From positions 1-64,000 of the forward strand of contig JAGWNF010000014.1 in NCBI GenBank assembly GCA_028871455.1: DNA of 64,000 nucleotides, written 5' to 3'. Below the pieces are notes generated by a model. It was not told the DNA's origin and made no database searches. It saw nothing but the letters and a program-made list of their open reading frames with translations. This document shows, in pieces, positions 1 through 64,000 of this stretch; positions within the stretch are counted from its first letter, which is position 1, and each line of letters begins with the position of its first letter. The position numbers and the translations under genes are program-made. This stretch comes from Alphaproteobacteria bacterium (lineage in GTDB: Bacteria > Pseudomonadota > Alphaproteobacteria > ATCC43930 > CGMCC-115725).

Positions 1-185
1 CCGTATTTGTCCTGCAGCAGATGAAGATGCTCGATCAGCAGATCGCGCCGGCGCGGCCGGTCGCCGAGCAGCGCCGCCACCTCGTCGCGCGCGACCGGAT
101 CGACCTGCCGGCCTTTCGGCAGGTCGCGGCCGCGACGCCGGCCAGAGCCGGGTTGGATTGCGGGAGTCGCATCTAGTGGGGCCAT
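1..185 (-). CDS. NAD-dependent formate dehydrogenase beta subunit, NuoE/NuoF-like fusion (N-terminal part)
   Basis: The first 61 codons of a gene that runs off the left edge, read on the minus strand from an ATG at 185. After a short basic, low-complexity start the protein reads GRQVDPVARDEVAALLGDRP followed by RRDLLIEHLHLLQDKY. This resembles the beginning of the thioredoxin-like NuoE part of FdsB-type subunits, in which NuoE and NuoF are fused and pass electrons from formate oxidation to NAD+. Only the helical lead-in is present, so no cluster ligands can be checked. A FixK-type box lies 72 bp upstream. A plain NuoE or another NuoEF fusion is the alternative. Confidence 0.6.
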   Translation of the reverse strand, partial: MAPLDATPAIQPGSGRRRGRDLPKGRQVDPVARDEVAALLGDRPRRRDLLIEHLHLLQDKY

Positions 186-256
186 TACTTCCGTCGAAAT
201 ACCGCCGCAGCCTGCGGCTATTCCCGAAACGATCCTGTAAAGCACCAGCTACGTCT

Positions 257-270
257 TTGCGCCAGCGCAA
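257..270. promoter_or_regulatory. FixK/FNR-type box
   Basis: TTGC-GCCAGC-GCAA fits TTG(A/C)-N6-(T/G)CAA. It lies 72 bp upstream of the formate dehydrogenase-like gene, which reads leftwards. Confidence 0.6.
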
Positions 271-392
271 TATCGCACCTCAATGACGGGTTGACGACAT
301 TCGTCACCAGCCACCGGCAGGCTCTGCCGCAGCCGGTCGCCATGTTTGGCAGCGGCGTGCTCGTCGGCGTCGAGGTCAATCCCGGGAGCTGG

Positions 393-869
393 CTACAGCG
401 CTGATGCCGTGCGACTGACGGCCGCAGCGTCGCTGATTGTTCGGCGTTCGTACTCAGCCAGCTTTTTGCGCAATGCCTTCGTTTCCTCGAAGCGCTTGGA
501 AACGTCCCGCAAGATCGCTGCAATGCCGGCCATGCGGCCGGTTTCTTCCTGGAAGGGAATGACTGTGAACTCGATCGAGATGCGTGAACCGTCCTTACGC
601 AATGCCGGCACGGCCAGAAGGTCGCCCGCGCCATAACGCGTCACGCCGGTGCGCATGGTGGCGTCGTAGCCCTCCCAGTGTCGCTGCCGGAGGTTTTCCG
701 GGATGATGATATCAAGCGACTGGCCGACAGCTTCTGCTTGGGAAAAGCCGAAGATCCGTTCGGCGCCCTTGTTCCAGAAGACGATTCGGCCCGCCTCGTC
801 GGCGTAAATGATGGCGTCGGCGGCTTCCTGCGCAAGGACTCGGCAAAAGCGGTCGAGATCGAAGCTTAT
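393..869 (-). CDS. PAS-domain protein, translationally coupled to the symporter
   Basis: A single-domain soluble protein of about 158 aa. A PAS fold fills residues 8-125: DAIIYADEAGRIVFWNKGAE, then ERIFGFSQAEAVGQ, then ALRKDGSRISIEFTVIPF, then the C-cap RDVSKRFEE. A basic coiled-coil-like tail follows. It has no kinase, GGDEF or HTH output domain, so it probably senses a small ligand or redox state and acts through a partner. The frame overlaps the stop of the upstream symporter gene. An AGGAGG lies 7 nt before an in-frame ATA at 869, and no ATG, GTG or TTG is suitably placed, so ATA initiation or re-initiation by coupling is inferred. The domain is certain; the start is not. Confidence 0.75.
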   Translation of the reverse strand: MSFDLDRFCRVLAQEAADAIIYADEAGRIVFWNKGAERIFGFSQAEAVGQSLDIIIPENLRQRHWEGYDATMRTGVTRYGAGDLLAVPALRKDGSRISIEFTVIPFQEETGRMAGIAAILRDVSKRFEETKALRKKLAEYERRTISDAAAVSRTASAL

Positions 870-2413
870 GGCGTCGCCTCCTGATAATCGAGCTCGGTGG
901 TTTGGTCCCGACCACGGGCGGCACGGCCAAGATTGAACAGCCAGGTCAGCACCACCGTGACCGCGAGATTGATGACGAGCGAAGCAAGGGCGGCGTAGCA
1001 CGGAACCGTGATGCTCAGGATGCGAAGCGGATAAACCGAGCTTGCGAACCCTAGCGACGCAACCATGGCCGTCCCCACTACAATACCGACGATCCATCCG
1101 ATCAGCAGCGCGTGGCGATGGAGCCGACGGGTATAGAGGCCCAAGACGACAGCAGGCAGCGTTTGGCTGATCCAGACACCGCCGAGCAACTGGAGTTGGA
1201 TGGCGTATTTCTGTGGCAGGAACAGGATGAACGCCAGCGCGCCAAACTTGACCACGAGCGAGGCGAGTTTCGCGACCTCGGTCTCTTCGCCCTTACTACA
1301 ATCGGGTCTGAAATATTCCCGATAGATGTTGCGGGTAAACAGGTTCGCAGTGGCGATCGACATAATCGCCGCCGGCACCAGGGCGCCGATCGCGATCGCC
1401 GCAAACGCGATGCCGACGAACCAGGACGGGAACGTCGCGAGGAACAGGGCCGGCACCGCGAAATTCGGACCGTATCTATGGAAATAACCCGCGAAGGACG
1501 GCATGGTCCCGACGCCCGCAGCAATTGCCATGTAACCAAGTAGCGCGATGAGGCCGAGGAGGAAGGTATAGGCGGGCAATAGCGCCGAATTCCGCATGAT
1601 TGCGCGGCGGCTGCTGGCGCTCAATACGCCGGTTACCGAATGCGGATAGAGGAACAGGGCGAACGCCGAGCCCAAAGCCAGGGTCGCGTACGCGCTGTAG
1701 GAGCCATACGAACCGGCAGGCGGCGTCGGCAGGATAAGCTTCGACAACGGCGCGCTCGCGAAAATCTTGCCGTATCCGCCGAGCTCGATCGGAATCACGA
1801 TGATCGCGGCAAGGACCGTCCCATAAATCAATAGATCCTTGACGACGGCGATCACCGCCGGCGCGCGCAATCCGCTGTTATAGGTAAAGGCGGCAAGAAT
1901 GACGAAAGCGATGATCAGCGGCAGATCGCCGACGAATCCGCCGGTCGGTATACCCATACCGGCGAGCACAACTTGGATGCCGACGAGTTGGAGCGCGATG
2001 TAAGGCATCGTGGCCAGAATGCCGGTCACGGTGACGGCGAGCGCGAGAGGCCGACTATCGAACCGGCCTTGGACGAAATCCGACGCAGTGATGTAGCCGT
2101 GTTTGTGCGCTACCGACCACAGGCGCGGGAACACAACAAACACGAAGGGATAGACGATGATGGTATAGGGAAGGGCAAAAAATCCGATGGCGCCGGCGCC
2201 GAAAACGAGAGCCGGCACCGCGATGAACGTATAGGCCGTATAGAGGTCCCCGCCCAGAAGGAACCAGGTGATGAATGTGCCCAAGCGGCGCCCCGCCAAG
2301 CCCCACTCGTCGATCAGCCCAAGGTCGCCTCGTCGCCAATGGCCGGCAACGAACCCGAGAACGGTTATGAAGGCGAAGAGGACGACGAAAACGCTAAAGG
2401 CCACCCAATTCAT
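866..2413 (-). CDS. mctP: Sodium:solute symporter family protein, MctP-like monocarboxylate permease
   Basis: A 515-aa polytopic inner-membrane protein of the SSS (SLC5) family with about 13 hydrophobic segments. The N-terminal helix is followed by DEWGLAGRRLGTFITWFLLG and then GDLYTAYTFIAVPALVFGAG, the family's TM1-TM2 signature, and later GILATMPYIALQLVGIQV. It resembles rhizobial MctP, which imports lactate, pyruvate and other monocarboxylates. The upstream DUF3311 gene overlaps its start (2410-2413), the usual arrangement for this permease, and the PAS gene overlaps its stop. Substrate is inferred from family. A lactate-type dehydrogenase and an acetolactate synthase-like gene elsewhere in the region fit monocarboxylate use. 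Confidence 0.85.
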   Translation of the reverse strand: MNWVAFSVFVVLFAFITVLGFVAGHWRRGDLGLIDEWGLAGRRLGTFITWFLLGGDLYTAYTFIAVPALVFGAGAIGFFALPYTIIVYPFVFVVFPRLWSVAHKHGYITASDFVQGRFDSRPLALAVTVTGILATMPYIALQLVGIQVVLAGMGIPTGGFVGDLPLIIAFVILAAFTYNSGLRAPAVIAVVKDLLIYGTVLAAIIVIPIELGGYGKIFASAPLSKLILPTPPAGSYGSYSAYATLALGSAFALFLYPHSVTGVLSASSRRAIMRNSALLPAYTFLLGLIALLGYMAIAAGVGTMPSFAGYFHRYGPNFAVPALFLATFPSWFVGIAFAAIAIGALVPAAIMSIATANLFTRNIYREYFRPDCSKGEETEVAKLASLVVKFGALAFILFLPQKYAIQLQLLGGVWISQTLPAVVLGLYTRRLHRHALLIGWIVGIVVGTAMVASLGFASSVYPLRILSITVPCYAALASLVINLAVTVVLTWLFNLGRAARGRDQTTELDYQEATP

Positions 2414-2682
2414 GACCGGCTCCTCGTTCGTGCGGTCGAATTTGCCGCTCTGGGCTTCAACGGATCATGGTGCGTGCGTGGCGCGGTCTTAAGGTAGACG
2501 AGCGCGGTGATCAGTGCGCTGATGATGACCCACAGGAACTGATACCAGAAGAAAAACGGGATGCCGAAAATCTCGGGCTCAACCCGATTAAAAAACGGCA
2601 CCCACAGCACGGCGACGAACGACACGAGCAATAGCGCGTACCACCAACGGCCCGACCTGCTCTCACCCGACCCGTCGTGCAC
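2410..2682 (-). CDS. DUF3311 small membrane protein, symporter partner
   Basis: A 90-aa protein with two hydrophobic segments: residues 13-31 (WWYALLLVSFVAVLWVPFFN) and a second from about 44 to 66. PEIFGIPFFFWYQFLWV is the DUF3311 signature. Such proteins are encoded immediately before SSS permeases and are presumed to be accessory subunits. Its stop overlaps the symporter ATG by 4 bp, so translation is coupled. The tail after residue 70 is basic and cytoplasmic. Confidence 0.85.
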   Translation of the reverse strand: MHDGSGESRSGRWWYALLLVSFVAVLWVPFFNRVEPEIFGIPFFFWYQFLWVIISALITALVYLKTAPRTHHDPLKPRAANSTARTRSRS

Positions 2683-2834
2683 GGAAACCCTCCATCATCG
2701 GTAATCGCTCCCGACCGAGCGTCCTGAGCCGCCTATGGCTGCCGTCGGATGCGTCGCTTTTCGGTCGACACATCCGGCTTTCACCCACACAGTTATGTCG
2801 GATAAACGTCGAGCGGCTTCTATGATTGCGAATG

Positions 2835-2848
2835 TTGCGTCAGCGCAA
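2835..2848. promoter_or_regulatory. FixK/FNR-type box in a divergent promoter region
   Basis: TTGC-GTCAGC-GCAA. It lies 153 bp upstream of the leftward DUF3311/mctP operon and 77 bp upstream of the rightward small gene at 2925, so it could serve either. Confidence 0.55.
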
Positions 2849-2924
2849 CGACCGCCGCGGTCGGCTAGCGGCTAGAATGACCGATGGGGCATGGTCGGGA
2901 ACAGAGAGCCGCAAACGAGGTCGC

Positions 2925-3116
2925 ATGAACGAAACACCTGGCGCCAGCAATTCAGGCGAGGGCGAGCACAGGGGCGAACCGCCCCGAAGCATGGCGGCAG
3001 GGTCTGTAGATATCGATTGCTCGTCCCAGGACAGCTTTCCCGCGAGCGACGCGCCGAGTTGGACCTCCGTTGCGAGGATCGGGCGTCCAGCTCACGCGGT
3101 CGATCGAGTCGACTAG
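2925..3116 (+). CDS. Small conserved protein with SQDSFPASDAPSW motif
   Basis: A 63-aa soluble, acidic, probably disordered protein starting at ATG 2925. Its core CSSQDSFPASDAPSW matches a short motif found in many alphaproteobacterial small proteins (usually S-x-DSFPASDPPSW). No function is known to me. It has no signal peptide or membrane segment. A FixK-type box lies 77 bp upstream. Its reality rests on the conserved motif. Confidence 0.65.
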   Translation: MNETPGASNSGEGEHRGEPPRSMAAGSVDIDCSSQDSFPASDAPSWTSVARIGRPAHAVDRVD

Positions 3117-3181
3117 GCGCGGCAACTACGCGGGCGACGGCAATTGAGTCTTCCGCGCAAGTTCGTTCGAAAGGGCCGCGC

Positions 3182-4099
3182 GTGCAATCGACGCTAGTCG
3201 TCGCGGCCCCATTCGATCTTGGGTTGTCGCTCGCAGCGCATATTCGCTTTCGATCTCGAACAGAGGCAATACCTCGAACGCTGAAGGTCGGCGTCTGCGT
3301 GAACGATGTCCCCACCATCGTGGAGATCGCGCGGGTCGGCCGTGTCGTGTCAAAGGGATGCCAATCGCTTCTGGTGACCTCGACACAGATTATTTCCCGG
3401 CGGGATTTGAGCACCTTGGCGCGGCGACTGGTGGCGGCGGATCTCGATCTGCGCCCTTTTTATCGTGTCGCGTCGCGCCATCCGGTCCTCGGAGCAATCG
3501 TGACGTCGTTGAAGGGACTCAAACCGCTGCCGCCCCCTTCGTTATTCGAAATGGCTGTGATCGCAATCACCGAGCAGCAGCTTTCGATGACCGCCGCGTT
3601 CCAGATTCGGTCGCGGCTCATCAAACGTTTTGGCACTCTAGTCGATGATCTTCATGTTTTCCCGACGTCCGAACGGCTTGTGCATGTTCCCTTGCGCGAC
3701 CTAAAGACGTGCGGCCTTTCGCGTCGGAAGGCGGAATATCTCAAGGGGGTTGCCTCGCGTATTGCCAGCGGGGAACTGGACCTTGAAGCCTTAAGTCAGA
3801 AGACCGATGTGGAGGCCGCGGCGGTTCTGGTTCGGGAGCGAGGGTTTGGCGACTGGTCCGCGCAGTATTTTCTTGGCCGCGGGCTGGGGCGGACGGATAG
3901 CCTTCCGTCGGCCGATGTCGGATTGCGTCGCGCCATCGGGAAGTATCTGGCGCGCGGTCAGCATCTGAGCCCTAGCGGACTGGATCGTGTTCTCGCCCCA
4001 TTCACACCGTTTCGCGGTCTCGCGGCATTTTACGTGGCTGCCTACGCGCGTCTTTCGTCACTGCCTCGCGCTAAATGGTCTTCACCCGAATATGGATGA
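3182..4099 (+). CDS. DNA-3-methyladenine glycosylase II-like (AlkA, HhH-GPD)
   Basis: A base-excision repair glycosylase of about 305 aa if it starts at GTG 3182, where homology begins; the open frame extends further upstream. An N-terminal substrate-type domain precedes the HhH-GPD core: FEMAVIAITEQQLSMTAAFQ is the characteristic helix, then LKTCGLSRRKAEYLKGVASR is the helix-hairpin-helix region. The catalytic Asp is predicted in the segment SADVGLRRAIGKYL. There is no C-terminal Fe-S cysteine cluster, which fits AlkA rather than Nth/MutY. It removes alkylated bases such as 3-methyladenine. It follows a small unrelated gene and stands alone. Confidence 0.8.
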   Translation: MQSTLVVAAPFDLGLSLAAHIRFRSRTEAIPRTLKVGVCVNDVPTIVEIARVGRVVSKGCQSLLVTSTQIISRRDLSTLARRLVAADLDLRPFYRVASRHPVLGAIVTSLKGLKPLPPPSLFEMAVIAITEQQLSMTAAFQIRSRLIKRFGTLVDDLHVFPTSERLVHVPLRDLKTCGLSRRKAEYLKGVASRIASGELDLEALSQKTDVEAAAVLVRERGFGDWSAQYFLGRGLGRTDSLPSADVGLRRAIGKYLARGQHLSPSGLDRVLAPFTPFRGLAAFYVAAYARLSSLPRAKWSSPEYG

Positions 4100-4286
4100 G
4101 GAAGAGAACCATCAGACTTAGAAGGGATGTTGCGATCAGGTAATAGCTCGGGGCGAGTGATGAACCGGTGATTGCGATAAGCCACGCTGCGACAAAAGGC
4201 GCGAAGCCGCCAAATATCGGAACACTGGTGTTATAAGCCACCGCAATTCCCGTGGTTCGCGTGGCGATTGGAAATAGCTCGGCCAT
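4071..4286 (-). pseudogene. C-terminal fragment of an MFS metabolite:H+ symporter
   Basis: About 71 codons with MAELFPIATRTTGIAVAYNT and two further membrane segments. This is the conserved end of proline/betaine/alpha-ketoglutarate-type MFS permeases, which normally have about 430 aa and 12 helices, so the first ten or so helices are missing. Upstream the frame runs into the remnant of a different gene (4290-4374). The 3' end overlaps the glycosylase stop. It is a decayed gene, not a functional transporter. Confidence 0.75.
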
Positions 4287-4289
4287 AGC

Positions 4290-4374
4290 GGCCTGACCGG
4301 CCGCACTTCGGGCAATGGATCGGCGTCAGCCCTTCGGGCAGATCGGAGACGAGGCAGGCACCAGCGCGGGGCAT
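4290..4374 (-). pseudogene. N-terminal fragment of a small zinc-ribbon protein
   Basis: From ATG 4374 the frame reads MPRAGACLVSDLPEGLTPIH followed by CPKCGRSGRYG. This is the start of a common alphaproteobacterial small protein with a CPKCGRxGRY zinc-ribbon half. The expected continuation (a helical RLIERYG-like segment) is absent, because at about 4286-4300 the sequence switches to the MFS fragment in another frame. I infer a deletion joined the two genes. Confidence 0.5.
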
Positions 4375-4463
4375 CGGTGTGTCGTTTACAGGAACTCTTT
4401 CGTGTGTTGCTATCGCTCGCGGATGGCCCGTTGCTATGAGGCCGGCAGCGCTGGCGAGAGTGA

Positions 4464-4970
4464 CTATGCGGCAGGCGGCGGACTGAAATCAAAAACGATC
4501 CTGATTCGTCCATCAGGCTTAGTCGCCAGGAGCTGCCACCTCGTATAGCAGCGCGCCGCCTGTTGTCTTTTAACGATCTCGAAAAGCGGCATTACGTCGC
4601 CGTTCAGGAGATTGACGAAGCGACCTGATGAATCATCCCGAAAATACAGCAGCCTCGCCCCGTCACCCAGGGCTACAACGTCGCCTGGAGCGCAAGGTTC
4701 GGGGCCTTCACGCGGTCGATCGTCGCGTAGGCGTGGAGTGAAGAATGACGTTCCCGCCAGGAGTTCAAGCGTGGTGCCGAGATCATCAGTCTGGCTGAGC
4801 GGCAATCTATACGCCCTGGGCTGGCTATTCGCTTCTGTCAACACGACGACAGCGCCCGAGCATTTCTGTTGCACGGGTTTGATCCCGAGATTGAGGGCAC
4901 CGCCTAGCGATTGCCAAAGAAAGAGCGCCCCTTCTGCCATCGCATCGAACGTCATCGGGATCAGCCCCAT
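4464..4970 (-). CDS. Hypothetical protein
   Basis: A 168-aa open frame I do not recognise. It has no membrane segment. The N-terminal third is mildly hydrophobic (ALFLWQSLGGALNLGI), the middle carries a beta-type run (VVALGDGARLLYFRDDSSG), and the C-terminus ends RIRIVFDFSPPP. The beta-rich look could suit a small stress or DUF-type protein. Codon use is acceptable but not strongly biased, and it sits between debris and a long intergenic stretch, so it may itself be decaying. An ATG six codons in (MTFDAM) is an equally good start. Confidence 0.4.
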   Translation of the reverse strand: MGLIPMTFDAMAEGALFLWQSLGGALNLGIKPVQQKCSGAVVVLTEANSQPRAYRLPLSQTDDLGTTLELLAGTSFFTPRLRDDRPREGPEPCAPGDVVALGDGARLLYFRDDSSGRFVNLLNGDVMPLFEIVKRQQAARCYTRWQLLATKPDGRIRIVFDFSPPPAA

Positions 4971-5171
4971 CCCTCTACAATCTTCCGTTAGCCCAACGGT
5001 TCACTATACTCCACGCCGCACGGATTGCTGGCTTTGCCGAGGCGTGGACAATCTGCGAGCTTGTTGACGACAGTCGGTCGCGGCGCATCGAGACCGAAGT
5101 GCAGCAAGGTGTCTCGCGTCAACAGCGACAGCCGGTGCGCGGTTCAACCTGCCGACCGAAACCAGCAACAA

Positions 5172-6500
5172 TCAAACGACCGTGATCTGCCGCCGTAGTG
5201 CGTACGCGAAAAGGCTCTTCGGGATCATGGCGTGGACGCCGCGCACAATGTCGACCACCTGCGTCACGCGGAAGCTTCCGGCGATGCTAAGCAGCCCATA
5301 GGCATCGAGCTCGGTCATCTTAGCGCGCGTCGAGAGAAACTTGATGGCATTGCGCGCCGCCAGCGTCATCGCCTTATTCAGGTCCTTGTCGAGCCCCAGC
5401 GTAATCCAGTGCGTCGGCGTCTCCGCAATCGGCCACGCGAAGTTCTTCTGCTTGTGCAAGACAACCTGGATTCGCATCTCCTTCATGCCGGTTTCGAGCG
5501 CCGTGAGATTGATCTCACCGTCGCCCTGCACCGCATGGGAGTCGCCGGTGAAGATAAGCGCGCCTGGCTTCCACACCGGAATAAACATCGTCGAACCCTC
5601 GGACATCTCGTTCAAGTCCGTATTACCCGCATGCGGACCAGGCGGAACGGAGCTGGTGACGCCAGCGCTCAAGGGTGGATACCACCCATCGGGTGGTGCG
5701 AGACCGAGCGTTCCTTGGAATGGCTTGAGCGGCACGCTGATATTGGCCGCGAACTCACCCCGCATTCGGTGAAGGTCAAGCTTCAAGTATTTCACTTGTC
5801 CTTGCGGAAAGTCTTGCGGCAACAGACCAGTCTCGAGCGAACTGGGGTTATTGAATGTGGCCCCCCAGGTCAAAGGCTCGAGCTTCTCGTAACGAACTTC
5901 AAGCACGTCGCCGGGTTCGGCGCCCTTGACCGCGATCGGGCCGATGATTGTGTGCGGTCCTTTGCCGGGATTGTCGCGCCGCCACTGGGCCAGCTTTTCA
6001 ACCGGCACCCCCGGCTGTAGCTCGTTCAGGAAGTGCGTCCAAGTGTTCGGGAAGCTGATGGTGTCACCCGACTCCACCGTGGCGATCGGCGTGAGATTGG
6101 TATCGAAGACTCCGAGCTGAACCGTCTTTTTCTCGCACTGAATGACGTGGAGCTTGCCGTGGCCGGTGCGCCGGCTGCCGGTCGGGGCGGGTGCGGCGCC
6201 ATTGGCCGCGCTGGCGAGCTTACTGAACCATGGCTGCACGGCCGCCAGCGCGCCCATAAAGGTGCTCGCACGCAGTAACCTGCGGCGTGCTCTGCCGCGG
6301 GCGCTGAGATAGCCGTCGAGGATCTCCTGGTCGACCTCGTCCATGTGCAGAAGCCGGTCAGCCGATCGCCGGTTGAGTGCGGCATCCTTGATGTCCTCGC
6401 GGATGATGCCGGTGCCTTGTTCGTCTCCGCAGCCAAATAGATTTCCGCAGCTATGAAGATGTTGCGTGGGCTCGGTTAGCTCGTCGCGCACTTCCGACAT
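5172..6500 (-). CDS. Acetamidase/formamidase family protein with predicted Tat signal
   Basis: A 442-aa protein from ATG 6500, chosen because AGGGAGG lies just upstream. Residues 75-110 hold an internal twin-arginine-like stretch (ARRRLLRASTFMGALAAVQP) preceded by an unusually long leader that contains CGNLFGCGDE. The FmdA/AmdA beta-sandwich follows: VESGDTISFPNTWTHFLNEL, then GPIAVKGAEPGDVLEV, then FIPVWKPGALIFTGDSHAVQ, the conserved metal/ammonium-site segment of this family. Members hydrolyse formamide or short amides to ammonia and acid. A formate product would fit the formate dehydrogenase upstream in the window. The long leader before the signal is odd; a later start may be used. Confidence 0.75.
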   Translation of the reverse strand: MSEVRDELTEPTQHLHSCGNLFGCGDEQGTGIIREDIKDAALNRRSADRLLHMDEVDQEILDGYLSARGRARRRLLRASTFMGALAAVQPWFSKLASAANGAAPAPTGSRRTGHGKLHVIQCEKKTVQLGVFDTNLTPIATVESGDTISFPNTWTHFLNELQPGVPVEKLAQWRRDNPGKGPHTIIGPIAVKGAEPGDVLEVRYEKLEPLTWGATFNNPSSLETGLLPQDFPQGQVKYLKLDLHRMRGEFAANISVPLKPFQGTLGLAPPDGWYPPLSAGVTSSVPPGPHAGNTDLNEMSEGSTMFIPVWKPGALIFTGDSHAVQGDGEINLTALETGMKEMRIQVVLHKQKNFAWPIAETPTHWITLGLDKDLNKAMTLAARNAIKFLSTRAKMTELDAYGLLSIAGSFRVTQVVDIVRGVHAMIPKSLFAYALRRQITVV

Positions 6501-6599
6501 GGTTTCCTCCCTAAGGAAAATTAACTTCCAGAGCTGTCTGCACACTCTCCCGACGATGTGATTGCAATCCCAAAGTGTGCGCCTCCCGCGTCATGGCTT

Positions 6600-7075
6600 C
6601 AAGGATCACGTTCGGCATGTGTGACCCGCGCCCCAAGGAATGTTCCTCCCATCGCCCCGCACAGCGTATCGGCGCTTCGGAGCGCCGCTTGTTGAGCGCC
6701 TTGGCGCTGCGCGATGGCGAGCCGTATCTCGCCTGGGGCTCGCCGGGTGGCGACCAGCAAGACCAGTGGACGACGCAATTCTTCCTGCGCCATGTTCACG
6801 CCGGCATGAACCTGCAGGAGGCCATCGATGCGCCGGCCTGGCATTCGGAGCATTTCTCAATCTCATTCTGGCCGCGCACCGCAAGGCCAGGTGTGCTCGT
6901 GGTGGAGTCACGGTTACCACCGGCGACGATCAAGGAATTGCGGGCACGGGGGCATGACGTCGAAGTCGGACCAGCTTGGTCTGAAGGACGCCTAACCGCC
7001 GCGTCGCGGCTCGGCTCCCGTCGACGGGCGGCGGCAAATCCGCGTGGGATGCAAGGCTACGCGGCCGGGCGCTAG
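6600..7075 (+). pseudogene. C-terminal remnant of gamma-glutamyltransferase
   Basis: About the last 150 residues of a GGT-type Ntn hydrolase: ALRDGEPYLAWGSPGGDQQD, then FFLRHVHAGMNLQEAIDAPA, then RARGHDVEVGPAWSEGRLTA, ending AAANPRGMQGYAAGR. Intact enzymes exceed 500 aa and cleave themselves at an internal Thr. That Thr and the whole large subunit are missing, and no suitable start exists. The sequence just before AAANPRG departs from the family pattern. It is a relic. Confidence 0.75.
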
Positions 7076-7155
7076 TAAGATTGGCGCATCCGGAGCGTTA
7101 AGCTCAAGACTTGTCATAGCGCGCGTATTTCCGGGACAGAGAACCTTTATTGGGA

Positions 7156-7169
7156 TTGCGCAGCCGCAA
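7156..7169. promoter_or_regulatory. FixK/FNR-type box
   Basis: TTGC-GCAGCC-GCAA, 102 bp upstream of the HiPIP gene at 7271. Confidence 0.65.
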
Positions 7170-7270
7170 TATGGCAGCGCAAGGTTACCGTTGCATCGAG
7201 AACATATAAGAGCATCCGCGAGGTCCAAGACCCGCCATATTTTTAACCCACCTACGCCAACAGAGACACC

Positions 7271-7573
7271 ATGAGCAAAGCTGACGAAAACGAATTCAAA
7301 CCTTCGCGCCGCGGACTGTTCAAAGTCGGCCTCACAGCGGCGGTAGGCGCCGTCGTCGCGACTTGCTTCGCTCTCGTGCCGCGACGCGCCCATGCGGCGA
7401 AGGCTTCGAAGACTGTAGCGATGTACCAGCCCAAGCCGCATGGCAACCAATTCTGCGCCAACTGCATCCACTTCATCCCCGGCAAGACGCCGCAAGCTGA
7501 TGGCACGTGCCAAGTCGTCGAAGGCAGCATCAGCCCGCATGGCTGGTGCGTGCTGTATGCGCCCAAAGCATGA
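7271..7573 (+). CDS. High-potential iron-sulfur protein (HiPIP), Tat-exported
   Basis: A 100-aa periplasmic electron carrier. A twin-arginine signal (SRRGLFKVGLTAAVGAVVAT) ends near AHA at residues 40-42. Four cysteines at 62, 65, 80 and 93 (C-x2-C-x14-C-x12-C) bind one [4Fe-4S] cluster, and GWCVLY matches the conserved HiPIP end. HiPIPs carry electrons between the cytochrome bc1 complex and oxidases or photosynthetic reaction centres. It is a single-gene unit with a FixK-type box upstream, which suits low-oxygen respiration. It differs in spacing from the second HiPIP at 18518. Confidence 0.9.
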   Translation: MSKADENEFKPSRRGLFKVGLTAAVGAVVATCFALVPRRAHAAKASKTVAMYQPKPHGNQFCANCIHFIPGKTPQADGTCQVVEGSISPHGWCVLYAPKA

Positions 7574-7926
7574 TGGATTTGGCCGGCAATTCGTTGGACG
7601 CCGGTAAAGCCGGGCGAGGCGACGGAAGGCGACTCTGACCAGAGTGGATGCATAGCTTTTGCAGCTGGCGCCTGTCTTTCAATCCAGCAGTCGGCGCTTT
7701 GACAGCGCCTGGAGCAGGCGGACGGAATGTCGTCATTTACGATCACAAATTTCCGAAATTCGGCGGGAGGCCAAACTCGCGGCGATCTCAATCTCCGTGA
7801 ACGTTTACGCGTCGGTTATTTTGATCGAGGAGTTAGAGACGGCATCAAATATCCAGTGCACGATGACGTCAGCCACGATCGCATTGGCAGGTTGGCAATA
7901 GCTCTCACGATATTGCATCGTCCTCA
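7574..7926. other. Intergenic stretch without recognisable genes
   Basis: This lies between the HiPIP and the converging semialdehyde dehydrogenase. Short open frames exist on both strands, but none has a family motif or a good ribosome-binding site. I see no clear terminator. Confidence 0.5.
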
Positions 7927-9294
7927 TCATGCTACGTAAACCGTCTTGATGTTGATAAATTCCTTGATGCCGTAGGCCGAAAGCTCGCGCCCATAGCCAC
8001 TTTCTTTAACGCCGCCGAAGGGAAGTCGCGGATCGGAGCGCACGGCCTCGTTGACGAAGGCGCAGCCGCTCTCGATCCGCTCGGCGGCGATGCGCTCGCC
8101 GCGCGCGAGATCGCGAGTGATGACGCCGGCGCCGAGGCCAAATGCGGAGTCGTTAGCGGCGGCGATCGCCGCTTCCTCGTTTGTGACCGGGACGATGGCG
8201 GCGACTGGTCCGAATATCTCCTCGTCGTAGGCGGGCATTCCCTTGCGAACATCGGTCAGCACCGTCGGCGGATAGAAGGCGCCGCGGTCGTTCGGGATCA
8301 CGCCGCCGAGGAGGCAACGCGCACCCTTGGTCATGCTGAGCTCGACTTGGCGATGGAGCGCATCGCGCAGATCGTGCCGCGCTTGCGGCCCCACGTCGGT
8401 CTCCTCGCGGAGTGGATCGCCCACCTTGGCGGCGCTCATGCGCTTGACGAAAAGATCTTCGAACGCGTGCCGGACCTTATCGACGACGATGAAACGCTTG
8501 GCCGCGATGCAGCTCTGCCCAGAATTGGTGAGCCGGCCCTTGGCGCAGACCCCAGCGGCAAGCTCGAGATCGGCATCGTCCAGCACGAGGTAAGGATCGC
8601 TGCCGCCGAGCTCGAGGACGGTCTTCTTCAGCATCGCGCCCGCCTTGCCTGCGACCGCACGCCCCGCCGGTCCACTGCCGGTGAGCGTCACTGCTTTGAC
8701 CAGCGGATGCTCGATCACGGCCTCCACCTGCCGGCTGCTGATCATCAGCGTGCGGAAGAGATTTTCTGGAAAGCCCGCCTCGCGGAAGATCATCTCGATG
8801 GCGAGTGCGGAGCCCGGCACGTTCGACGCATGCTTCAAGACCGCGGCATTGCCCGCCATCAGGCCTGGCGCGGCGAAGCGGAAGACCTGCCAGAACGGAA
8901 AGTTCCAGGGCATCACGGCCAGTACGACGCCGAGCGGATTGAAAGTCACAAAGCTTTTCCTGGCCTCGGTCGCAACCGGTTCCGGCGCGAGAAAGCGCTC
9001 GGCATTGTCCGCATAGAAGTCGCAGGCGAGCGCGCATTTCTGCGCTTCCGCCACCCCATCGCGCACGGGCTTTCCCATCTCCTGCGCCATGAGGCGCGCG
9101 TAGTCCTTGGCGTTCGTGCGCAAGATCACGGCGGCCTTGCGCATCAGTCCCGCGCGGTCGGCAAAGGAGGTGCGCCGCCAGGCGAGAAACGTTGAGTGCA
9201 CTCCATCGACGATTTTCGCGACCGCCGCTGACGTCATCTCCTGGTGGCGTGCCAAGACCTCGCCTGTCGTCGGATTGACTGATTCGATCGCCAT
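7927..9294 (-). CDS. Succinate-semialdehyde dehydrogenase-type aldehyde dehydrogenase
   Basis: A 455-aa ALDH-superfamily enzyme. The N-terminus reads AIESVNPTTGEVLARHQE, typical of the short Sad/GabD-like group. VLAVMPWNFPFWQVFR and LTGSGPAGRAVAGKAG form the NAD(P) site, LELGGSDPYLVL holds the general-base Glu, and NSGQSCIAAKRFIV holds the catalytic Cys. It oxidises succinate semialdehyde or a similar aldehyde to the acid. It lies 65 bp downstream of the acetolactate synthase-like gene on the same strand, so the two are probably one transcript. That pairing with a TPP-dependent decarboxylase suggests an aldehyde made by the partner may be its substrate; this is inference. Confidence 0.85.
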   Translation of the reverse strand: MAIESVNPTTGEVLARHQEMTSAAVAKIVDGVHSTFLAWRRTSFADRAGLMRKAAVILRTNAKDYARLMAQEMGKPVRDGVAEAQKCALACDFYADNAERFLAPEPVATEARKSFVTFNPLGVVLAVMPWNFPFWQVFRFAAPGLMAGNAAVLKHASNVPGSALAIEMIFREAGFPENLFRTLMISSRQVEAVIEHPLVKAVTLTGSGPAGRAVAGKAGAMLKKTVLELGGSDPYLVLDDADLELAAGVCAKGRLTNSGQSCIAAKRFIVVDKVRHAFEDLFVKRMSAAKVGDPLREETDVGPQARHDLRDALHRQVELSMTKGARCLLGGVIPNDRGAFYPPTVLTDVRKGMPAYDEEIFGPVAAIVPVTNEEAAIAAANDSAFGLGAGVITRDLARGERIAAERIESGCAFVNEAVRSDPRLPFGGVKESGYGRELSAYGIKEFINIKTVYVA

Positions 9295-9359
9295 GATTCC
9301 GTTCTCCTTTGATCGAGTTCGTCGGCGTCCGCTTATCCGGCCAACCGAACGCTATTCGT

Positions 9360-11003
9360 TCACTTCCCCCAATAGCGCGCGAGTTTGTCCACCAGTGCGC
9401 GGTTGACGTTTGAGTCGACGAGAATCTCGATCAGCCGCAACGCTCGCGAGCCGATCGCCTCGTCGAGCGCCGTGCGCAGCTCCGCGACCGATTGGGGTCG
9501 GTAGGCGCGAATTCCGAAGCTTTCGGCATAGGCCTTGAAGTCGGGATTGCCAATGCGCGTGCCGGTGGAGTGGCCGTGCGACATATCCTGTTTCCATGAA
9601 ATGAGTCCGTAGTCGTCGTCGTTGAAGACCACCACGGTATATCCGACGCCAAGGCGCTTTGCTGTCTCCAGCTCCTGTGAATTCATGAGAAAGCCCCCAT
9701 CGCCCATGGCCGCGACGATCGCTCGCCCCGGTTGGGCGAGCGCCGCGGCAATGCCGCCCGGCAGAGCAATTCCCATCGCCGCGAGCCCGTTGCTGATGAG
9801 GCAGCCGTTGGGGCAATAGGTCGGAAAGTTTCGCGCTATCCACACCTTGTGACTGCCGACGTCGCTGATGAGGAGCCCATCATCGGGCAGCGCTTTGCGG
9901 ATGAGGTTGAGAGCGCCGGGGATGGTGAAGGGCAGCCCCTTGAGCGCGTAGCCGGCGATATCGCCGAGGATGTGCTGGCGAACGGGCGCGTACCAGCCGC
10001 GATCGAGGGCGAGCGGCGCCTCATCGAGTCGGCCGTTCAATGTCCGCAGCGTCGCGTTGATGTCGCCGACAACTTCGACCGCTGCCGGATAGCGGCCATA
10101 AACTTCGGCCGCAGCGACGTCAATGTGGATAATGGTCTTGTCGCCCGCCGGATTCCAGCGGTCAGGCGCATATTCGGCGATGTCGTAGCCCAGCGTGAGC
10201 ACGAGATCGGCCGTTTCCACTGCGGCGCGGACAAAGTCCTTGAAGCCGGTGCCGATCGCGAACAGCGATTGCGGGGAGCGATCCGAGATCGCGCCCTTCC
10301 CCATAAAGGTGGCCACGACGGGGACGCCATGGTTGTTCGCGAGCCGCTCGAGCTGCTCACTGGCCCGCTCACGGATCGCGCCATTGCCGACGATGATCAG
10401 CGGATGCTCGGCCTTACGCAGCAGCGACAGCGCCTGTTCAAGCGCCTGGCGGTCGGCGTCCGGTCGCCGCACCGCGCGTGGCACGATCGGCGGTAGAGCC
10501 GCAGGCACGGCGAGCCGCGCCACATCCTCGGCAAGCTCAATATGGGTTGCGCCTGGCTTCTCCATCTCGGCGAGCTTGAAGGCGTTGCGGACAATCTCCG
10601 GGAGGACGCGCGGGTCATAGACCGCACCGTTCCATTTGGTGATCGCCGCGAACATGCGGACGATGTCGAGCCGCTGATGGCTTTCGTGATGGAGGCGGTC
10701 GAGCCCGCCCTGTGCAGTAATGGCGACGAGCGGCGCCTTGTCGAGATTGGCGTCGGCCACGGGGGTGATGAGGTTGGTGGCGCCGGGGCCGAGGGTCGAG
10801 AGGCAGACGCCGGCCTTACCGGTGAGCCGACCCCAAACGTCAGCAATGAAGGCTGCACCCTGCTCGTGCCGACACGGCACGAAGGCGATCTCCGAGCCTT
10901 CGAGCGAGAAGAGCAGGTCTTCCGTTTCTTCGCCGGGCACGCCGAAAACGTGCCGCACGCCCTCGGTCGCGAGGCATCTGACGAATAGGTCCGAGACCTT
11001 CAT
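9360..11003 (-). CDS. TPP-dependent acetolactate synthase-like enzyme
   Basis: A 547-aa ThDP enzyme with the three-domain ALS/benzoylformate decarboxylase layout. The pyrimidine-binding domain has the catalytic Glu in GVPGEE near residue 25. A central domain follows. The PP domain shows GDGGFLMNSQELETAKRLGV, then NDDDYGLISWKQ, the Mg-ThDP motif. No regulatory small subunit is encoded nearby, so it is more like catabolic AlsS or a 2-oxo acid decarboxylase than the biosynthetic IlvB. It probably leads an operon with the aldehyde dehydrogenase. A FixK-type box lies 75 bp upstream. 2-oxoglutarate decarboxylation feeding a semialdehyde dehydrogenase is a possible alternative role. Confidence 0.8.
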   Translation of the reverse strand: MKVSDLFVRCLATEGVRHVFGVPGEETEDLLFSLEGSEIAFVPCRHEQGAAFIADVWGRLTGKAGVCLSTLGPGATNLITPVADANLDKAPLVAITAQGGLDRLHHESHQRLDIVRMFAAITKWNGAVYDPRVLPEIVRNAFKLAEMEKPGATHIELAEDVARLAVPAALPPIVPRAVRRPDADRQALEQALSLLRKAEHPLIIVGNGAIRERASEQLERLANNHGVPVVATFMGKGAISDRSPQSLFAIGTGFKDFVRAAVETADLVLTLGYDIAEYAPDRWNPAGDKTIIHIDVAAAEVYGRYPAAVEVVGDINATLRTLNGRLDEAPLALDRGWYAPVRQHILGDIAGYALKGLPFTIPGALNLIRKALPDDGLLISDVGSHKVWIARNFPTYCPNGCLISNGLAAMGIALPGGIAAALAQPGRAIVAAMGDGGFLMNSQELETAKRLGVGYTVVVFNDDDYGLISWKQDMSHGHSTGTRIGNPDFKAYAESFGIRAYRPQSVAELRTALDEAIGSRALRLIEILVDSNVNRALVDKLARYWGK

Positions 11004-11077
11004 GCGCGCGGCTCCATGCGCGCGCGGTTGATGACTTGCATCGGATTGGCAGTGTACGACCCGGCGACATGACGCGA

Positions 11078-11091
11078 TTGCGTCTAATCAA
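11078..11091. promoter_or_regulatory. FixK/FNR-type box
   Basis: TTGC-GTCTAA-TCAA, 75 bp upstream of the acetolactate synthase-like/ALDH operon that reads leftwards. Confidence 0.65.
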
Positions 11092-11226
11092 TGTTCCAGC
11101 GCAAGGCGGCGTGCTTTGCGAACTGAGCCACACAACGCCTGATCGCTGTCTATCTCATTGCGCGCCTCCCGGTCGCCGATAGAAGGCCACGCCAGGTCGG
11201 TTCCCGAGGCGGGATCACGGCTCAGA

Positions 11227-11240
11227 TTGCGCTTGATCAA
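11227..11240. promoter_or_regulatory. FixK/FNR-type box
   Basis: TTGC-GCTTGA-TCAA, 106 bp before the candidate GTG start at 11346 on the plus strand. With the site at 11078 it forms a two-box divergent region. Confidence 0.55.
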
Positions 11241-11345
11241 TGCGTGCAATCACGATGCTCTGGTCTTGGCAGCGTCAATATCTCTGGCGCGGCGGTTATC
11301 GCCGTCTATCCCGTTCAGGGGGCGAGAGAATCAGAGAGGTCTATC

Positions 11346-11621
11346 GTGACTAGAGCGACGCACCAATCGCGCTTGCAACAAAATATCGTGCAGCTGAAGG
11401 CCGATGCCACCGCGACAGCGGCCAATGATCTCGATGTTGCGCGGCTGCGGCTGCGGCACTTAGCGCCGTGGAACGTCGCGCCGGTGCCCATGATGCATTC
11501 TGTTAGCGGTGTGCCGGAGGAACCGTTGACGTCGGAGCAACGCGAGCGCAGCGGGCAGATTGCGCTCCGTGTGCTTGCGATACAGATGCACGAAGCCGCG
11601 ACTAAGAGTGCACTCCACTAA
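11346..11621 (+). CDS. Hypothetical small protein
   Basis: A 91-aa frame from GTG 11346, preceded by AGAGAGG. I recognise no family. It is soluble and Ala/Arg/Leu-rich, with a helical start (QQNIVQLKADATATAANDL) and a helical end (SGQIALRVLAIQMHEAATK). Third-position GC looks biased toward coding. A FixK-type box lies 106 bp upstream. It may be a small stress protein or chance. Confidence 0.4.
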   Translation: MTRATHQSRLQQNIVQLKADATATAANDLDVARLRLRHLAPWNVAPVPMMHSVSGVPEEPLTSEQRERSGQIALRVLAIQMHEAATKSALH

Positions 11622-11661
11622 ATGTTCGGATTACGAGTCGGGCGCTTTCACAGAGGGTGCA

Positions 11662-11907
11662 ATGACGTTGCGCGGTACAAAGGCACTGCTGGTCGGCGCG
11701 CCGTCGCTTCCCGGCACTTGCTAGAGCCAGCCGACCAACAATTCGTCGCTCGAGGCGCAGGTTGCGGCCGCCGGTCGGAAGGCTGAGCTAGCGCTGGCGA
11801 CAACGCGACAGACGCTGAATGAGGCGCAGCAGTCTAACCAACAGGGCAATCGTCAGTATCGGCGTAGCGGGCAGAAGGAAGCGGGGTTCCGCGCGCCGGG
11901 TAGATAA
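11662..11907 (+). pseudogene. Small coiled-coil protein with an internal stop
   Basis: From ATG 11662, with AGAGGGTG upstream, the frame reads a short hydrophobic lead ending in Cys at codon 20, then TAG at 11722-11724. It then continues 60 codons with a heptad-like Ala/Leu/Gln run (SLEAQVAAAGRKAELALATT, then RQTLNEAQQSNQQ). The layout resembles a small Lpp-type outer-membrane lipoprotein, but the lipobox is poor and the stop follows the Cys. It is best read as a decayed gene. Confidence 0.35.
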
Positions 11908-12061
11908 AGCGTCTCGCCTATCCGCCTGTGATCGCCGATTAAAGTCGGCGCGATTAGCAACACGAACGCAGGACGGTACCAGCGTCAACGGGGGAAAGCG
12001 CGAATGTCGACACGCCGCGGCATTTTACCTCGACAATCTCGATCAGCCGCGACGCGAACGC

Positions 12062-12634
12062 TTACGGGGGAGGATACGTGATCCGTGAGCCCTCGACACG
12101 CGCAAACGGCGTGAGTTTGTGCGCACGAAAGTTGGTGTCGGACAGGATCTCGACCACTGGAATCCGTCGGATGGTTAGCGCATCGGCAACAAGCGAACGG
12201 TGGCAACGCCACGGCACAGCCTCTGCGCACATAATCGCGACGCGCCGACCGCAGCTCAATTCGATCAGCCGTTCGAGCCCAGCAAGGAACGCCGGCGTCT
12301 GCATATAGTCGGCGTAGCCGCGAAAGCTTGCGTTGCGCCAGCCGGAGTTTGACGACTGTTTGCGCGCGTGGCGCAATCCGCCAAGTACCTCCAGGGGGAC
12401 ATATTCAATTTTGCTGGCCCGTAGAGTGTCCCGGAGCGCGTCGGCATTGAACTGCGGATTGTGGCGCGACCGCGGTATGGTGCGAATGTCTGCGAGACAC
12501 TCTATGCCATAGGATTGCAATCGACCGATAAAACGTTCGATCGGCATTGTGGAGTGGCCGATGGTAAAGATGACGCCGGAGGGCCAGTCCCTCCGATTGT
12601 TGGAAGGCTGACTGTTACCCTGGCCGATCGTCAT
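12062..12634 (-). CDS. DUF488 family protein
   Basis: A 190-aa soluble protein. After an unconserved lead of about 22 aa it reads IFTIGHSTMPIERFIGRLQS and then CLADIRTIPRSRHNPQFN, the DUF488 start. MCAEAVPWRCHRSLVADAL near residue 135 carries the conserved Cys and CHR motif. The family is widespread and of unknown function; the conserved Cys suggests chemistry or metal binding. A start near residue 20 is possible. A different DUF488 subtype occurs at 17530. Confidence 0.85.
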   Translation of the reverse strand: MTIGQGNSQPSNNRRDWPSGVIFTIGHSTMPIERFIGRLQSYGIECLADIRTIPRSRHNPQFNADALRDTLRASKIEYVPLEVLGGLRHARKQSSNSGWRNASFRGYADYMQTPAFLAGLERLIELSCGRRVAIMCAEAVPWRCHRSLVADALTIRRIPVVEILSDTNFRAHKLTPFARVEGSRITYPPP

Positions 12635-12780
12635 AGAATGCGACCGTCGTATCCCACTGAGTCCGCGGCTCCGGTCGTCTGTTTGGCGATGGGTTTCTGC
12701 GGGAGGTTGCCGCCTCTGTCCGAGAGGCCGACAATTCTATGTTGCGTGACGTTGGGCGAACATCAGCACGCTCTGTGTCG

Positions 12781-13575
12781 CTAGGTAATCGTATCAACGA
12801 TCCCGCCATCGACGCGCAACGCCGCCCCAGTGGTCGCCGATGACAAGGTCGAGGCGAGATAAACGGCGAGATTGGCGACCTCATCGACGGTGGCGGCGCG
12901 GCGGATGATCGAGCTTGGGCGATGCCTTCGGACAAATGCGTGCGCGGCCTCCTCGATGCTCTGTCCAGCCCTGTCGGCCTCGGCACGAAGCATTTGCTGG
13001 ACGCCATCCGATAGCGTCGGGCCCGGCAAAATAGCGTTTACTGTGACGCCCGAACCGGCGAGCAGCTTCGCCAGCCCGCGCGACAGTGCGAGTTGCGCAG
13101 TCTTTGTAAGTCCATAATGAATCATCTCGACCGGAATATTGAGCGCCGACTCAGAGGAGACGAAGATGACTCGGCCCCACCGCCGCGTCGCCATTCCAGG
13201 AAGATAGGCGCGTGCCAGGCGCACGCCCGACATAACGTTGACGGCGAAGATGTGGTCCCATTCTTCGTCAGTCGTCTCGAAGAAATCATGGGGTTCATAG
13301 ATACCAACGTTGTTGATGAGAATGTCTGTCGCAGGGATGGCCGCCAATAGCATGCGGCAGCCTTCCGCCGTGCCGAGATCCGCAGCAACCGCGCGCACCG
13401 TGCTCGTCGGTACAGCATCTCGCAGGCGTCCGACGGCGTCATCCAGGTCATCTGGGTGTCGACCATTGAGGACGATTGCCGCTCCTGCAGCCGCCAAACC
13501 CCTCGCGATAGCGTGGCCGATGCCGCCGGTTGACCCTGTAATGACGGCGCTCTTTGCAGTGAGATCTATTTTCAT
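12781..13575 (-). CDS. SDR family oxidoreductase
   Basis: A 264-aa Rossmann-fold NAD(P)-dependent dehydrogenase. TGSTGGIGHAIARG is the cofactor-binding motif, ILINNVGIY matches the NNAG position, and the catalytic Ser/Tyr/Lys fall in SSESALNIPVEMIHYGLTK. The end, GAALRVDGGIVDTI, is the usual SDR finish. ATG 13575 (MKIDLTAKSAV) fits the family start better than the ATG four codons earlier. The substrate cannot be told. A FixK-type box lies 111 bp upstream. Confidence 0.85.
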   Translation of the reverse strand: MKIDLTAKSAVITGSTGGIGHAIARGLAAAGAAIVLNGRHPDDLDDAVGRLRDAVPTSTVRAVAADLGTAEGCRMLLAAIPATDILINNVGIYEPHDFFETTDEEWDHIFAVNVMSGVRLARAYLPGMATRRWGRVIFVSSESALNIPVEMIHYGLTKTAQLALSRGLAKLLAGSGVTVNAILPGPTLSDGVQQMLRAEADRAGQSIEEAAHAFVRRHRPSSIIRRAATVDEVANLAVYLASTLSSATTGAALRVDGGIVDTIT

Positions 13576-13685
13576 ATCGGCTACCATAACGGACTATTAG
13601 CCATTGCCGTCGGCTCGGAATTTCGTTTCGGGCCCGACTTCATCACTGAATGCAGTTCCGCCCTAGACTGCATTGCGGCGAGCTA

Positions 13686-13699
13686 TTGCGGCTGAGCAA
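13686..13699. promoter_or_regulatory. FixK/FNR-type box
   Basis: TTGC-GGCTGA-GCAA, 111 bp upstream of the leftward SDR gene. Confidence 0.5.
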
Positions 13700-13772
13700 C
13701 GAGGGCCCTTACTGCGCTCGGCCGCCATGCCGAGCCGCCTCACTGAGTGGCGGCTCAGCGTGGCGCCGATCG

Positions 13773-13955
13773 TTAGTCACCGGTTGTCGGCTGCGGAGCG
13801 GTGTAGGGCGAGGCAGCCGAGATGGCCGCGGAGGTGGACAGGGACTGACTGTTAACCGCCGCTTGCTGCTCCTGTTGAGCGAACGCAGTCTGTGCCGTGG
13901 GCGCTGCCAGAGCGATTGCCAGGACCAACATCCGCAACATCGATGATTTAAACAT
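13773..13955 (-). CDS. Small secreted protein
   Basis: A 60-aa protein with AAGGAGGCG before the ATG. Residues 1-26 are a classic Sec signal (MFKSSMLRMLVLAIALAAPT followed by AQTAFA). The mature part is about 34 residues, rich in Gln, Ser and Ala, with no cysteine. I recognise no family. It sits divergently from the hydroxy-acid dehydrogenase, with a FixK-type box in the shared upstream region. Confidence 0.6.
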   Translation of the reverse strand: MFKSSMLRMLVLAIALAAPTAQTAFAQQEQQAAVNSQSLSTSAAISAASPYTAPQPTTGD

Positions 13956-14074
13956 GGAGCGCCTCCTTTCACCTTGTAGTTGGTCGGTGCAGTCGGCGGC
14001 TTGGAGGAGAATTTGCGCGGCCCAGCTATGCGCAACGAACTATTACCGTGATAGCCGGTCACTGCGAACAGCTC

Positions 14075-14088
14075 TTGCGCGCAATCAA
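14075..14088. promoter_or_regulatory. FixK/FNR-type box in a divergent promoter region
   Basis: TTGC-GCGCAA-TCAA, 58 bp before the alpha-hydroxy-acid dehydrogenase ATG and 120 bp upstream of the leftward small secreted protein. Confidence 0.65.
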
Positions 14089-14145
14089 TATTCGGGCATA
14101 ACGCGGCGGTCGCGAGGCCGCGCTTGGATCGGAGCGGAAGCAGCC

Positions 14146-15291
14146 ATGGATTTGCGCGATTGCTTCAACTTTCATGATTTTCGGCGTCTGGCCCAGCGGC
14201 GGCTGCCTGGGCCGATCTTCGATTATATTGACGGTGCTGCGGACGATGAGACCACGTACCGGCGCAATACCGAAGCGTTCGGGAGCTGCGACCTCGTCCC
14301 TCGCGTTCTGCGCGGCGTTGAGAGCGTCGATCTCTCCACCATCGTCATGGGCCACAAGCTCGCACTGCCGGTCTATTGCTCTCCCACGGCATTGCAGCGC
14401 CTATTCCACTACGAGGGCGAACGCGCCGTCGCAGCCGGGGCCGCGAAATACGGTACGATGTTCGGCGTGTCGTCGCTTGGCACGGTGAGTCTCGAGGAGC
14501 TGCGTAAGGCCCACGATACGCCCCAGATTTACCAGTTCTATTTCCACAAGGATCGAGGCCTCAATCGAGCGATGCTGCAGCGCGCGAAGGACGCGCGCGT
14601 CGACATCATGATGTTGGCTGTGGACAGCATAACGGGCGGGAACCGAGAGCGTGATCTTCGCACCGGATTTTCTATTCCGTTCCGGTTGACCCTTGCCGGG
14701 ATGATGCAATTCGCAATGAAGCCGAGGTGGGGGATTAACTACCTAACTCACGAACGGTTCAGATTGCCGCAGCTCGACGAGCACATCGATATGAGCGGCG
14801 GCGCGCTCTCGATCAGCCGCTATTTCACGGAGATGCTTGACCCATCGATGAGTTGGGATGATGTCGCCGAGATGGTACGGCTTTGGAACGGCCAGTTCTG
14901 CCTGAAAGGCATCATGTCCGCGGCCGATGCCCAGCGCGCGGCCGAGATCGGCTGCACCGGCATTGTCGTTTCCAACCACGGCGGCCGGCAGCTCGACGGT
15001 TCCCGAGCGTCGTTCGACCAGTTGGCCGAAATCATCGACGCCGTCGGCGATCGGATCGACGTGCTCATGGACGGAGGGGTGCAGCGTGCGACACATCTGC
15101 TCAAAGCGCTCTCGCTCGGCGCTAAGGCGGTTGGGGTCGGCCGGTATTATCTATTTCCGCTGGCTGCCGCCGGCCAAGCGGGGGTCGAGCGGGCGCTTGG
15201 CTTGATGAAGGCTGAATTAGAACGCGACATGAAACTGATGGGCTGTATCGCAATCGGCCAGCTCTCCCGCGATAATCTGCGATTCAGATGA
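14146..15291 (+). CDS. FMN-dependent alpha-hydroxy-acid dehydrogenase (L-lactate dehydrogenase type)
   Basis: A 381-aa TIM-barrel flavoprotein from ATG 14146, with GGAGCGGAAG upstream. LPGPIFDYIDGAADDETTYR opens the family, FHKDRGLNRAMLQRA and DSITGGNRERDLRTGF follow, and SNHGGRQLDGSRASFDQL carries the catalytic His and substrate Arg. DVLMDGGVQRATHLLKAL and AVGVGRYYLF bind the FMN phosphate. It oxidises L-lactate or a related 2-hydroxy acid and passes electrons to the quinone pool. With mctP in the region, lactate import and oxidation is a plausible shared job. Confidence 0.9.
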   Translation: MDLRDCFNFHDFRRLAQRRLPGPIFDYIDGAADDETTYRRNTEAFGSCDLVPRVLRGVESVDLSTIVMGHKLALPVYCSPTALQRLFHYEGERAVAAGAAKYGTMFGVSSLGTVSLEELRKAHDTPQIYQFYFHKDRGLNRAMLQRAKDARVDIMMLAVDSITGGNRERDLRTGFSIPFRLTLAGMMQFAMKPRWGINYLTHERFRLPQLDEHIDMSGGALSISRYFTEMLDPSMSWDDVAEMVRLWNGQFCLKGIMSAADAQRAAEIGCTGIVVSNHGGRQLDGSRASFDQLAEIIDAVGDRIDVLMDGGVQRATHLLKALSLGAKAVGVGRYYLFPLAAAGQAGVERALGLMKAELERDMKLMGCIAIGQLSRDNLRFR

Positions 15292-15402
15292 CCGAGACGC
15301 GAGCGGAATCATGGGGATCAAACCGAGACAGGCGACATCCTGAAAGAGGAACACGCATGGGCGAAGCGCCAGCCCTCGTCGAAAAACGGCTCGCGGTGAG
15401 CG

Positions 15403-16941
15403 TCACCACGAACCGAGGTGCTCTGGAACGCGCGCGATTAGCGGCAGGGCGGCAACGAGCAGCAGGGCTGCTATGACATAGATCCAGGCCTGGATGCTGC
15501 CAGGGTGACTGGAACTCGCGAGGATCGCAGTGGCGATCGAGATCGTGATCATGGATCCGATTTGCAGGCTCATCGTCCGTAATGCGGCCAGGGTTGAGGA
15601 ATGCTCGGGAGCCAGTTGCAGCCCGGCATTGCGACTGGCCGGATTGATCGCTCCGAATCCGGCGCCAATAAGGAAACAAGAACCGGCCAGCCATCCGTAC
15701 GATGGGACGCCTGCGATTGGGCTGAGGGCAAGCAGCAGCATCCCGGTGGCGATAACGACACTCCCGATGTACAGCGGTAACCGGTAGCCCGTGCGCCGTA
15801 ACGCCAAGGCCCCCGCGACTGACAATGCTATCGTCGCGGCCCCTTGGGCGACGAGCAGCGTGCCCGAATCGAGCGCGTCGAAATGGTACCGGTCGGTCGC
15901 GTATAGTGGAACAAGCGCCACCATGCCGGAGGTGACGCCTGTGTACAGTCCGTTGAACAGGTTGACCGGGCCGAAGCCTGGCCCGTGAACCAAACGTGGG
16001 GTGATGAACGGATGCGCCGAGTGGTGGATGTGATGAAAGAACATCCACAGGGTGACCGCCGCGATGGCTAATGGCGCCACGAATTCGGGTGACCACGCAT
16101 GCGCATTCTTTTCGCCCAGATAGCTGGCAGCGAGCATGCCGGCGAGGAGGCCGCTACCGAGCAGCACCAGACCGGCCAAATCATTGCCTCGGCGAGTTCT
16201 CCCTGATTCTGGTCGATCTCGCGGCACGTAACGCAGGGTAAGGATGATGACCGCCACGCCGATCGGCACATTGACGAAAAACACCCCTCGCCAGGTCCAA
16301 TACGTCACGAACAATCCGCCGAATATGGGCCCGATCATCGCTCCGATCGGGAAGATGCTGCCGAACAAACTGACGGCACGATCACGCCCATGGCCAAAGT
16401 GATCGACAACGATGCCGGTCGCCGAGGGCGTGAAGCCCGCACCGCCAGCCGCCTGTACCGCGCGTAGCACGACGAGCACATAGATATTGTCGGCCAGTCC
16501 GCAGCACAGCGATGCTGCGGTGAACGCGACGACCGAACCGAGGAAGACCCTGCGGCGACCGTATTGCTCGCTGAGCTTGCCGGTCACCGGCAGCATCAGC
16601 AAAAATCCGAACGAATAGGCCGTTATGGTCCATCCTGCCCAGTTGATCGACGTTTGCAGCCGCTGGCGCAACGCGTGTAACGCCGTCGCAACGATTGTTG
16701 AGTCGATCGACATCATCAGCAGCGTGAGTGCAACCGTCGTGAAGACCACGACCCGATGAATGGGCTCTCCCGATAGGCTCGAAGAGCCGTTGGGCGCACA
16801 GACATCGTGCCGGCCATTCACTTCTCGTCGGACGTTTTCCAGGTGCCCAGTGGTTTTGGGGCCATGGATGTCCATGGTGTCTGTTGTCAGGCTTTTTGAG
16901 ATGGACGGAAGAGCTTTATGAAAGCGGGTTTGACCCATCAA
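15403..16941 (-). CDS. DHA2 family MFS multidrug transporter (EmrB/QacA type)
   Basis: A 512-aa inner-membrane exporter with about 14 hydrophobic segments after a hydrophilic leader of about 60 aa. LMMSIDSTIVATALHALRQR is the DHA2 TM1 signature (D-x-T-I-V-x-x-A). GRRRVFLGSVVAFTAASLCC is the loop 2-3 motif A, and FGSIFPIGAMIGPIFGG is motif C of antiporters. No MFP/HlyD partner is encoded next to it. An ATG at 16875 (MDIHGPKTTG) is an alternative start; neither has a strong ribosome-binding site. Confidence 0.85.
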   Translation of the reverse strand: MMGQTRFHKALPSISKSLTTDTMDIHGPKTTGHLENVRREVNGRHDVCAPNGSSSLSGEPIHRVVVFTTVALTLLMMSIDSTIVATALHALRQRLQTSINWAGWTITAYSFGFLLMLPVTGKLSEQYGRRRVFLGSVVAFTAASLCCGLADNIYVLVVLRAVQAAGGAGFTPSATGIVVDHFGHGRDRAVSLFGSIFPIGAMIGPIFGGLFVTYWTWRGVFFVNVPIGVAVIILTLRYVPRDRPESGRTRRGNDLAGLVLLGSGLLAGMLAASYLGEKNAHAWSPEFVAPLAIAAVTLWMFFHHIHHSAHPFITPRLVHGPGFGPVNLFNGLYTGVTSGMVALVPLYATDRYHFDALDSGTLLVAQGAATIALSVAGALALRRTGYRLPLYIGSVVIATGMLLLALSPIAGVPSYGWLAGSCFLIGAGFGAINPASRNAGLQLAPEHSSTLAALRTMSLQIGSMITISIATAILASSSHPGSIQAWIYVIAALLLVAALPLIARVPEHLGSW

Positions 16942-17060
16942 GCGTCAAGAATGCCTCGTCCGCGTCTATTTAGTCAGCGGCGTTGGCAGAATGCAGAAGA
17001 ATTTGTGTGGTTCTGCTATGCGCATGGAACCAGCGCTTGGCTGATCGATGCGACAGGTTC

Positions 17061-17074
17061 TTGCGCACGATCAA
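17061..17074. promoter_or_regulatory. FixK/FNR-type box
   Basis: TTGC-GCACGA-TCAA, 120 bp upstream of the leftward DHA2 transporter; the rightward small frame at 17241 is the other candidate. Confidence 0.55.
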
Positions 17075-17240
17075 TGTTCATGATCGGTGCAGCCGTCGTA
17101 ACGAATCGCTATCGGAACGCCAGATAAGTTTGCGCGCTGGTCGCGGCTACGAGTTCATGAGACAGCGAATTCTACGCCAAACGAAGATCCGCTGGCGATG
17201 ACAGAAAGGCGCGAGCCCGGTGGTGTGAATGGGGGAGGGC

Positions 17241-17340
17241 GTGAACCGCTGGATTGCTAAACAAAACATCGCAAGGCTGTTGCGGTTGCTCGAGCAGACG
17301 ACCGATGCGGAACAGCGCACTCGGCCACGTCTAGCGCCGG
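17241..17340 (+). pseudogene. Degenerate copy of a small WIxxQNIxR protein
   Basis: From GTG 17241, with GGGGGAGGG just upstream, the frame reads VNRWIAKQNIARLLRLLEQT and TDAEQRTR. This matches the opening of the small protein encoded at 23089-23307. The family's ending (a KL-rich helix) does not follow. Instead the frame runs on into the next gene, so I infer a frameshift or truncation after about 30 codons. Confidence 0.4.
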
Positions 17341-17382
17341 CCCATTTAGCCTCGACAGCGACAATCGTCCGTCTAACGACAC

Positions 17383-17396
17383 TTGCGCGTAATCAA
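17383..17396. promoter_or_regulatory. FixK/FNR-type box
   Basis: TTGC-GCGTAA-TCAA, 134 bp before the DUF488 gene at 17530. Confidence 0.6.
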
Positions 17397-17529
17397 TGCG
17401 CAAAATTAGGGCATTCGCGCGGTGCGCGAGGGAAATTGAAGCAGCGTGCGGGACCGATAGTGGTGGTCTTTCGCAGCGGCCTTCGGCAAAGCCGTTTGAC
17501 CCGAACTTTTCAGGAAGGGAGCCGCCATC

Positions 17530-17979
17530 ATGCCATCGATCAGCATTCGTCGGGTTTACGATCCGGTGAGTCGCGACGGCGCGCGCATCCTGGTCGATCG
17601 AATCTGGCCGCGCGGTCTTACGAAGAGAAGTGCTCATATCAACCGCTGGATCCGCAGCCTCGCGCCGAGCACGGCGTTGCGCAAATGGTTCGGACATAAG
17701 CCCGCGCGCTGGCCCGAGTTCCGGCGACGCTATCGGGCCGAGTTGCGGACTCACCGAGCCGAGTTGCGTCAACTCAGGATGCTCGCCCAGCGGCGCCACG
17801 TGACCCTCGTCTATTCCGCACGTGATACCGCGCATAACCAGGCCGTCGTGCTTCGCGAGGTACTGATGCGAGGCCTTCGGCGCGGCATCAGCGGTCGCAA
17901 GCGTGCGGCATCACGACATTTCACTCGGACGACGATCCATCCACGCCGAAGGGCGGCGACGCCCCATCGGCATCACTGA
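17530..17979 (+). CDS. DUF488 family protein, YeaO type
   Basis: A 149-aa soluble protein with AAGGGAG upstream. SISIRRVYDPVSRDGARILV followed by DRIWPRGL is the YeaO signature, and LRKWFGHKPARWPEFRRRY and VTLVYSARDTAHNQAVVLRE continue the family. The last 30 residues are basic and His/Arg-rich and unlike the family; they may be a local extension. Function unknown. The secreted-protein gene starts 12 bp after its stop, so the two are likely co-transcribed. Confidence 0.8.
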   Translation: MPSISIRRVYDPVSRDGARILVDRIWPRGLTKRSAHINRWIRSLAPSTALRKWFGHKPARWPEFRRRYRAELRTHRAELRQLRMLAQRRHVTLVYSARDTAHNQAVVLREVLMRGLRRGISGRKRAASRHFTRTTIHPRRRAATPHRHH

Positions 17980-17990
17980 AAGGAGGTCTC

Positions 17991-18404
17991 ATGTTGAAGG
18001 CGCTTGCTTTGAGCGTCATGCTCGCAGCCGTCGCGGCGCTTCCCGCGTCGGCGGCGAATGTGCAAAAGGAGCCGCCGAGCGCTCCCTATAAGAAGGTCTG
18101 CACATTGGTGAAGCTGCCGTGCTTTATCCCGAGTATCGGCACGCTCTATGTCCAGCCCAAGACCATCCCGGAAGGGCCTTGGCTGGCCTACGACCACAAG
18201 GGTCGATTGGTGAGCACGATATACATGATCCCGATCAAGGATTTCGACTCGCACAAGGTGTTCGCCGATTTGGCGGCGCCGGGTGGGCGCGTCGATCACG
18301 TATCGATCGACTTCAATGCCGGCCATCCCGGCGTCGAAGAGCCGCACTACCACATCGTGCTTTGGCACGTATCCAAGGCCCAGGAGTCGCTAGTCGCGAA
18401 GTAG
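17991..18404 (+). CDS. Uncharacterised periplasmic protein
   Basis: A 137-aa protein with a clear Sec signal (MLKALALSVMLAAVAALPAS, cleaved after SAA) and an AAGGAGG ribosome-binding site. The mature domain has two cysteines, in KVCTLVKLPCFIPSIG, possibly a disulfide. It continues with YMIPIKDFDSHKVFADL and ends VDHVSIDFNAGHPGVEEPHY plus HIVLWHV. The His-rich end could bind metal. I cannot name the family. It sits between DUF488 and the second HiPIP, so it may belong to a periplasmic redox unit. Confidence 0.65.
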   Translation: MLKALALSVMLAAVAALPASAANVQKEPPSAPYKKVCTLVKLPCFIPSIGTLYVQPKTIPEGPWLAYDHKGRLVSTIYMIPIKDFDSHKVFADLAAPGGRVDHVSIDFNAGHPGVEEPHYHIVLWHVSKAQESLVAK

Positions 18405-18517
18405 ATGATACGGCGCATGGAGCGGGCGCTTCGGGCCAAGGCCCGGATCGCCCGCGTCCTTCAGTAGCGATCGGGCGAAACGTCATCCTGATCGCCTTGT
18501 GGCGGCGGAGGGTTGCG

Positions 18518-18796
18518 ATGGGTCACGAAGACGGAGTTCCACGGCGAACGCTGCTGGGAACCGTGGCGCTGGCATTCGCGACAGCGGTTGCCCCCGGCCT
18601 GGGGCGGAGAGCGCGCGCAGAAGCGCAAGCGAAGGTATCGAAAGCGGTCGCGAAGTACCAGGATCACCCTAATGGCGAACAACGCTGTGCGATTTGCATC
18701 AATTTCGAGCCGCCCAACCGGTGTCGGTTCGTTGCAGGCGACATCAGCTCGAAAGGCTGGTGTCAGCTCTTCGCCGCGCGCGAAAATGCTCAATAA
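18518..18796 (+). CDS. High-potential iron-sulfur protein (HiPIP), Tat-exported, short-loop variant
   Basis: A 92-aa protein from ATG 18518. A twin-arginine-type signal (PRRTLLGTVALAFATAVAPG) ends near RARAEA. Cysteines at 57, 60, 69 and 82 give C-x2-C-x8-C-x12-C, and GWCQLF matches the HiPIP end. The middle loop is six residues shorter than in the copy at 7271, so the cluster environment and potential may differ. The iron-sulfur subunit gene starts 34 bp downstream. Co-transcription with it suggests an electron path, but one is cytoplasmic-facing and the other periplasmic, so a direct exchange is doubtful. Confidence 0.9.
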   Translation: MGHEDGVPRRTLLGTVALAFATAVAPGLGRRARAEAQAKVSKAVAKYQDHPNGEQRCAICINFEPPNRCRFVAGDISSKGWCQLFAARENAQ

Positions 18797-18830
18797 GCGA
18801 CGGCGCCTGCCGCGGATGTGATGGATCGCT

Positions 18831-19646
18831 ATGCCGGTCTTCAAACTTCCTCCCAATTCAAAGCCGCGCCAAGGCAAGACCTGGCCCGAGCCGGCCGGCG
18901 CTAAGCGTATGAAGCGATTCCAAATCTATCGCTGGAATCCTGAAGAGGGTGGCAACCCGCGTCTCGATGCCTTCACCGTCGATCTCGATGACTGCGCGCC
19001 CATGGTTCTTGATGCTCTCATCAAGATCAAGAACGAGGTCGATACGACGCTCGTCTTCCGCCGCTCTTGCCGCGAAGGCGTTTGCGGGTCGTGTGCGATG
19101 TGCATCGATGGCGAGAACCATCTCGCCTGCTTGACGCCGATCGACCAGATCCGGAGAGACGTCCGGATCTATCCACTGCCGCATATGGCAGTGATCAAAG
19201 ATCTCGTGGTCGACCTCGAGCCCGTCTTTGCGCAATATCATTCGATCAAGCCTTGGCTCCAGGCCAAGGAGCCCGCGCCAGCCAAGAGCGAACGGCTGCA
19301 GTCGATCGAAGATCGCACGAAGCTCGATGGCTATTGGGAATGCATCCTGTGCTTCTGTTGCACCGGGGCCTGCCCGAGCTGGTGGTGGCGAGGCCCGGCC
19401 TCGATCGCCGAGGCCATGCGCAACTTCGAGCGTTATCTCGGGCCGGCGGTGCTGCTTCAGGCGTGGCGCTGGCTCGCCGATAGTCGGGACGGAGCCCGGG
19501 CGGAGCGCCTTGATTATCTGCGCGATTCATTCAGGCTTTATCGCTGCCACACCATCATGAATTGCACTCGCACCTGCCCCAAGGGTCTCAATCCGGGGCG
19601 GGCCATCGGCCGGATCAAGCAGGCCGTCATGGAAGACAAATTGTAA
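18831..19646 (+). CDS. Succinate dehydrogenase/fumarate reductase iron-sulfur subunit, stand-alone paralogue
   Basis: A 271-aa SdhB-type protein. The plant-ferredoxin domain binds [2Fe-2S] through Cys 80, 85, 88 and 100. The C-terminal domain has [12 protein letters not shown] (residues 171-182) and [17 protein letters not shown] (239-255) for the [4Fe-4S] and [3Fe-4S] clusters. All ligands are intact. Compared with typical SdhB, about ten extra residues ([11 protein letters not shown]) separate CPSWWWRG from the conserved [11 protein letters not shown]. No sdhA, sdhC or sdhD is adjacent. It may replace the normal subunit under some condition or serve another flavoprotein. Confidence 0.9.
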
Positions 19647-19653
19647 TCGAGGC

Positions 19654-20787
19654 GTGCGAGCACGAGGCGGCGTGACGCGGGATCGCAAGGCTCTGTTGCT
19701 GCGCGTCGGCATCGATCGTGGAACTGGCGGTGCGCTCGCGCCGATCTTTGCCAATGGCACGTTCGAATACGTCCCCATTCCCGAGGAATGTGGGACGAAC
19801 TCGACGGATACTTACGCAACTCTTCGAGCGCGCGATGGCGGATCGGTGGCTCGGTTTCTGCCGGCGCGGCTCGCCGGTCTTCATCCGCACATCGATCCCG
19901 ATTTCCGCGCGATGACTTACGGCGATGCGGCGCCCCGCAAGCGGACGCAGCTCAATCGCTTGTGTCCGGGCGATCTGCTGGTGTTTTACGCCGGGCTGAC
20001 GCCCGTACCGCCTGTCGATACGCCACGTCTTTTTGTGGTCGGCTACCTGGAAGTCAAGAATGTGCACCGGCTGACCGCTTCCGATGTCCGCTTCAATCGC
20101 GACTTGCGGAGCCGGTTCGGCGCGACCGCGCATTTTGCGCGTCGCGTGCGGGATCGCGCGCTTACCCTCGTCGAGGGCTCTAGGAACCGGAGCCGACTTC
20201 TGGCACAGGCCCTTCCGCTAGGCGACGGCCGACAAGGGTTGCTCGCCGACTTGGCTGCCTTTGGTTATCGCGGGTCATTGGTCCGAGCGGTCGGACATTG
20301 GGTCCAAGGTGCAGCTGCCGTGACGGCACTCGAGGCTTGGCTAGAGAGCGGTCCGGCCGGTCTCGTCGGCGAACAGACACGCCTGCTCCGGGTCGCGCCA
20401 TCGGCAATCCGCGTCGCGCGTAATCCGCGCGATCGTGGCGACTTGGTCGTCGTTGATCGACGCATTCGTGTTGGCGACTGGATCCTCAGCGAACAGAGCT
20501 CTCCGGCGCCAGGCATCGTGGCGCTTGCTCGCATTAGTCGTGTCGTTGAGGGCTCGAAGGGGCGCCGCGGGCTTTCGCCGCTGTGTTGGCATTTTTCCGA
20601 CGCTGCAACCATTGTCTCGCCAGCGGGTTCACATTTTAGCTCTATGGCCGAATGCCGCGCCCCGATTCACGATGCCGCGGCTATCCGCAAGATTGTATCG
20701 TGGATGGCTACGCACTATCGCATGGGAGTCCATGCCGGCAATGGGTTAGGTCGTACCTTCGCCAAAGCGCGCGGCCCGACCCAATAG
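19654..20787 (+). CDS. Nmad3-like protein (putative nucleotide-modification-associated)
   Basis: A 377-aa soluble protein, starting 8 bp after the iron-sulfur subunit stop. Its opening, KALLLRVGIDRGTGGALAPI followed by FANGTFEYVPIPE, resembles the Nmad3 family start (a G-x-D-x2-x-GG-x-PSPI-like motif, then DGT...PIP). It continues LCPGDLLVFYAGLTPVP and RLFVVGYLEVKNVHRL. Members were predicted by context to act in DNA base modification; no activity is known to me. The C-terminal half (DLVVVDRRIRVGDWILSEQS) is also beta-rich. GTG 19672 is a possible start. There is no phage or restriction gene beside it. Confidence 0.6.
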   Translation: MRARGGVTRDRKALLLRVGIDRGTGGALAPIFANGTFEYVPIPEECGTNSTDTYATLRARDGGSVARFLPARLAGLHPHIDPDFRAMTYGDAAPRKRTQLNRLCPGDLLVFYAGLTPVPPVDTPRLFVVGYLEVKNVHRLTASDVRFNRDLRSRFGATAHFARRVRDRALTLVEGSRNRSRLLAQALPLGDGRQGLLADLAAFGYRGSLVRAVGHWVQGAAAVTALEAWLESGPAGLVGEQTRLLRVAPSAIRVARNPRDRGDLVVVDRRIRVGDWILSEQSSPAPGIVALARISRVVEGSKGRRGLSPLCWHFSDAATIVSPAGSHFSSMAECRAPIHDAAAIRKIVSWMATHYRMGVHAGNGLGRTFAKARGPTQ

Positions 20788-20865
20788 GGGCCAGATTACG
20801 AACACTCGCCGGGCACTCCAGTAGGAACTGCCGCAAGCTGTGCCGCTCTCAAGGCGTCAGAGTCT

Positions 20866-20879
20866 TTGCGCCGGCGCAA
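20866..20879. promoter_or_regulatory. FixK/FNR-type box
   Basis: TTGC-GCCGGC-GCAA in the region 79 bp after the Nmad3-like stop. The nearest downstream start (21419) is about 540 bp away. Confidence 0.5.
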
Positions 20880-21245
20880 TGAAGCCGAATAATGAAAAGA
20901 GCGACCGCCGAGATAGGGTAATAGGTGACTTTTGATAGCCGCCGTGAGGCATGGAGCGTCGACATGGTCCCGCTCGTAGAATTGCTGGTCGCTTTCGGTG
21001 TCAGGATCAAACAATGGCTTCGGCGCCTGAAGGGCGGCTGGAGCTCCAACGCAGAGGTGTTTCCGCTGCATTCGCCAAAAGGTCACGCGCCGGCTCTTGG
21101 GTTGCGACAGGCCGCGCATCAGTCCATTGGCGCCCCGGCACGCCCCGACAAGTCGAGCCGAGGAGTACGTCGAACCCACACGGTGTCGATCCCTGCCGAC
21201 CGACATCATTGACGTCGTCGTTGGCCCCCCGAACGACAACGTCGT

Positions 21246-21306
21246 TGCCGGAGTGAGTCGATGACGTTCTTGATCCAAGAACGACACTCACTCCGGCACT
21301 TTTTTG
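21246..21306 (+). terminator. Strong rho-independent terminator with nested stems
   Basis: A 13-bp outer stem, TGCCGGAGTGAGT (21246-21258) with ACTCACTCCGGCA (21286-21298), encloses a perfect 8-bp inner stem CGTTCTTG/CAAGAACG with a 3-nt loop. The outer stem is followed by ACTTTTTT. It lies about 110 bp before the Rieske/FAD reductase and far from the previous plus-strand gene. Confidence 0.75.
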
Positions 21307-21418
21307 CTCGATCTCATCGGTGCAAAGCGGCCGATGGCGTTATCGGAACCGGCGATGAGACGGCAAACGACCGCGGTTCGATCGGCGAGGACAAAACCTT
21401 TGTGTTGAGGAAACTCCG

Positions 21419-22948
21419 GTGAGCGACGCACCTAAACTCGCTGGTCCCGACCTCGCGACTGGGACAGCGCTCGCGACCCTCGCCGATGGCGCGATGCTAC
21501 TGGGCCATGCACAGGGCGAGCCCGTGCTCATCGCAAGACGTGGCGACCGGGTCTTCGCCGTCGGCTCGACCTGCACGCACTATGGCGGACCGCTGGTGCA
21601 AGGCCTGTTCATCGGTGAGACCGTTCGTTGCCCCTGGCATCACGCGTGCTTCGATCTTCGCAGTGGTGAAGCGCTTCGCCCGCCGGCACTGAATCCGATT
21701 CCATGTTGGCGCGTCGAAATAAGCGGCGGCAACGTTTATGTCCGCGAGAGGCTCGCCACAGTGCCCCAGCGTGAACACGCCACGGTGCCGAGCCATCTGA
21801 AATCAGTCGTTATCATTGGGGGTGGTGCGGCAGCTAACGCAGCTGCCGAGACCTTGCGCAACGAGGGTTATGCCGATCGGCTGACGATCCTCAGCGCGGA
21901 TGCAGACGTGCCATGTGATCGCCCCAACCTGTCGAAGGATTATCTCGCCGGTACCGCTCCGGAAGAGTGGGTGCCCCTTCGATCCGTTGATTTCTACCGC
22001 GACCGGAAGATTGACCTTCGTCTCGGCACGCGGGCCGCCTCGATCGATGTCCATAAGCGCCAGGTCGTTCTGGCGGATGGAGCTCAGCTCAGCTTCGATG
22101 CACTTCTTCTTGCCACAGGAGCGGCGCCGGTCCGGCTTTCGGTGCCGGGCAGCGACCTACCACACGTGCATTATCTGCGCACCCTGGCGGACAGCCGCAA
22201 GATCATCGAGGCTGCGAAGTCCGCACAGCGCGCCGTCGTTGTCGGCGCAAGCTTCATCGGTCTTGAGGTTGCGGCCTCTCTCCGCGCGCGGAATCTCGAG
22301 GTGCATGTGGTCGCTCCCGAGAAGGTTCCGATGGAACGGGTTCTCGGCCGCGAAATCGGCGAACTCGTCCGTGCGATTCACGAGGAACACGGCGTTCGAT
22401 TTCGTCTCGGTGCTACAGCGACCTCGATCGATCGCGCCTTCGTTACCCTTCAATCGGGTGAACGATTGGCTGGGGATTGCGTGATCATCGGAGTAGGCGT
22501 CAAGCCCGAACTCGATCTGGCGGAAAAAGCCGGGTTGGCGCTCGACCGGGGCATAGCGGTCAATGGCTACCTGGAAACCAGCGTGTCCGGGATTTTTGCC
22601 GCCGGCGACGTTGCGCGCTGGCCCGATCCACATAGTGGCCAGAAAATCCGTGTCGAGCATTGGGTCGTTGCCGAGCGCCAAGGCCAAACCGCGGCGAGAA
22701 ACATCCTGGGTCGACGAGAGCGATTCGACGCCGTGCCATTCTTCTGGAGCATGCACTACGACATGCCGATTCTCTACGTCGGTCATGCCGAACGATGGAA
22801 CGAGATCGATATCGACGGACGTACTAGCGACAAGAACTGTCGCGTCACTTACAGGCACGACGGCCGAATCCTCGCCGTTGCGACGATCGGCCGCGATCTC
22901 GAGTGCTTAAAGGCCGAATTGGCCTTCGAGCAGAGTACACCCCGATAA
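21419..22948 (+). CDS. Rieske-FAD/NAD(P) fusion oxidoreductase (AIFM3/ferredoxin reductase-like)
   Basis: A 509-aa fusion from GTG 21419. Residues 10-105 form a Rieske domain with Cys52-x-His54 and Cys71-x2-His74 binding [2Fe-2S]. Residues 125-500 form a pyridine-nucleotide-disulfide-type reductase: VVIIGGGAAANAAAETLR binds FAD, RAVVVGASFIGLEVAASLRA binds NAD(P)H, and VSGIFAAGDVARWPDP is the second FAD motif. There is no redox-active CxxC, so it belongs with rubredoxin/ferredoxin reductases. It may pass electrons from NADH to an unknown acceptor. No partner oxygenase is adjacent. Confidence 0.9.
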   Translation: MSDAPKLAGPDLATGTALATLADGAMLLGHAQGEPVLIARRGDRVFAVGSTCTHYGGPLVQGLFIGETVRCPWHHACFDLRSGEALRPPALNPIPCWRVEISGGNVYVRERLATVPQREHATVPSHLKSVVIIGGGAAANAAAETLRNEGYADRLTILSADADVPCDRPNLSKDYLAGTAPEEWVPLRSVDFYRDRKIDLRLGTRAASIDVHKRQVVLADGAQLSFDALLLATGAAPVRLSVPGSDLPHVHYLRTLADSRKIIEAAKSAQRAVVVGASFIGLEVAASLRARNLEVHVVAPEKVPMERVLGREIGELVRAIHEEHGVRFRLGATATSIDRAFVTLQSGERLAGDCVIIGVGVKPELDLAEKAGLALDRGIAVNGYLETSVSGIFAAGDVARWPDPHSGQKIRVEHWVVAERQGQTAARNILGRRERFDAVPFFWSMHYDMPILYVGHAERWNEIDIDGRTSDKNCRVTYRHDGRILAVATIGRDLECLKAELAFEQSTPR

Positions 22949-23088
22949 AGACATCGCATCAATAAGGTTGGCAAGGCTAGCCGCGGCGCTCCAGGTACGA
23001 CAGGAGCGACAGCAGCTATCGCAAGCTGGCGAGTGAATTCAATTCGACGGCGGCAGCTGCGATACCGGTTCATTCCGGCGAGGGGCAC

Positions 23089-23307
23089 TCACGATCCCCA
23101 GAATGCGCTCTCATCAGGATCGTCCGAGGGCATCCGGTACATCGTATTATCTAATGTGCTCAATTTTAGTTCCTCTGCTTCAAGAAGCCCCTTTAGCTTC
23201 CGTCGGCGGCTCTCGTCCTGATCTGTCTCAATCCAGCGCTTTAAGCGCGCGATGTTCTGTTGGACGATCCAACGATCCGGATTCCATTCTCTCACCGAAC
23301 CTGCCAC
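23089..23307 (-). CDS. Small conserved WIxxQNIxR protein
   Basis: A 72-aa soluble helical protein. DRWIVQQNIARLKRWIETDQ then DESRRRKLKGLLEAEELKL resembles small alphaproteobacterial proteins built on a W-x3-QNI-x-R ... LL-x-E-E-x-KL pattern. Its function is unknown to me. The acidic tail (PSDDPDESAFWGS) is also typical. A degenerate relative lies at 17241. It reads against the regulator gene at 23495, with about 190 bp between them. Confidence 0.65.
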   Translation of the reverse strand: MAGSVREWNPDRWIVQQNIARLKRWIETDQDESRRRKLKGLLEAEELKLSTLDNTMYRMPSDDPDESAFWGS

Positions 23308-23494
23308 GAGACTTCACCATTGTTCTGGGTCTGGCCATCACTCGCATACCGCTCAAGCCGCGGCATGCGCCATCCGATCGGTAGGCTTTGCGGGTCTGGG
23401 TGTCTTTGCTGAGGCGCATTGCTTCAGCGCATAGGTGTTGCAATGACCTGCATTCGAGATTGGCCTTACTGAACTGCGGAGCAGGGAGGTTCCC

Positions 23495-24301
23495 GTGACA
23501 GCGGCTCGACGTTGGCCCGGTGACAACGCATCGGCGACAAAAATTCCGAACCGGAGCGACCTCGATCGATCGGCGCTCCTCGGTCATCCGTTCGTGGTCA
23601 GGCTCAAGAGCTACGTCGATCTGACAAACGCGGACATTGATGCGATTGCGAGGTCGATCGAGCGCACCCTCGTCGTCCCGAAGAAAAATAGCGTCGTGCT
23701 CGAAGGCTACCAATGCGCAACCGTTCATCTCGTCAAGCAGGGCTTCGGCATACGATACAAAGTCCTACCGAACGGCAAACGGCAGATTCTGAACGTCGTG
23801 CTGCCGGGCGATGTCATCGGCTTGCCTGGCGCTCTGTTTAATCGCGCGTTGTACACCGTTGCGAGCATGACGGTCATGACGCTGCACACGATGTCGCTTG
23901 ACGCGTTCACGCAAATGGCGCGCGCCACACCCAATGTCCTATTGGCGATGATGTGGCTCGCCGAGCACGACCTGACCATGATTGGTGATCACCTAATTGG
24001 TATCGGGCGGCTCACACCGTTGGAGCGGGTTGCGAACTTCATCTTTGAAATGTGGATACGCCTCCACAGCGTCGGGCACGCGGTCGGAAATTCGATCGAG
24101 CTGCCGATCTCCCAACATGTGATCGGAGACGCATTAGGCCTAAGCGCACCACATGTGAACCGAATGCTGCGGCGGCTTAAGGATTTGGGGCTGATTGCGA
24201 TAACGCAAGGGTCGCTCTTTATCAAAGACGCCGAGGAGCTTCAGCTCCTCGGCCGGTATAAATCCCATGTGCCGGCGCGCATCTCGTTTTCCCGTCTATG
24301 A
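23495..24301 (+). CDS. Crp/Fnr family transcriptional regulator without an Fe-S motif
   Basis: A 268-aa regulator from GTG 23495 behind GGGAGG. An N-terminal cyclic-nucleotide-binding-type beta-barrel (about 35-150; KNSVVLEGYQCATVHLVKQG, ILNVVLPGDVIGLPGALF) leads through a dimer helix to a winged HTH (LPISQHVIGDALGLSAPHVN then RMLRRLKDLGLIAI). The single Cys and lack of an N-terminal cysteine cluster exclude an FNR-type oxygen sensor. The recognition helix SAPHVNRMLRRL lacks the E-x2-SR that reads TTGA half-sites in FNR/FixK, so it probably binds other targets than the boxes in this window. Confidence 0.85.
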   Translation: MTAARRWPGDNASATKIPNRSDLDRSALLGHPFVVRLKSYVDLTNADIDAIARSIERTLVVPKKNSVVLEGYQCATVHLVKQGFGIRYKVLPNGKRQILNVVLPGDVIGLPGALFNRALYTVASMTVMTLHTMSLDAFTQMARATPNVLLAMMWLAEHDLTMIGDHLIGIGRLTPLERVANFIFEMWIRLHSVGHAVGNSIELPISQHVIGDALGLSAPHVNRMLRRLKDLGLIAITQGSLFIKDAEELQLLGRYKSHVPARISFSRL

Positions 24302-24554
24302 CTTGGAAGGGCCTTCGCGTCGATAATCTGGAGGCGTGAATCGCCGTCGACCCGGACCCCGATCTTCGACCTGGGGGTGATCGTTCGCGACGGATCCGTG
24401 AATGATGAGCCTTGTTGTGCGAGAGCAAAGCTTTCGTCGATCGTTTGGCTAATTATCGTCTGGCCTATCCACCGTCAACGCATCATCGAATCGACGCCTC
24501 GATGGCCCGGCGATTGCACTCGGAAGCAACCGTGCCGGGCGTGACATATTTAAT

Positions 24555-25043
24555 TCACGGTTTTGTAAAAGTCTCACGCCGTATTGTTCGGCCGTTGCTG
24601 TCCTGACGTGGTACCCGATCGGGCGGGGCTGCCAGTTGGTAACCAGACGTCATGTTTCGAAACAGGGGAACCAACTTATCCGTTTTCGCATCAACGACCA
24701 GTACGTGAACGGCAAAGGCGTCGTTGAAGTTGCCGCCGGGGTTCATCACCGTCACCCGGTAGACCGGCTCACCGTTCATCCGGGTGGCGGTGGTGCTCAG
24801 CACCTGAACGTGAAAGCGCTCGGCCAACGCCCTGGCGAGCCGCTGCGCGACCTGATCGTTCCCGAACGTCGCGACTGATCCCGCGGCCGGTGCGCGGTTG
24901 GGTGGCACGTTCCAGATTTTTCTATACAGATCGTTAAGGCTCGCTCGCTGCCCATGCGCGGCGGCAGCCGAGTGGGCAGACGTGATCAGTACTAAGAGAC
25001 CCAGGACAAAGATGACGACATAGAAAGCCCTGTGTCCTTCACT
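24555..25043 (-). CDS. Uncharacterised exported protein, start unresolved
   Basis: About 160 residues. A hydrophobic export segment (FYVVIFVLGLLVLITSAHSA) is followed by a soluble domain: LNDLYRKIWNVPPNRAPAAG, QRLARALAERFHVQVLSTT, VTVMNPGGNFNDAFAVHVL, and a C-terminal tail. I cannot name a family. There is no ATG, GTG or TTG in frame just before the signal-like segment. A GTG and an ATG lie in the next frame just after CAGGAG, so a one- or two-base indel at about 25020-25035 would restore a start. It may be a recent frameshift. Confidence 0.5.
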   Translation of the reverse strand, partial: SEGHRAFYVVIFVLGLLVLITSAHSAAAAHGQRASLNDLYRKIWNVPPNRAPAAGSVATFGNDQVAQRLARALAERFHVQVLSTTATRMNGEPVYRVTVMNPGGNFNDAFAVHVLVVDAKTDKLVPLFRNMTSGYQLAAPPDRVPRQDSNGRTIRRETFTKP

Positions 25044-25338
25044 CCTGAGGCCGCCGTGCGGCCGGTCCGCTGTGCGGGCACCGCGATCGGCGCCGCCTCG
25101 CAGAGTTTGTCGCGGTCCCCACGTGAAGCGCGACGGGCGCTGCCGGCGACATCGCAGTGACTGAGACATTGAGCGTTGATGCGGTGCCGCGGCCATGGTT
25201 CGATCTGGTCGTGTCTTTTCCACTAAGCGCCACAGAAGATTGCCTCCAGAGTGCTTCCAAGCCTGCGGGTGTCGTACGCAGGCATCGATTCGATTCCGAC
25301 GAAAGGACCCAACTGAATGTTGAAGCATCTCGCTGCAC

Positions 25339-25935
25339 TCAGTATGGCAACGACGGCGGTTGATAGTGCCATCCAAGTGGCGCTGGCGGTGGTGGTACGC
25401 CAACGGTCGCGCCGGCAGCGATTTCTTGGATCATATGCTGATCGCCCAACAGCGTTGGCAAACGCTGCGTTGCAAAAAATTGCAGTCCCGGATTTGTTCC
25501 ATTTCGGCTCTCGGCTGAAGCCCTCATGATCTGACTCCAAATCGCGCTCGCCTCATCGCTAACGTACTGCCGTTCGAAGTCGCCGTCGTACAGCTTTGAA
25601 AGGCGGTCGATCTTTTGTCGATCAATTTTCGGGATACGTATGGAGATGGCAACGCTATCATCAGATGCAACCTGCCTTAGTCTGTGATCGGTCGTCGTAC
25701 GTTCATCGAGCAAATTCTGCGCAAAATCGTGAATGTCGCCGCGCTTCGTATGGGTCAGAGCGAGCGCTGATTCGGCGATTTCCACTGCGCTGATCTGCGC
25801 TGTCGCGCGAGCGAATTCACGATCCGCCGGAGAAGACTTCGGTCGCAGCGTATTGGTCGCCTGGGCCGAAACGAATGTTAGGAGAACGATGGCGATCGCG
25901 ATGAGGAGCCTTATCAACCGGTACGATCCCATCAT
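25339..25935 (-). CDS. DUF4142 family exported protein
   Basis: A 198-aa protein with an N-terminal signal or anchor (YRLIRLLIAIAIVLLTFVSA). The DUF4142 four-helix domain follows: DREFARATAQISAVEIAESA, then THTKRGDIHDFAQNLLDERT, then the remaining helices. It is ferritin-like in fold and generally periplasmic, with no known activity. The Pro-rich tail (GVPPPPAPLGWHYQPPS) is not conserved. A FixK-type box lies 180 bp upstream. Confidence 0.75.
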   Translation of the reverse strand: MMGSYRLIRLLIAIAIVLLTFVSAQATNTLRPKSSPADREFARATAQISAVEIAESALALTHTKRGDIHDFAQNLLDERTTTDHRLRQVASDDSVAISIRIPKIDRQKIDRLSKLYDGDFERQYVSDEASAIWSQIMRASAESRNGTNPGLQFFATQRLPTLLGDQHMIQEIAAGATVGVPPPPAPLGWHYQPPSLPY

Positions 25936-26114
25936 TCACTCCTCCCTCGGACAATGCGACGTTGCGAACCGCCTGGTGCGCGTGCGGTGACCTTCCTCTC
26001 GCGAAAACTGACCTCAAAGCGCATCGGATTGCCGCAACGGTCGACGACGGCGGCCTATCCATATCGGGTCGTCAGCGTATCGCTCAGGTCACGTCGGGCC
26101 CTTGCGCGACCTTA

Positions 26115-26128
26115 TTGATGCGGCGCAA
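26115..26128. promoter_or_regulatory. FixK/FNR-type box
   Basis: TTGA-TGCGGC-GCAA, 180 bp upstream of the leftward DUF4142 gene. Confidence 0.5.
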
Positions 26129-26188
26129 CGAGTATTATGGGTTGGCGGTTGGCCCAGGTTCGAAGTTGCCGCTCGGTCTTTTTGACGC

Positions 26189-26416
26189 TCAACGCCGCAG
26201 CTTCGTCAGCACGCTGCCTTTGTGCAACGCGAGGTGATCGGTCTTGTCGCTTTTGATCTCATATTGAGGCTCGTCGGCGGTGGCGTGGTGCGTATAGCCT
26301 TTATATGGAATATCTCTCGTGTGCACCTTGATGATGGTTCCGCTGACTCGGCCGCCTTCCGAATCCCAGCTTACGTGATCACCGACCTTGAACCGCCGCA
26401 CTATGCGCGTCTCCAT
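26189..26416 (-). CDS. DUF2945 (HVA1/TUDOR-like) small protein
   Basis: A 75-aa protein from ATG 26416. FKVGDHVSWDSEGGRVSGTI then IKVHTRDIPYKGYTHHATAD and PQYEIKSDKTDHLALHKGSV form the whole SH3/TUDOR-like DUF2945 domain. Members are small, widespread and of unknown role. The open frame extends far upstream without homology, so the short start is preferred. Confidence 0.85.
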   Translation of the reverse strand: METRIVRRFKVGDHVSWDSEGGRVSGTIIKVHTRDIPYKGYTHHATADEPQYEIKSDKTDHLALHKGSVLTKLRR

Positions 26417-26594
26417 GCAATGAGTCGTCGACCGCAACGTGGTGATTGAACGTAAAGGCTTGCACATACGATGTATGCGATACGTGCCCGGCATGTGCGC
26501 GCCCGCTTTGTCCACCGAGCGGTTCGGACCAGAGCGGATAATGATCGTGCAATGCCGAAGGCTACTGGAGCTAAAGATTGTCTCTCTATCCACC

Positions 26595-29297
26595 TCATGC
26601 AGCCCTACACTGGACACGCAGCATATAGGGAAGAATTCCGCCGTGCCGGTAATATTCGAATTCGTCCGCGGTATCGATCCGACAACGAAGTGGAATCGTC
26701 TCGGTCCGACCGTTCGTGCGGCGAATTCGGCACGTGACGACGCCGTGCGACTGGAGCTTGTCCGCCACACCGACAATGTCCAGTAGCTCGGAGCCCTCGA
26801 GGTGGAGACTCTTTCGGCCGACGCCGGTTTCAAATTGCAATGGCAGAACGCCCATGCCGATGAGGTTCGACCGATGGATCCGCTCGAAACTCTCCGCGAT
26901 GACCGCTCGGACGGCGAGCAGCGACGCTCCCTTGGCGGCCCAATCGCGAGAGGAGCCCATTCCGTAATCTTTGCCGGCAATCACAACGAGCGGAATGCCT
27001 GTGCTTTTACACGCCATTGCGGCTGTGTAGATAGGTACGACCTCGCCGGTGCGAGGATCCTTGGTCACGCCGCCTTCGACATCGGGTACTAGCTCGTTTT
27101 GAATGCGAATATTGGCGAAGGTGCCGCGCATCATGACTTCGTGGTTTCCCCGCCGTGAGCCGTATGAGTTGAAATCGCTCGGGCGAATGCCGCGATCGAG
27201 CAGGTAGGCCCCAGCGGGACTTTTCTCGCTTATGGATCCGGCCGGCGAAATGTGATCTGTGGTAATGCTGTCGCCAAAAATGGCAAGGACCCGCGCCGAA
27301 TGGATATCCGCGAGCGGCGGTGGCGCTTTCGCCATATGGTCGAAGAAGGGTGGGCGGGCGATATAGGTCGACGCAGGATCCCAATGGTAGTTGCGGGCTG
27401 CGGGCACAGCGATCCTTCGCCAAGCCTCGGGTCCTTCGAAGACATTCGCATAGCGCCGACGGAACATGTCGGGGGATAGCGCCGTCTCGATCGCCTGATT
27501 GATCTCTCGCGTCGTCGGCCAGATGTCTTTCAGGTAGACGGGCTTGCCGCTGGTGTCGGTGCCGAGCGGCTCAGTGGCGAGGTTGATCCGCAGCGAGCCG
27601 GCGAGTGCATAGGCGACGACCAGCGGTGGCGAGGCCAGATAGTTGGCGCGTACGCTCGCGTTGATTCGCCCCTCGAAATTGCGATTGCCGGAGAGCACAG
27701 CGGCCACGGCTAATCTTCCGCTTTCGATCGCTTCGACGATTGCGTCGGCTAAAGGACCTGAATTGCCGATACAGGTCGTGCAGCCATAGGCCACAAGATT
27801 GAAACCGAGCGCATCAAGATCTCGTTGCAGACCGGCCGCCGCGTAATAGTTGGAGACGACTTGGCTTCCCGGTGCCAGCGAAGTTTTCACCCAAGGCTTC
27901 ACTTTAAGGCCCCGTCGCACGGCGTTTCGCGCGAGCAACCCGGCCGCCAGCATGACGCTCGGATTTGAGGTATGGGTGCAACTTGTGATGGCGGCAATTA
28001 CGACGTCGCCGTCTGTCAGGGCATAGTTGGCGCCCGACACAGGAACCTGCTGTGGACCTGTCGTGCCCGCTCGCCCGACAGCTAGGCGGGGCAGCTCGGC
28101 AACGAAGGTGTCGGGCGCACTGACGAGCGCGATGCGATCTTGGGGGCGCCGCGGGCCCGCAATCGATGGTTCGATGCCGGCAAGGTCGACGTCGAGAACG
28201 TCGGTAAAGATCGGGTCTGGCGTATTCTCATCATGCCAGAGGCCCTGGGCCTTCGCATAAGCTTCAACCAACTTCACCTGCCGGACATCGCGCCCGGTGA
28301 AGGTCAGGTACCGCAAAGTCTCGGCATCGATCGGAAAGAATCCGCAGGTGGCGCCGTATTCGGGCGCCATGTTGCCGAGCGGTGCGCGTTCCGCGATCGC
28401 CAGGGTCTTGAGGCCGGGCCCGAAATATTCGACGAAGCGGCCAACGACGCCTTTCTCACGCAGCCTCTGGGTAAGTGTCAGCACCAAATCGGTTGGCGTC
28501 ACGCCTTCCTGCAGCGTCCCGTGGAGGCGAACGCCGATCACCTCGGGCAACACCATCGAGATCGGCTGGCCGAGCATCGCCGCTTCGGCTTCGATGCCAC
28601 CGACACCCCAGCCGAGGACGGCCAGTCCGTTCACCATGGGGGTGTGGCTGTCGGTTCCAACCAGCGTATCGGGATAAGCGATGGTTCGGCCGTTCTCGAC
28701 TGTGGTCCACACCACGCGCGCCAGATATTCGAGGTTGACCTGGTGGCAGATGCCGGTGCCCGGCGGGACGACGCGGAAATTATCGAACGCTGTCTGGCCC
28801 CACCGTAGAAACGCGTAACGCTCGCGGTTGCGTTTGAACTCTTGATCCATGTTGCGGCGAAACGATTGCGGCGAGCCAAAGCTGTCGACCATCACCGAGT
28901 GATCGATGACGAGATCCACCGGAAGAAGTGGGTTGACTTTTTGCGGTTCGCCACCGAGGGGCGTCATCGCTTCCCGCATGGCGGCAAGGTCCACCAGCGC
29001 AGGAACGCCCGTAAGATCCTGCATCAGGACGCGGGCCGGATGAAAGGTGATCTCTTCTCGGGATGTCCGCGCGATCAACCAGGCGCCAACCGTCTTGATG
29101 TTATCGAGGGTCACCGCGCGGCCATCTTCGAGCCGTACGAGGTTCTCGAGCAAAACCTTCAGCGAGAAAGGCAGCCGTCGGATGTCGCCGAGTTGCGCGG
29201 CCTGGGCTGCGACGTCGAGGCTAAAATAATCATATTCCGCACCGTCGACGTTGAGCGTGCGGCGCGTTTTCAGCAGGTCGCGGCCCACGATCGACAA
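26595..29297 (-). CDS. acnA: Aconitate hydratase AcnA
   Basis: A 900-aa cytoplasmic TCA-cycle enzyme (citrate to isocitrate). The start is TTG 29297 with GGAGA 8 nt before it. The [4Fe-4S] ligands lie in TSCTHTSNPSVM and YGCTTCIGNSGPL. GTDSHTPMVNGLAVLGWGVG and the C-terminal swivel domain (KDYGMGSSRDWAAKGASLLA, ESFERIHRSNLIGMGVLPLQ) are intact and in order. Full family length. It is monocistronic, between DUF2945 and UspA. No iron-responsive element is evident. Confidence 0.95.
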   Translation of the reverse strand: MSIVGRDLLKTRRTLNVDGAEYDYFSLDVAAQAAQLGDIRRLPFSLKVLLENLVRLEDGRAVTLDNIKTVGAWLIARTSREEITFHPARVLMQDLTGVPALVDLAAMREAMTPLGGEPQKVNPLLPVDLVIDHSVMVDSFGSPQSFRRNMDQEFKRNRERYAFLRWGQTAFDNFRVVPPGTGICHQVNLEYLARVVWTTVENGRTIAYPDTLVGTDSHTPMVNGLAVLGWGVGGIEAEAAMLGQPISMVLPEVIGVRLHGTLQEGVTPTDLVLTLTQRLREKGVVGRFVEYFGPGLKTLAIAERAPLGNMAPEYGATCGFFPIDAETLRYLTFTGRDVRQVKLVEAYAKAQGLWHDENTPDPIFTDVLDVDLAGIEPSIAGPRRPQDRIALVSAPDTFVAELPRLAVGRAGTTGPQQVPVSGANYALTDGDVVIAAITSCTHTSNPSVMLAAGLLARNAVRRGLKVKPWVKTSLAPGSQVVSNYYAAAGLQRDLDALGFNLVAYGCTTCIGNSGPLADAIVEAIESGRLAVAAVLSGNRNFEGRINASVRANYLASPPLVVAYALAGSLRINLATEPLGTDTSGKPVYLKDIWPTTREINQAIETALSPDMFRRRYANVFEGPEAWRRIAVPAARNYHWDPASTYIARPPFFDHMAKAPPPLADIHSARVLAIFGDSITTDHISPAGSISEKSPAGAYLLDRGIRPSDFNSYGSRRGNHEVMMRGTFANIRIQNELVPDVEGGVTKDPRTGEVVPIYTAAMACKSTGIPLVVIAGKDYGMGSSRDWAAKGASLLAVRAVIAESFERIHRSNLIGMGVLPLQFETGVGRKSLHLEGSELLDIVGVADKLQSHGVVTCRIRRTNGRTETIPLRCRIDTADEFEYYRHGGILPYMLRVQCRAA

Positions 29298-29418
29298 CTT
29301 AATTCTCCTCGTTTGACGCCTTCATTCGCGTCGCTCATACCAACGCATTCCAAGCAGTCGCACTCGACGCGGCTTGATCATTGCGACAATGCCTCCCTGA
29401 TCGCCGGTCGTCCGAGCA

Positions 29419-30273
29419 TCAGTGCGACATGAGCACCGGTACGGTCATCGTCTCCAGGAGTGTCCGGGTCGCGCCACCGAGCAACAATTCTCTGAGGCGC
29501 GAATGTCCGTAAGCACCCATCACGATCAGGTCTGCCTCGACATCGGCGGCGCGCGACACGATCAGGTCGCCGACCGGGATGCTGCTCCCAACTGCCGACG
29601 CCGCCTTCGCCTGCACACCATGTCTTGCGAGGTGACGGACGACGTCGGCAGCCCCAGTCCTCCGCGCTCCCGGCGTGACTGGTGTGGGATCGACGGAAAG
29701 CACCGTGACGGTCTTGGCCGTCACCAAGAACGGCAGCGCGTCGTGGATCGCTCGCGCCGCCTCGCGGCTGGCATTCCAGGCGACCAGTGCATGGTCTCCG
29801 ATGATGGGAAACGATCCGAAATGGGGCACGATTAGAATCGGCCGACCAGCTTCTAACAATATATCGCCGATAACCGAAAACTCCCCACCCAGTGAATCGC
29901 CGTCGCGGTAGGGTTGGCCGAGGATCACCAGGTCGACACAGCGCGCGTAGTGCGATACGTCACGGGCGACGGTCCCATCCGTCGTCCACCAATCGAACGC
30001 GACCTGGTCGCGCGCAAGGCGGTCGCAGAACAACTTTTCAACGTCGATGGAGGCCCGCTCGACGCTGGCACGGTCGCCCGCCGCGATCGCTGCGGTGTCG
30101 TTGTCGGCCAGGAATCCAGCGTCGGCGAGAGCGAAGCCCACCGGCACAGGCGGCGATTTGACAAAGAGGCCCGTCACATGGGCGTCGAACCGGCGAGCCG
30201 TCGCACTCGCGACATCGAGCCGGCACCGACTGGCCGGTGACGCATCCATATGGACGAGGATATCCTTGATCAT
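29419..30273 (-). CDS. Universal stress protein, tandem UspA domains
   Basis: A 284-aa protein from ATG 30273 (MIKDILVHMDASPASRCRLD). The first Usp domain spans about 1-140 and the second about 150-284. The second ends in the ATP-binding pattern GAYGHSRLRELLLGGATRTL (G-x2-G-x9-G). A FixK-type box lies 116 bp upstream; tandem Usp genes under FixK/FNR control are common in related bacteria. It likely aids survival in low-oxygen stationary phase. Confidence 0.85.
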   Translation of the reverse strand: MIKDILVHMDASPASRCRLDVASATARRFDAHVTGLFVKSPPVPVGFALADAGFLADNDTAAIAAGDRASVERASIDVEKLFCDRLARDQVAFDWWTTDGTVARDVSHYARCVDLVILGQPYRDGDSLGGEFSVIGDILLEAGRPILIVPHFGSFPIIGDHALVAWNASREAARAIHDALPFLVTAKTVTVLSVDPTPVTPGARRTGAADVVRHLARHGVQAKAASAVGSSIPVGDLIVSRAADVEADLIVMGAYGHSRLRELLLGGATRTLLETMTVPVLMSH

Positions 30274-30388
30274 CTCAAATCGTTTTCGATGCGTATTGCG
30301 ATAGGTCGCTCGCGATTCGGATTTGCCGCTTTGTACGGCCGTTCCGAGTCTAGTGCCGACGAAGCGCAGCTGGCATTGATGCGACTTA

Positions 30389-30402
30389 TTGCTTTTCCGC
30401 AA
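30389..30402. promoter_or_regulatory. FixK/FNR-type box
   Basis: TTGC-TTTTCC-GCAA, 116 bp upstream of the leftward tandem UspA gene. Confidence 0.65.
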
Positions 30403-30535
30403 CGACGCGATCGTTGGATTGCGCGTCGGCCGCGTTCAATGCGCTGGCTGTCAACTAATTCCGGTCCCTACTCTACGGCTGGACGTGGAGAGGCGCGCAC
30501 GCTCCATGGCTGGCGGAATAATCGCTGCAAAAGGC

Positions 30536-30916
30536 TTAGGTCGAATGCGCGGAGCAGCAGCAGCGGATATCCTGCAGTTCCCACACGGCGAAATAAATCA
30601 CGATGCCTCCGACAATAAGGGCATTATCGGCCGCCATGGTTGCTGCATCGTAGCCGAGTACCCACGGCGATATCGTCAAGGCGATACCGAGCGCGAGTGC
30701 GAGGTCAATAAGCTCTTCGCTGATATGAAAAGCCGCACGACTCACCAGGCTGACAATGATAAGCACCGCGCCGATAACAAAATCGGCGCCTGACGCCAGG
30801 GAATTGGCGTTCAAATAGTGCAATCCCCAAGGAGACACGAGGAGCCACACACCCATTATTAGGATTGCCCAATCCTGCCAATTTTTCGGCGGAGCGGCCA
30901 CACGTTTGGGCGCCAT
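30536..30916 (-). CDS. SPW-repeat membrane protein
   Basis: A 126-aa protein from ATG 30916, with AGGAGG 5 nt upstream. It has four hydrophobic segments arranged as two repeats, each with an SPW motif: ILIMGVWLLVSPWGLHYLNA and LALGIALTISPWVLGYDAAT. The family is found in many soil bacteria; its function is unknown. The C-terminus ends with a Cys cluster (IRCCCSAHST), which is unusual. A FixK-type box lies 95 bp upstream. Confidence 0.85.
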   Translation of the reverse strand: MAPKRVAAPPKNWQDWAILIMGVWLLVSPWGLHYLNANSLASGADFVIGAVLIIVSLVSRAAFHISEELIDLALALGIALTISPWVLGYDAATMAADNALIVGGIVIYFAVWELQDIRCCCSAHST

Positions 30917-31010
30917 GACGACCTCCTCGACGGGCGCGACCGGCGGCAAATTCATACCATCGGTCCCAAAACAGACCTGGTCACGGTACATCCGCATACA
31001 ACCGGCCAGG

Positions 31011-31024
31011 TTGCGCTAGATCAA
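31011..31024. promoter_or_regulatory. FixK/FNR-type box in a divergent promoter region
   Basis: TTGC-GCTAGA-TCAA, 95 bp upstream of the SPW-repeat gene (left) and 153 bp before the GTG at 31177 (right). Confidence 0.65.
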
Positions 31025-31176
31025 CATGCCGTATGAAAGAATCCGCTCTGCGGATGTCCTGCAAGATTGTGCGAGAGTTATGGTTATAGCTCTGGCGCAA
31101 CATCGCCTATGCAGATAATCGCTATATCTACTGCGGAGGTGACGAAGGACCTTCGCAGAAGTGAAGGCTGCTAACC

Positions 31177-31572
31177 GTGCGAGAAAATTCCATCGATGCG
31201 ACCGACACGCGGCGCCTTAATGAGAAAGTTGTTGAGCCCACGATCGTGCGCGGCGCCGGTTATGCCGTCGTGCATTGGTCCAACCTAGACGGCACGAATC
31301 GCACGTCGGGTGAATTCGTGCGAATGCCGGGTTTCAAGCTCCAACGCGTACAGATTCTCGGTTCTTTCGGCGGAGCGGTTACGATCGTCGTGAGAAATGA
31401 CGAAGCCGGCGCGACGATCGTTACTCTCAAAGACCGAAGCGGCCAACCGGTCTGCGTGATGTCCACGCAAACGCACCAAATCGCTGCACCGACAGACTGG
31501 GTCGCGCCGGTTGCTGCGGTCGGCGTCTCTGACGTTGACGTTTTGGCGGTTTACGAGAGAGCCCCGTCGTGA
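31177..31572 (+). CDS. Small beta-rich protein resembling phage decoration-type proteins
   Basis: A 131-aa protein from GTG 31177. It has no signal or membrane segment. The middle, KLQRVQILGSFGGAVTIVVR then NDEAGATIVTLKDRSGQPV, has the look of small phage structural proteins with a V-Q-x-x-G-x-FGG ... NDG ... L-x-D-x-x-G pattern. No other phage gene is nearby. A FixK-type box lies 153 bp upstream, so it may be a domesticated or chance-similar chromosomal protein. I cannot name a family with confidence. Confidence 0.5.
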   Translation: MRENSIDATDTRRLNEKVVEPTIVRGAGYAVVHWSNLDGTNRTSGEFVRMPGFKLQRVQILGSFGGAVTIVVRNDEAGATIVTLKDRSGQPVCVMSTQTHQIAAPTDWVAPVAAVGVSDVDVLAVYERAPS

Positions 31573-31877
31573 TCGGGGTATTCATACATGCCGCCGTCAG
31601 GGCTCTAAGCAGAGATGCTCGTGAAACGTGTATGTTGTGGGCCCGTTGTCCTCAATCCAACGCGTGCGGATAAGGAAACGGCTGTGGCCGTCGGCGTGAT
31701 TCGACGGCCTCGATCTCAATACGTATCGCCATCGTCATTTCCGTGCGTCGTTAATCGCCATATGCAAGACCTGCCCACCGCATGGCAGCGTTGCGGCCGG
31801 TTCCTTCGCGATTTGCGGCGGATCAAATTACGCGCACCTCAGGGGCCATACATTGGCCAGCAAAAGGGAGCTGGAGC
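31573..31877. other. Intergenic stretch
   Basis: Nothing is recognisable except the leader of the small membrane protein at 31878. Short frames lack motifs and ribosome-binding sites. Confidence 0.4.
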
Positions 31878-31994
31878 ATGTGGAACGCAATCATCGATGC
31901 GGTTTCGGCGAACCCCTTGATCACCGGTTTGGGGGTAATCGCCGTCGCAGCGACAGTCCTCATCGTTGAGGGTGTACGAACGACCCGCCGATGA
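31878..31994 (+). CDS. 38-aa small membrane protein
   Basis: MWNAIIDAVSANPLITGLGV then IAVAATVLIVEGVRTTRR. There is one transmembrane segment (residues 14-30), an amphipathic start and a basic end, with an AAAGGGAGCTGGAG ribosome-binding region. It looks like a real small inner-membrane peptide; a toxin-like or complex-stabilising role is possible but unproven. Confidence 0.45.
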   Translation: MWNAIIDAVSANPLITGLGVIAVAATVLIVEGVRTTRR

Positions 31995-32353
31995 CGCGCA
32001 TCCTAACGTCTGTCGCGCACGCTCCTCGAGACGCGCCGTCACTAGATTTAGGGGCAGGACCTTCTCGTCACGCCGCGGAGCGCGACCGCAAAGTCGCAGG
32101 CTGATATGATAGCTTGAGGAGCTAACGGTAGGTAGTGAGATGAAAGTCGTGTTGTCAGGGCAAAACCGACCCACCCAAGGATGCTAAACGTGACCACATT
32201 GTCACCTTGGTTGATCGACGGATGGCCTCGAAATGCGCGGGGCAGGAATCTGCCAACGCTACGTTGGCGGAGGTTTGGCAGGCAGGTCGCCACACGTTCA
32301 AGGTGTCGTCGCCAACGGATGAACGGCCTCGACCTTCATAATTCTCATGAAGC
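31995..32353. other. Intergenic stretch
   Basis: No gene is recognisable between the small membrane protein and the leftward small gene ending at 32354. At 32347 a plus-strand frame opens with MKLTVLAVFVSIAIGRSMLA, a signal-peptide-like start, but it ends after about 35 codons and overlaps the opposite gene. Confidence 0.35.
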
Positions 32354-32647
32354 TCACGGTCTTAGCGGTGTTCGTAAGTATTGCGATCGGACGTTCGATG
32401 CTGGCCTGGGCGACCGAGAACCTTGGTGCATTCCGGTTGACCAGGGTTGAGCCGTGATTTCCTGTATTTCAACTGTGTCCGAATAGAGTCGCCGATCTCC
32501 GACGCGGCGGTCGAATTCCTGTTTGGCTGCATTCATGGCTTCGGCCTGCGCGTTGGCGTCGACAGCGATCACACCTTGGGCGCGCTTGAATCTATGCCCA
32601 TCTGAACTAGGCAAATCTTTGAAGAAACTCGCATTGTACCAGCGCAT
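32354..32647 (-). CDS. Small conserved FFKDLPSSDGH protein
   Basis: A 97-aa protein from ATG 32647 (MRWYNASFFKDLPSSDGHRF). The core, KRAQGVIAVDANAQAEAMNA then AKQEFDRRVGDRRLYSDTVE, resembles a small alphaproteobacterial family with W-x-V-x-FFKDL-x-SSDGH, a helix and a final W-x-L-HAD-x-IE. Function unknown. The last 25 residues are outside the usual family length and probably reflect loss of the original stop. A FixK-type box lies 63 bp upstream. Confidence 0.55.
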   Translation of the reverse strand: MRWYNASFFKDLPSSDGHRFKRAQGVIAVDANAQAEAMNAAKQEFDRRVGDRRLYSDTVEIQEITAQPWSTGMHQGSRSPRPASNVRSQYLRTPLRP

Positions 32648-32709
32648 CGTTTGCCTCGACTCCTCTCCTGCAACTGGCGCCATTGTCCGCCGAAATGCAG
32701 TGCGAAACG

Positions 32710-32723
32710 TTGCTCTGGATCAA
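32710..32723. promoter_or_regulatory. FixK/FNR-type box
   Basis: TTGC-TCTGGA-TCAA, 63 bp upstream of the leftward small gene starting at 32647 and 186 bp before the carrier protein at 32909. Confidence 0.55.
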
Positions 32724-32908
32724 CAAGAGGCCCATCCATCGAAACGCTTCAGTGTCGAAGAGAGCCCAGTTTCACTGGAATTCAGCACGCATCGATTTTC
32801 TACGCCTTGGATCGAATATGCCTGATCTTGTCATCGACGTGTCGTGTAGAAATGCTGGAGGTGTCGAGGGTTTAGTGGAATCCTGTCGACCAGCATGGTT
32901 AATCTGAA

Positions 32909-33391
32909 ATGCCCGCCCTCACTCGCATTATCTCAGGCGGTCAAACTGGTGCCGACCAGGGTGGATTGGAGGCAGCAACCAAGCTCCGCGTCTCCACAGG
33001 CGGATGGATGCCGCACGGATTTTTGACCGAAACCGGTCTTCGATCTGAGTTCGCCAGGCTCTACGACATGCGCGAGCGCCCGGAGTCCGAATACGCGCCA
33101 CGCACCGAAGCCAACGTTCGCGAGTCAGATGGCACCGTGATCTTCGGTGACGTGGGCTCGATCGGCAGTCGCAACACTAAGGAGTTCTGCGCGAAGCACG
33201 GGAAGCCTCGCTACTTAATCCCTTGGCGCTCGGGTGGGTCGATCCCCGCTGCAACAGGTGTGGAGTTCCTCCGTTGGCTCGAAGACCATAACATCCGAAT
33301 CCTCAACGTCGCCGGCAATCGTGAGGGCGTGCAGCCAGGTATTCAGCGTGCCGTTCGAGAATTTCTTATCGCCGCGCTCAGGCCGCGGTGA
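32909..33391 (+). CDS. Putative molybdenum carrier/YpsA-like SLOG protein
   Basis: A 160-aa Rossmann-like protein. IISGGQTGADQGGLEAATKL is the nucleotide-binding loop of the cpYpsA/MoCo-carrier group, followed by GWMPHGFLTE, ESEYAPRTEANVRESDGTVI (with the GTVIF strand) and GSIGSRNTKEF. SLOG-family proteins bind nucleotides or cofactors; carrier activity for molybdenum cofactor is known only for a plant relative. The C-terminus (NIRILNVAGNRE...GIQRAVREFL) fits the family length. Confidence 0.85.
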   Translation: MPALTRIISGGQTGADQGGLEAATKLRVSTGGWMPHGFLTETGLRSEFARLYDMRERPESEYAPRTEANVRESDGTVIFGDVGSIGSRNTKEFCAKHGKPRYLIPWRSGGSIPAATGVEFLRWLEDHNIRILNVAGNREGVQPGIQRAVREFLIAALRPR

Positions 33392-33455
33392 GGATGTCCA
33401 TGGGCTGCTTTAGCTGCTTCGCTCACCTGAGATGCAGCAGGAGTGACACCGCGGG

Positions 33456-34721
33456 TCAGCGCAACACAGCGCGCGACCGGCCATTGACGATCGCATCCAC
33501 GCCCGGCTTGGCTCGAATATCGTCCATTGTCCGCTCGATACGCGCTTGCCGATCCGAGCCGCCTGGGAAGAGATCGGGCGGATCGGCTGCGGCGAGCGGG
33601 ACGAGCGGCTCCGCGGTTACGCCGATCAAGCGAAATTGAGTGCCATCAGCTTCGCGCTTAAGCAAAATGCGCGCCGCCTGATAGATCTTCTCGGAAAGGA
33701 CGGTTGGATCTGCGAAGCGGCGCGCCCGGGTGCGCTGTTTGAAATCTGCTGTCTTAAGCTTGAGACTGATACCTGCGGCGGCCTTTTCGGCTGCCTTGAG
33801 ACGTCGCGCGACCGTCTCACAGAGCGGCCAGAGCTCGCACGCAAGTGCGTCAGCATCCTGAAGATCCTGAACGAAGGTCGTTTCAGCGCCGACACTCTTG
33901 GTCTCGGCATCCGGCTCGACCGGGCGATCGTCCTCGCCGCGCGAGAACGCGGCGAGATGTCTGCCCATCGCGCCATAGCGCGCGAAGGCGGGAACCGGCA
34001 TGCGCTGTAGATCGCCGACGGTTGCAATCGCGTCCTGCAGCAACCGGCGTGCCAAGGCCTCGCCGACCCCTGGTAAGATCGTCACCGGCTTGTCCGCGAG
34101 AAACGCTTCCGCCTCGGCGCGACCGATGACGGCGAAGCCGCAGGGCTTGTCGAGGTCGGAAGCGATCTTGGCGAGGAACTTGTTGTATGACAGGCCGATC
34201 GACACGGTGACTCCGATCGTTGCCTTTATCCGCTTGGTAAGTAGCGCCAAGGTACGGGCCGGCGGGCCGCCATGCAGGCGCTCAGTGCCCGACAGGTCGA
34301 GATAGGCTTCGTCGATCGAGACCGGTTCTACGAGCGGGGTCGTCGCCAGCATTAGGGCTCTAATTCGCCCACCCTCTTGCCGGTATTTCTCGAAATCGGG
34401 TGCAATCACCACGGCTTCGGGACAAAGTCTCCTGGCTTTGAACATCGGCATCGCCGACCGCACGCCGTAGCGACGGGCAACGTAGCAGCAGGCCACAACT
34501 ACGCCGCGCAGCCCGCCGCCGACGAGCACCGGCTTCTCCTTGAGCGCCGGGTCATCCCGCTTCTCTATGTTCGCGTAGAAGGCGTCGGCGTCGACATGGG
34601 CGATGGCGAGGGTGCGAAGCTCTGGATGCGCGCGCAGACGCGGAGAGCCGCAAGCTGGGCAGTGGGGTGGCGGCGTTCCATTGCCCATGTTGCCGCAGTC
34701 CTTGCACAGAAAATCGGACAT
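33456..34721 (-). CDS. dinB: DNA polymerase IV (Y-family), zinc-ribbon variant
   Basis: A 421-aa translesion polymerase from ATG 34721. An N-terminal zinc ribbon (Cys 6, 9, 21, 24) is typical of one alphaproteobacterial DinB subgroup. IAHVDADAFYANIEKRDDPA and VSIDEAYLDLSGTERL carry the catalytic acidic residues, and the HhH thumb (ILPGVGEALARRLLQDA) and little-finger domain follow. No imuA/dnaE2 partner is adjacent. The frame is open upstream to 34994 without homology. No LexA box is evident near the start. Confidence 0.9.
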   Translation of the reverse strand: MSDFLCKDCGNMGNGTPPPHCPACGSPRLRAHPELRTLAIAHVDADAFYANIEKRDDPALKEKPVLVGGGLRGVVVACCYVARRYGVRSAMPMFKARRLCPEAVVIAPDFEKYRQEGGRIRALMLATTPLVEPVSIDEAYLDLSGTERLHGGPPARTLALLTKRIKATIGVTVSIGLSYNKFLAKIASDLDKPCGFAVIGRAEAEAFLADKPVTILPGVGEALARRLLQDAIATVGDLQRMPVPAFARYGAMGRHLAAFSRGEDDRPVEPDAETKSVGAETTFVQDLQDADALACELWPLCETVARRLKAAEKAAAGISLKLKTADFKQRTRARRFADPTVLSEKIYQAARILLKREADGTQFRLIGVTAEPLVPLAAADPPDLFPGGSDRQARIERTMDDIRAKPGVDAIVNGRSRAVLR

Positions 34722-35390
34722 GACGACCCCGCGGCCCTCAACCCGCTTCGCCAATCTAGAGCGTAGAGAGGGAGGCGGCGAGCACATTCGCGGAGGCGAT
34801 GCCAACTCAGACGAGCGCCTGACGACATGATGTCGTTCGAAGCTGCCCAACACGAGCTTGGCACCGAAATCGCGGGCGAAATGCTGAGCAACCTTGCGTA
34901 GGGCGCCGCGGCCTGACGATCGTTTCGGTGCTTTCGAGCCCGCTGATTTGAAGAGGCCGCTAGCGTGAGCGTCTTGTGTGGATGACTCCCGCATTGCAAG
35001 AAATTTGTGAAGTCTGGCGTTGCGGTCGGGTGCAGTCTTGTGTCCGGCCTGTTTGCGCGGTCATAACCACTGGCCGCTTTTGGTGATCGCATAACCCATC
35101 GGTCTACGACTGGCATGGGCGCTTCCAAACCGCGATGACTGTCCAGCGTCTACGTGCAGGCTGCGTGCTTTCATTCAAACAGCCGTGGTGGACTGGATAC
35201 TCGCGGCGCTCCTTACGACGCAGGCAATGCGTCATGAGGCCGGATCGTCAGCCATTCCAACCCCGACCGACACACACCGGATCAGTGGCCGCGAAATGAT
35301 CACAGCTTGGGTGCCGTCCCACGCCATTTTGTTCTCCGTTCTGCAACAGTCGCGGGTCTACTCTTAGTTGTGATCAGGTGATCGCAGTTC
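34722..35390. other. Gene-free stretch at the probable left edge of the conjugative element
   Basis: This lies between chromosomal dinB and the first element gene. No integrase, tRNA or obvious direct repeat is seen. Short frames have no motifs. The true boundary may fall here, but nothing marks it. Confidence 0.35.
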
Positions 35391-35480
35391 TTGCCGCGGC
35401 CAATGGGTTATGGACCACGGCGACAGTCAGGGTCTGCGGCGCATTTTCTTGCTGCTGCGGTCCGAGGTGAGGGTAGCGAC

Positions 35481-36291
35481 GTGGTGGAGCGTGGTGGGGT
35501 TCCTGGCGTTGCGAATTGGCGGGACGCCGCTGCCTATGAATACGCCCTCGTGCTGCCGCGCGTTGCCTGGGCCTGGGAGTTCGCCCGGCGCGATCCCGAT
35601 TACCGGCCAGCCTCGGGCTCGATTGTGCCGATGGTCCGCCGCGACGGCGTCACGATCTTGAGCTTGGACACGGCGGGCGAGCCGGCGCATTCCGGCCCAT
35701 GGTTGTTTCGCCGACGCGCCGCATAAGGACGCGCGCGACGCCGTCGTCTTCTGGCGCCCGGATCTCTGCTCGAATGTTCTTAGAACCGTGGCGGTCCGGG
35801 CGGCCGCTGCTGATGACGCGCCGACGCTCGACCTGTCGCAGCTGACCTGCCGCACCACGGTCTTGTTGACGCCCGACGGCGCGGAACACGTGCTGTTCCG
35901 GGATGGGGCGCGCAGCCTTCAGCTTTACGTCGCCGGCGGAGGGTTTCTCGCCGGCGCGCCGCTGCTCACCCATGCGTTATCGATCCGCAGCGATTCGAAG
36001 GCCCAGTTGAGCGCGCTGCGGCGCCTCCACGATCTCCAGGCCTTTGGCCATCTGCGGCCGATGCACTATCCGCCCGAGCCCAGCCGCCGCCGGCTGCGTC
36101 AGGTGCTGCAGGCGCTCGACGGCTGGCTCGCGTTCGCGCCGTACCGCGAGATCGCCATTGCGCTTTTCGGCCGCGATCGTGTCGAGGCAGACTGGACCGA
36201 TCCCCGGGCCTTCCTGTTGGATCGCGTGCGCCGGGCGGTGCACCGTGGCCGCGCCTTGATGAAAGGCGCGTATCGTCGATTTCTTCGCTAA
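35481..36291 (+). pseudogene. DUF6499-DUF2285 transcriptional regulator, split by a frameshift
   Basis: The first part (frame of 35481, stop 35726) reads NWRDAAAYEYALVLPRVAWA then WEFARRDPDYRPASGS, the DUF6499 start. The second part continues in the +1 frame with CFADAPHKDARDAVVFWRPD, then LTCRTTVLLTPDGAEHVLFR and LRQVLQALDGWLAFAPYREI, the DUF2285 end. In related elements they form one protein of about 270 aa. Loss of one base near 35700, in the run cccatggttgtt, explains the split. The ATG at 35788 could still give a DUF2285-only product. Its usual place is at the left end of trb-type elements. Confidence 0.8.
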
Positions 36292-36309
36292 GGTTGGATG
36301 CCCGCGGGT

Positions 36310-36582
36310 TCAGTTGGTGAGCAGGTGGCGATAGCCCTTGTCGACCATCCAGCGCGCGCGCTTCAGATGACTGTCGAGCGCCCGGCGGGCGCGTTCCGGC
36401 TCCTTGGCCGGATCGATCTTGAGCACGATGCGCGCCATCTCCTCGTCGCTGGCGCCGTCGGCGACCGCGTCGAGGAGCCGCAAATAGACCACGAAATGCG
36501 CCTCGTCATAGGCGGTGATCGTCTCGGCCCACGGCACCTCGTTGGCGATCACGGGGTTGAGCTCGACGCGCGGTCTCGTCAT
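36310..36582 (-). CDS. Small conserved protein of trb-type elements
   Basis: A 90-aa helical soluble protein. RVELNPVIANEVPWAETITA then YDEAHFVVYLRLLDAVADGA and ARRALDSHLKRARWMVDKGY resembles a small protein repeatedly encoded beside DUF2285 regulators in alphaproteobacterial conjugative elements. It could be a DNA-binding or regulatory partner; I know no direct evidence. It reads opposite to its neighbours. Confidence 0.6.
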   Translation of the reverse strand: MTRPRVELNPVIANEVPWAETITAYDEAHFVVYLRLLDAVADGASDEEMARIVLKIDPAKEPERARRALDSHLKRARWMVDKGYRHLLTN

Positions 36583-36962
36583 GTGAGAATTCCGCCGCAG
36601 CCGCGTCTCAGGAGCAACTCGGGCTGCCGCACCGGTTCGGCGCCCGCGTGTCTAAAAAATTGAACATGATCGCCTGCATCGGCAGGACACCTTCCGCCCC
36701 CGCTGGCGGACTGATGGCGGTTCGGCCCCAAGGCCGGTGCGCGCTGTGTTTCAAACCCCCGAGCGATCGCCGCTCCGGCGCACACCATCGCAGGCGGCCG
36801 AGTCCGTCGCAAGGGTCGTTTCCGTGACCGCGTGCGACTCGTCGGGAGCCGCGGTTCGGCTGATCGCCGCGGCGGCGCCGAGTCGCCCGCGGCCGGGCGT
36901 CGGCGCCGATTGTCGAGCATGCTCCGTGGTGGAATCCACGCCAACGCGGTCGCCTTGCGGGC
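36583..36962. other. Divergent intergenic region
   Basis: This lies between the leftward small gene and the XRE regulator. It is GC-rich, with frames open by composition only. It presumably holds promoters for both genes; I see no clear operator. Confidence 0.35.
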
Positions 36963-37217
36963 ATGGACATCCGGCAGGTGTTCGCCCGCAATCTGCGCCA
37001 GGCCCGCAACGCCCGCGGCTTGTCGCAGGAGGCGCTGGCCTATGAGGCAGAGATCGATCGCACCTATGTCAGCGCGCTCGAGCGCGGCGTCTATGCCGCC
37101 ACCATCGACATGGTCGACAAGCTGGCGAAAGCGCTCGGTGTCGAAGCCAGCGACTTGCTGCGGCGCTCTCTGAAGCGCACGCGGCCGAAAGCGTCGCGCC
37201 AGCGCTCCTCGGACTGA
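36963..37217 (+). CDS. XRE family HTH regulator
   Basis: An 84-aa protein that is essentially one helix-turn-helix domain: RQVFARNLRQARNARGLSQE then ALAYEAEIDRTYVSALERGV and TIDMVDKLAKALGVEASDLL. A basic tail follows (RRSLKRTRPKASRQRSS). Such regulators sit near the start of integrative elements and control transfer or excision. It precedes the hairpin-rich leader of ardC. Confidence 0.85.
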   Translation: MDIRQVFARNLRQARNARGLSQEALAYEAEIDRTYVSALERGVYAATIDMVDKLAKALGVEASDLLRRSLKRTRPKASRQRSSD

Positions 37218-37380
37218 GCGAACGCGGGATCACGCGTCATCGTCATCGCGAAGGTCAAGCGCTCCGTCGTCATCGTGCCTGCGGTGAACGGTCTCTTTTT
37301 CTTGTTCCAGTCGGCAATTCCATTGCCTTGAGGTTTGGCGTCCGCGCGCCTGACGGCGCACGCCGGGCTCTACGCCGCTA

Positions 37381-37680
37381 GGCTCGCTCGCGCTCGCCAA
37401 GCTCTGCCGAGCCCCTCCGGGTCTCGGCCTTCCGGTCACGATCCCTGGCGTTTGCGCCCGCTGGGCGGGCGCGCGCGGCCATCGCGCCTGCGCGCGATGA
37501 ACTTGTTCGTTGGCCTTTCCCGGTGGCGCGGGTTGGGCGGCGCGCCCGTCTAGGCCCGCCGCGGCGTGCCGCAACCTCGCTGCGCTCGGTCCTCCACTGC
37601 GTTGCGGCCCTGCGGGTGCGGCCCGCCTCCGCCGGCGGGCCTTCCGGTCGCTTCTCGCCGCCCACCCCGCTTTCCGGGGA
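37381..37680. repeat. Array of hairpins in the ardC leader
   Basis: Five inverted repeats in 300 non-coding bases: GGCTCG/CGAGCC (37381-37413), GCGCCCGC/GCGGGCGC with loop TGG (37454-37472), CATCGCGC/GCGCGATG with loop CTGC (37480-37499), GCCCGCC/GGCGGGC (37621-37640) and CCCCG/CGGGG (37665-37679). They could form a structured RNA leader, protein-binding sites or part of a transfer origin. Confidence 0.55.
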
Positions 37681-37711
37681 AAGGCGGTACGGGGTTCGAC
37701 AGAGGGCCGGG

Positions 37712-38623
37712 ATGCAGCGAGACCAGCAGGCGGGCAGCGCGAAGCGGACCAGCTTCTATCAGGAGATCACCGACAAGATCGTCGCCGAGCTGGAGCAGGG
37801 GCGGGTGCCATGGGTCCAGCCCTGGGGCGCGGTCAAGACTGCCTTGGGCCTGCCGCAGAACGCCGCCACCGGCCGCGCCTATACCGGCATCAACATCCTG
37901 ATCCTGTGGGATGCAGCGGTCGCCAAGGGTTTTGCCGCCAACCAGTGGCTGACCTACCGGCAGGCCTTCGGGCTCGGCGGCCATGTCCGAGCCGGCGAGC
38001 GCGGCACCACGGTGTTCTATGCCGACCGGTTCGTGCCGCAGGCCGAGCGCGAGCGCGCCGCCGAGGCGGGCGAGGAACCCGAGGCGATCCCCTTCCTCAA
38101 GCGCTTTACGGTGTTCAACGTCGCGCAGTGCGACGGCCTGCCGGATCAGATAGCCGGCAGTCCTCCGACACGCGCCGAGCATGACGTCGTGCCGGACGCC
38201 GAGACGTTGATTACGTCGACGGGCGCGGACTTCCGCATCGGCGGCGGCGAAGCGGTCTATGTCCCGAGCGGCGATTTCATCCGCGTGCCGCCGCAGGCGG
38301 CGTTCTTTCAGCCCATCGATTACTACCGCACGTGCTTTCACGAGTTGGGGCACTGGACCGGGCATAAGTCGCGGCTCGGCCGCGATCAGTCCGGCGGCTT
38401 CGGCTCGGCGCTCTACGCCCGCGAGGAACTGGTCGCCGAGATGGCGAGCGCCTTTGTCTGCGCCGCGCTCGGCATCGTCCCGACCGTGCGCCATGCCGAT
38501 TATCTCGGGTCGTGGCTTCAGGCGCTGCGCGAGGACAACCGCGCCATCTTCCGCGCCGCCAGCGCCGCCTCCAAGGCGGCTGATTACTTGCTCGCCTGCC
38601 GCCCCACGGGGGGCGCGGCATGA
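37712..38623 (+). CDS. ardC: ArdC-like antirestriction zincin protein
   Basis: A 303-aa protein from ATG 37712. The N-terminal ArdC domain (SFYQEITDKIVAELEQGRVP then WVQPWG, and GRAYTGINILILW) binds single-stranded DNA. The C-terminal zincin domain has HELGH at residues 210-214 (CFHELGHWTGHKSRLGRD) and a distal Glu in REELVAEMASAF. ArdC protects incoming single-stranded plasmid DNA from host restriction. It overlaps the next small gene by 4 bp. Standing at the head of the element's leading-type genes, it is likely expressed early after transfer. Confidence 0.9.
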   Translation: MQRDQQAGSAKRTSFYQEITDKIVAELEQGRVPWVQPWGAVKTALGLPQNAATGRAYTGINILILWDAAVAKGFAANQWLTYRQAFGLGGHVRAGERGTTVFYADRFVPQAERERAAEAGEEPEAIPFLKRFTVFNVAQCDGLPDQIAGSPPTRAEHDVVPDAETLITSTGADFRIGGGEAVYVPSGDFIRVPPQAAFFQPIDYYRTCFHELGHWTGHKSRLGRDQSGGFGSALYAREELVAEMASAFVCAALGIVPTVRHADYLGSWLQALREDNRAIFRAASAASKAADYLLACRPTGGAA

Positions 38624-38808
38624 CCAAGCCCGCAACCGAGCCGACGCCCGAGGGCGAGCAGTTCCTCATTCCCGGCGTCCGGCCGGTGAGCCAGCGCGAA
38701 CGGCTGGAGCGCTTGATGGACGCACCTCTCGCACCGCGCGCCCCGCAGAAGCCCTTGAACATCGGCCTCTTTGACGAGGACGCGCGCCGGCAACTGAGCC
38801 TGTTCTGA
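38620..38808 (+). CDS. Small conserved element protein
   Basis: A 62-aa protein whose ATG overlaps the ardC stop (ATGA). It is Pro-rich: EGEQFLIPGVRPVSQRERLE then RLMDAPLAPRAPQKPLNIGL and a FDEDARRQLSLF ending. The terminal QLSLF resembles a sliding-clamp-binding peptide (QL-x-LF). I infer that it may contact the beta clamp; no function is recorded to my knowledge. Confidence 0.6.
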   Translation: MTKPATEPTPEGEQFLIPGVRPVSQRERLERLMDAPLAPRAPQKPLNIGLFDEDARRQLSLF

Positions 38809-38819
38809 GGGAGACCGCG

Positions 38820-39266
38820 ATGAAGACCTGGACCGTGCAATGCACCTTCGCCGCCTATTACGCCAACACCGTCGTCGTCCAAGCGCCGACCCTTGAGGCG
38901 GCGCTGGAGAAGGCCATCGAGGAAGCGAACGGCGACATGGGCTGGCGCTCGCTCGACGATAGCGGCCCGACCTTTGTCGACGCGGTGGCCGAGGGCGATG
39001 TCTGGGACCCGTGGGATGGGCTGCAATCCTCGTTGCCGGTCCCGGCCCGCTTCACCGAGCGCGGCGAGCCGCCCGCCGTCACCGTGATCGTCCAGTTCGG
39101 GTCGGTGCAGGCCGTCCGGACCGAGCACGGCCCGGTGCGGGTCGAGGTGCGGGACTACGACGTCGAGGGGGCCGATGCCGCCGATCTCGCCACCGATGAG
39201 AAGGGCGCGCGCTATGCGCGCAGCCTGTGGTCGGAATTTCCGCAAGACGCGGATCAGGAGCGCTGA
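38820..39266 (+). CDS. Conserved hypothetical element protein
   Basis: A 148-aa acidic soluble protein, 11 bp after the preceding gene. MKTWTVQCTFAAYYANTVVV opens a beta-alpha fold; SLDDSGPTFVDAVAEGDVWD and VRVEVRDYDVEGADAADLAT follow. It has no recognisable domain. Similar genes follow ardC in related elements. It may be a DUF-type partner of ParB or ArdC; its role is unknown. Confidence 0.6.
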   Translation: MKTWTVQCTFAAYYANTVVVQAPTLEAALEKAIEEANGDMGWRSLDDSGPTFVDAVAEGDVWDPWDGLQSSLPVPARFTERGEPPAVTVIVQFGSVQAVRTEHGPVRVEVRDYDVEGADAADLATDEKGARYARSLWSEFPQDADQER

Positions 39267-39319
39267 GAGCGCCCGGCACCGCCGTCGCGGCACCGGACTT
39301 TTAACCCGTGGAGAGTGTC

Positions 39320-41038
39320 ATGGACCTACAGCACATCGATCTGTCAAAGCTCAAAGTCTCCCCCGCCAACATGCGCAATGGCCGCAAGGAGCCGGATGTC
39401 AGCGACCTCCTGCCGAGCGTCCGCGCGCGTGGCATCCTGCAGCCCTTGCTGGTCCGGCCCGACGGCGATGCGTACGAGATCGTCGCCGGCCGGCGGCGCT
39501 ACTTCGCTGCCAAGGTGGTGGCGGCGGAGCAGGGGAGCATCGAGCCCTTGCCCTGTGCCGTCATGGCGCCGGGCGACGATGCGGCGGCGCTCGAAGCCTC
39601 GCTCATCGAGAATGTCGCCCGGCTCGCGCCGGACGAGATGTTGCTCTTTGAGACCTTCGTGCGCCTGACCCGCGAGGGCAAATCCGTTGCCGAGATCGCC
39701 AGCACTTTCGGCCTCGACGAGCGGGAGGTGAAGCAGCGCCTCGCCTTGGGCAACCTGTTGCCCAAGATCAGGGAGGCCTACCGCCAGGGCGACATCGACA
39801 GCGAATCGATCCGCCATCTGACCCTGGCGACCAAGGCGCAGCAGAAGGGATGGCTCGCCCTGTTCGAGGACCCCGAAGGCTTCGCGCCGACCGGGTATCA
39901 CCTGAAGCAATGGCTGTTCGGCGGCCAGTCGATCGCCACCAAGGTCGCGCTGTTCCCGCTCGACCAATACCAAGGCCCGATTGTCGCGGACCTGTTCGGC
40001 GAGGACGCCTACTTCGCCGATCCGGATCAGTTCTGGACGCTCCAGAACCAGGCCATCGCCGCCAAGCGCGATGCCCTTGTGGAAGCCGGCTGGTCCGAGG
40101 TCGTGATCCTCGAGCCGGGCCATTCCTTCGCCACCTGGGAGCACGTCAAGACCCCCAAGAAGAAGGGCGGCAAGGTGTTCATTACCGTCTCGCCGCGCGG
40201 CGAGGTCGAGGTCCACGATGGCTGGCTCACCATGAAAGAGGCCCGGCGCAACGACAAGCGCAAGGCCTCGGGCGAGCAGGGCAACAAGGCCAAGGCGCAG
40301 CTACCGATGAGCAAGGGCTTGCAGAACTATCTCGAACTGCATCGCCACGCGGTCGCGCGGCTGGCCCTTCTGGCCAATCCCGGCACGGCATTACGCCTTC
40401 TAATCGCCCATGCGGTGGCACCCTCCGGCCACTGGCACGTCAAGCCGGAGCCGCAAACCGCGCGGGGTGACGCCATCCGCAAGAGCGTCGCAACGAGCCC
40501 GGCGCAACAGGCGTTCCAGGCCGAGCGGGAGCAGGTCGCGGCGCTTCTCGACCGGCCAGACGATCACGGCACGGTCGCTTGGCCGAGCGGTGACAGCGAC
40601 CAGACGGCAGCGGCGTTCGCGCGCTTGCTGACCCTCTCGGACGATGAGGTCCTTCGGGTCGCGGCCTGTGTCATGGCCGAGACGGTCGCGGCCGGGAGCC
40701 CTGTCGTCGAGGCGGTCGGCATCCATCATCGGGTCGATGCCCGGACGCACTGGCAGCCGGATGATGCGTTCTTCGAGCTGGTCCGCGACCGCGCCACGGT
40801 CAATGCCATGCTGGCCGAAATCGCCGGCAAGGAGGTCGCCGACGGCAATGTCGCGGAACGCGCCAAGACCCAGAAGCAGATCATCCGCGACCATCTCGCC
40901 GGCACCAATGGCCGCACCAAGATCGAAGGCTGGCTGCCTAGCCTGATGCGCTTCCCGTTCCAGGCCTATGGCGAGCAGCCGAGCACCATCGGCGAGGCCA
41001 GCGCCGCCATCGCCGGCCTGTTCCCGGCCTCGGCCTGA
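39320..41038 (+). CDS. ParB/RepB/Spo0J family partition-type protein
   Basis: A 572-aa protein from ATG 39320. The N-terminal ParB nuclease-type domain (KVSPANMRNGRKEPDVSDLL, GDAYEIVAGRRRYFAAKVVA, EASLIENVARLAPDEMLLFE) is followed by the HTH (SVAEIASTFGLDEREVKQRL). A long C-terminal extension (residues 200-572) is special to element-borne ParB proteins and contains QPLLVRPDG-independent helical segments. No parA is adjacent. In this element class it is thought to help maintenance or regulation. A 10-bp stem terminator follows the stop. Confidence 0.85.
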   Translation: MDLQHIDLSKLKVSPANMRNGRKEPDVSDLLPSVRARGILQPLLVRPDGDAYEIVAGRRRYFAAKVVAAEQGSIEPLPCAVMAPGDDAAALEASLIENVARLAPDEMLLFETFVRLTREGKSVAEIASTFGLDEREVKQRLALGNLLPKIREAYRQGDIDSESIRHLTLATKAQQKGWLALFEDPEGFAPTGYHLKQWLFGGQSIATKVALFPLDQYQGPIVADLFGEDAYFADPDQFWTLQNQAIAAKRDALVEAGWSEVVILEPGHSFATWEHVKTPKKKGGKVFITVSPRGEVEVHDGWLTMKEARRNDKRKASGEQGNKAKAQLPMSKGLQNYLELHRHAVARLALLANPGTALRLLIAHAVAPSGHWHVKPEPQTARGDAIRKSVATSPAQQAFQAEREQVAALLDRPDDHGTVAWPSGDSDQTAAAFARLLTLSDDEVLRVAACVMAETVAAGSPVVEAVGIHHRVDARTHWQPDDAFFELVRDRATVNAMLAEIAGKEVADGNVAERAKTQKQIIRDHLAGTNGRTKIEGWLPSLMRFPFQAYGEQPSTIGEASAAIAGLFPASA

Positions 41039-41045
41039 GCCTCTC

Positions 41046-41084
41046 GCGGGCGGCGGTTGACGCCGCCGCCCGCGCTCCTTCTTC
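41046..41084 (+). terminator. Terminator after the parB-like gene
   Basis: GCGGGCGGCG (41046-41055) pairs perfectly with CGCCGCCCGC (41064-41073), with an 8-nt loop. A pyrimidine-rich GCTCCTTCTTC follows, starting 8 bp after the parB stop. Confidence 0.6.
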
Positions 41085-41104
41085 GAGTGCCGGACGGTGC
41101 CCCG

Positions 41105-41611
41105 CTAGAGTTTTCGCAGGGCCTCGACCGCCGTCGCGATCGGCAAGAAGAGCCGGTTTGGCCGCAGTGGAAACGGTTGGAACCCGAACCCGCGATAAAA
41201 CTTGGCCGCGCGCTCGTCCTTGGCGTCGGCGACAATGGCGTAGACGGCCAGAGAGCGTTCGGCGTCGAGAACCCGTCGGACCGCATCGGCCAACAGCAGC
41301 GGTCCGGTTCCGCGGCCCCGCACCCGCAAATCGCGCGCCAGCCGTCCGATCAAGGCGGCCGGTATTTGGTCGTAACGCGGCAATTTTCTCGCGATTTCCG
41401 GCGGCAGGTCGTCGATCGCCAGCGTGAACGAGCTCAGGCTGTAGAACCCGATGATGCCGAGTTCGTCATCGACGGCGACGAACACCCGCGCGACGTTGCG
41501 GCGTTCGTCCTGGCCCGCCCGATGCCGAAACCAATCGTCGAGATCAGGCTGTCCGCAGGAAAACCCGGCCCGGCCATGATGCCGGCTGAGCGGCTCGATC
41601 CGGACGCCCAA
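41105..41611 (-). CDS. GNAT acetyltransferase toxin (TacT/AtaT type)
   Basis: A 168-aa GNAT-fold protein. It starts MGVRIEPLSRHHGRAGFSCG, has the DLDDWFRHRAGQDERRNVAR segment typical of TacT toxins, the acetyl-CoA loop DLRVRGRGTGPLLLADAVRR and the catalytic-Tyr motif AKFYRGFGFQPF near the end. Such toxins acetylate aminoacyl-tRNA and block translation. The DUF1778 antitoxin ends 5 bp upstream on the same strand, the standard order. It faces away from parB. Confidence 0.85.
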   Translation of the reverse strand: MGVRIEPLSRHHGRAGFSCGQPDLDDWFRHRAGQDERRNVARVFVAVDDELGIIGFYSLSSFTLAIDDLPPEIARKLPRYDQIPAALIGRLARDLRVRGRGTGPLLLADAVRRVLDAERSLAVYAIVADAKDERAAKFYRGFGFQPFPLRPNRLFLPIATAVEALRKL

Positions 41612-41616
41612 GGGGC

Positions 41617-41910
41617 TTAGCCGAACAGGGCGCGGTGGCGCTTCAGCGCGTCGATCAGCTTGGCGGTCGGCGCCGGCGGATTGGTCAGAGCCGCGAGGAA
41701 GGCATCCCGGTCGGCGCCCGTCAGCACCATGCGCTCGTGCTCATTGAGCACCCGGCGCGCCCCTTCATAGGCGAGATCGCCGGCCGTGAGCCCCGACACC
41801 GCCATGGCGCGTCGGATCAGCGCCTTGGCCGAAGCCGCGACGCGCAACTCAAGTCGCGCCTTCTTGCGTTCACGGCGATCCGACACCTTGCGTCGTGCAG
41901 CACTGGCCAT
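41617..41910 (-). CDS. DUF1778 antitoxin (TacA/AtaR type)
   Basis: A 97-aa protein from ATG 41910. A basic N-terminus leads to a ribbon-helix-helix core (KKARLELRVAASAKALIRRA then MAVSGLTAGDLAYEGARRVL). The C-terminal RDAFLAALTNPPAPTAKLID then ALKRHRALFG is the toxin-neutralising tail. It neutralises the adjacent GNAT toxin and probably represses the operon by binding the palindrome just upstream. Confidence 0.85.
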   Translation of the reverse strand: MASAARRKVSDRRERKKARLELRVAASAKALIRRAMAVSGLTAGDLAYEGARRVLNEHERMVLTGADRDAFLAALTNPPAPTAKLIDALKRHRALFG

Positions 41911-41934
41911 GGCTATTGCCCTCGCGCCAACATT

Positions 41935-41955
41935 TGTACGGTAAAACACCGTACA
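41935..41955. promoter_or_regulatory. Operator-like palindrome of the GNAT/DUF1778 operon
   Basis: TGTACGGT-AAAAC-ACCGTACA, a perfect 8-bp inverted repeat 25 bp upstream of the antitoxin ATG. It is the kind of site bound by ribbon-helix-helix antitoxins. Confidence 0.7.
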
Positions 41956-42034
41956 TGACAAGATCAGAATCGTTTCTTGAGAATCAGCCGGGGGCCTTGC
42001 AGCGGTGTCCGGCCGACTGACCGCACCTTCGCCC

Positions 42035-42063
42035 CGCGCCGCTTTGCGGCGCGAGGCTTTTGC
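42035..42063 (+). terminator. Hairpin with T-run before the HTH-traF operon
   Basis: CGCGCCGC-TTT-GCGGCGCG (42035-42053) is followed by AGGCTTTT. There is no plus-strand gene just upstream, so it may insulate the operon from readthrough or act as an attenuator. Confidence 0.5.
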
Positions 42064-42180
42064 TGCCCGTCGCCTCAGGGTGGCGAATACGCAAGTCCGC
42101 GTTTTCGCCAGTCCCGCACCGTCTACCGCGCGCTCACTCTCGCCCATGTGGATGCCAACTGCGCTTTGGGCGAGGTGGTC

Positions 42181-42408
42181 ATGGACGACGATGCGACACG
42201 GGCGGCCAACGCCAAGAAGGGCAGCCCATTCCTTTCGACCAAGCAGGCGGCGCACTACATCAGCCTGTCGCCGCGCACCCTTGAACGCATGCGCCGCACC
42301 GGCGAGGGACCGCGCTACCGCAAGCACGGCCGCTACGTCCGCTACCACATCGCTGAGCTCGACGCCTGGTCGGATTCGCGCGCCAAGACGCGGACGGTCG
42401 ATGCGTAG
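42181..42408 (+). CDS. Excisionase-like helix-turn-helix protein
   Basis: A 75-aa protein with a MerR/excisionase-type HTH_17 domain: FLSTKQAAHYISLSPRTLER then MRRTGEGPRYRKHGRYVRYH and IAELDAWSDS. These are found before traF in trb-type elements and may act as recombination directionality factors or regulators. It overlaps traF by 8 bp, so translation is coupled. Confidence 0.8.
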   Translation: MDDDATRAANAKKGSPFLSTKQAAHYISLSPRTLERMRRTGEGPRYRKHGRYVRYHIAELDAWSDSRAKTRTVDA

Positions 42409-42964
42409 GTTCCGCCTGCTGACACTCTCCGGCGTCATCGCGCGCGTGCCAAAGCCCAAGCGCCGCGGTGAGTGCACGACGCTCGAATGCGCGGCATTCG
42501 GTCTGGCGATGCTCGGCCTCTCGGCGGCCCTGCGTCCGATCCCGCGATTGGTCTGGAACGCCAGCGCCAGCGCCCCCATCGGCCTCTATGGGGTCGTACC
42601 GCACGCCCCCATCGCACGGGGCGAACTAGTGCTGGCGAAGCTGCCGCTGGCTGCGCGCACGCTGGCTGCCGCGCGCGGTTATTTGCCCGCTGGTACCCCC
42701 GTCGTGAAGCATGTCGCCGGGCTCTCGGGCGATACCGTGTGCAGCCGCGGCAGGGTCATCACGATCGACGGCGACGCGGTCGCCAAACAGCTTTTGGTCG
42801 ACACGCGTGAGCGGCGGCTGCCGGCGTGGCAGGGTTGCCAGACGCTACACCCGGACCAGGCGTTCCTGCTCAACACCCCGGCGGACTCGTTGGACAGCCG
42901 GTACTTCGGGCCGGTCGAGCGCCGCGCCATCCTCGGCAAGCTGGTGGCGATTTGGACGTGGTGA
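42401..42964 (+). CDS. traF: TraF-type S26 signal peptidase
   Basis: A 187-aa inner-membrane protease from ATG 42401. A membrane segment (ECAAFGLAMLGLSAALRPIP) precedes the catalytic Ser in NASASAPIGLYGV, and the catalytic Lys lies in PVVKHVAGLSGDTVC. The end holds GPVERRAILGKLVAIW. TraF matures and cyclises TrbC pilin in P-type conjugation systems. It overlaps the transglycosylase start (GTGA). Confidence 0.85.
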   Translation: MRRFRLLTLSGVIARVPKPKRRGECTTLECAAFGLAMLGLSAALRPIPRLVWNASASAPIGLYGVVPHAPIARGELVLAKLPLAARTLAAARGYLPAGTPVVKHVAGLSGDTVCSRGRVITIDGDAVAKQLLVDTRERRLPAWQGCQTLHPDQAFLLNTPADSLDSRYFGPVERRAILGKLVAIWTW

Positions 42965-43746
42965 CGCTACTCGCCGCGTGCCAATTGGCGTTCGGCACGC
43001 CGGCGCACGGGATTCCACCTGCCGACCGGCAGCCGCGAATCATTGCGGTCACGGCGAAGCCGATGGCCCGTTGGCAGCCATTGATTGCCGAAGCGGCGCA
43101 GCGCTTCGGACTGCCGCGAGCCTGGATCCAGGCCGTCATGGCGGCGGAAAGCGGTGGCCGGCGCACGCTCGATGGCGCGCCGATCACATCACCGGCCGGC
43201 GCCATCGGCCTCATGCAACTCATGCCCGAAACCTACGCCGAGATGCGGATGCGCCTCGGCCTCGGACCCGATCCCTATGCGCCACGCGACAATGTCCTCG
43301 CCGGCACCGCCTACCTCGCCGATATGTACCAGCGCTACGGCTATCCCGGCCTATTCGCCGCCTACAACGCCGGGCCGGAACGCTCCGAGCGCTACCTTGC
43401 GCACGGCACGCCACTGCCCTCCGAGACGGTCCGATATCTCGCCCGCATCGGTCCCGATGCCCTCGCGACCGTACTGGCGATGGGCGCGCCCACCAGGCCG
43501 GGCAGCATCCAAATTGCGGCTTCGGACACGTCTAGAAGGGCGGATTTTGAGTCGGGAAGAGGGCTGTTTTTCGTCAATCGGACGGGGCCCACGTATAGCT
43601 CCGAGCCACCCGATGATGCCTTCAGACCAGACGCGCATCATCGTTCACGCAGCGCATTTTTTGTGGTGCGCAAGGACGCCGGCACTCAACCAGAAAGCCA
43701 GTCCGCGAGCCGTCTCTTCGTGCCATTGGCACGCCATCAATTCTAA
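42961..43746 (+). CDS. VirB1-like lytic transglycosylase
   Basis: A 261-aa protein from GTG 42961, overlapping the traF stop. The first 20 residues look like a weak export signal. The SLT domain has the catalytic Glu in WIQAVMAAESGGRRTLDG, GAIGLMQLMPETYAEM, and LFAAYNAGPERSERYL. It opens the peptidoglycan for the mating channel. The last 60 residues (ADFESGRGLFFVNRTGPTYS onward) are a typical unstructured tail ending SRLFVPLARHQF. Confidence 0.85.
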   Translation: MTLLAACQLAFGTPAHGIPPADRQPRIIAVTAKPMARWQPLIAEAAQRFGLPRAWIQAVMAAESGGRRTLDGAPITSPAGAIGLMQLMPETYAEMRMRLGLGPDPYAPRDNVLAGTAYLADMYQRYGYPGLFAAYNAGPERSERYLAHGTPLPSETVRYLARIGPDALATVLAMGAPTRPGSIQIAASDTSRRADFESGRGLFFVNRTGPTYSSEPPDDAFRPDAHHRSRSAFFVVRKDAGTQPESQSASRLFVPLARHQF

Positions 43747-43995
43747 ATCGAGAGCGCAGGAGAACGCATGTCGGTGCAGGTGCGAGGGGCAGGGGTCTTC
43801 GTTCGGCGGGCTCGCAAGATAAAAGCAATCCCTCCGTGCGTCGGGTATGCGTTTGTCTGCACATCGGTTTTGGTGGAGGGACGCGCGCGTGTTTCCTCCA
43901 GCCGATAGCCAAGCTGTTGATCGGCTTGGAATGCGCTCCCTCCTAGAATAGAGCCGACTCGGCCTTTTGCGGCAAAGCGAACTCGAGGCGTCGAT

Positions 43996-45963
43996 ATGAG
44001 CCGTGACGACGATTTTGAACCGCGGCTTGGCCGCATCCACGATCGCCGCCTCCGCAGCCAGTACTTACGGCAAGTGAGGCGCAGCGCGATGCCGGCGACC
44101 CGGCGGAGGAGCGGCCGATTTGATGGCAGCCGCGTCGGCCGCGGCGCCGGCGTTGGCCGCGTACTTCGTCCACACGACCGCTATGCCGCCTTCCGAACCA
44201 GGCGCGTGGTGGTGAAGGCTCGGCTGATCAAGCTCGCCGACCGCGGCTTGAAGGGAGCCCAGGTTCATCTCCGCTATCTCCAGCGCGACGGCGTCACGCG
44301 CGAGGGCCTGCCCGGGGACCTCTATGACGCCGAGCATGATCGCGCCAACGGCCCGGCCTTTCTCGAGCGTTGCGACGGCGACCGGCACCAGTTCCGGTTC
44401 ATCGTCTCGGCCGAGGACGCGATCGAGTACGACGACCTTAAGGCGTTCACCCGGCGGCTTATGCGGCAGATGGGGGAGGATCTCGGAACCAGGCTCGATT
44501 GGGTGGCTGTCGATCACTACAACACCGGTCATCCCCACACCCATGTCGTCCTGAGGGGTAAGGACGAGCAGGGCAAGGATCTGATCATCGCGCGCGAATA
44601 TCTGCGCTACGGCATGCGGGAGCGCGCGGCCGAGATCGTGACGCTTGACCTGGGTCCGCGCACTGACCGGCAGATCGAAGCCCGGCTTCGTGCCGAGGTC
44701 GAGCAGGAGCGCTTCACCAGCCTCGACCGGCGCTTGTTGCGGGAGGCTGATCCAGCCCGGATCGTCCGGTCTGGGACCGTCGCCGGCGATGCGTTCAGCC
44801 AGACGCTGCGAGCAGGCCGGCTGCAGAAGCTGAAGCGGCTTGGTCTGGCCGAGGAAATCGCGCCATCGCGCTGGCACCTTGTTGCGGATCTCGAACCGGT
44901 GCTCCGGCGCATGGGCGAGCGCGGCGACATCATCAAGGCGATCCATCAGGAGTTGGCAGGCAAGGGCAGGCCGCCTCTGATGCCGGACGTCGCGATCTAC
45001 AATCCGGCCGGTCCGAAGCCTGAGCGGCTGGTCGGACGCGTCATTCGCCGGGGTCTGTCGGACGAGCTCAACGATCGCCATTACCTCATCGTCGACGGCG
45101 TGGATGGCCGCGCGCACTACGTCGACATTGGTAAGGCCGATGCGGTCGAGCCGATTCCAGAAGATGCCGTCGTGGCGGTCGAGCCCAAGCCGATCGCGCT
45201 CCGTCGCGTCGATCGCACCGTCACTGAGATCGCGGCTGCAAACCAGGGCCGCTATAGCGTCGACATCCATCTGCGACACGACCCATCAGCAACCGCATCC
45301 TTTGCTGAGACGCATGTGCGCCGGCTGGAAGCCATGCGCCGGGCCAGGGTCGGCGTCGAGCGCCAGCCGGATGGCACATGGATCGTTGGCGCCGATCATC
45401 TCGAACGCGCCGCTGCTTACGAGCGTGTTCAGGCACGGATGACGCCGGTGCTGGTGGAGACGCTGTCGATGCTGCCACTCGATCGTCAGGTCCAGGCCGA
45501 TGGTGTCACGTGGCTTGATCACGAACTCGTGGCTGAGAAGTCCACTGCCGTCACGAACAGGGGATTCGGGCGCGAGGTGCATGAGGCGCTCGCACGGCGC
45601 CGGCAATGGCTCATCGAGCACGATCTGGCGCACGCCGAGAACGATCAGGTCGTCTATCGCGCCAACGTCTTGGGGCTGCTCCGCCGACGTGAGCTGCTGC
45701 GCGCCGGAGCGCAGCTCTCGGGCGAACTCGGCCTCGATTACGTCGAGGCTCAACCCGGCCGGCGCATCGAGGGCGTCTACCGTCGCCGGGTCGATCTCGC
45801 GAGCGGCCGGTTCGCGTTCATCGAACGAGGGCGTGAATTTACGTTGGTGCCGTGGCGTTCGGTGCTGGAGCGCAACCTCGGCAAACATGTCTTCGGGATC
45901 GCACGCGGCGAGACGATCTCGTGGACGCTCGGGCGCGAGCGGAAGGGACGGGGGATTTCGTGA
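43996..45963 (+). CDS. DUF3363 relaxase/mobilisation protein
   Basis: A 655-aa relaxase. A basic N-terminus of 60 residues leads to the VirD2-like nickase core: VHLRYLQRDGVTREGLPGDL, HQFRFIVSAEDAIEYDDLKA, and the metal-binding HYNTGHPHTHVVL at about 173-185. The DUF3363 C-terminal part (TSLDRRLLREADPARIVRSG to the end) is complete. It nicks the element at its transfer origin and leads the strand to the recipient. The likely catalytic Tyr is among those near the N-terminus. The cargo block starts directly downstream. Confidence 0.9.
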   Translation: MSRDDDFEPRLGRIHDRRLRSQYLRQVRRSAMPATRRRSGRFDGSRVGRGAGVGRVLRPHDRYAAFRTRRVVVKARLIKLADRGLKGAQVHLRYLQRDGVTREGLPGDLYDAEHDRANGPAFLERCDGDRHQFRFIVSAEDAIEYDDLKAFTRRLMRQMGEDLGTRLDWVAVDHYNTGHPHTHVVLRGKDEQGKDLIIAREYLRYGMRERAAEIVTLDLGPRTDRQIEARLRAEVEQERFTSLDRRLLREADPARIVRSGTVAGDAFSQTLRAGRLQKLKRLGLAEEIAPSRWHLVADLEPVLRRMGERGDIIKAIHQELAGKGRPPLMPDVAIYNPAGPKPERLVGRVIRRGLSDELNDRHYLIVDGVDGRAHYVDIGKADAVEPIPEDAVVAVEPKPIALRRVDRTVTEIAAANQGRYSVDIHLRHDPSATASFAETHVRRLEAMRRARVGVERQPDGTWIVGADHLERAAAYERVQARMTPVLVETLSMLPLDRQVQADGVTWLDHELVAEKSTAVTNRGFGREVHEALARRRQWLIEHDLAHAENDQVVYRANVLGLLRRRELLRAGAQLSGELGLDYVEAQPGRRIEGVYRRRVDLASGRFAFIERGREFTLVPWRSVLERNLGKHVFGIARGETISWTLGRERKGRGIS

Positions 45964-46281
45964 CGGAGACATGTGTAGTGAGGCAGTTTGAGTTTTGGGT
46001 TTTCCCAAGGTTGGCCGTTGACCGACCAGTCGGGCCACGCCTGAAGCGGACGATCGGCTCACCCGCCTTGGAAACTTTTGCGCTTATCCAAGCCATTCAA
46101 CGGCGCTGGACCGGCCACCGCAGAAGACATTCCCGCAATGGCGCTTCCGCATCTAGTAAGCGTGACAGGATTTGCAGCGTTTCCTCTGAAGTGGAAGCTT
46201 CGTAGAATGCGATTGATTCGTCGTGCGTTATTGCGGCACGAACCAATCCCCAGAATCGCAAAGAACAACCGGGTGCAAATC
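45964..46281. other. Junction between relaxase and cargo
   Basis: Base composition drops here from the relaxase to the cargo gene. The long frame of the next gene is open from a TTG at 46078, but homology-like sequence begins only after about 46300, so this stretch is probably promoter and leader. I find no transposon end. Confidence 0.4.
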
Positions 46282-49200
46282 GTGGCTTCCCTTCCCGAAA
46301 GCAAGCCAGCATCGACCGAATTAACCGGCGGTTCGGGCTTTAGTTACGAGGACAGTGTTGTTGCCTATTACCTGTCATCGCTTCTTCGCCGCGAACGCGC
46401 TGCGGGCCAAACGGGTTTCGTCACGAGCGTCGCCGTTCAGCAGCAAGGCCATGGCAATCCCATGGATGACCTCGTTGTCGAATTTGATGACGTAAGCACG
46501 AAGCGGGTTCTCAGCCTCCAGATCAAAAGATCGGTTACGATCAGCGGTGCCCCGTCCAACGAAGAATTTCGCGGGATCGTTTCCGCGGCGGTCGAAACCC
46601 AAGCGCTCGGATCTTTCACCAAGGGCGCCGATAAGTGCGGCTTTGTCGTCGAGCACGTCACAGCTGACACGTTTCGCAACCTTACGCGGCTGATTGATTG
46701 GGCCAAGGCCAGCACCGCGGGCGCAGATTTCGAGGCACGCTTTGCGCCGACAGGCGATGCCGGAAAGGACGAACAGAATCTAAGAAGCGCGCTGCTGCCC
46801 CTCATCGGCGCGTCAAATTACGACGGCGAAGTCAGCTTCTACCAACATTTGGTCGCCATTCACCTCAACGACCTCGAAGAAAACGGTGTGTTGAGGACAG
46901 AAGTCGTCAATCGCCTGCAAGAAGTCATCGCAGCCAATGAGGACGGGCAGGATGTTCTGCTGTTCGACCGCCTTTGCCGAATTGCGCGTGAAGGATCGGG
47001 AAAAGCCGCGAAGTGGACCCGCGCCTCGCTGCTGGCGCAGCTGCGCGGAGCAGTTAGGCTCAAAGTCATTCCCAACCTGGGTGACGACATCAATCGCCTT
47101 AACGCGTATTCACTGGAAGCGCTGAATGTCGTGTTCGAGAAGGTGGATGACTTCCACGTCGAACGCGAAGAACTCCAGCGACAGGTTACCACGCAACTCG
47201 ATCAGCACCGGGTGGTCGCCATTGGCGGGTTGCCCGGATGCGGCAAATCGGCGGTCTTGAAGCGCTTTGCCGAGAATGCCTCGACCAACGGGCCTATCCT
47301 TTTCCTGAAGAATGACCGGATCACCGGAACCGGCTGGAGCACGTTTGTGGCAAGCCTTGGCTTGTCGAACGCCGATGTAATTCAATTACTGCTAGAGATC
47401 GGTTCGGCCGGAACGCCCACACTCTTCATCGACGGAATCGATCGCATCCGTCCGGATCAGCAGGGTGTGATTGTCGATCTTGTGAACGCGATTCTCAGCG
47501 AGCCCAGCCTCAGTTATTGGAAAGTGCTCGTCAGTTCCCGCGATCAGGGACTCGAAGCATTCCGTGCGTGGTTTCCTCCAGCCATGTACGCGACGACCGG
47601 CGTTGGCGATGTTATTGTCAGCCAGTTCTCGGACGACGAAGCAAAACAGCTCGCTCAATCGAAGCCGCACCTTCGCAAACTCCTGTTCGGCAGCCCCGCC
47701 GTTCAAGACATCGCGCGCCGCCCATTCTTTGCGGCGGTCCTTGCCCGCTCAATCCTGGAAGGCACCGAGCCTCAAACCGAAGTGGATTTGATCGCCGCGT
47801 GGTGGGCGCGGGCAGGCCATGATGCCGTCGCCGATACAATTCCTCAGCGGCAGCGCGCACTTATTGATATCGCCGAGAAGGGCGCCCGGAACCTCGGAAG
47901 GAGCATTCCGGCTCGCGACCTAAAAGACTCCACCATCGAGCAAATCGCAGCTCTCAAAGCGGATCACATCATCCGCGACGAGCGAGGCGGGTCGTCCCTC
48001 GCATTTAGCCACGACATTTTTTTTGAATGGGCGTTCTTCCGGCTTCTGATCGACCTCGGAGACGACTGGACGAAAGCATTGGAGGCCGCAGGAGAGCCAC
48101 CCTTGCTAGGCCGCGTTGTGGGCCTCATGGCTCAGGAAGCGCTGGCGGACAATCACCGCTGGAGTTCCGGATACCGCTCGCTTGCAAACAAGAATCTGCG
48201 TCGGCAATGGCAGCGCGAGTGGCTGACGGGTCCGCCATTCACGCCCGAGTTCGAGAACGCCAAGGCGGAATTTGCCGCGCTGCTCAAGGCTGACGGCTTC
48301 GCGTTGTTCGAAAAAGTGCTGGTCTGGTTTCAGGCACAGCACACGATCCCAAGCCCCTATGTGCTCGGCAACATCAAAAGCCCAGTCGAGGGCATGGACA
48401 ATGTTGCCATCGCGGACATGCTCGGTTGGCCGTCCGATTTCCGAGCGTGGAGCCGCCTGATCGATTGGCTCATCAGCGAAGCGGATGCCATTCCCGTCAG
48501 GCTGACTCCGAAAGTTCTGGAAGTCTTCGACGTTTGGCAAAATGCATTGTCTGACCACAAGAACGGACGATCCAAAGCCATTCTGCAACTCGCCAACGCA
48601 TGGCTCGTGCGGTTTGAAAAAGGCGAATTGCGCGATAAATCCGATGGCGACAAAGAAAAGGCGGGGACATTTAGCCGTGACGAGAATTCACGGCTCGGCA
48701 AGTCGCTTCGCTCGATCCTGTTACGCTCTGCGCGAAGCTACCCCGATTTCGCCAAAGAGCTATTCAAGCGAACCATCGCGGACGAGGACCGGCGACGGGC
48801 GGTTTATGCCGATCTCATCGCTTTCTCGCCCATCATGACGCAAGTTGATCCGGCCCTCTTGGCTGATCTAGCCGAGGCAGAACTGATTGAAGAATTGCCC
48901 GAAGACAAGCTCACGCGGGAACAGACGGAGCGCGAGGAGCACTACAAGCATCTGGCAGAACTCCGGGCAATTCCGGAAGAGAAACGGACCCGGCAGCAGA
49001 ACTTGGCGTTGCAATCCGGCTTCTTCCCCATCGGAAGCGAACGATACGACCTCGACGACATCGGCATCGACCGGCACAACAATTTCTACTTCCCGACCTC
49101 AGCCCTTCACGAGCCATTCAAGAGTCTATTCGCTAACAAGCCCGATGTTGCGTTGCGGTTGGTTCGCAAGCTCGCCAATCACGCGACGAAGGGCTGGAAG

Positions 49201-51600
49201 CAAATTCATTCGATCAACAGGAAAAAGATGGGAACGCCCATTCCTGTTTCGGTCGAATTCCCATGGGGTGTCCAACAGTTTTGGGGCGACTGGCGCGTCT
49301 ACAATTGGGGGTTGGGGCAGCTGGCCCCCAACTCCTTGGAATGCGCCTTTTTGGCCCTGAGCTATTGGGCGTTCAAAGAGATCGAAGGCGGCCGGTCGGC
49401 CAGCGACGTGATCAAGGACATCGTTGAAGGAAACGAGTGCTATGCGGTCCTTGGCATCGCGCTCTTGCTTGCTCTGGAGACCTGGGAGACCACCGAAACA
49501 ACGCTCGGCGTCGCGACGTGCCAACGGCTTTGGCCGCATGACATCGCGCGCTTCGTTCAGGAACCCAACAAGGACATCGATCTGTTCGGCTTTGGCTTTC
49601 TGTCACGCCTAACTGGAGAGCGAGCCAAAGCCAAAGAATTCCTCGACCAGCGGAAGAGCCGTAAGCGAGAAATCAGGGAACTCGCGATGTTTTTCGCCTT
49701 GAGCCAGGACGGCGTGCTCAGCGAAAAGTTCAGAATGGCGTTGGCGCGGTTTCCCGATGATTTGCCCTATGAACTTGAAGAGCAAAAGTCCAATGATGGA
49801 TTTACCGCTCACTTGAAGGAAGAGGCCGAACGGTGGGCGAGTTTGGGCGACCGGAAAAACTATAAGCAAACCCCGTACGACGAAACCCACGTTGCGATTT
49901 CCTACGCCTCGCCGAAACCGCTCACCGACAACGAGGAGAAAAGACTTAAGGAAAGCACCACGTCGCTACAGGGGTTCAATATCGTTGGTTGGGCGATCAA
50001 ATCGCTGGGGGCTAACAAAATTGCCGACGGCCTGTCCCTCGATCAGGCCGTTGCCCATGCAAAGAGCATCGATACGAGGTCCGCATTCGACGAACGAACT
50101 GAAACCGTTTCGTCGCCGCAGTCCGTGACCGCCAGCGTTGCGGCTTGCGTGATCCGTTTTGGCGATCCGCAAAGTGATGCCTACAGGTGGGCGTGGGACG
50201 TCATGGCGCGGATCGAATCCATGAAAGAGCGCCACGACGTATACGGCGGATCAAAGATCCCGTGGCATCCAGCAACGCGTCTCGTTGTCGCCTTGCACCA
50301 CGACCGGCGATTCGCTTCACCGCGAGCGGACAGTGCAGAGCGGCTACTTAAGCTGGCACTCCATCCACTCGATAGCGTGAGCGAATTGGCTTTTGATGCC
50401 CTTTTCGTGGACAAGGACGAGCACATTCGCTGGGTTGCGGGCCAACTTGCAGTGAACCTCTGCATCGTTCATCGCGGAGAATTCAAAGAGGGTGGATGGG
50501 ATCAAGCTCCTGACCGAAAGGCGCGCGCGGGTAGCCTTGCCGCCGCACTTGCCGCGCTCAAGAAGTCGGAACGCGGGCCCATGCCAAGGCTCCCGCCAGC
50601 TTGGGTGAAGGGAAGCGCAGGCGGAAGACGAAAAGTGCGGGACGACATGTGGCAACTTCCGGCCGTCTTCTTCGACGCTCAAATGGCGTCGAAACTCCTC
50701 ACCAAAATGCCCATTGAGGCGTGGATGACGTCCGACGCCTACCGACTTCTGTTGGAGCCGTTGTTATTCGATCTCGTCAAGTGGACGTCAGAAAGTCTCA
50801 TGCCGTTATGGCAGGCGGAGAAGCCTTCTGACAAGAAACGCACCGACCTGTTTGAGTGGAACAGAACCCTTGGGGATCTATTGGCCAGAGTCGTACCGTT
50901 CGTCCCCCTTAATGTGGCGCGCAACATACTCGTCAAGCCGTTCCTGGTTGACGATGAAGAAGCGCTTTCCGTACTCGCGCGCTTTGCGGATATGATTGTC
51001 CGTCGCCATATCTGTGATGCCGCGACGATTCCAGCAAACGCCATTCCGTTGTTGGACGATTGCGTCTCGCGCGTTTTGAATGATCGGACCTTCAAGCCGC
51101 ACAGCTGGCATGCCGGGCAAGTCAATGGTTATGCGATGCCCGAACTAATTGCTGCGCTTCTGTTCGTGAACGTCGAAAAGAACGCGCCCGGAGCTGCCCG
51201 CTATGCGAACGGCGATTGGTCACAGATTGAAACCATCATGCCAATCATTGACCGCATGGTCCGGCATGTCGGTTGGTCCTCATACGTTATGGGGAAGTTC
51301 CTCGACCTTTGCGAGCGGGCGGGCCGAGCCTACCCGATCTCCAAGTTTGGTCAGCAAGCGAACGCTGCCCTTTCGGCCATCGGCAACGCCGAGGAAGGAT
51401 GGACTGGAACGATATTGCCAGCCCGAATGGCTGGGGTTGTGCAGCGGCAGGCCGACAGGAACTTCCCGTTGGGCCTTGAAGACGCGCGGGAGCTTCTGAA
51501 AGTGTTGGGCACCCTCATCGACCTGGGGGATCGGCGTAGCGCTGCGTTGGAGCAAACGGAGGCGTTTAGAGGAATTCAAGGACAATCATCGGTGGCTTGA
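46282..51600 (+). CDS. Avs-like STAND NTPase with N-terminal Cap4/DUF4297-type nuclease-like domain
   Basis: The largest gene in the window, 1,772 aa from GTG 46282; the frame extends to TTG 46078 (residue numbers below count from there). Residues 80-280 look like a PD-(D/E)xK nuclease: GFSYEDSVVAYYLSSLLRRE, then Asp130/131 in PMDDLVVEF, then QIK (148-150), the D...QxK pattern of Cap4/DUF4297 effectors. Residues 365-700 are a P-loop NTPase: GLPGCGKS (384-391), Walker B FIDGID (Asp452/455), VLVSSRDQG sensor. The remaining 1,100 residues are helical, with no recognised domain, as in the ligand-sensing arm of Avs proteins. It likely cuts DNA after sensing a phage protein. GC content is lower than in its neighbours. 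No search could be run. Confidence 0.65.
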   Translation: MASLPESKPASTELTGGSGFSYEDSVVAYYLSSLLRRERAAGQTGFVTSVAVQQQGHGNPMDDLVVEFDDVSTKRVLSLQIKRSVTISGAPSNEEFRGIVSAAVETQALGSFTKGADKCGFVVEHVTADTFRNLTRLIDWAKASTAGADFEARFAPTGDAGKDEQNLRSALLPLIGASNYDGEVSFYQHLVAIHLNDLEENGVLRTEVVNRLQEVIAANEDGQDVLLFDRLCRIAREGSGKAAKWTRASLLAQLRGAVRLKVIPNLGDDINRLNAYSLEALNVVFEKVDDFHVEREELQRQVTTQLDQHRVVAIGGLPGCGKSAVLKRFAENASTNGPILFLKNDRITGTGWSTFVASLGLSNADVIQLLLEIGSAGTPTLFIDGIDRIRPDQQGVIVDLVNAILSEPSLSYWKVLVSSRDQGLEAFRAWFPPAMYATTGVGDVIVSQFSDDEAKQLAQSKPHLRKLLFGSPAVQDIARRPFFAAVLARSILEGTEPQTEVDLIAAWWARAGHDAVADTIPQRQRALIDIAEKGARNLGRSIPARDLKDSTIEQIAALKADHIIRDERGGSSLAFSHDIFFEWAFFRLLIDLGDDWTKALEAAGEPPLLGRVVGLMAQEALADNHRWSSGYRSLANKNLRRQWQREWLTGPPFTPEFENAKAEFAALLKADGFALFEKVLVWFQAQHTIPSPYVLGNIKSPVEGMDNVAIADMLGWPSDFRAWSRLIDWLISEADAIPVRLTPKVLEVFDVWQNALSDHKNGRSKAILQLANAWLVRFEKGELRDKSDGDKEKAGTFSRDENSRLGKSLRSILLRSARSYPDFAKELFKRTIADEDRRRAVYADLIAFSPIMTQVDPALLADLAEAELIEELPEDKLTREQTEREEHYKHLAELRAIPEEKRTRQQNLALQSGFFPIGSERYDLDDIGIDRHNNFYFPTSALHEPFKSLFANKPDVALRLVRKLANHATKGWKQIHSINRKKMGTPIPVSVEFPWGVQQFWGDWRVYNWGLGQLAPNSLECAFLALSYWAFKEIEGGRSASDVIKDIVEGNECYAVLGIALLLALETWETTETTLGVATCQRLWPHDIARFVQEPNKDIDLFGFGFLSRLTGERAKAKEFLDQRKSRKREIRELAMFFALSQDGVLSEKFRMALARFPDDLPYELEEQKSNDGFTAHLKEEAERWASLGDRKNYKQTPYDETHVAISYASPKPLTDNEEKRLKESTTSLQGFNIVGWAIKSLGANKIADGLSLDQAVAHAKSIDTRSAFDERTETVSSPQSVTASVAACVIRFGDPQSDAYRWAWDVMARIESMKERHDVYGGSKIPWHPATRLVVALHHDRRFASPRADSAERLLKLALHPLDSVSELAFDALFVDKDEHIRWVAGQLAVNLCIVHRGEFKEGGWDQAPDRKARAGSLAAALAALKKSERGPMPRLPPAWVKGSAGGRRKVRDDMWQLPAVFFDAQMASKLLTKMPIEAWMTSDAYRLLLEPLLFDLVKWTSESLMPLWQAEKPSDKKRTDLFEWNRTLGDLLARVVPFVPLNVARNILVKPFLVDDEEALSVLARFADMIVRRHICDAATIPANAIPLLDDCVSRVLNDRTFKPHSWHAGQVNGYAMPELIAALLFVNVEKNAPGAARYANGDWSQIETIMPIIDRMVRHVGWSSYVMGKFLDLCERAGRAYPISKFGQQANAALSAIGNAEEGWTGTILPARMAGVVQRQADRNFPLGLEDARELLKVLGTLIDLGDRRSAALEQTEAFRGIQGQSSVA

Positions 51601-51608
51601 AGGGGAAC

Positions 51609-51642
51609 GGCAGCTATTCGCCCAACCTGCTTTGTAGCTGCC
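51609..51642. other. Inverted repeat after the cargo gene
   Basis: GGCAGCTA (51609-51616) and TAGCTGCC (51635-51642) with an 18-nt loop, 9 bp after the stop. There is no T-run, so it is a weak terminator candidate or a chance repeat. Confidence 0.35.
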
Positions 51643-51835
51643 ATTCCGTTGCCGGCCAGCCCCTTCCTCGGCTGAACGGCCGTTTTCTGTACGCGCGGCT
51701 CGGAAGCGGACAGTCGGACAACCACCCGAAGCCGAAGTCCAAACCGATGGGGTGGATGGCCTCTCACGGCATCTGAGTGCCAAAGTGATGGTCGTCGAAA
51801 ATCACCTTGATTAATGGTAACGTATATGTGACTAT

Positions 51836-52198
51836 ATGGGCACGCTGACCGTCGTCGAATACGTTCGGGAGTATGGATCGAGTCCATACCGGGCTTGGTT
51901 CGACAGCCTGCACGCCCAGGCGGCCGCGAAGGTTGCCACGGCCGTGGAACGGCTCGAGCTGGGCAACACGTCGCGGGTGAAGTGGATCGGCACCATCGGC
52001 GAGTGCCGCATCGATTGGGGGCCGGGCTATCGGATCTATTTCGGGAAGGACGGCGAGTCGCTGATCATCCTGCTCGGCGGGGGCACCAAGCAGCGTCAGC
52101 AGGCCGACATCGAGCGGGCGAAGGCGATGTGGGCGGAATACAAAGCCCGCAAGACGGCAGCAAGGGCGAAAGGCAAGAGGGGAACGACATGGCGCTGA
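51836..52198 (+). CDS. RelE/ParE-family toxin (HigB/Gp49-like)
   Basis: A 120-aa protein. VVEYVREYGSSPYRAWFDSL then KVATAVERLELGNTSRVKWI and GECRIDWGPGYRIYFGKDGE plus LLGGGTKQRQQADIERAKAM are the addiction-module killer signature of the Gp49-like RelE subgroup. It probably cleaves mRNA at the ribosome. The toxin precedes and overlaps the antitoxin by 10 bp, the reversed order typical of higBA. Confidence 0.85.
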   Translation: MGTLTVVEYVREYGSSPYRAWFDSLHAQAAAKVATAVERLELGNTSRVKWIGTIGECRIDWGPGYRIYFGKDGESLIILLGGGTKQRQQADIERAKAMWAEYKARKTAARAKGKRGTTWR

Positions 52199-52512
52199 CC
52201 CGGGATTTCAAAGAGACGATCGTCGAGCGGGTTCGCCGCGAGCCTGCGTTCGCCAAGGCGATGCTCGATGAGGCAGCGACTTTGTTCCTCAACGGCGAGG
52301 CGGATACGGCGCGTCTTGTGCTGCGCGACCTCGTCAATGCGGCCATTGGCTTCGAGGCGCTGGCCGCGGCCACAGACATGCCGGCGAAGAGCTTGCACCG
52401 CATGCTGTCGAAGAACGGCAATCCAACCATGGACAACCTTGCGGCGATTCTTCGCGTCGTGCGCAAGAAGCTTGGGGTCGAGATTCAGGCGCATGCCGTG
52501 AAGGCCGCCTAG
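52189..52512 (+). CDS. HigA-like antitoxin (XRE-type addiction module antidote)
   Basis: A 107-aa protein from ATG 52189. TRDFKETIVERVRREPAFAK begins the antidote family, and the HTH is AAATDMPAKSLHRMLSKNGN then PTMDNLAAILRVVRKKLGVE. It neutralises the upstream toxin and likely represses the pair. The preceding AAGAGGGG is the ribosome-binding site. Confidence 0.85.
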   Translation: MALTRDFKETIVERVRREPAFAKAMLDEAATLFLNGEADTARLVLRDLVNAAIGFEALAAATDMPAKSLHRMLSKNGNPTMDNLAAILRVVRKKLGVEIQAHAVKAA

Positions 52513-52766
52513 GCGCTGTCAGGTACTTCCAGCCATTAGCGATTTGATCGGGGGCGTTCGGCTGTGGCCGCGCCACAAGGCGCGATGCCACACCGTCGAG
52601 TCACGGCGAAACGGACAACGAATGTGAGACGGCCGTCGTCAAAAAACTGGCGCGACGATGTGAGAAATTTCATGCGATCCGCGCGATCGCGCCACGATGT
52701 CTTCACAATCGGCCGCTAGCGTCCGCGCTCCTTCGTGATCTCTTGTGCAATCGGGGTCCAGTCCGA

Positions 52767-52967
52767 ATGAAGGCGATGCGCTGCTACTTCCTCAAGAATG
52801 GTGTCATCCGAGCCGTCGACGTCGTGCGCTGCACGACCGATGAGGCGGGAATCGAGAACGCCCGGCAATTATTCGAGAACCGCAAAGCGGAGTTCGCGGG
52901 TTTTGAGCTGTGGGACGGCGCTCGCCTTGTGCATCAGCATCCGGCGACTGTGAGGCAGCCAGCGTGA
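52767..52967 (+). CDS. Small conserved protein
   Basis: A 66-aa soluble protein from ATG 52767. MRCYFLKNGVIRAVDVVRCT then DEAGIENARQLFENRKAEFA and FELWDGARLVHQHP resembles small alphaproteobacterial proteins with a YFL-x-x-G-x-I ... E-x-WDG-x-R-x-V pattern. Function unknown. Confidence 0.6.
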   Translation: MKAMRCYFLKNGVIRAVDVVRCTTDEAGIENARQLFENRKAEFAGFELWDGARLVHQHPATVRQPA

Positions 52968-53021
52968 CAGCGGGCGATCGGCGACCACGCCCGATTCATT
53001 TCGCGAGCCTTGGGTCGCTCC

Positions 53022-53492
53022 TCAAGCGGCAAACCGGCCCGGTGCCTTGTTCGCAGTCCGTCCGCCAATTGATTCGTGCTGTGCGGCCACCGACTGCAGC
53101 GGTGCGGAGAGGCGCGCAAGCGCCGTACCACCCGTCATCATTGCCGCCGTGACTCCGAACACATAGCGCCACACCGTCGGCGGCATGGTGAGTGCCCAGA
53201 CCTGCTGCACGATGCTGTAGCCGGCATATGTCGCCGGGACGGCAAACAGCAGCGCCACCAGGATGCGGAGAATCGGCGACCGGCTGCTCGCGAACACCAG
53301 TTGGCCGACGACGAAGACCAACGCGCCGGCAACGATGCCCACCAAGATTCCGCCGATGGTGCCGGCGCCCGTGTGGATCGCCCAGAAGCCGGCGGCGAAT
53401 CCCACATAGGCCGGCAATGCAAACACGGCGAACTGGTACAGCGCGACACAGGCCGCACCGAGGCCAAGGAACAACAAGATCACTGCGAGCAT
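53022..53492 (-). CDS. Multi-pass membrane protein, unknown function
   Basis: A 156-aa protein from ATG 53492, with GGAGGTG upstream. It has four to five hydrophobic segments: MLAVILLFLGLGAACVALYQ, FALPAYVGFAAGFWAI, TIGGILVGIVAGALVFVVGQ, ILVALLFAVPATYAGYSI and VFGVTAAMMTGGTALA. It resembles small membrane proteins encoded next to traG in related elements. It reads opposite to the transfer genes and might act in entry exclusion; this is speculation. Confidence 0.6.
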   Translation of the reverse strand: MLAVILLFLGLGAACVALYQFAVFALPAYVGFAAGFWAIHTGAGTIGGILVGIVAGALVFVVGQLVFASSRSPILRILVALLFAVPATYAGYSIVQQVWALTMPPTVWRYVFGVTAAMMTGGTALARLSAPLQSVAAQHESIGGRTANKAPGRFAA

Positions 53493-53680
53493 CGGCACCT
53501 CCAACGCACCGAGTCTACCGTCGTTGGAATCGGCCGCGCCAGAGTCTGTCGTGCCCACCTCAACATTTTATCCTGTGACGGCGGCGTGATCGCGGATCAG
53601 CGCGTTACGGCGTAGATAACGGCGATTGGCCTTTTGGGGCCGGCGGTGATTCCTGTTGGCATGTTCAGGGGCATGCCGGC

Positions 53681-55669
53681 ATGACGCCCACCAAGTTCCT
53701 CCTCGGCCAGATCGTTATCGTCTTCGCCATCGTCATCGGCGGATTGTGGCTCGCGACCCAGTGGGCGGCAGCGCAGCTCGGCTATCAGCCGCCGCTCGGG
53801 GCGCCATGGTTCGTGGTGTGGTCCTGGCCGGTCTATTACCCTTGGCGGCTCTTCGAGTGGTGGTACGTCTACGACGGCTATGCGCCGAGCCTTTTCAACG
53901 AAGCCGGCGTCATCGCGGCCTCGGGCGGGTTCGCGGGGATCATTGTCGCCGTGATCGGCTCGCTATGGCGGGCGCGGCAGAGCCGGCTGGTCACCACCTA
54001 CGGCTCGGCGCGCTGGGCCACCCGGCAGGACATCGAGCGGGCGGGGCTGTTCGATCCCGCGGGTGTATTCCTCGGCCGCTGGCACGACCGCTATTTGCGC
54101 CATGACGGCCCGGAGCATGTCATTGCGTTCGCGCCGACCCGCAGCGGCAAGGGCGTTGGCCTGGTCATCCCGACCCTGCTTTCCTGGCCCGAAAGCGCCG
54201 TCGTCCACGACATCAAGGGCGAGAACTGGCAGCTGACTTCGGGCTGGCGCTCGCGCTTCTCGCATTGCTTGCTGTTCAATCCCACGGATCCACGCTCGGC
54301 CCGCTACAACCCGCTGCTCGAGGTCCGCCGGGGGCCGCACGAGGTGCGGGATGTCCAGAACATCGCCGACATCCTGGTCGATCCCGAAGGCGCCCTGGAC
54401 CGGCGGAACCATTGGGAGAAGACCAGCCACGCGCTGCTCGTCGGCGTGATCCTGCATGTGCTCTACGCCGAGCAGGAGAAGACGCTCGCCCGAGTCGCGA
54501 CGGTGTTCTCCGACCCGCAGCGCTCCTTCGAGCACACGCTGCGCCGGATGATGGCGACCAACCATCTGGGGACGCCGGACCGTCCGGTCGTTCACCCGGT
54601 GGTCGCCTCGGCGGCGCGCGAGGTGCTCAACAAGTCGGAGAACGAGCGCTCGGGCGTGTTGTCGACGGCGATGTCGTTCCTCGGGCTCTACCGCGACCCG
54701 GTCATCGCTGAGACCACGGCGGCCTGCGACTGGCGGATTGCCGATCTGATGGATGCCGAGCGGCCGGTGACGCTCTACCTGGTCATCCCGCCCTCGGATA
54801 TCTCGCGCACCAAGCCGCTGGTTCGCCTGGTGCTGAACCAGATCGGCCGCAGGCTCACCGAGCAACTCGAGGGCGATCCCGCCAAGACGCGGCGGCATCG
54901 GCTGCTGATGATGCTCGACGAGTTACCGGCCCTGGGGCGGCTCGACTTCTTCGAGACGGCGCTTGCCTTCATGGCCGGCTACGGCATCCGGGCCTATCTG
55001 ATCGCCCAGTCCTTGAACCAGATCGCCAAGGCCTATGGCGAGAACAACGCCATCCTCGACAATTGTCACGTCCGCATCGCCTTCGCGGCCAATGACGAGC
55101 GCACGGCGAAGCGCATCTCCGATGCCTTGGGAACCGCGACCGAGCTCAGGCTGCAGCGCAACTACGCGGGACACCGGCTGGCGCCGTGGCTCAGCCACGT
55201 CATGGTCTCGCGTCAGGAGTCCGCCCGGCCGTTGCTGACCCCGGGCGAGGTGATGCAGCTGCCGCCCCATGAGGCGCTGGTGCTGGTCTCGGGCCTGCCG
55301 CCGGTCCGCGCCCGGAAGCTCCGCTATTACGAGGACGACAATTTTGCCGGCCGGCGGCTGCCGCCGCCGGAGCTCGCGACCGGCGGTTATCGCGACCGGC
55401 CGCCGCCGCTGCCCGACGACTGGACCGGGCGCGTGCGCGGTCCCGATCTCCGGCTCCAGCTGGCCGTCGCGCGCGAACTCGACGGTGCCGATGACGAAGG
55501 CGGTCTGCGGCGGCACCTCGGATTGGAAGCGGGGCATCCAAGCGGCTCCGGCTTCGAGACCGCAGACGCCGATGACCCAGCCGAGTCGCCAAATAACGAT
55601 CCGGTCATCGGCCGTGCGCACGCCATGAATACGGGCGACCGGCGTGACGACCTGCTGCCGTCATTCTGA
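53681..55669 (+). CDS. traG: TraG/VirD4 coupling protein
   Basis: A 662-aa type IV coupling ATPase. Two N-terminal membrane segments (about 10-30 and 76-95) anchor it. VITFAPTRSGKGVG-like Walker A lies at 150-160 (FAPTRSGKGVGLVIPTLL), Walker B is LLMMLDELPALGRLDFFE near 405-420, and AYLIAQSLNQIAKAYGENNA follows. It links the relaxase-DNA complex to the trb channel. It opens the operon copG-methyltransferase-trbB-trbG. Confidence 0.95.
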   Translation: MTPTKFLLGQIVIVFAIVIGGLWLATQWAAAQLGYQPPLGAPWFVVWSWPVYYPWRLFEWWYVYDGYAPSLFNEAGVIAASGGFAGIIVAVIGSLWRARQSRLVTTYGSARWATRQDIERAGLFDPAGVFLGRWHDRYLRHDGPEHVIAFAPTRSGKGVGLVIPTLLSWPESAVVHDIKGENWQLTSGWRSRFSHCLLFNPTDPRSARYNPLLEVRRGPHEVRDVQNIADILVDPEGALDRRNHWEKTSHALLVGVILHVLYAEQEKTLARVATVFSDPQRSFEHTLRRMMATNHLGTPDRPVVHPVVASAAREVLNKSENERSGVLSTAMSFLGLYRDPVIAETTAACDWRIADLMDAERPVTLYLVIPPSDISRTKPLVRLVLNQIGRRLTEQLEGDPAKTRRHRLLMMLDELPALGRLDFFETALAFMAGYGIRAYLIAQSLNQIAKAYGENNAILDNCHVRIAFAANDERTAKRISDALGTATELRLQRNYAGHRLAPWLSHVMVSRQESARPLLTPGEVMQLPPHEALVLVSGLPPVRARKLRYYEDDNFAGRRLPPPELATGGYRDRPPPLPDDWTGRVRGPDLRLQLAVARELDGADDEGGLRRHLGLEAGHPSGSGFETADADDPAESPNNDPVIGRAHAMNTGDRRDDLLPSF

Positions 55670-55676
55670 GGGTTCG

Positions 55677-56066
55677 ATGAGGCAGCGGCACGAGTTCTAT
55701 CTCAACGAAGAGCTGTCGCAGCGGCTGGCAGACCTCGCGGCCAAGCCGGGGGCGAGCAAGACCGCCATCATGACCGATGCGCTCAAGGCCTGGCTCGAGC
55801 GCCGCGGCGCCAGTGAGATCGAGGAGCGCTTCAAGGCCCGGCTCGACAAGCTGTCACTGCAGCTGGGCCGCATCGAGCGCGACCAGCAGGTGATCGCCGA
55901 GACGCTGGCGCTGTTCATCCGCTTCCAGTTCACGGTCTATGCCCAGGTCGAGCCCGACCGGACGGCACAGCTCATCGGCCAGGACCGCTTCAAGGCGTTC
56001 ATTGCCGAGGTCGGCCGCCGCCTTGCCGGCGGCAAGAGCCTCACCGCCGAGGTGCTGCCGCCATGA
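55677..56066 (+). CDS. CopG family ribbon-helix-helix protein
   Basis: A 129-aa protein from ATG 55677. The RHH domain is RHEFYLNEELSQRLADLAAK then PGASKTAIMTDALKAWLERR. A helical dimer region (RLDKLSLQLGRIERDQQVIA) follows. In trb-type elements it sits between traG and trbB and may regulate transfer. Its stop overlaps the methyltransferase ATG. Confidence 0.85.
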   Translation: MRQRHEFYLNEELSQRLADLAAKPGASKTAIMTDALKAWLERRGASEIEERFKARLDKLSLQLGRIERDQQVIAETLALFIRFQFTVYAQVEPDRTAQLIGQDRFKAFIAEVGRRLAGGKSLTAEVLPP

Positions 56067-56785
56067 ACGGCAAGGTCGTCATCGGCGATGCCGTGCTCTA
56101 TCGCGCCGATTGCCGCGAGATCCTGCCGCGCCTGGAGGATATCGAACTCATCGTGACCGATCCGCCCTACGGCACCGGCGGGTGGCGTCGCACCGCTGCG
56201 GGGCAGGGACGCGATCCAAGCGCGGCTCTGGTGCGCGAGCCGTGGGATGACGGTGCACTCGATTGGCTCGCCCTTTGCCGCGGCGCGCCGGTGCTGACCT
56301 TTTGGCCGCCGCAGCAAATGGCACAGCTGCTCGCGGCGGCGCGAGCCGCCGGCTACGCCAAGACGCGGTTCCTCTATATGCGCAAGCGCGATCCCCGCCC
56401 GCCGGTTGCGGGTCGTACCGCCTGGTCGGTCGAGCCGATCGCCGTGCTGTCGCAGCCTGGATTCCAGCTCTACGGCGGCACCGATGTCATCGACACCACC
56501 ACGCCGCGGATTGGGCGCGATGCCGAGGCGGTCGGGCATCCGTACCAGAAGCCGCTCGCCGTCATGCTCTGGCTCATCGCGAAGACGCGCTGCGGCTCCA
56601 TCGTCGATCCCTTCATGGGCTCGGGCACAACCGGGCTTGCCTGCAAGCAGCTCGGCCGTAGGTTCATCGGCATCGAGCGCGATCCAGACTCCTTTACGCT
56701 CGCCAGCCGGCGACTGACCGAAGCCGAGCGCCAGGCCGATCTGCCGTGGGGCCGGCTGGCACTTCCGGGGCTGCGCCATGAGTGA
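56063..56785 (+). CDS. DNA methyltransferase (N4/N6-type) within the transfer operon
   Basis: A 240-aa amino-methyltransferase. Motif IV DPPYG is at 33-37 (IELIVTDPPYGTGGW), before motif I DPFMGSGTTGLACKQLGRRF near 187, the order of the beta class. HPYQKPLAVMLWLIAKTRCG gives the usual QKP end. The target-recognition part is short. It overlaps CopG (ATGA) and trbB by 8 bp, so it is translated with the transfer genes. It may mark element DNA against host restriction; the recognition site cannot be read. Confidence 0.9.
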   Translation: MNGKVVIGDAVLYRADCREILPRLEDIELIVTDPPYGTGGWRRTAAGQGRDPSAALVREPWDDGALDWLALCRGAPVLTFWPPQQMAQLLAAARAAGYAKTRFLYMRKRDPRPPVAGRTAWSVEPIAVLSQPGFQLYGGTDVIDTTTPRIGRDAEAVGHPYQKPLAVMLWLIAKTRCGSIVDPFMGSGTTGLACKQLGRRFIGIERDPDSFTLASRRLTEAERQADLPWGRLALPGLRHE

Positions 56786-57722
56786 GCATCCAGAAGCCCG
56801 CGGCCGGCGGCGCGCCATGCTGCGCACCGCCATGGGATCGGAGATCGCTGAAGCACTGGCCGATCCGGCGGTGATCGAGGTCATGGTCAATCCCGACGGG
56901 CGGTTGCGGCTCGACCGGCTGGGCGAGGGCAGGGTGGCAACCGATACCCGGCTCAGTGTCGCGGCGGTCGAGCGGATTATCCGCTTGGTCGCGTCGCATG
57001 TGCGGCTCGAAGCGCATGCCGGCAATCCACTGGTGAGCGCCGAGCTGCCAGAGACCGGCGAGCGCTTCCAGGGCGTACTGCCGCCGGTGTCGGCGGCGCC
57101 GTGCTTTGCCATCCGCAAGCCGGCGGTGAAGGTTTATCGGCTCGCGGATTATGTCGCCGACCGGATCTTGTCGCCCTTGCAGGCCGAAGCGCTGAGGCGG
57201 GCGGTGACGGAGCGGCAGAACGTGTTGGTCGCCGGCGGCACCAGCTCGGGCAAGACGACGCTGGCGAATGCGCTTCTCGCCGAGATCGCCGACGAGCGGG
57301 TGATCTTGATCGAGGACACGCGCGAGCTGCAATGCACGGCGCCCGATTGCGTGGCGCTTCGGACCAAACCCGGAGTGACGCTCGCCGACCTGGTGCGGGT
57401 GACTCTCCGATTGCGGCCCGACCGGATCGTGGTCGGCGAGGTGCGGGGCGGCGAGGCGCTGGAGCTGCTCAAGGCCTGGAACACCGGCCATCCCGGCGGC
57501 CTCTCGACCGTCCATGCCAATTCGGCGCGGGCGGCGCTCTACCGGCTGGAGCAACTCATCCAGGAATGCGTCGTCACCGTGCCACGCCGGCTCATTGCCG
57601 AGGCGGTCGACTGCGTCGTGTTCATCCGCGGCCGCGGCACCGACCGCCGCGTCGAGACTATCGCCAGCATCACCGGCCTCGATGCCGGCGGTGACTACGC
57701 CCTCTCCGACCTCGCGGCCTGA
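56778..57722 (+). CDS. trbB: TrbB traffic ATPase (VirB11-type)
   Basis: A 314-aa hexameric secretion ATPase. The N-terminal domain (SEIAEALADPAVIEVMVNPD) is followed by Walker A GGTSSGKTTLANALL (about 152-166), the Asp box LIEDTRELQCTAPDCVALRT, and Walker B DRIVVGEVRGGEALELLKAW, then the His box NTGHPGGLSTVHANSARAAL. It powers pilus biogenesis and DNA transfer at the inner face of the membrane. Confidence 0.95.
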   Translation: MSEHPEARGRRRAMLRTAMGSEIAEALADPAVIEVMVNPDGRLRLDRLGEGRVATDTRLSVAAVERIIRLVASHVRLEAHAGNPLVSAELPETGERFQGVLPPVSAAPCFAIRKPAVKVYRLADYVADRILSPLQAEALRRAVTERQNVLVAGGTSSGKTTLANALLAEIADERVILIEDTRELQCTAPDCVALRTKPGVTLADLVRVTLRLRPDRIVVGEVRGGEALELLKAWNTGHPGGLSTVHANSARAALYRLEQLIQECVVTVPRRLIAEAVDCVVFIRGRGTDRRVETIASITGLDAGGDYALSDLAA

Positions 57723-57737
57723 ACTGAAGGAGAACGC

Positions 57738-58046
57738 ATGCGACACCTTATATATAGGACTCTCGCCAGCCTCGCCTTCTTAACCCTGTCTCTCCCGGCC
57801 GATGCCGCGGGCTCCAACATGCCGTGGGAGCAGCCGCTGCAGCAGATCCTCGACTCGGTGCAGGGGCCGGTCGCCAAGATCATTGCCGTCATCATCATCA
57901 TTATCACCGGGTTGAGCCTCGCCTTCGGCGAGACCTCGGGCGGCTTCCGGCGGCTCATCCAGATCGTGTTCGGCATCTCGATCGCGTTTGCCGCCTCGAG
58001 CTTCTTCCTGTCCTTCTTCTCCTTTGCCGGCGGGGCCTTGGTATGA
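57738..58046 (+). CDS. trbC: TrbC pilin
   Basis: A 102-aa prepilin with GAAGGAG before the ATG. A signal segment (LIYRTLASLAFLTLSLPADA) is followed by MPWEQPLQQILDSVQGPVAK, the conserved TrbC start, and two hydrophobic helices (IIAVIIIIITGLSLAF and IVFGISIAFAASSFFLSFFS). It is processed by TraF into the conjugative pilus subunit. Overlaps trbD by 4 bp. Confidence 0.9.
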   Translation: MRHLIYRTLASLAFLTLSLPADAAGSNMPWEQPLQQILDSVQGPVAKIIAVIIIIITGLSLAFGETSGGFRRLIQIVFGISIAFAASSFFLSFFSFAGGALV

Positions 58047-58294
58047 CGGGTCTCGAGGTGCCGCTGCACCGGGCGCTGACCGAGCCCATCCTGCTGGGCG
58101 GTGCGCCGCGGTCGATCGCCATTGTCAACGGCACCATCTCGGCGGCGCTCGGCCTCGGTCTCCATCTCTGGCTCGCGGGGCTCGCGCTCTGGGCCATCGG
58201 CCATTCGCTCGCCGTGTTCGCGGCACGGCGCGATCCGCGCTTTGCCGAGGTGCTGGCGCGGCACCTCAGGCAGCGATCACACCTCACATGCTGA
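58043..58294 (+). CDS. trbD: TrbD
   Basis: An 83-aa protein from ATG 58043. EVPLHRALTEPILLGGAPRS is the TrbD/VirB3 start, followed by a membrane hairpin (IAIVNGTISAALGLGLHLWL then AGLALWAIGHSLAVFAARRD) and PRFAEVLARHL. It anchors TrbE at the inner membrane. Overlaps trbC (ATGA) and trbE by 7 bp. Confidence 0.9.
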   Translation: MTGLEVPLHRALTEPILLGGAPRSIAIVNGTISAALGLGLHLWLAGLALWAIGHSLAVFAARRDPRFAEVLARHLRQRSHLTC

Positions 58295-60741
58295 ACCTCG
58301 CCGAATACCGCCACCGCGCCGACCGGCTCGCCGATCATCTGCCCTGGGCCGCGCTGGTGGCGCCCGGCGTGGTCCTCAACAAGGACGGCAGCTTCCAGCG
58401 CACCTTCCGCTTCCGCGGGCCCGATCTCGAGAGCGCCACCGAGGCCGAGCTCATTGCCACCTGCGCCCGGCTCAACAACGTGCTGCGGCGCTTCGGCTCG
58501 GGCTGGGCGCTGTTCTTCGAGGCTGAGCGCTTTGCGGCGCCGGGCTATCCCGACTCGACGTTCCCTGAGCCCGCCTCCTGGCTCATTGATCGCGAGCGCC
58601 GCGCGGCCTTCGACCCGAATGAGTCGGGTGAGGCACTCGATCCCAAATCAGCGGTCGTGCACGATCCTTACGAAAGCACCTATCACCTGACGCTGCTCTG
58701 CCTGCCGCCGGCCGATCCGGTGAGCCGCGCCGAGCGCGCCCTGGTCGAGACCAAGGCCGTCGAGCGCGACTGGCGCTACGAGCTCCAGGCGTTCGTCGCC
58801 GAGACCGAGCGGGTGCGCGACCTGCTCGAAGGCTTCATGCCCGAGATCGCGCCGCTCGATGACGCGGCGACGCTGACGTATCTCCACGGCACGATCGCGA
58901 CGCGTCGGCATCGGGTCGCGGTGCCCGAAACGCCGATGTATCTCGATGCCGTGCTGGTCGACGAACCCTTGAGCGGCGGGCTCGAGCCCAGGCTCAGCGA
59001 CCATCATCTGCGCACACTCTCGGTGCTCGGGTTCCCGGGCCTGACGCGGCCTGGGTTGCTCGATGCGCTCAACCATCTGGGCTTCGCTTATCGCTGGGTC
59101 ACCCGCTTCATCGCGCTCGACAAGACCGAGGCGACCAAGGTCCTGACCCGGCTGCGGCGGCAGTGGTTCGCCAAGCGCAAGTCGATCACGGTGCTGCTGC
59201 GGGAGGTGCTCTACAACGAGCCGGTCCAGCTCCTCGACTCGGATGCCGCCAACAAGACGATGGATGCCGACGAGGCGCTCCAGGCCCTCGGCGGCGACCA
59301 TGTCGCCTTCGGGTATCTGACGGCGACCGTCAGCGTGCTCGATGCCGACCGCCGGCGGGTCGACGAGAAGCTACGGGCGGTCGAGCGCGCCATTCACGGT
59401 GCCGGCTTCACCACCATCCGCGAGAGCGTCAATGCCGTCGAGGCCTGGCTCGGCTCATTGCCCGGGCAGGTCTACGCCAATGTCCGGCAGCCCATCGTCC
59501 ATACCCTCAACCTCGCGCACCTCGTGCCGGTGTCGTCGGTCTGGGCCGGGCCGGAGCGGGATGCGTACCTGGATGGCCCGCCGCTGTTCCATGCCGAGAC
59601 CAGCGGCGCGACGCCGTTCCGCTTCGCGCTCCATGTCGGCGATGTCGGGCACATGCTGATCGTCGGCCCAACCGGCGCCGGTAAGTCGGTACTGCTGGCG
59701 CTGATGGCGCTGCAGTTCCGGCGTTATCCGCGAACCCGCGTCACGATCTTCGACAAAGGCAACTCGGCCCGGGCCGCGGTGCTGGCGATGGACGGCGTGC
59801 ATCACCGCCTCGGCTCGGACGGGTCGCTCGCCTTCCAGCCGCTGCGGCGGATCGACGATCCGGCGGAGCGCAGCTGGGCCGCCGAGTGGCTCACCGGGCT
59901 CCTCGTGCACGAAAAGGTTGCGGTCACGCCCGAGGTCAAGGAGCTGGTGTGGTCGGCGCTCAACAGCCTGGCCTCGGCGCCGGCATCCGAGCGGACGCTC
60001 ACCGGCCTCTCCGTCCTGCTGCAGTCGAACGCGCTCAAGGCGGCGCTACTGCCCTATACCCTCGACGGCCCCTTCGGCCGCCTGCTCGACGCCGCCGAGG
60101 ACCGGCTCGCTCTCGCCGACGTGCAGTGCTTCGAGACCGAGAGCCTGATGCATGAGACGGGCGTCGTCCTGCCGGTGCTGACCTATCTGTTCCATCGCCT
60201 GGAGGCGCGGTTCGATGGATCTCCGACGCTGCTCATCCTCGACGAGGCCTGGGTCTACCTCGATCACCCGCTGTTCGCGGCCCGCATCCGCGAGTGGCTC
60301 AAGGTGCTGCGCAAGAAGAACGTCGCGGTGGTATTCGCGACCCAGTCGCTGGCGGATATTGCCGAGAGCTCCATCGCGCCGGCGATTATCGAGAGCTGCC
60401 CGCAGCGCATATTCCTGCCCAACGATCGCGCCATCGAGCCGCATATGCGGGCGGCCTACGAACGCTTCGGCCTCAACGACCGCCAGCTCGAGCTGATCGC
60501 CCGGGCCATCCCCAAGCGCCAGTACTACCTGCAATCGCGCCGCGGCAACCGGCTGTTCGAGCTCGGCCTCGGCCCAATCGCGCTCGCCCTCTGCGGCGCC
60601 TCCGAACCCGCCAGCCAGGCGCTGATCGATCGCGCGCTCGCCGAGGGTGGCGCGTTCGCCGACACATTCCTGCGTGCGCGCGGCCTCGATTGGGCCGCCG
60701 ATCTCCTGGCGCGATACCCGGAGAAGGCAATCGAGACATGA
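58288..60741 (+). CDS. trbE: TrbE traffic ATPase (VirB4-type)
   Basis: An 817-aa protein from ATG 58288. The N-terminal CagE/TrbE domain (HRADRLADHLPWAALVAPGV, NKDGSFQRTFRFRGPDLES) leads to the ATPase: Walker A VGPTGAGKSVLLALMAL (about 458-474), Walker B LLILDEAWVYLDHPLFAARI near 645 and FATQSLADIAESSIAPAI. Length is typical of VirB4 proteins. It energises channel assembly. Confidence 0.95.
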   Translation: MLNLAEYRHRADRLADHLPWAALVAPGVVLNKDGSFQRTFRFRGPDLESATEAELIATCARLNNVLRRFGSGWALFFEAERFAAPGYPDSTFPEPASWLIDRERRAAFDPNESGEALDPKSAVVHDPYESTYHLTLLCLPPADPVSRAERALVETKAVERDWRYELQAFVAETERVRDLLEGFMPEIAPLDDAATLTYLHGTIATRRHRVAVPETPMYLDAVLVDEPLSGGLEPRLSDHHLRTLSVLGFPGLTRPGLLDALNHLGFAYRWVTRFIALDKTEATKVLTRLRRQWFAKRKSITVLLREVLYNEPVQLLDSDAANKTMDADEALQALGGDHVAFGYLTATVSVLDADRRRVDEKLRAVERAIHGAGFTTIRESVNAVEAWLGSLPGQVYANVRQPIVHTLNLAHLVPVSSVWAGPERDAYLDGPPLFHAETSGATPFRFALHVGDVGHMLIVGPTGAGKSVLLALMALQFRRYPRTRVTIFDKGNSARAAVLAMDGVHHRLGSDGSLAFQPLRRIDDPAERSWAAEWLTGLLVHEKVAVTPEVKELVWSALNSLASAPASERTLTGLSVLLQSNALKAALLPYTLDGPFGRLLDAAEDRLALADVQCFETESLMHETGVVLPVLTYLFHRLEARFDGSPTLLILDEAWVYLDHPLFAARIREWLKVLRKKNVAVVFATQSLADIAESSIAPAIIESCPQRIFLPNDRAIEPHMRAAYERFGLNDRQLELIARAIPKRQYYLQSRRGNRLFELGLGPIALALCGASEPASQALIDRALAEGGAFADTFLRARGLDWAADLLARYPEKAIET

Positions 60742-61487
60742 AGAACTGCACTCAAGCCAGAAGTGGCTGCACCACCCGGCGTCGTCGGGCGCTATTGGCG
60801 GCCATGGTCGCCGTCTTGATGGCCTGCATGACGCCGAAGGCATTCGCGGTCTGGCCGGTGTTCGATGCGGCAGTGTTCTCACAGAACATGATCGAGGCGG
60901 CGCGGCTGCTGCAGCAGATCGACAACCAGATCCAGGCGCTGCAGAACCAGGCGCTGATGCTCGAGAACATGGCGCGCAACCTCGCGAGCCTCAACGTCTC
61001 GCAGCTCGGCACCATGGTCGCCAATCTCGACCAGATCAGCAGCCTGATGAACCAAGCCCAGGGCATCGCCTTCAATGTGAGCGCGACCCAGGCCGCGTTC
61101 GATCGGTACTACCCGCAGCAATACGCGCCGTCGGTCGACACGGCGCAGCTGGTCGCCGATGCGCACCAACGCTGGCAGCAGGCGATGGACGCCTTCGGCC
61201 AGACGCTCACGGTGCAGGCGCAGGTGACGCAGAACGTCGAGACCGATACCGGCACGCTGGGGGTGCTGGTCGATGCCTCGCAAGGCGCCGCCGGCAACCT
61301 GCAAGTGAACCAGGCGGCCAATCAGCTGCGGGCGCTCGCCATCAAGCAGCAGCTCCAGATCGAAAGCCTGATGGCGGCGCAGGACCGCGCCGTGGCCCTC
61401 GAATCGGCCCGCGACGCCGAGGCCGAGGAGGAGGCGCAGGCCGAGTTCACCCGCTTCATCGGTAGCTCGGACGCCTATACGCCATGA
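60738..61487 (+). CDS. trbJ: TrbJ
   Basis: A 249-aa periplasmic protein, a VirB5-like pilus-tip component. A signal sequence (RRRALLAAMVAVLMACMTPK, cleaved after AFA) is followed by a long helix: QNMIEAARLLQQIDNQIQAL then QNQALMLENMARNLASL. It ends AQAEFTRFIGSSDAY. It overlaps trbE and trbL by 4 bp each, with no trbK between trbJ and trbL. Confidence 0.9.
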   Translation: MKNCTQARSGCTTRRRRALLAAMVAVLMACMTPKAFAVWPVFDAAVFSQNMIEAARLLQQIDNQIQALQNQALMLENMARNLASLNVSQLGTMVANLDQISSLMNQAQGIAFNVSATQAAFDRYYPQQYAPSVDTAQLVADAHQRWQQAMDAFGQTLTVQAQVTQNVETDTGTLGVLVDASQGAAGNLQVNQAANQLRALAIKQQLQIESLMAAQDRAVALESARDAEAEEEAQAEFTRFIGSSDAYTP

Positions 61488-62755
61488 ACAATCTGGGGGT
61501 CATTGACCAATTCCTGCAGACCTTCATCCGCTACATCGACGGTGGCTTCGGGCTCCTGGGCGGCGACGTCGCCCATCTCACGACGATTCTGGTCGGCATC
61601 GATGTCACGCTAGCCGGCCTGTTCTGGGCGCTCGACGGCGGCACCGACGTGGTCGCGAGCCTCTTGAAGAAGGTGCTCTATGTCGGCGCGTTCGCGCTGA
61701 TCCTCAACAACTTCGAAACGCTCTCGACGGCGATCTATAACTCGTTTGCCGCGCTCGGGCTCGCCGCCACCAACAACACCCTCGGGCCCCAGGACCTGCT
61801 GCTCCCGGGCAAGCTCGCCAGCATCGGCTTCCAGGCCGCCTGGCCTCTGCTGAAGCAGGCGGGCTCGCTGGTCGGGTTCACCACCTTCATCGACCATGCG
61901 GTGACGATCTTCGTGCTGGTGGTGGCGTGGCTCATCGTCGTGCTCGCCTTCTTTATCCTGGCGGTGCAACTCTTCATCACGGTCCTTGAGTTCAAGCTGA
62001 CGACGCTCGCGGGGTTCGTGCTGGTGCCGTTCGCGCTCTGGAACAAGACCGCGTTTCTGGCCGAGCGCGTGCTCGGCAACGTCGTGGCCGCGGGCGTCAA
62101 GGTCATGGTGCTGGCCGTCATTGTCGGGATCGGCGACAGCTTCTTCAGCCAGTACACCAATGCGCTCCAGGGGCAGGAGCCGAGTCTCGCCCAGGCGATG
62201 TCGCTGGTGCTGGCTTCGCTCGCCCTGTTTGGGCTCGGGATCTTCGGTCCGGGGATTGCGACCGGGCTGGTCAGCGGCGCGCCGCAGCTTGGTGCCGGTG
62301 CCGTCGCCGGCACGGTCGGCGCCGTCGCGGCCGGCGCCGCACTGACCGGTGCCGCGGCCTGGGGCGGGGCGCGGCTCGCGGGCTCCGGCGGCCTCGCGGC
62401 GATCCGCGCCGGCAGCGCCGTCAGCACGGCCTACGGTCTCGGCCGCGCCAGCTCGCAGGCCGAAGGGCTCGGCGGCGTCGGTGCCGGACTCGCCGGTGTT
62501 GCGCGCGCCGGCGCCGGAATGTTCGCCGGGCGCACAGCGGGCCCCTTCGCCGATGCGGTCGCCGCCGGACGCGCTGCGGCGTGGCGTGCGACCGGTGGCG
62601 CAGCCGACGAGCCGGGCATCGCCGATGAGGTGCCGGGATGGGCGAGGCGGATGCAGGCTGCGCACCGCCGCCACACGCATACCAATATCGCCATGCAGGC
62701 GGTCAAGGACGGCGATCGGCCGGGCAGCGGCTTGAAGATCGATCTAGGTGAATGA
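61484..62755 (+). CDS. trbL: TrbL
   Basis: A 423-aa polytopic protein (VirB6-type). VIDQFLQTFIRYIDGGFGLL starts the family, followed by five to seven membrane segments, such as HAVTIFVLVVAWLIVVLAFF and LTTLAGFVLVPFALWNKTAF. A low-complexity Gly/Ala-rich C-terminus (GAGAVAGTVGAVAAGAALTG) is typical. It forms part of the inner-membrane channel. Confidence 0.95.
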   Translation: MNNLGVIDQFLQTFIRYIDGGFGLLGGDVAHLTTILVGIDVTLAGLFWALDGGTDVVASLLKKVLYVGAFALILNNFETLSTAIYNSFAALGLAATNNTLGPQDLLLPGKLASIGFQAAWPLLKQAGSLVGFTTFIDHAVTIFVLVVAWLIVVLAFFILAVQLFITVLEFKLTTLAGFVLVPFALWNKTAFLAERVLGNVVAAGVKVMVLAVIVGIGDSFFSQYTNALQGQEPSLAQAMSLVLASLALFGLGIFGPGIATGLVSGAPQLGAGAVAGTVGAVAAGAALTGAAAWGGARLAGSGGLAAIRAGSAVSTAYGLGRASSQAEGLGGVGAGLAGVARAGAGMFAGRTAGPFADAVAAGRAAAWRATGGAADEPGIADEVPGWARRMQAAHRRHTHTNIAMQAVKDGDRPGSGLKIDLGE

Positions 62756-63444
62756 TGTTCAAGCGCGCGGTGCAACGCTACGGCACGACACCCGAGGCGG
62801 TGACGCCTTACCAGAAGGCAGCGCAGGTCTGGGACGAGCGCTTGGGCTCCGCCCGCGTCCAGGCGCGCAACTGGCGCCTGATGGCGTTCGGCGCGCTGGC
62901 GCTGTCGCTGGGTCTCGCCGGCGGGCTGATCTGGCAGGCGAGCCAGAGCCGCATCACGCCGTATGTGGTCGAGGTCGACCGGCTCGGCGAGGTCCAGGCC
63001 GTCGGCCCGGCGATTGAGCCGTATACACCCAAGGATGCCGAGATCGCCTGGTATCTGGCGCGGTTCATCACCGACGTGCGCTCGCTGTCGATCGACCCGG
63101 TGGTGGTCCGCCACGACTGGCTCGAGGCCTACGACTACGCCACCGATCATGGCGCGGTTTTCCTGAACGACTATGCGCGGCAGAACGATCCGTTCAAGGC
63201 CATCGGCGCGAAGTCGGTCGCGGTCAACGTCACCAGCGTCGTGCGGGTCTCGGCCTCCTCCTTCCAGATCAAATGGACCGAGCGGCACTACGACCACGAC
63301 AGCCTCGCCGCCACCGAGCGCTGGACCGCCATCCTCACCATCGTGATCAAGCCGCCGCGCACGGTCGATGCGCTGCAGAAGAACCCGCTCGGCATCTACG
63401 TCAACGGCATCAACTGGTCGCGTGAGCTGGGAGACTCGCCATGA
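62752..63444 (+). CDS. trbF: TrbF
   Basis: A 230-aa VirB8-type protein. VQRYGTTPEAVTPYQKAAQV then WDERLGSARVQARNW forms the cytoplasmic start, a single membrane helix (MAFGALALSLGLAGGLIWQA) follows, and a periplasmic NTF2-like domain (SRITPYVVEVDRLGEVQAVG, KWTERHYDHDSLAATERWTA) ends at residue 230. It bridges inner and outer parts of the channel. Overlaps trbG by 4 bp. Confidence 0.95.
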   Translation: MMFKRAVQRYGTTPEAVTPYQKAAQVWDERLGSARVQARNWRLMAFGALALSLGLAGGLIWQASQSRITPYVVEVDRLGEVQAVGPAIEPYTPKDAEIAWYLARFITDVRSLSIDPVVVRHDWLEAYDYATDHGAVFLNDYARQNDPFKAIGAKSVAVNVTSVVRVSASSFQIKWTERHYDHDSLAATERWTAILTIVIKPPRTVDALQKNPLGIYVNGINWSRELGDSP

Positions 63445-64000
63445 AGCGTTTGCGCTCGTTTGCTGCGTTGGCCGCTGTTCTTGTGCTGGCCGCTTGTGCC
63501 GGCAAGACGCCGCCGCCGCAGATCGCTTATGACTCGGGTTCGTTCACGGCAGCGGTGCCGGAAGCCACGCCGCCCAAACCGGTGCAGATCGTCAAAGTGC
63601 CCGAGCCGCTGCCGCTGCCGGGCCAACTGGAGCCGCTGCCTACCAAGGTCAAACCCGACACGCGCCCGCCCAAGGCGACGGTCGCCGCCGCCAATAAGGC
63701 GGCGCTCCAGGAGCCGACCAAGGCCGGCTACATCAATGCCATCCAGGTCTACCCCTACACCTCCGGCGCGCTCTACCGGCTTTATGCCGCGCCCGAGGAG
63801 GTGAGCGACATCGCCCTCCAACCGGGTGAGACCCTGACCTCGATCGCCGCCGGCGACACCGTGCGCTGGGTGGTGGGCGACACCACCAGCGGCGCGGGCG
63901 CCACCAAACAGGTCCATGTGCTGGTCAAGCCCTTCGCCCCTGGGCTCAAGACCAACATCGTGATCACCACCGACAAGCGCAGCTATCACCTGGCGCTCGA
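63441..64000 (+). CDS. trbG: TrbG (partial, runs off the window)
   Basis: The first 186 codons of a VirB9-type outer-membrane channel protein. A lipoprotein signal (LRSFAALAAVLVLAACAGKT, with lipobox LAAC) and a Pro-rich linker are followed by the beta domain: QVYPYTSGALYRLYAAPEEV then SDIALQPGETLTSIAAGDTV and RWVVGDTTSG. The end lies outside; trbI would be expected next. Confidence 0.9.
   Translation, partial: MKRLRSFAALAAVLVLAACAGKTPPPQIAYDSGSFTAAVPEATPPKPVQIVKVPEPLPLPGQLEPLPTKVKPDTRPPKATVAAANKAALQEPTKAGYINAIQVYPYTSGALYRLYAAPEEVSDIALQPGETLTSIAAGDTVRWVVGDTTSGAGATKQVHVLVKPFAPGLKTNIVITTDKRSYHLAL

Follow-up and report, generated by a model that had tools for sequence, protein, structure and literature searches.

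The ardC locus and the oriT-like block

We analysed a stretch of 64,000 nucleotides of an alphaproteobacterial genome (assembly GCA_028871455.1, contig JAGWNF010000014.1, positions 1 to 64,000), hereafter the window. The features around its antirestriction gene are the following.

36963..37217, plus strand: XRE-type helix-turn-helix gene upstream of the leader (domain search)
37376..37452, no strand assigned: module A, a short hairpin of its own that precedes the long one (7 distinct copies aligned)
37454..37499, no strand assigned: pair of local hairpins with perfect 8-bp stems, flanked by module A and the long hairpin (repeat search, shuffles)
37512..37689 (178 nt), minus strand, the inferred transferred strand: long nested hairpin, proposed single-strand promoter of ardC (folds, covariance model, covariation)
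37547..37552, minus strand: -10-like element, TAGACG here and TAGAAG in the family consensus, spaced 16 nt from the -35-like element; part of it falls in an internal loop of the structure of the ardC leader set (A5)
37569..37574, minus strand: -35-like element TTGCGG, which the folded minus strand carries in its 3' arm (all 36 A5 leaders have the TTG)
37588..37619, no strand assigned: apical conserved core GGTCCTCCACTGCGTTGCGGCCCTGCGGGTGC (119 regular-expression matches in the window and 80 loci)
37702..37706, plus strand: likely Shine-Dalgarno sequence of ardC (read directly)
37712..38623, plus strand: ardC, antirestriction gene (PF08401 ArdcN and PF18818 MPTase-PolyVal; domain search)
39308..41038, plus strand: gene with a ParB_N domain, on the ardC strand (domain search)
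43813..43890, minus strand: oriT-like block, whose minus strand ends TATCTTG-C (nick inferred between 43814 and 43815; conservation, nic similarity)
43996..45963, plus strand: relaxase gene (DUF3363, RlxS-like; domain search)

Downstream of ardC and on the same strand, the ParB_N gene is followed by a signal-peptidase gene (traF-like), a transglycosylase gene and the DUF3363 relaxase gene. A GNAT/TacA1 toxin-antitoxin-like pair lies on the opposite strand between the ParB_N and traF-like genes (41105-42579); relatives have DUF736 and an excisionase-like gene at this position, and no DUF736 gene was seen among the window open reading frames searched. Between the relaxase gene and a TraG-like gene there is an open reading frame of 1840 aa (46078-51600) with weak AAA ATPase matches and a third-position GC below that of its neighbours, which is possibly inserted cargo. 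A traF-msi107 operon headed by rdfS is described upstream of oriT and rlxS of ICEMlSymR7A in sections of PMC11963761.

The oriT-like block was present upstream of rlxS in 48 of the 81 loci, on the same relative strand in all 48. In the relatives, its minus strand has a clear inverted repeat, a short spacer and then TATCTTG-C (the hyphen marks the nick); the repeat is imperfect in the window, where TATCTTGC is retained. An exact search of the block for the IncP nic site, which we take to be YATCCTGY, gave no match. TATCTTG-C joins features of two nic sites, TATCCTG-C and TGCTTG-CCA, tabulated in a part of PMC7755788. If TATCTTG-C is the nick, a polarity that we infer from this similarity, then the minus strand would be the one transferred, ardC would lie about 6 kb into the leading region and the transferred strand would be the ardC template. 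Leading-region anti-defence genes have been reported, in passages of PMC11541004, with the transferred strand as template.

The gene ardC reads toward the oriT-like block, 6 kb away and beside the relaxase gene. The initial annotation had offered three options for the ardC leader (a single-strand promoter, a structured regulatory RNA or a part of oriT), and this distance leaves the last of them unsupported.

A long nested hairpin in the ardC leader

Five inverted repeats had been described in 300 non-coding bases before ardC (37381-37680). All five are present (37406-37428, 37454-37472, 37480-37499, 37537-37562, and 37620-37641), and perfect 8-bp stems do exist among them, but there are three of these, and not two as first counted. 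This number of perfect 8-bp stems in 300 nt, with loops of 3-10 nt, was reached by one of 500 dinucleotide shuffles (mean 0.22) and by none of the 213 fixed 300-nt tiles of the window, whose grid splits the leader region itself.

The local repeats are pieces of a larger structure, dominated by one nested hairpin of 178 nt (37512-37689), relative to which the repeats at 37537-37562 and 37620-37641 are alternative pairings. Its outer arms (~37514-37546 and ~37656-37688) have about 110 nt between them, which is why a tight-loop reading missed it, and it extends 9 nt beyond 37680, the end of the stretch described earlier. Between its end and the ardC ATG are 22 nt, and its base adjoins the gene start. 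Folding z-scores for 37500-37715 were -4.65 for minus-strand DNA, -3.01 for plus-strand DNA and -1.98 for plus-strand RNA, and the covariance model matched the window hairpin with 137 bits. RNAalifold with default settings, run on the plus alignment, returned no more than 20 pairs, the outer stem not being among them. A scan for intrinsic terminators found none in the leader, its sole match being inside ardC.

A reading frame that opens at a GTG (37523) is in frame with ardC through this region. We rejected an N-terminal ArdC extension from this codon because the length of the hairpin is free modulo 3: in 36 dereplicated relatives it ranges from 175 to 199 nt, and the three remainders occur in 12, 16, and 8 sequences. 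Since all three remainders are found, the leader is non-coding in function, as had been claimed, even with the frame open.

By eye, a local hairpin beside the ribosome-binding site (37667-37681 in the ardC leader) is in competition with the long hairpin's outer stem, and a like competing hairpin is found just upstream of 16353 in the DUF736 leader of locus L044. Such competing local hairpins could be a conformational switch.

Module A showed no minus-strand preference (consensus energy -37.8 for the plus strand and -35.5 for the minus strand). Further copies are located at L007:2956-3043 and 3996-4084, L065:1152-1244, L061:9633-9722, L153:3032-3117, and L004:1490-1580. Module A also stands alone, twice in a Qipengyuania plasmid, with one of these copies ~0.6 kb before a DUF2493-annotated gene.

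The ArdC loci used for comparison were the best 80 of 341 relatives in the genome collection; being chosen in this way and coming mostly from Mesorhizobium, they are not independent. The hairpin was found before ardC in 80 of these 80 best loci, 74 times by BLAST and six times by the covariance model; among the latter, L060 is cut by a contig end, and L121 and L122 are weak matches (E 3e-4). Transfer machinery was not recognisable near the hairpin-ardC pairs of L005, L006, L008, and L153 within the stretch examined. The hairpin is 81-98% identical and ardC 71-89%, over aligned columns with gaps uncounted, and the value of the hairpin was the higher one in 12 of 12 partner comparisons.

Two more hairpin-ardC units with strong matches occur in the same 3-Mb genome (contigs C21 and C14; loci L002 and L003). 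Three units in one genome suggest that a cell harbours several related conjugative elements. The leader (500 nt) matched 54 plasmid records, each covering no more than 80% of the query. The first name was shown for 51 of them, all alphaproteobacterial by name, and the other three came without a name; some of the matches were confined to module A and some to the core. In a class-wide sample, the model matched seven of 190 genomes, our own included, as expected for a mobile feature. A class-wide DNA scan gave a match in 36 of 385 genomes. Most of these matches were shorter than 60 nt and were set aside as likely chance; the core matches of the scan at L020, L021, and L023-L025 proved real.

A regular expression for the core, shaped after leaders had been seen, had 119 matches in the window and the 80 loci: 67 before ardC, 49 before DUF736, and 3 before neither. 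All 119 were on the ardC strand, and a mononucleotide shuffle of 40 loci yielded one match with both strands searched. A locus often holds two hairpin copies, which lie immediately upstream of the start codons of different genes. For three hairpins (L048:3787-3968, L067:7995-8177, and L072:2175-2359), neither an ardC nor a DUF736 start lies within 260 nt of the core; these are possibly orphan copies left after gene loss or disruption.

An ardC-type hairpin also precedes YAcAr/DUF2493-type genes in L016, where the gene was assigned by Pfam, and in L017, where it was assigned by tblastn and a Pfam scan of the stretch gave no family. The model trained on ardC leaders recovered the full-length YAcAr leaders of L021, L023, L024, and L025 (E 5e-6 to 3e-5); the gene of L021 is YAcAr by Pfam, and those of the other three were identified by tblastn to L021. 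Two DUF736 leaders gave weak and partial matches to the same model (L020, E 9e-4; L164, E 7e-4). The core was found as well before a DUF3768 gene on pSPHCH01 (L155), with a marginal model match (E 0.08). The presence of homologous hairpins before YAcAr genes and, with the weaker matches, before DUF736 genes indicates that the hairpin is a portable module.

Covariation was analysed in two sets of leaders. The ardC set (A5) was reduced from 88 BLAST pieces spanning most of the query to 36 leaders at 6% difference. The DUF736 set (A6) keeps 26 of 60 rows, after removal of those that had <40% identity, contained N, lacked an ATG where the start was projected or differed by no more than 6% from another row. 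Three of seven YAcAr rows passed the filters (L016, L021, and L025), L016 being a member of the ardC-type set as well. In the minus-strand alignment of A5, 91.6% of the cells pair and 40-49% do so in slid controls, which lean in favour of structures derived, as the A5 and A6 ones are, from the same alignments; 33 of the 59 pairs vary on both sides, a number that none of 500 shuffles reached (mean 12.8), these shuffles losing the relatedness of the sequences. With the same reservations, 90.2% of the cells pair in A6 and 33 of its 79 pairs vary on both sides (shuffle mean 10.5; 0 of 500 as high). The stems are thus kept in homologous leaders, with covariation, which is the comparison that had been suggested for them at the outset.

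Strand preference of the fold

Paired RNA tolerates G.U on its own strand, and the complement shows A.C at the same positions. We compared both strands by folding z-scores, by consensus energies and by the corresponding counts of G.T and A.C, with RNase P (16 of 28 loci for z-scores and 24 of 28 for pair counts) and Frpo (eight of the ten matches found in four records) as controls.

The minus strand had the better z-score in 34 of the 36 ardC leaders with RNA parameters and in 30 of 36 with DNA parameters. The corresponding numbers were 16 and 21 of 26 for the DUF736 leaders, and 3 of 3 with either parameter set for the YAcAr leaders. In the RNase P control, 4 of 16 and 8 of 16 loci, respectively, scored better on the antisense strand. 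Consensus energies with RNA parameters were lower on the minus strand for both ardC (minus -37.5, plus -28.1) and DUF736 (minus -53.5, plus -40.9); with DNA parameters the minus strand was favoured for DUF736 (-12.5 vs -6.4), and ardC gave a tie (-8.6 minus, -8.5 plus).

Among the pairs common to both strand choices, minus-strand G.T and A.C cells numbered 59 and 30 in the ardC set, and 43 and 28 in the DUF736 set. By column, the counts were 19/8 for ardC (p 0.052), 18/10 for DUF736 (p 0.18) and 37/18 for both sets joined (two-sided p 0.014), in sign tests that count columns and not events. The test gave the expected answer on both controls: 123/20 cells and 32/6 columns for the sense strand of RNase P, and 28/10 cells and 16/5 columns for the transferred strand of eight Frpo copies. 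Three overlapping windows of F upstream of ssb, the region that we take to be Frpo, were folded too, and two of them favour the transferred strand while one does not. A test made stem by stem found no preference in the ardC set (plus-strand G.T 41, A.C 38) and a minus preference in the DUF736 set (30, 62), and a structure derived from the plus strand only gave the ardC set 110 plus-strand G.T cells vs 79 A.C. Given these neutral and contrary results, the preference for the minus strand is only moderate; it lies nearer to that of Frpo than to that of RNase P. A strand test based on G.T tolerance may separate RNA leaders from single-strand DNA elements without experiment.

These comparisons bear on four explanations other than a single-strand promoter. 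The main rival is a structured 5' untranslated RNA of the ardC, DUF736 or YAcAr mRNA, acting in the control of translation or elongation, e.g., through pairing of GGTCCTCC with the ribosome-binding site; we regard it as unlikely. The ribosome-binding site lies directly against the hairpin base, and in L005 the reverse complement of the core GGTCCTCC stands unchanged in front of ardC as GGAGGACC, as such control would have it. The plus strand also folds above chance (mean z -4.1 for ardC and -4.6 for DUF736), and both the stem-by-stem result of the ardC set and the G.T excess of the plus-chosen structure fit an mRNA. However, RNase P favours its own strand and these leaders mostly favour the opposite one. 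The complementarity to the ribosome site is shorter (GGAGAC) in most of the DUF736 and YAcAr leaders listed, L044 and L045 having GGAGGA. Moreover, an Rfam search of the leader matched 0 families and no consensus promoter was found upstream. The structured RNA suggested in the initial annotation is accordingly retained as a rival, disfavoured as an mRNA leader by most strand tests; the stem-by-stem test takes neither side in the ardC set.

A non-coding minus-strand transcript, divergent from ardC, would be served by the fold and wobble preference as well as DNA is. We consider it very unlikely: the wobble excess is weak (102/58 cells in both sets) vs that of a real RNA (123/20 in the RNase P control) and nearer to that of Frpo DNA (28/10), the Rfam result counts against it too, and 116 of the 119 core matches are just before a plus-strand ardC or DUF736 start.

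That same placement bears on a second-strand origin of the sso or ssi type, in which the folded transferred strand would recruit RNA polymerase or primase for a primer and the neighbouring gene would be incidental. Large imperfect sso hairpins have a comparable size and strand preference, and Frpo itself is reportedly a site of both transcription and priming, a description attributed to Masai and Arai in 1997 (cited in PMC11541004 and PMC8708921). Against this explanation, which we also judge improbable, stand those 116 of 119 core matches preceding ardC or DUF736 and the frequent occurrence of two copies per locus at different gene starts.

The least probable of the four is a double-stranded DNA binding site for an element-encoded protein (e.g., XRE or ParB-like), the symmetry being that of an operator. 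There is an XRE gene 0.3 kb upstream and a ParB_N gene downstream; nevertheless, operators are short sites that need no 59 pairs over 178 nt, 33 of them varying on both sides, and a double-stranded site has no strand preference.

Promoter-like blocks and a proposed single-strand promoter

A single-strand promoter calls for promoter elements on the folded strand. A scan of the leader for sigma-70 consensus promoters found none on either strand. The pattern TTGnnn-N16-T[AG]nnnn is present in all 36 ardC leaders, with a spacing of exactly 16 nt and with TAGAAG in 24 of them; the -10-like block is non-canonical, and the window copy is TAGACG. The TTG is also kept in the YAcAr-type, L008, L020, and L154 leaders, and L049, L121, and L122 are without it in the model alignment. 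In the YAcAr leaders, where it reads TTGCAA, the -10-like block is not recognisable. The DUF736 leaders have TTTCGG or TTTCGC in place of TTG, and in 23 of 26 of them TTTCG[GC] and CATAGG (once CGCAGG) are 15-17 nt apart. The A6/T6 stem of these leaders adjoins the promoter-like blocks and could be an UP element. We take the blocks as putative promoter elements, weak by E. coli standards.

We propose, with a probability of about 0.6, that the 178-nt element is a Frpo-like single-strand promoter for ardC. The minus strand would enter the recipient in conjugation from the oriT next to rlxS, and ardC would be reached ~6 kb later. While single-stranded, 37512-37689 would fold back on itself. The folded 3' arm would serve as the non-template strand, with the -35-like TTGCGG and, 16 nt on, the TAGAAG-type -10-like block, part of which is predicted to be left unpaired in a loop of the consensus fold; the template would be the 5' arm, continuing into the ardC template. 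RNA polymerase might then start near the base of the hairpin (~37645-37655), and ArdC would be made before the second strand is copied. In double-stranded DNA the hairpin would be gone and the same sequence would point away from ardC. Because the -35 and -10 elements are on the arm away from the gene, copying of the second strand would turn the promoter off.

Among the three options of the initial annotation, the single-strand promoter is the best supported. It draws on the covarying hairpin and the strand that it prefers, on its position and on how the genes are ordered and oriented with respect to the oriT-like block, on its reuse before other genes, and on blocks of constant spacing that lie on the correct arm; recognition by RNA polymerase, the position of the start and an early expression in recipients are predictions of the model. 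Against it stand the non-canonical blocks, degenerate in other leader types, the empty consensus promoter scan, the neutral and contrary strand tests, and the four hairpin-ardC pairs near which transfer machinery was not recognisable. For R388, sections of PMC7213743 describe ArdC as needed in recipients and not in donors.

A broader proposal, on which we are evenly balanced, is that these hairpins form a separate family of single-strand promoters in alphaproteobacterial conjugative elements, Mesorhizobium ICEs included, with no detectable sequence relation to Frpo. As a portable module, the family would drive the expression of ardC, DUF736, YAcAr, and DUF3768 genes solely in the single-stranded phase after entry, and the last three would presumably be early genes. 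If this is true, the trick of a single-strand promoter has been reached in Alphaproteobacteria with unrelated sequences, and the genes behind the hairpin (DUF736, YAcAr, and DUF3768) are candidates for early establishment or anti-defence functions.

In the literature sampled, single-strand promoters are exemplified by enterobacterial plasmids. A limited literature search found no alphaproteobacterial one in print; the main text of PMC11541004 contains 0 mentions of alphaproteobacteria, rhizobia, sphingo- or DUF736, and PMC12826799 contains 0 mentions of alphaproteobacteria or rhizobia.

Several known systems resemble the element. Large imperfect hairpins are also found in the sso of rolling-circle plasmids and ICEs, where they are used on one strand only and are recognised by RNA polymerase. 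Unlike an sso, the present hairpin is bound to the starts of genes and recurs in front of different ones.

The EGeRS of pLS20-family plasmids are likewise a regulatory sequence repeated upstream of several establishment operons. In the portions of PMC8708921 on which this comparison draws, they are argued not to be single-strand promoters, partly because the transferred strand is the non-template strand (PMC8708921); here, in contrast, the inferred transferred strand would be the template.

The closest parallel is with Frpo of F and its relatives, the ssi promoters of ColIb-P9. Frpo promoters are reported, in passages of PMC11541004, to form by folding of the incoming strand. A long imperfect hairpin on the transferred strand stands just before an early gene, there are several copies per element, the genes read toward oriT and the wobble pairs favour the transferred strand; our loci share this arrangement relative to the putative transferred strand and the oriT-like block. 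The leading region of F has the same layout, with a long hairpin before ssb and then a ParB-family gene, psiB and DUF932, reading toward the transfer genes. The ardC-family hairpin differs in being GC-rich with non-canonical -35/-10-like blocks, in standing before ardC, DUF736, YAcAr, and DUF3768 where Frpo and ssi stand before ssb and psiB, and in its occurrence in Alphaproteobacteria and not in Enterobacteria. The covariance model R1 had no match in the F leading region at E 0.1, and the 5000 best records for the F query were Enterobacterales plus one Pseudomonas and four labelled 'uncultured'. No sequence relation having been found, we keep the element outside the Frpo family, and consider it rather likely that it works like a Frpo-type single-strand promoter.
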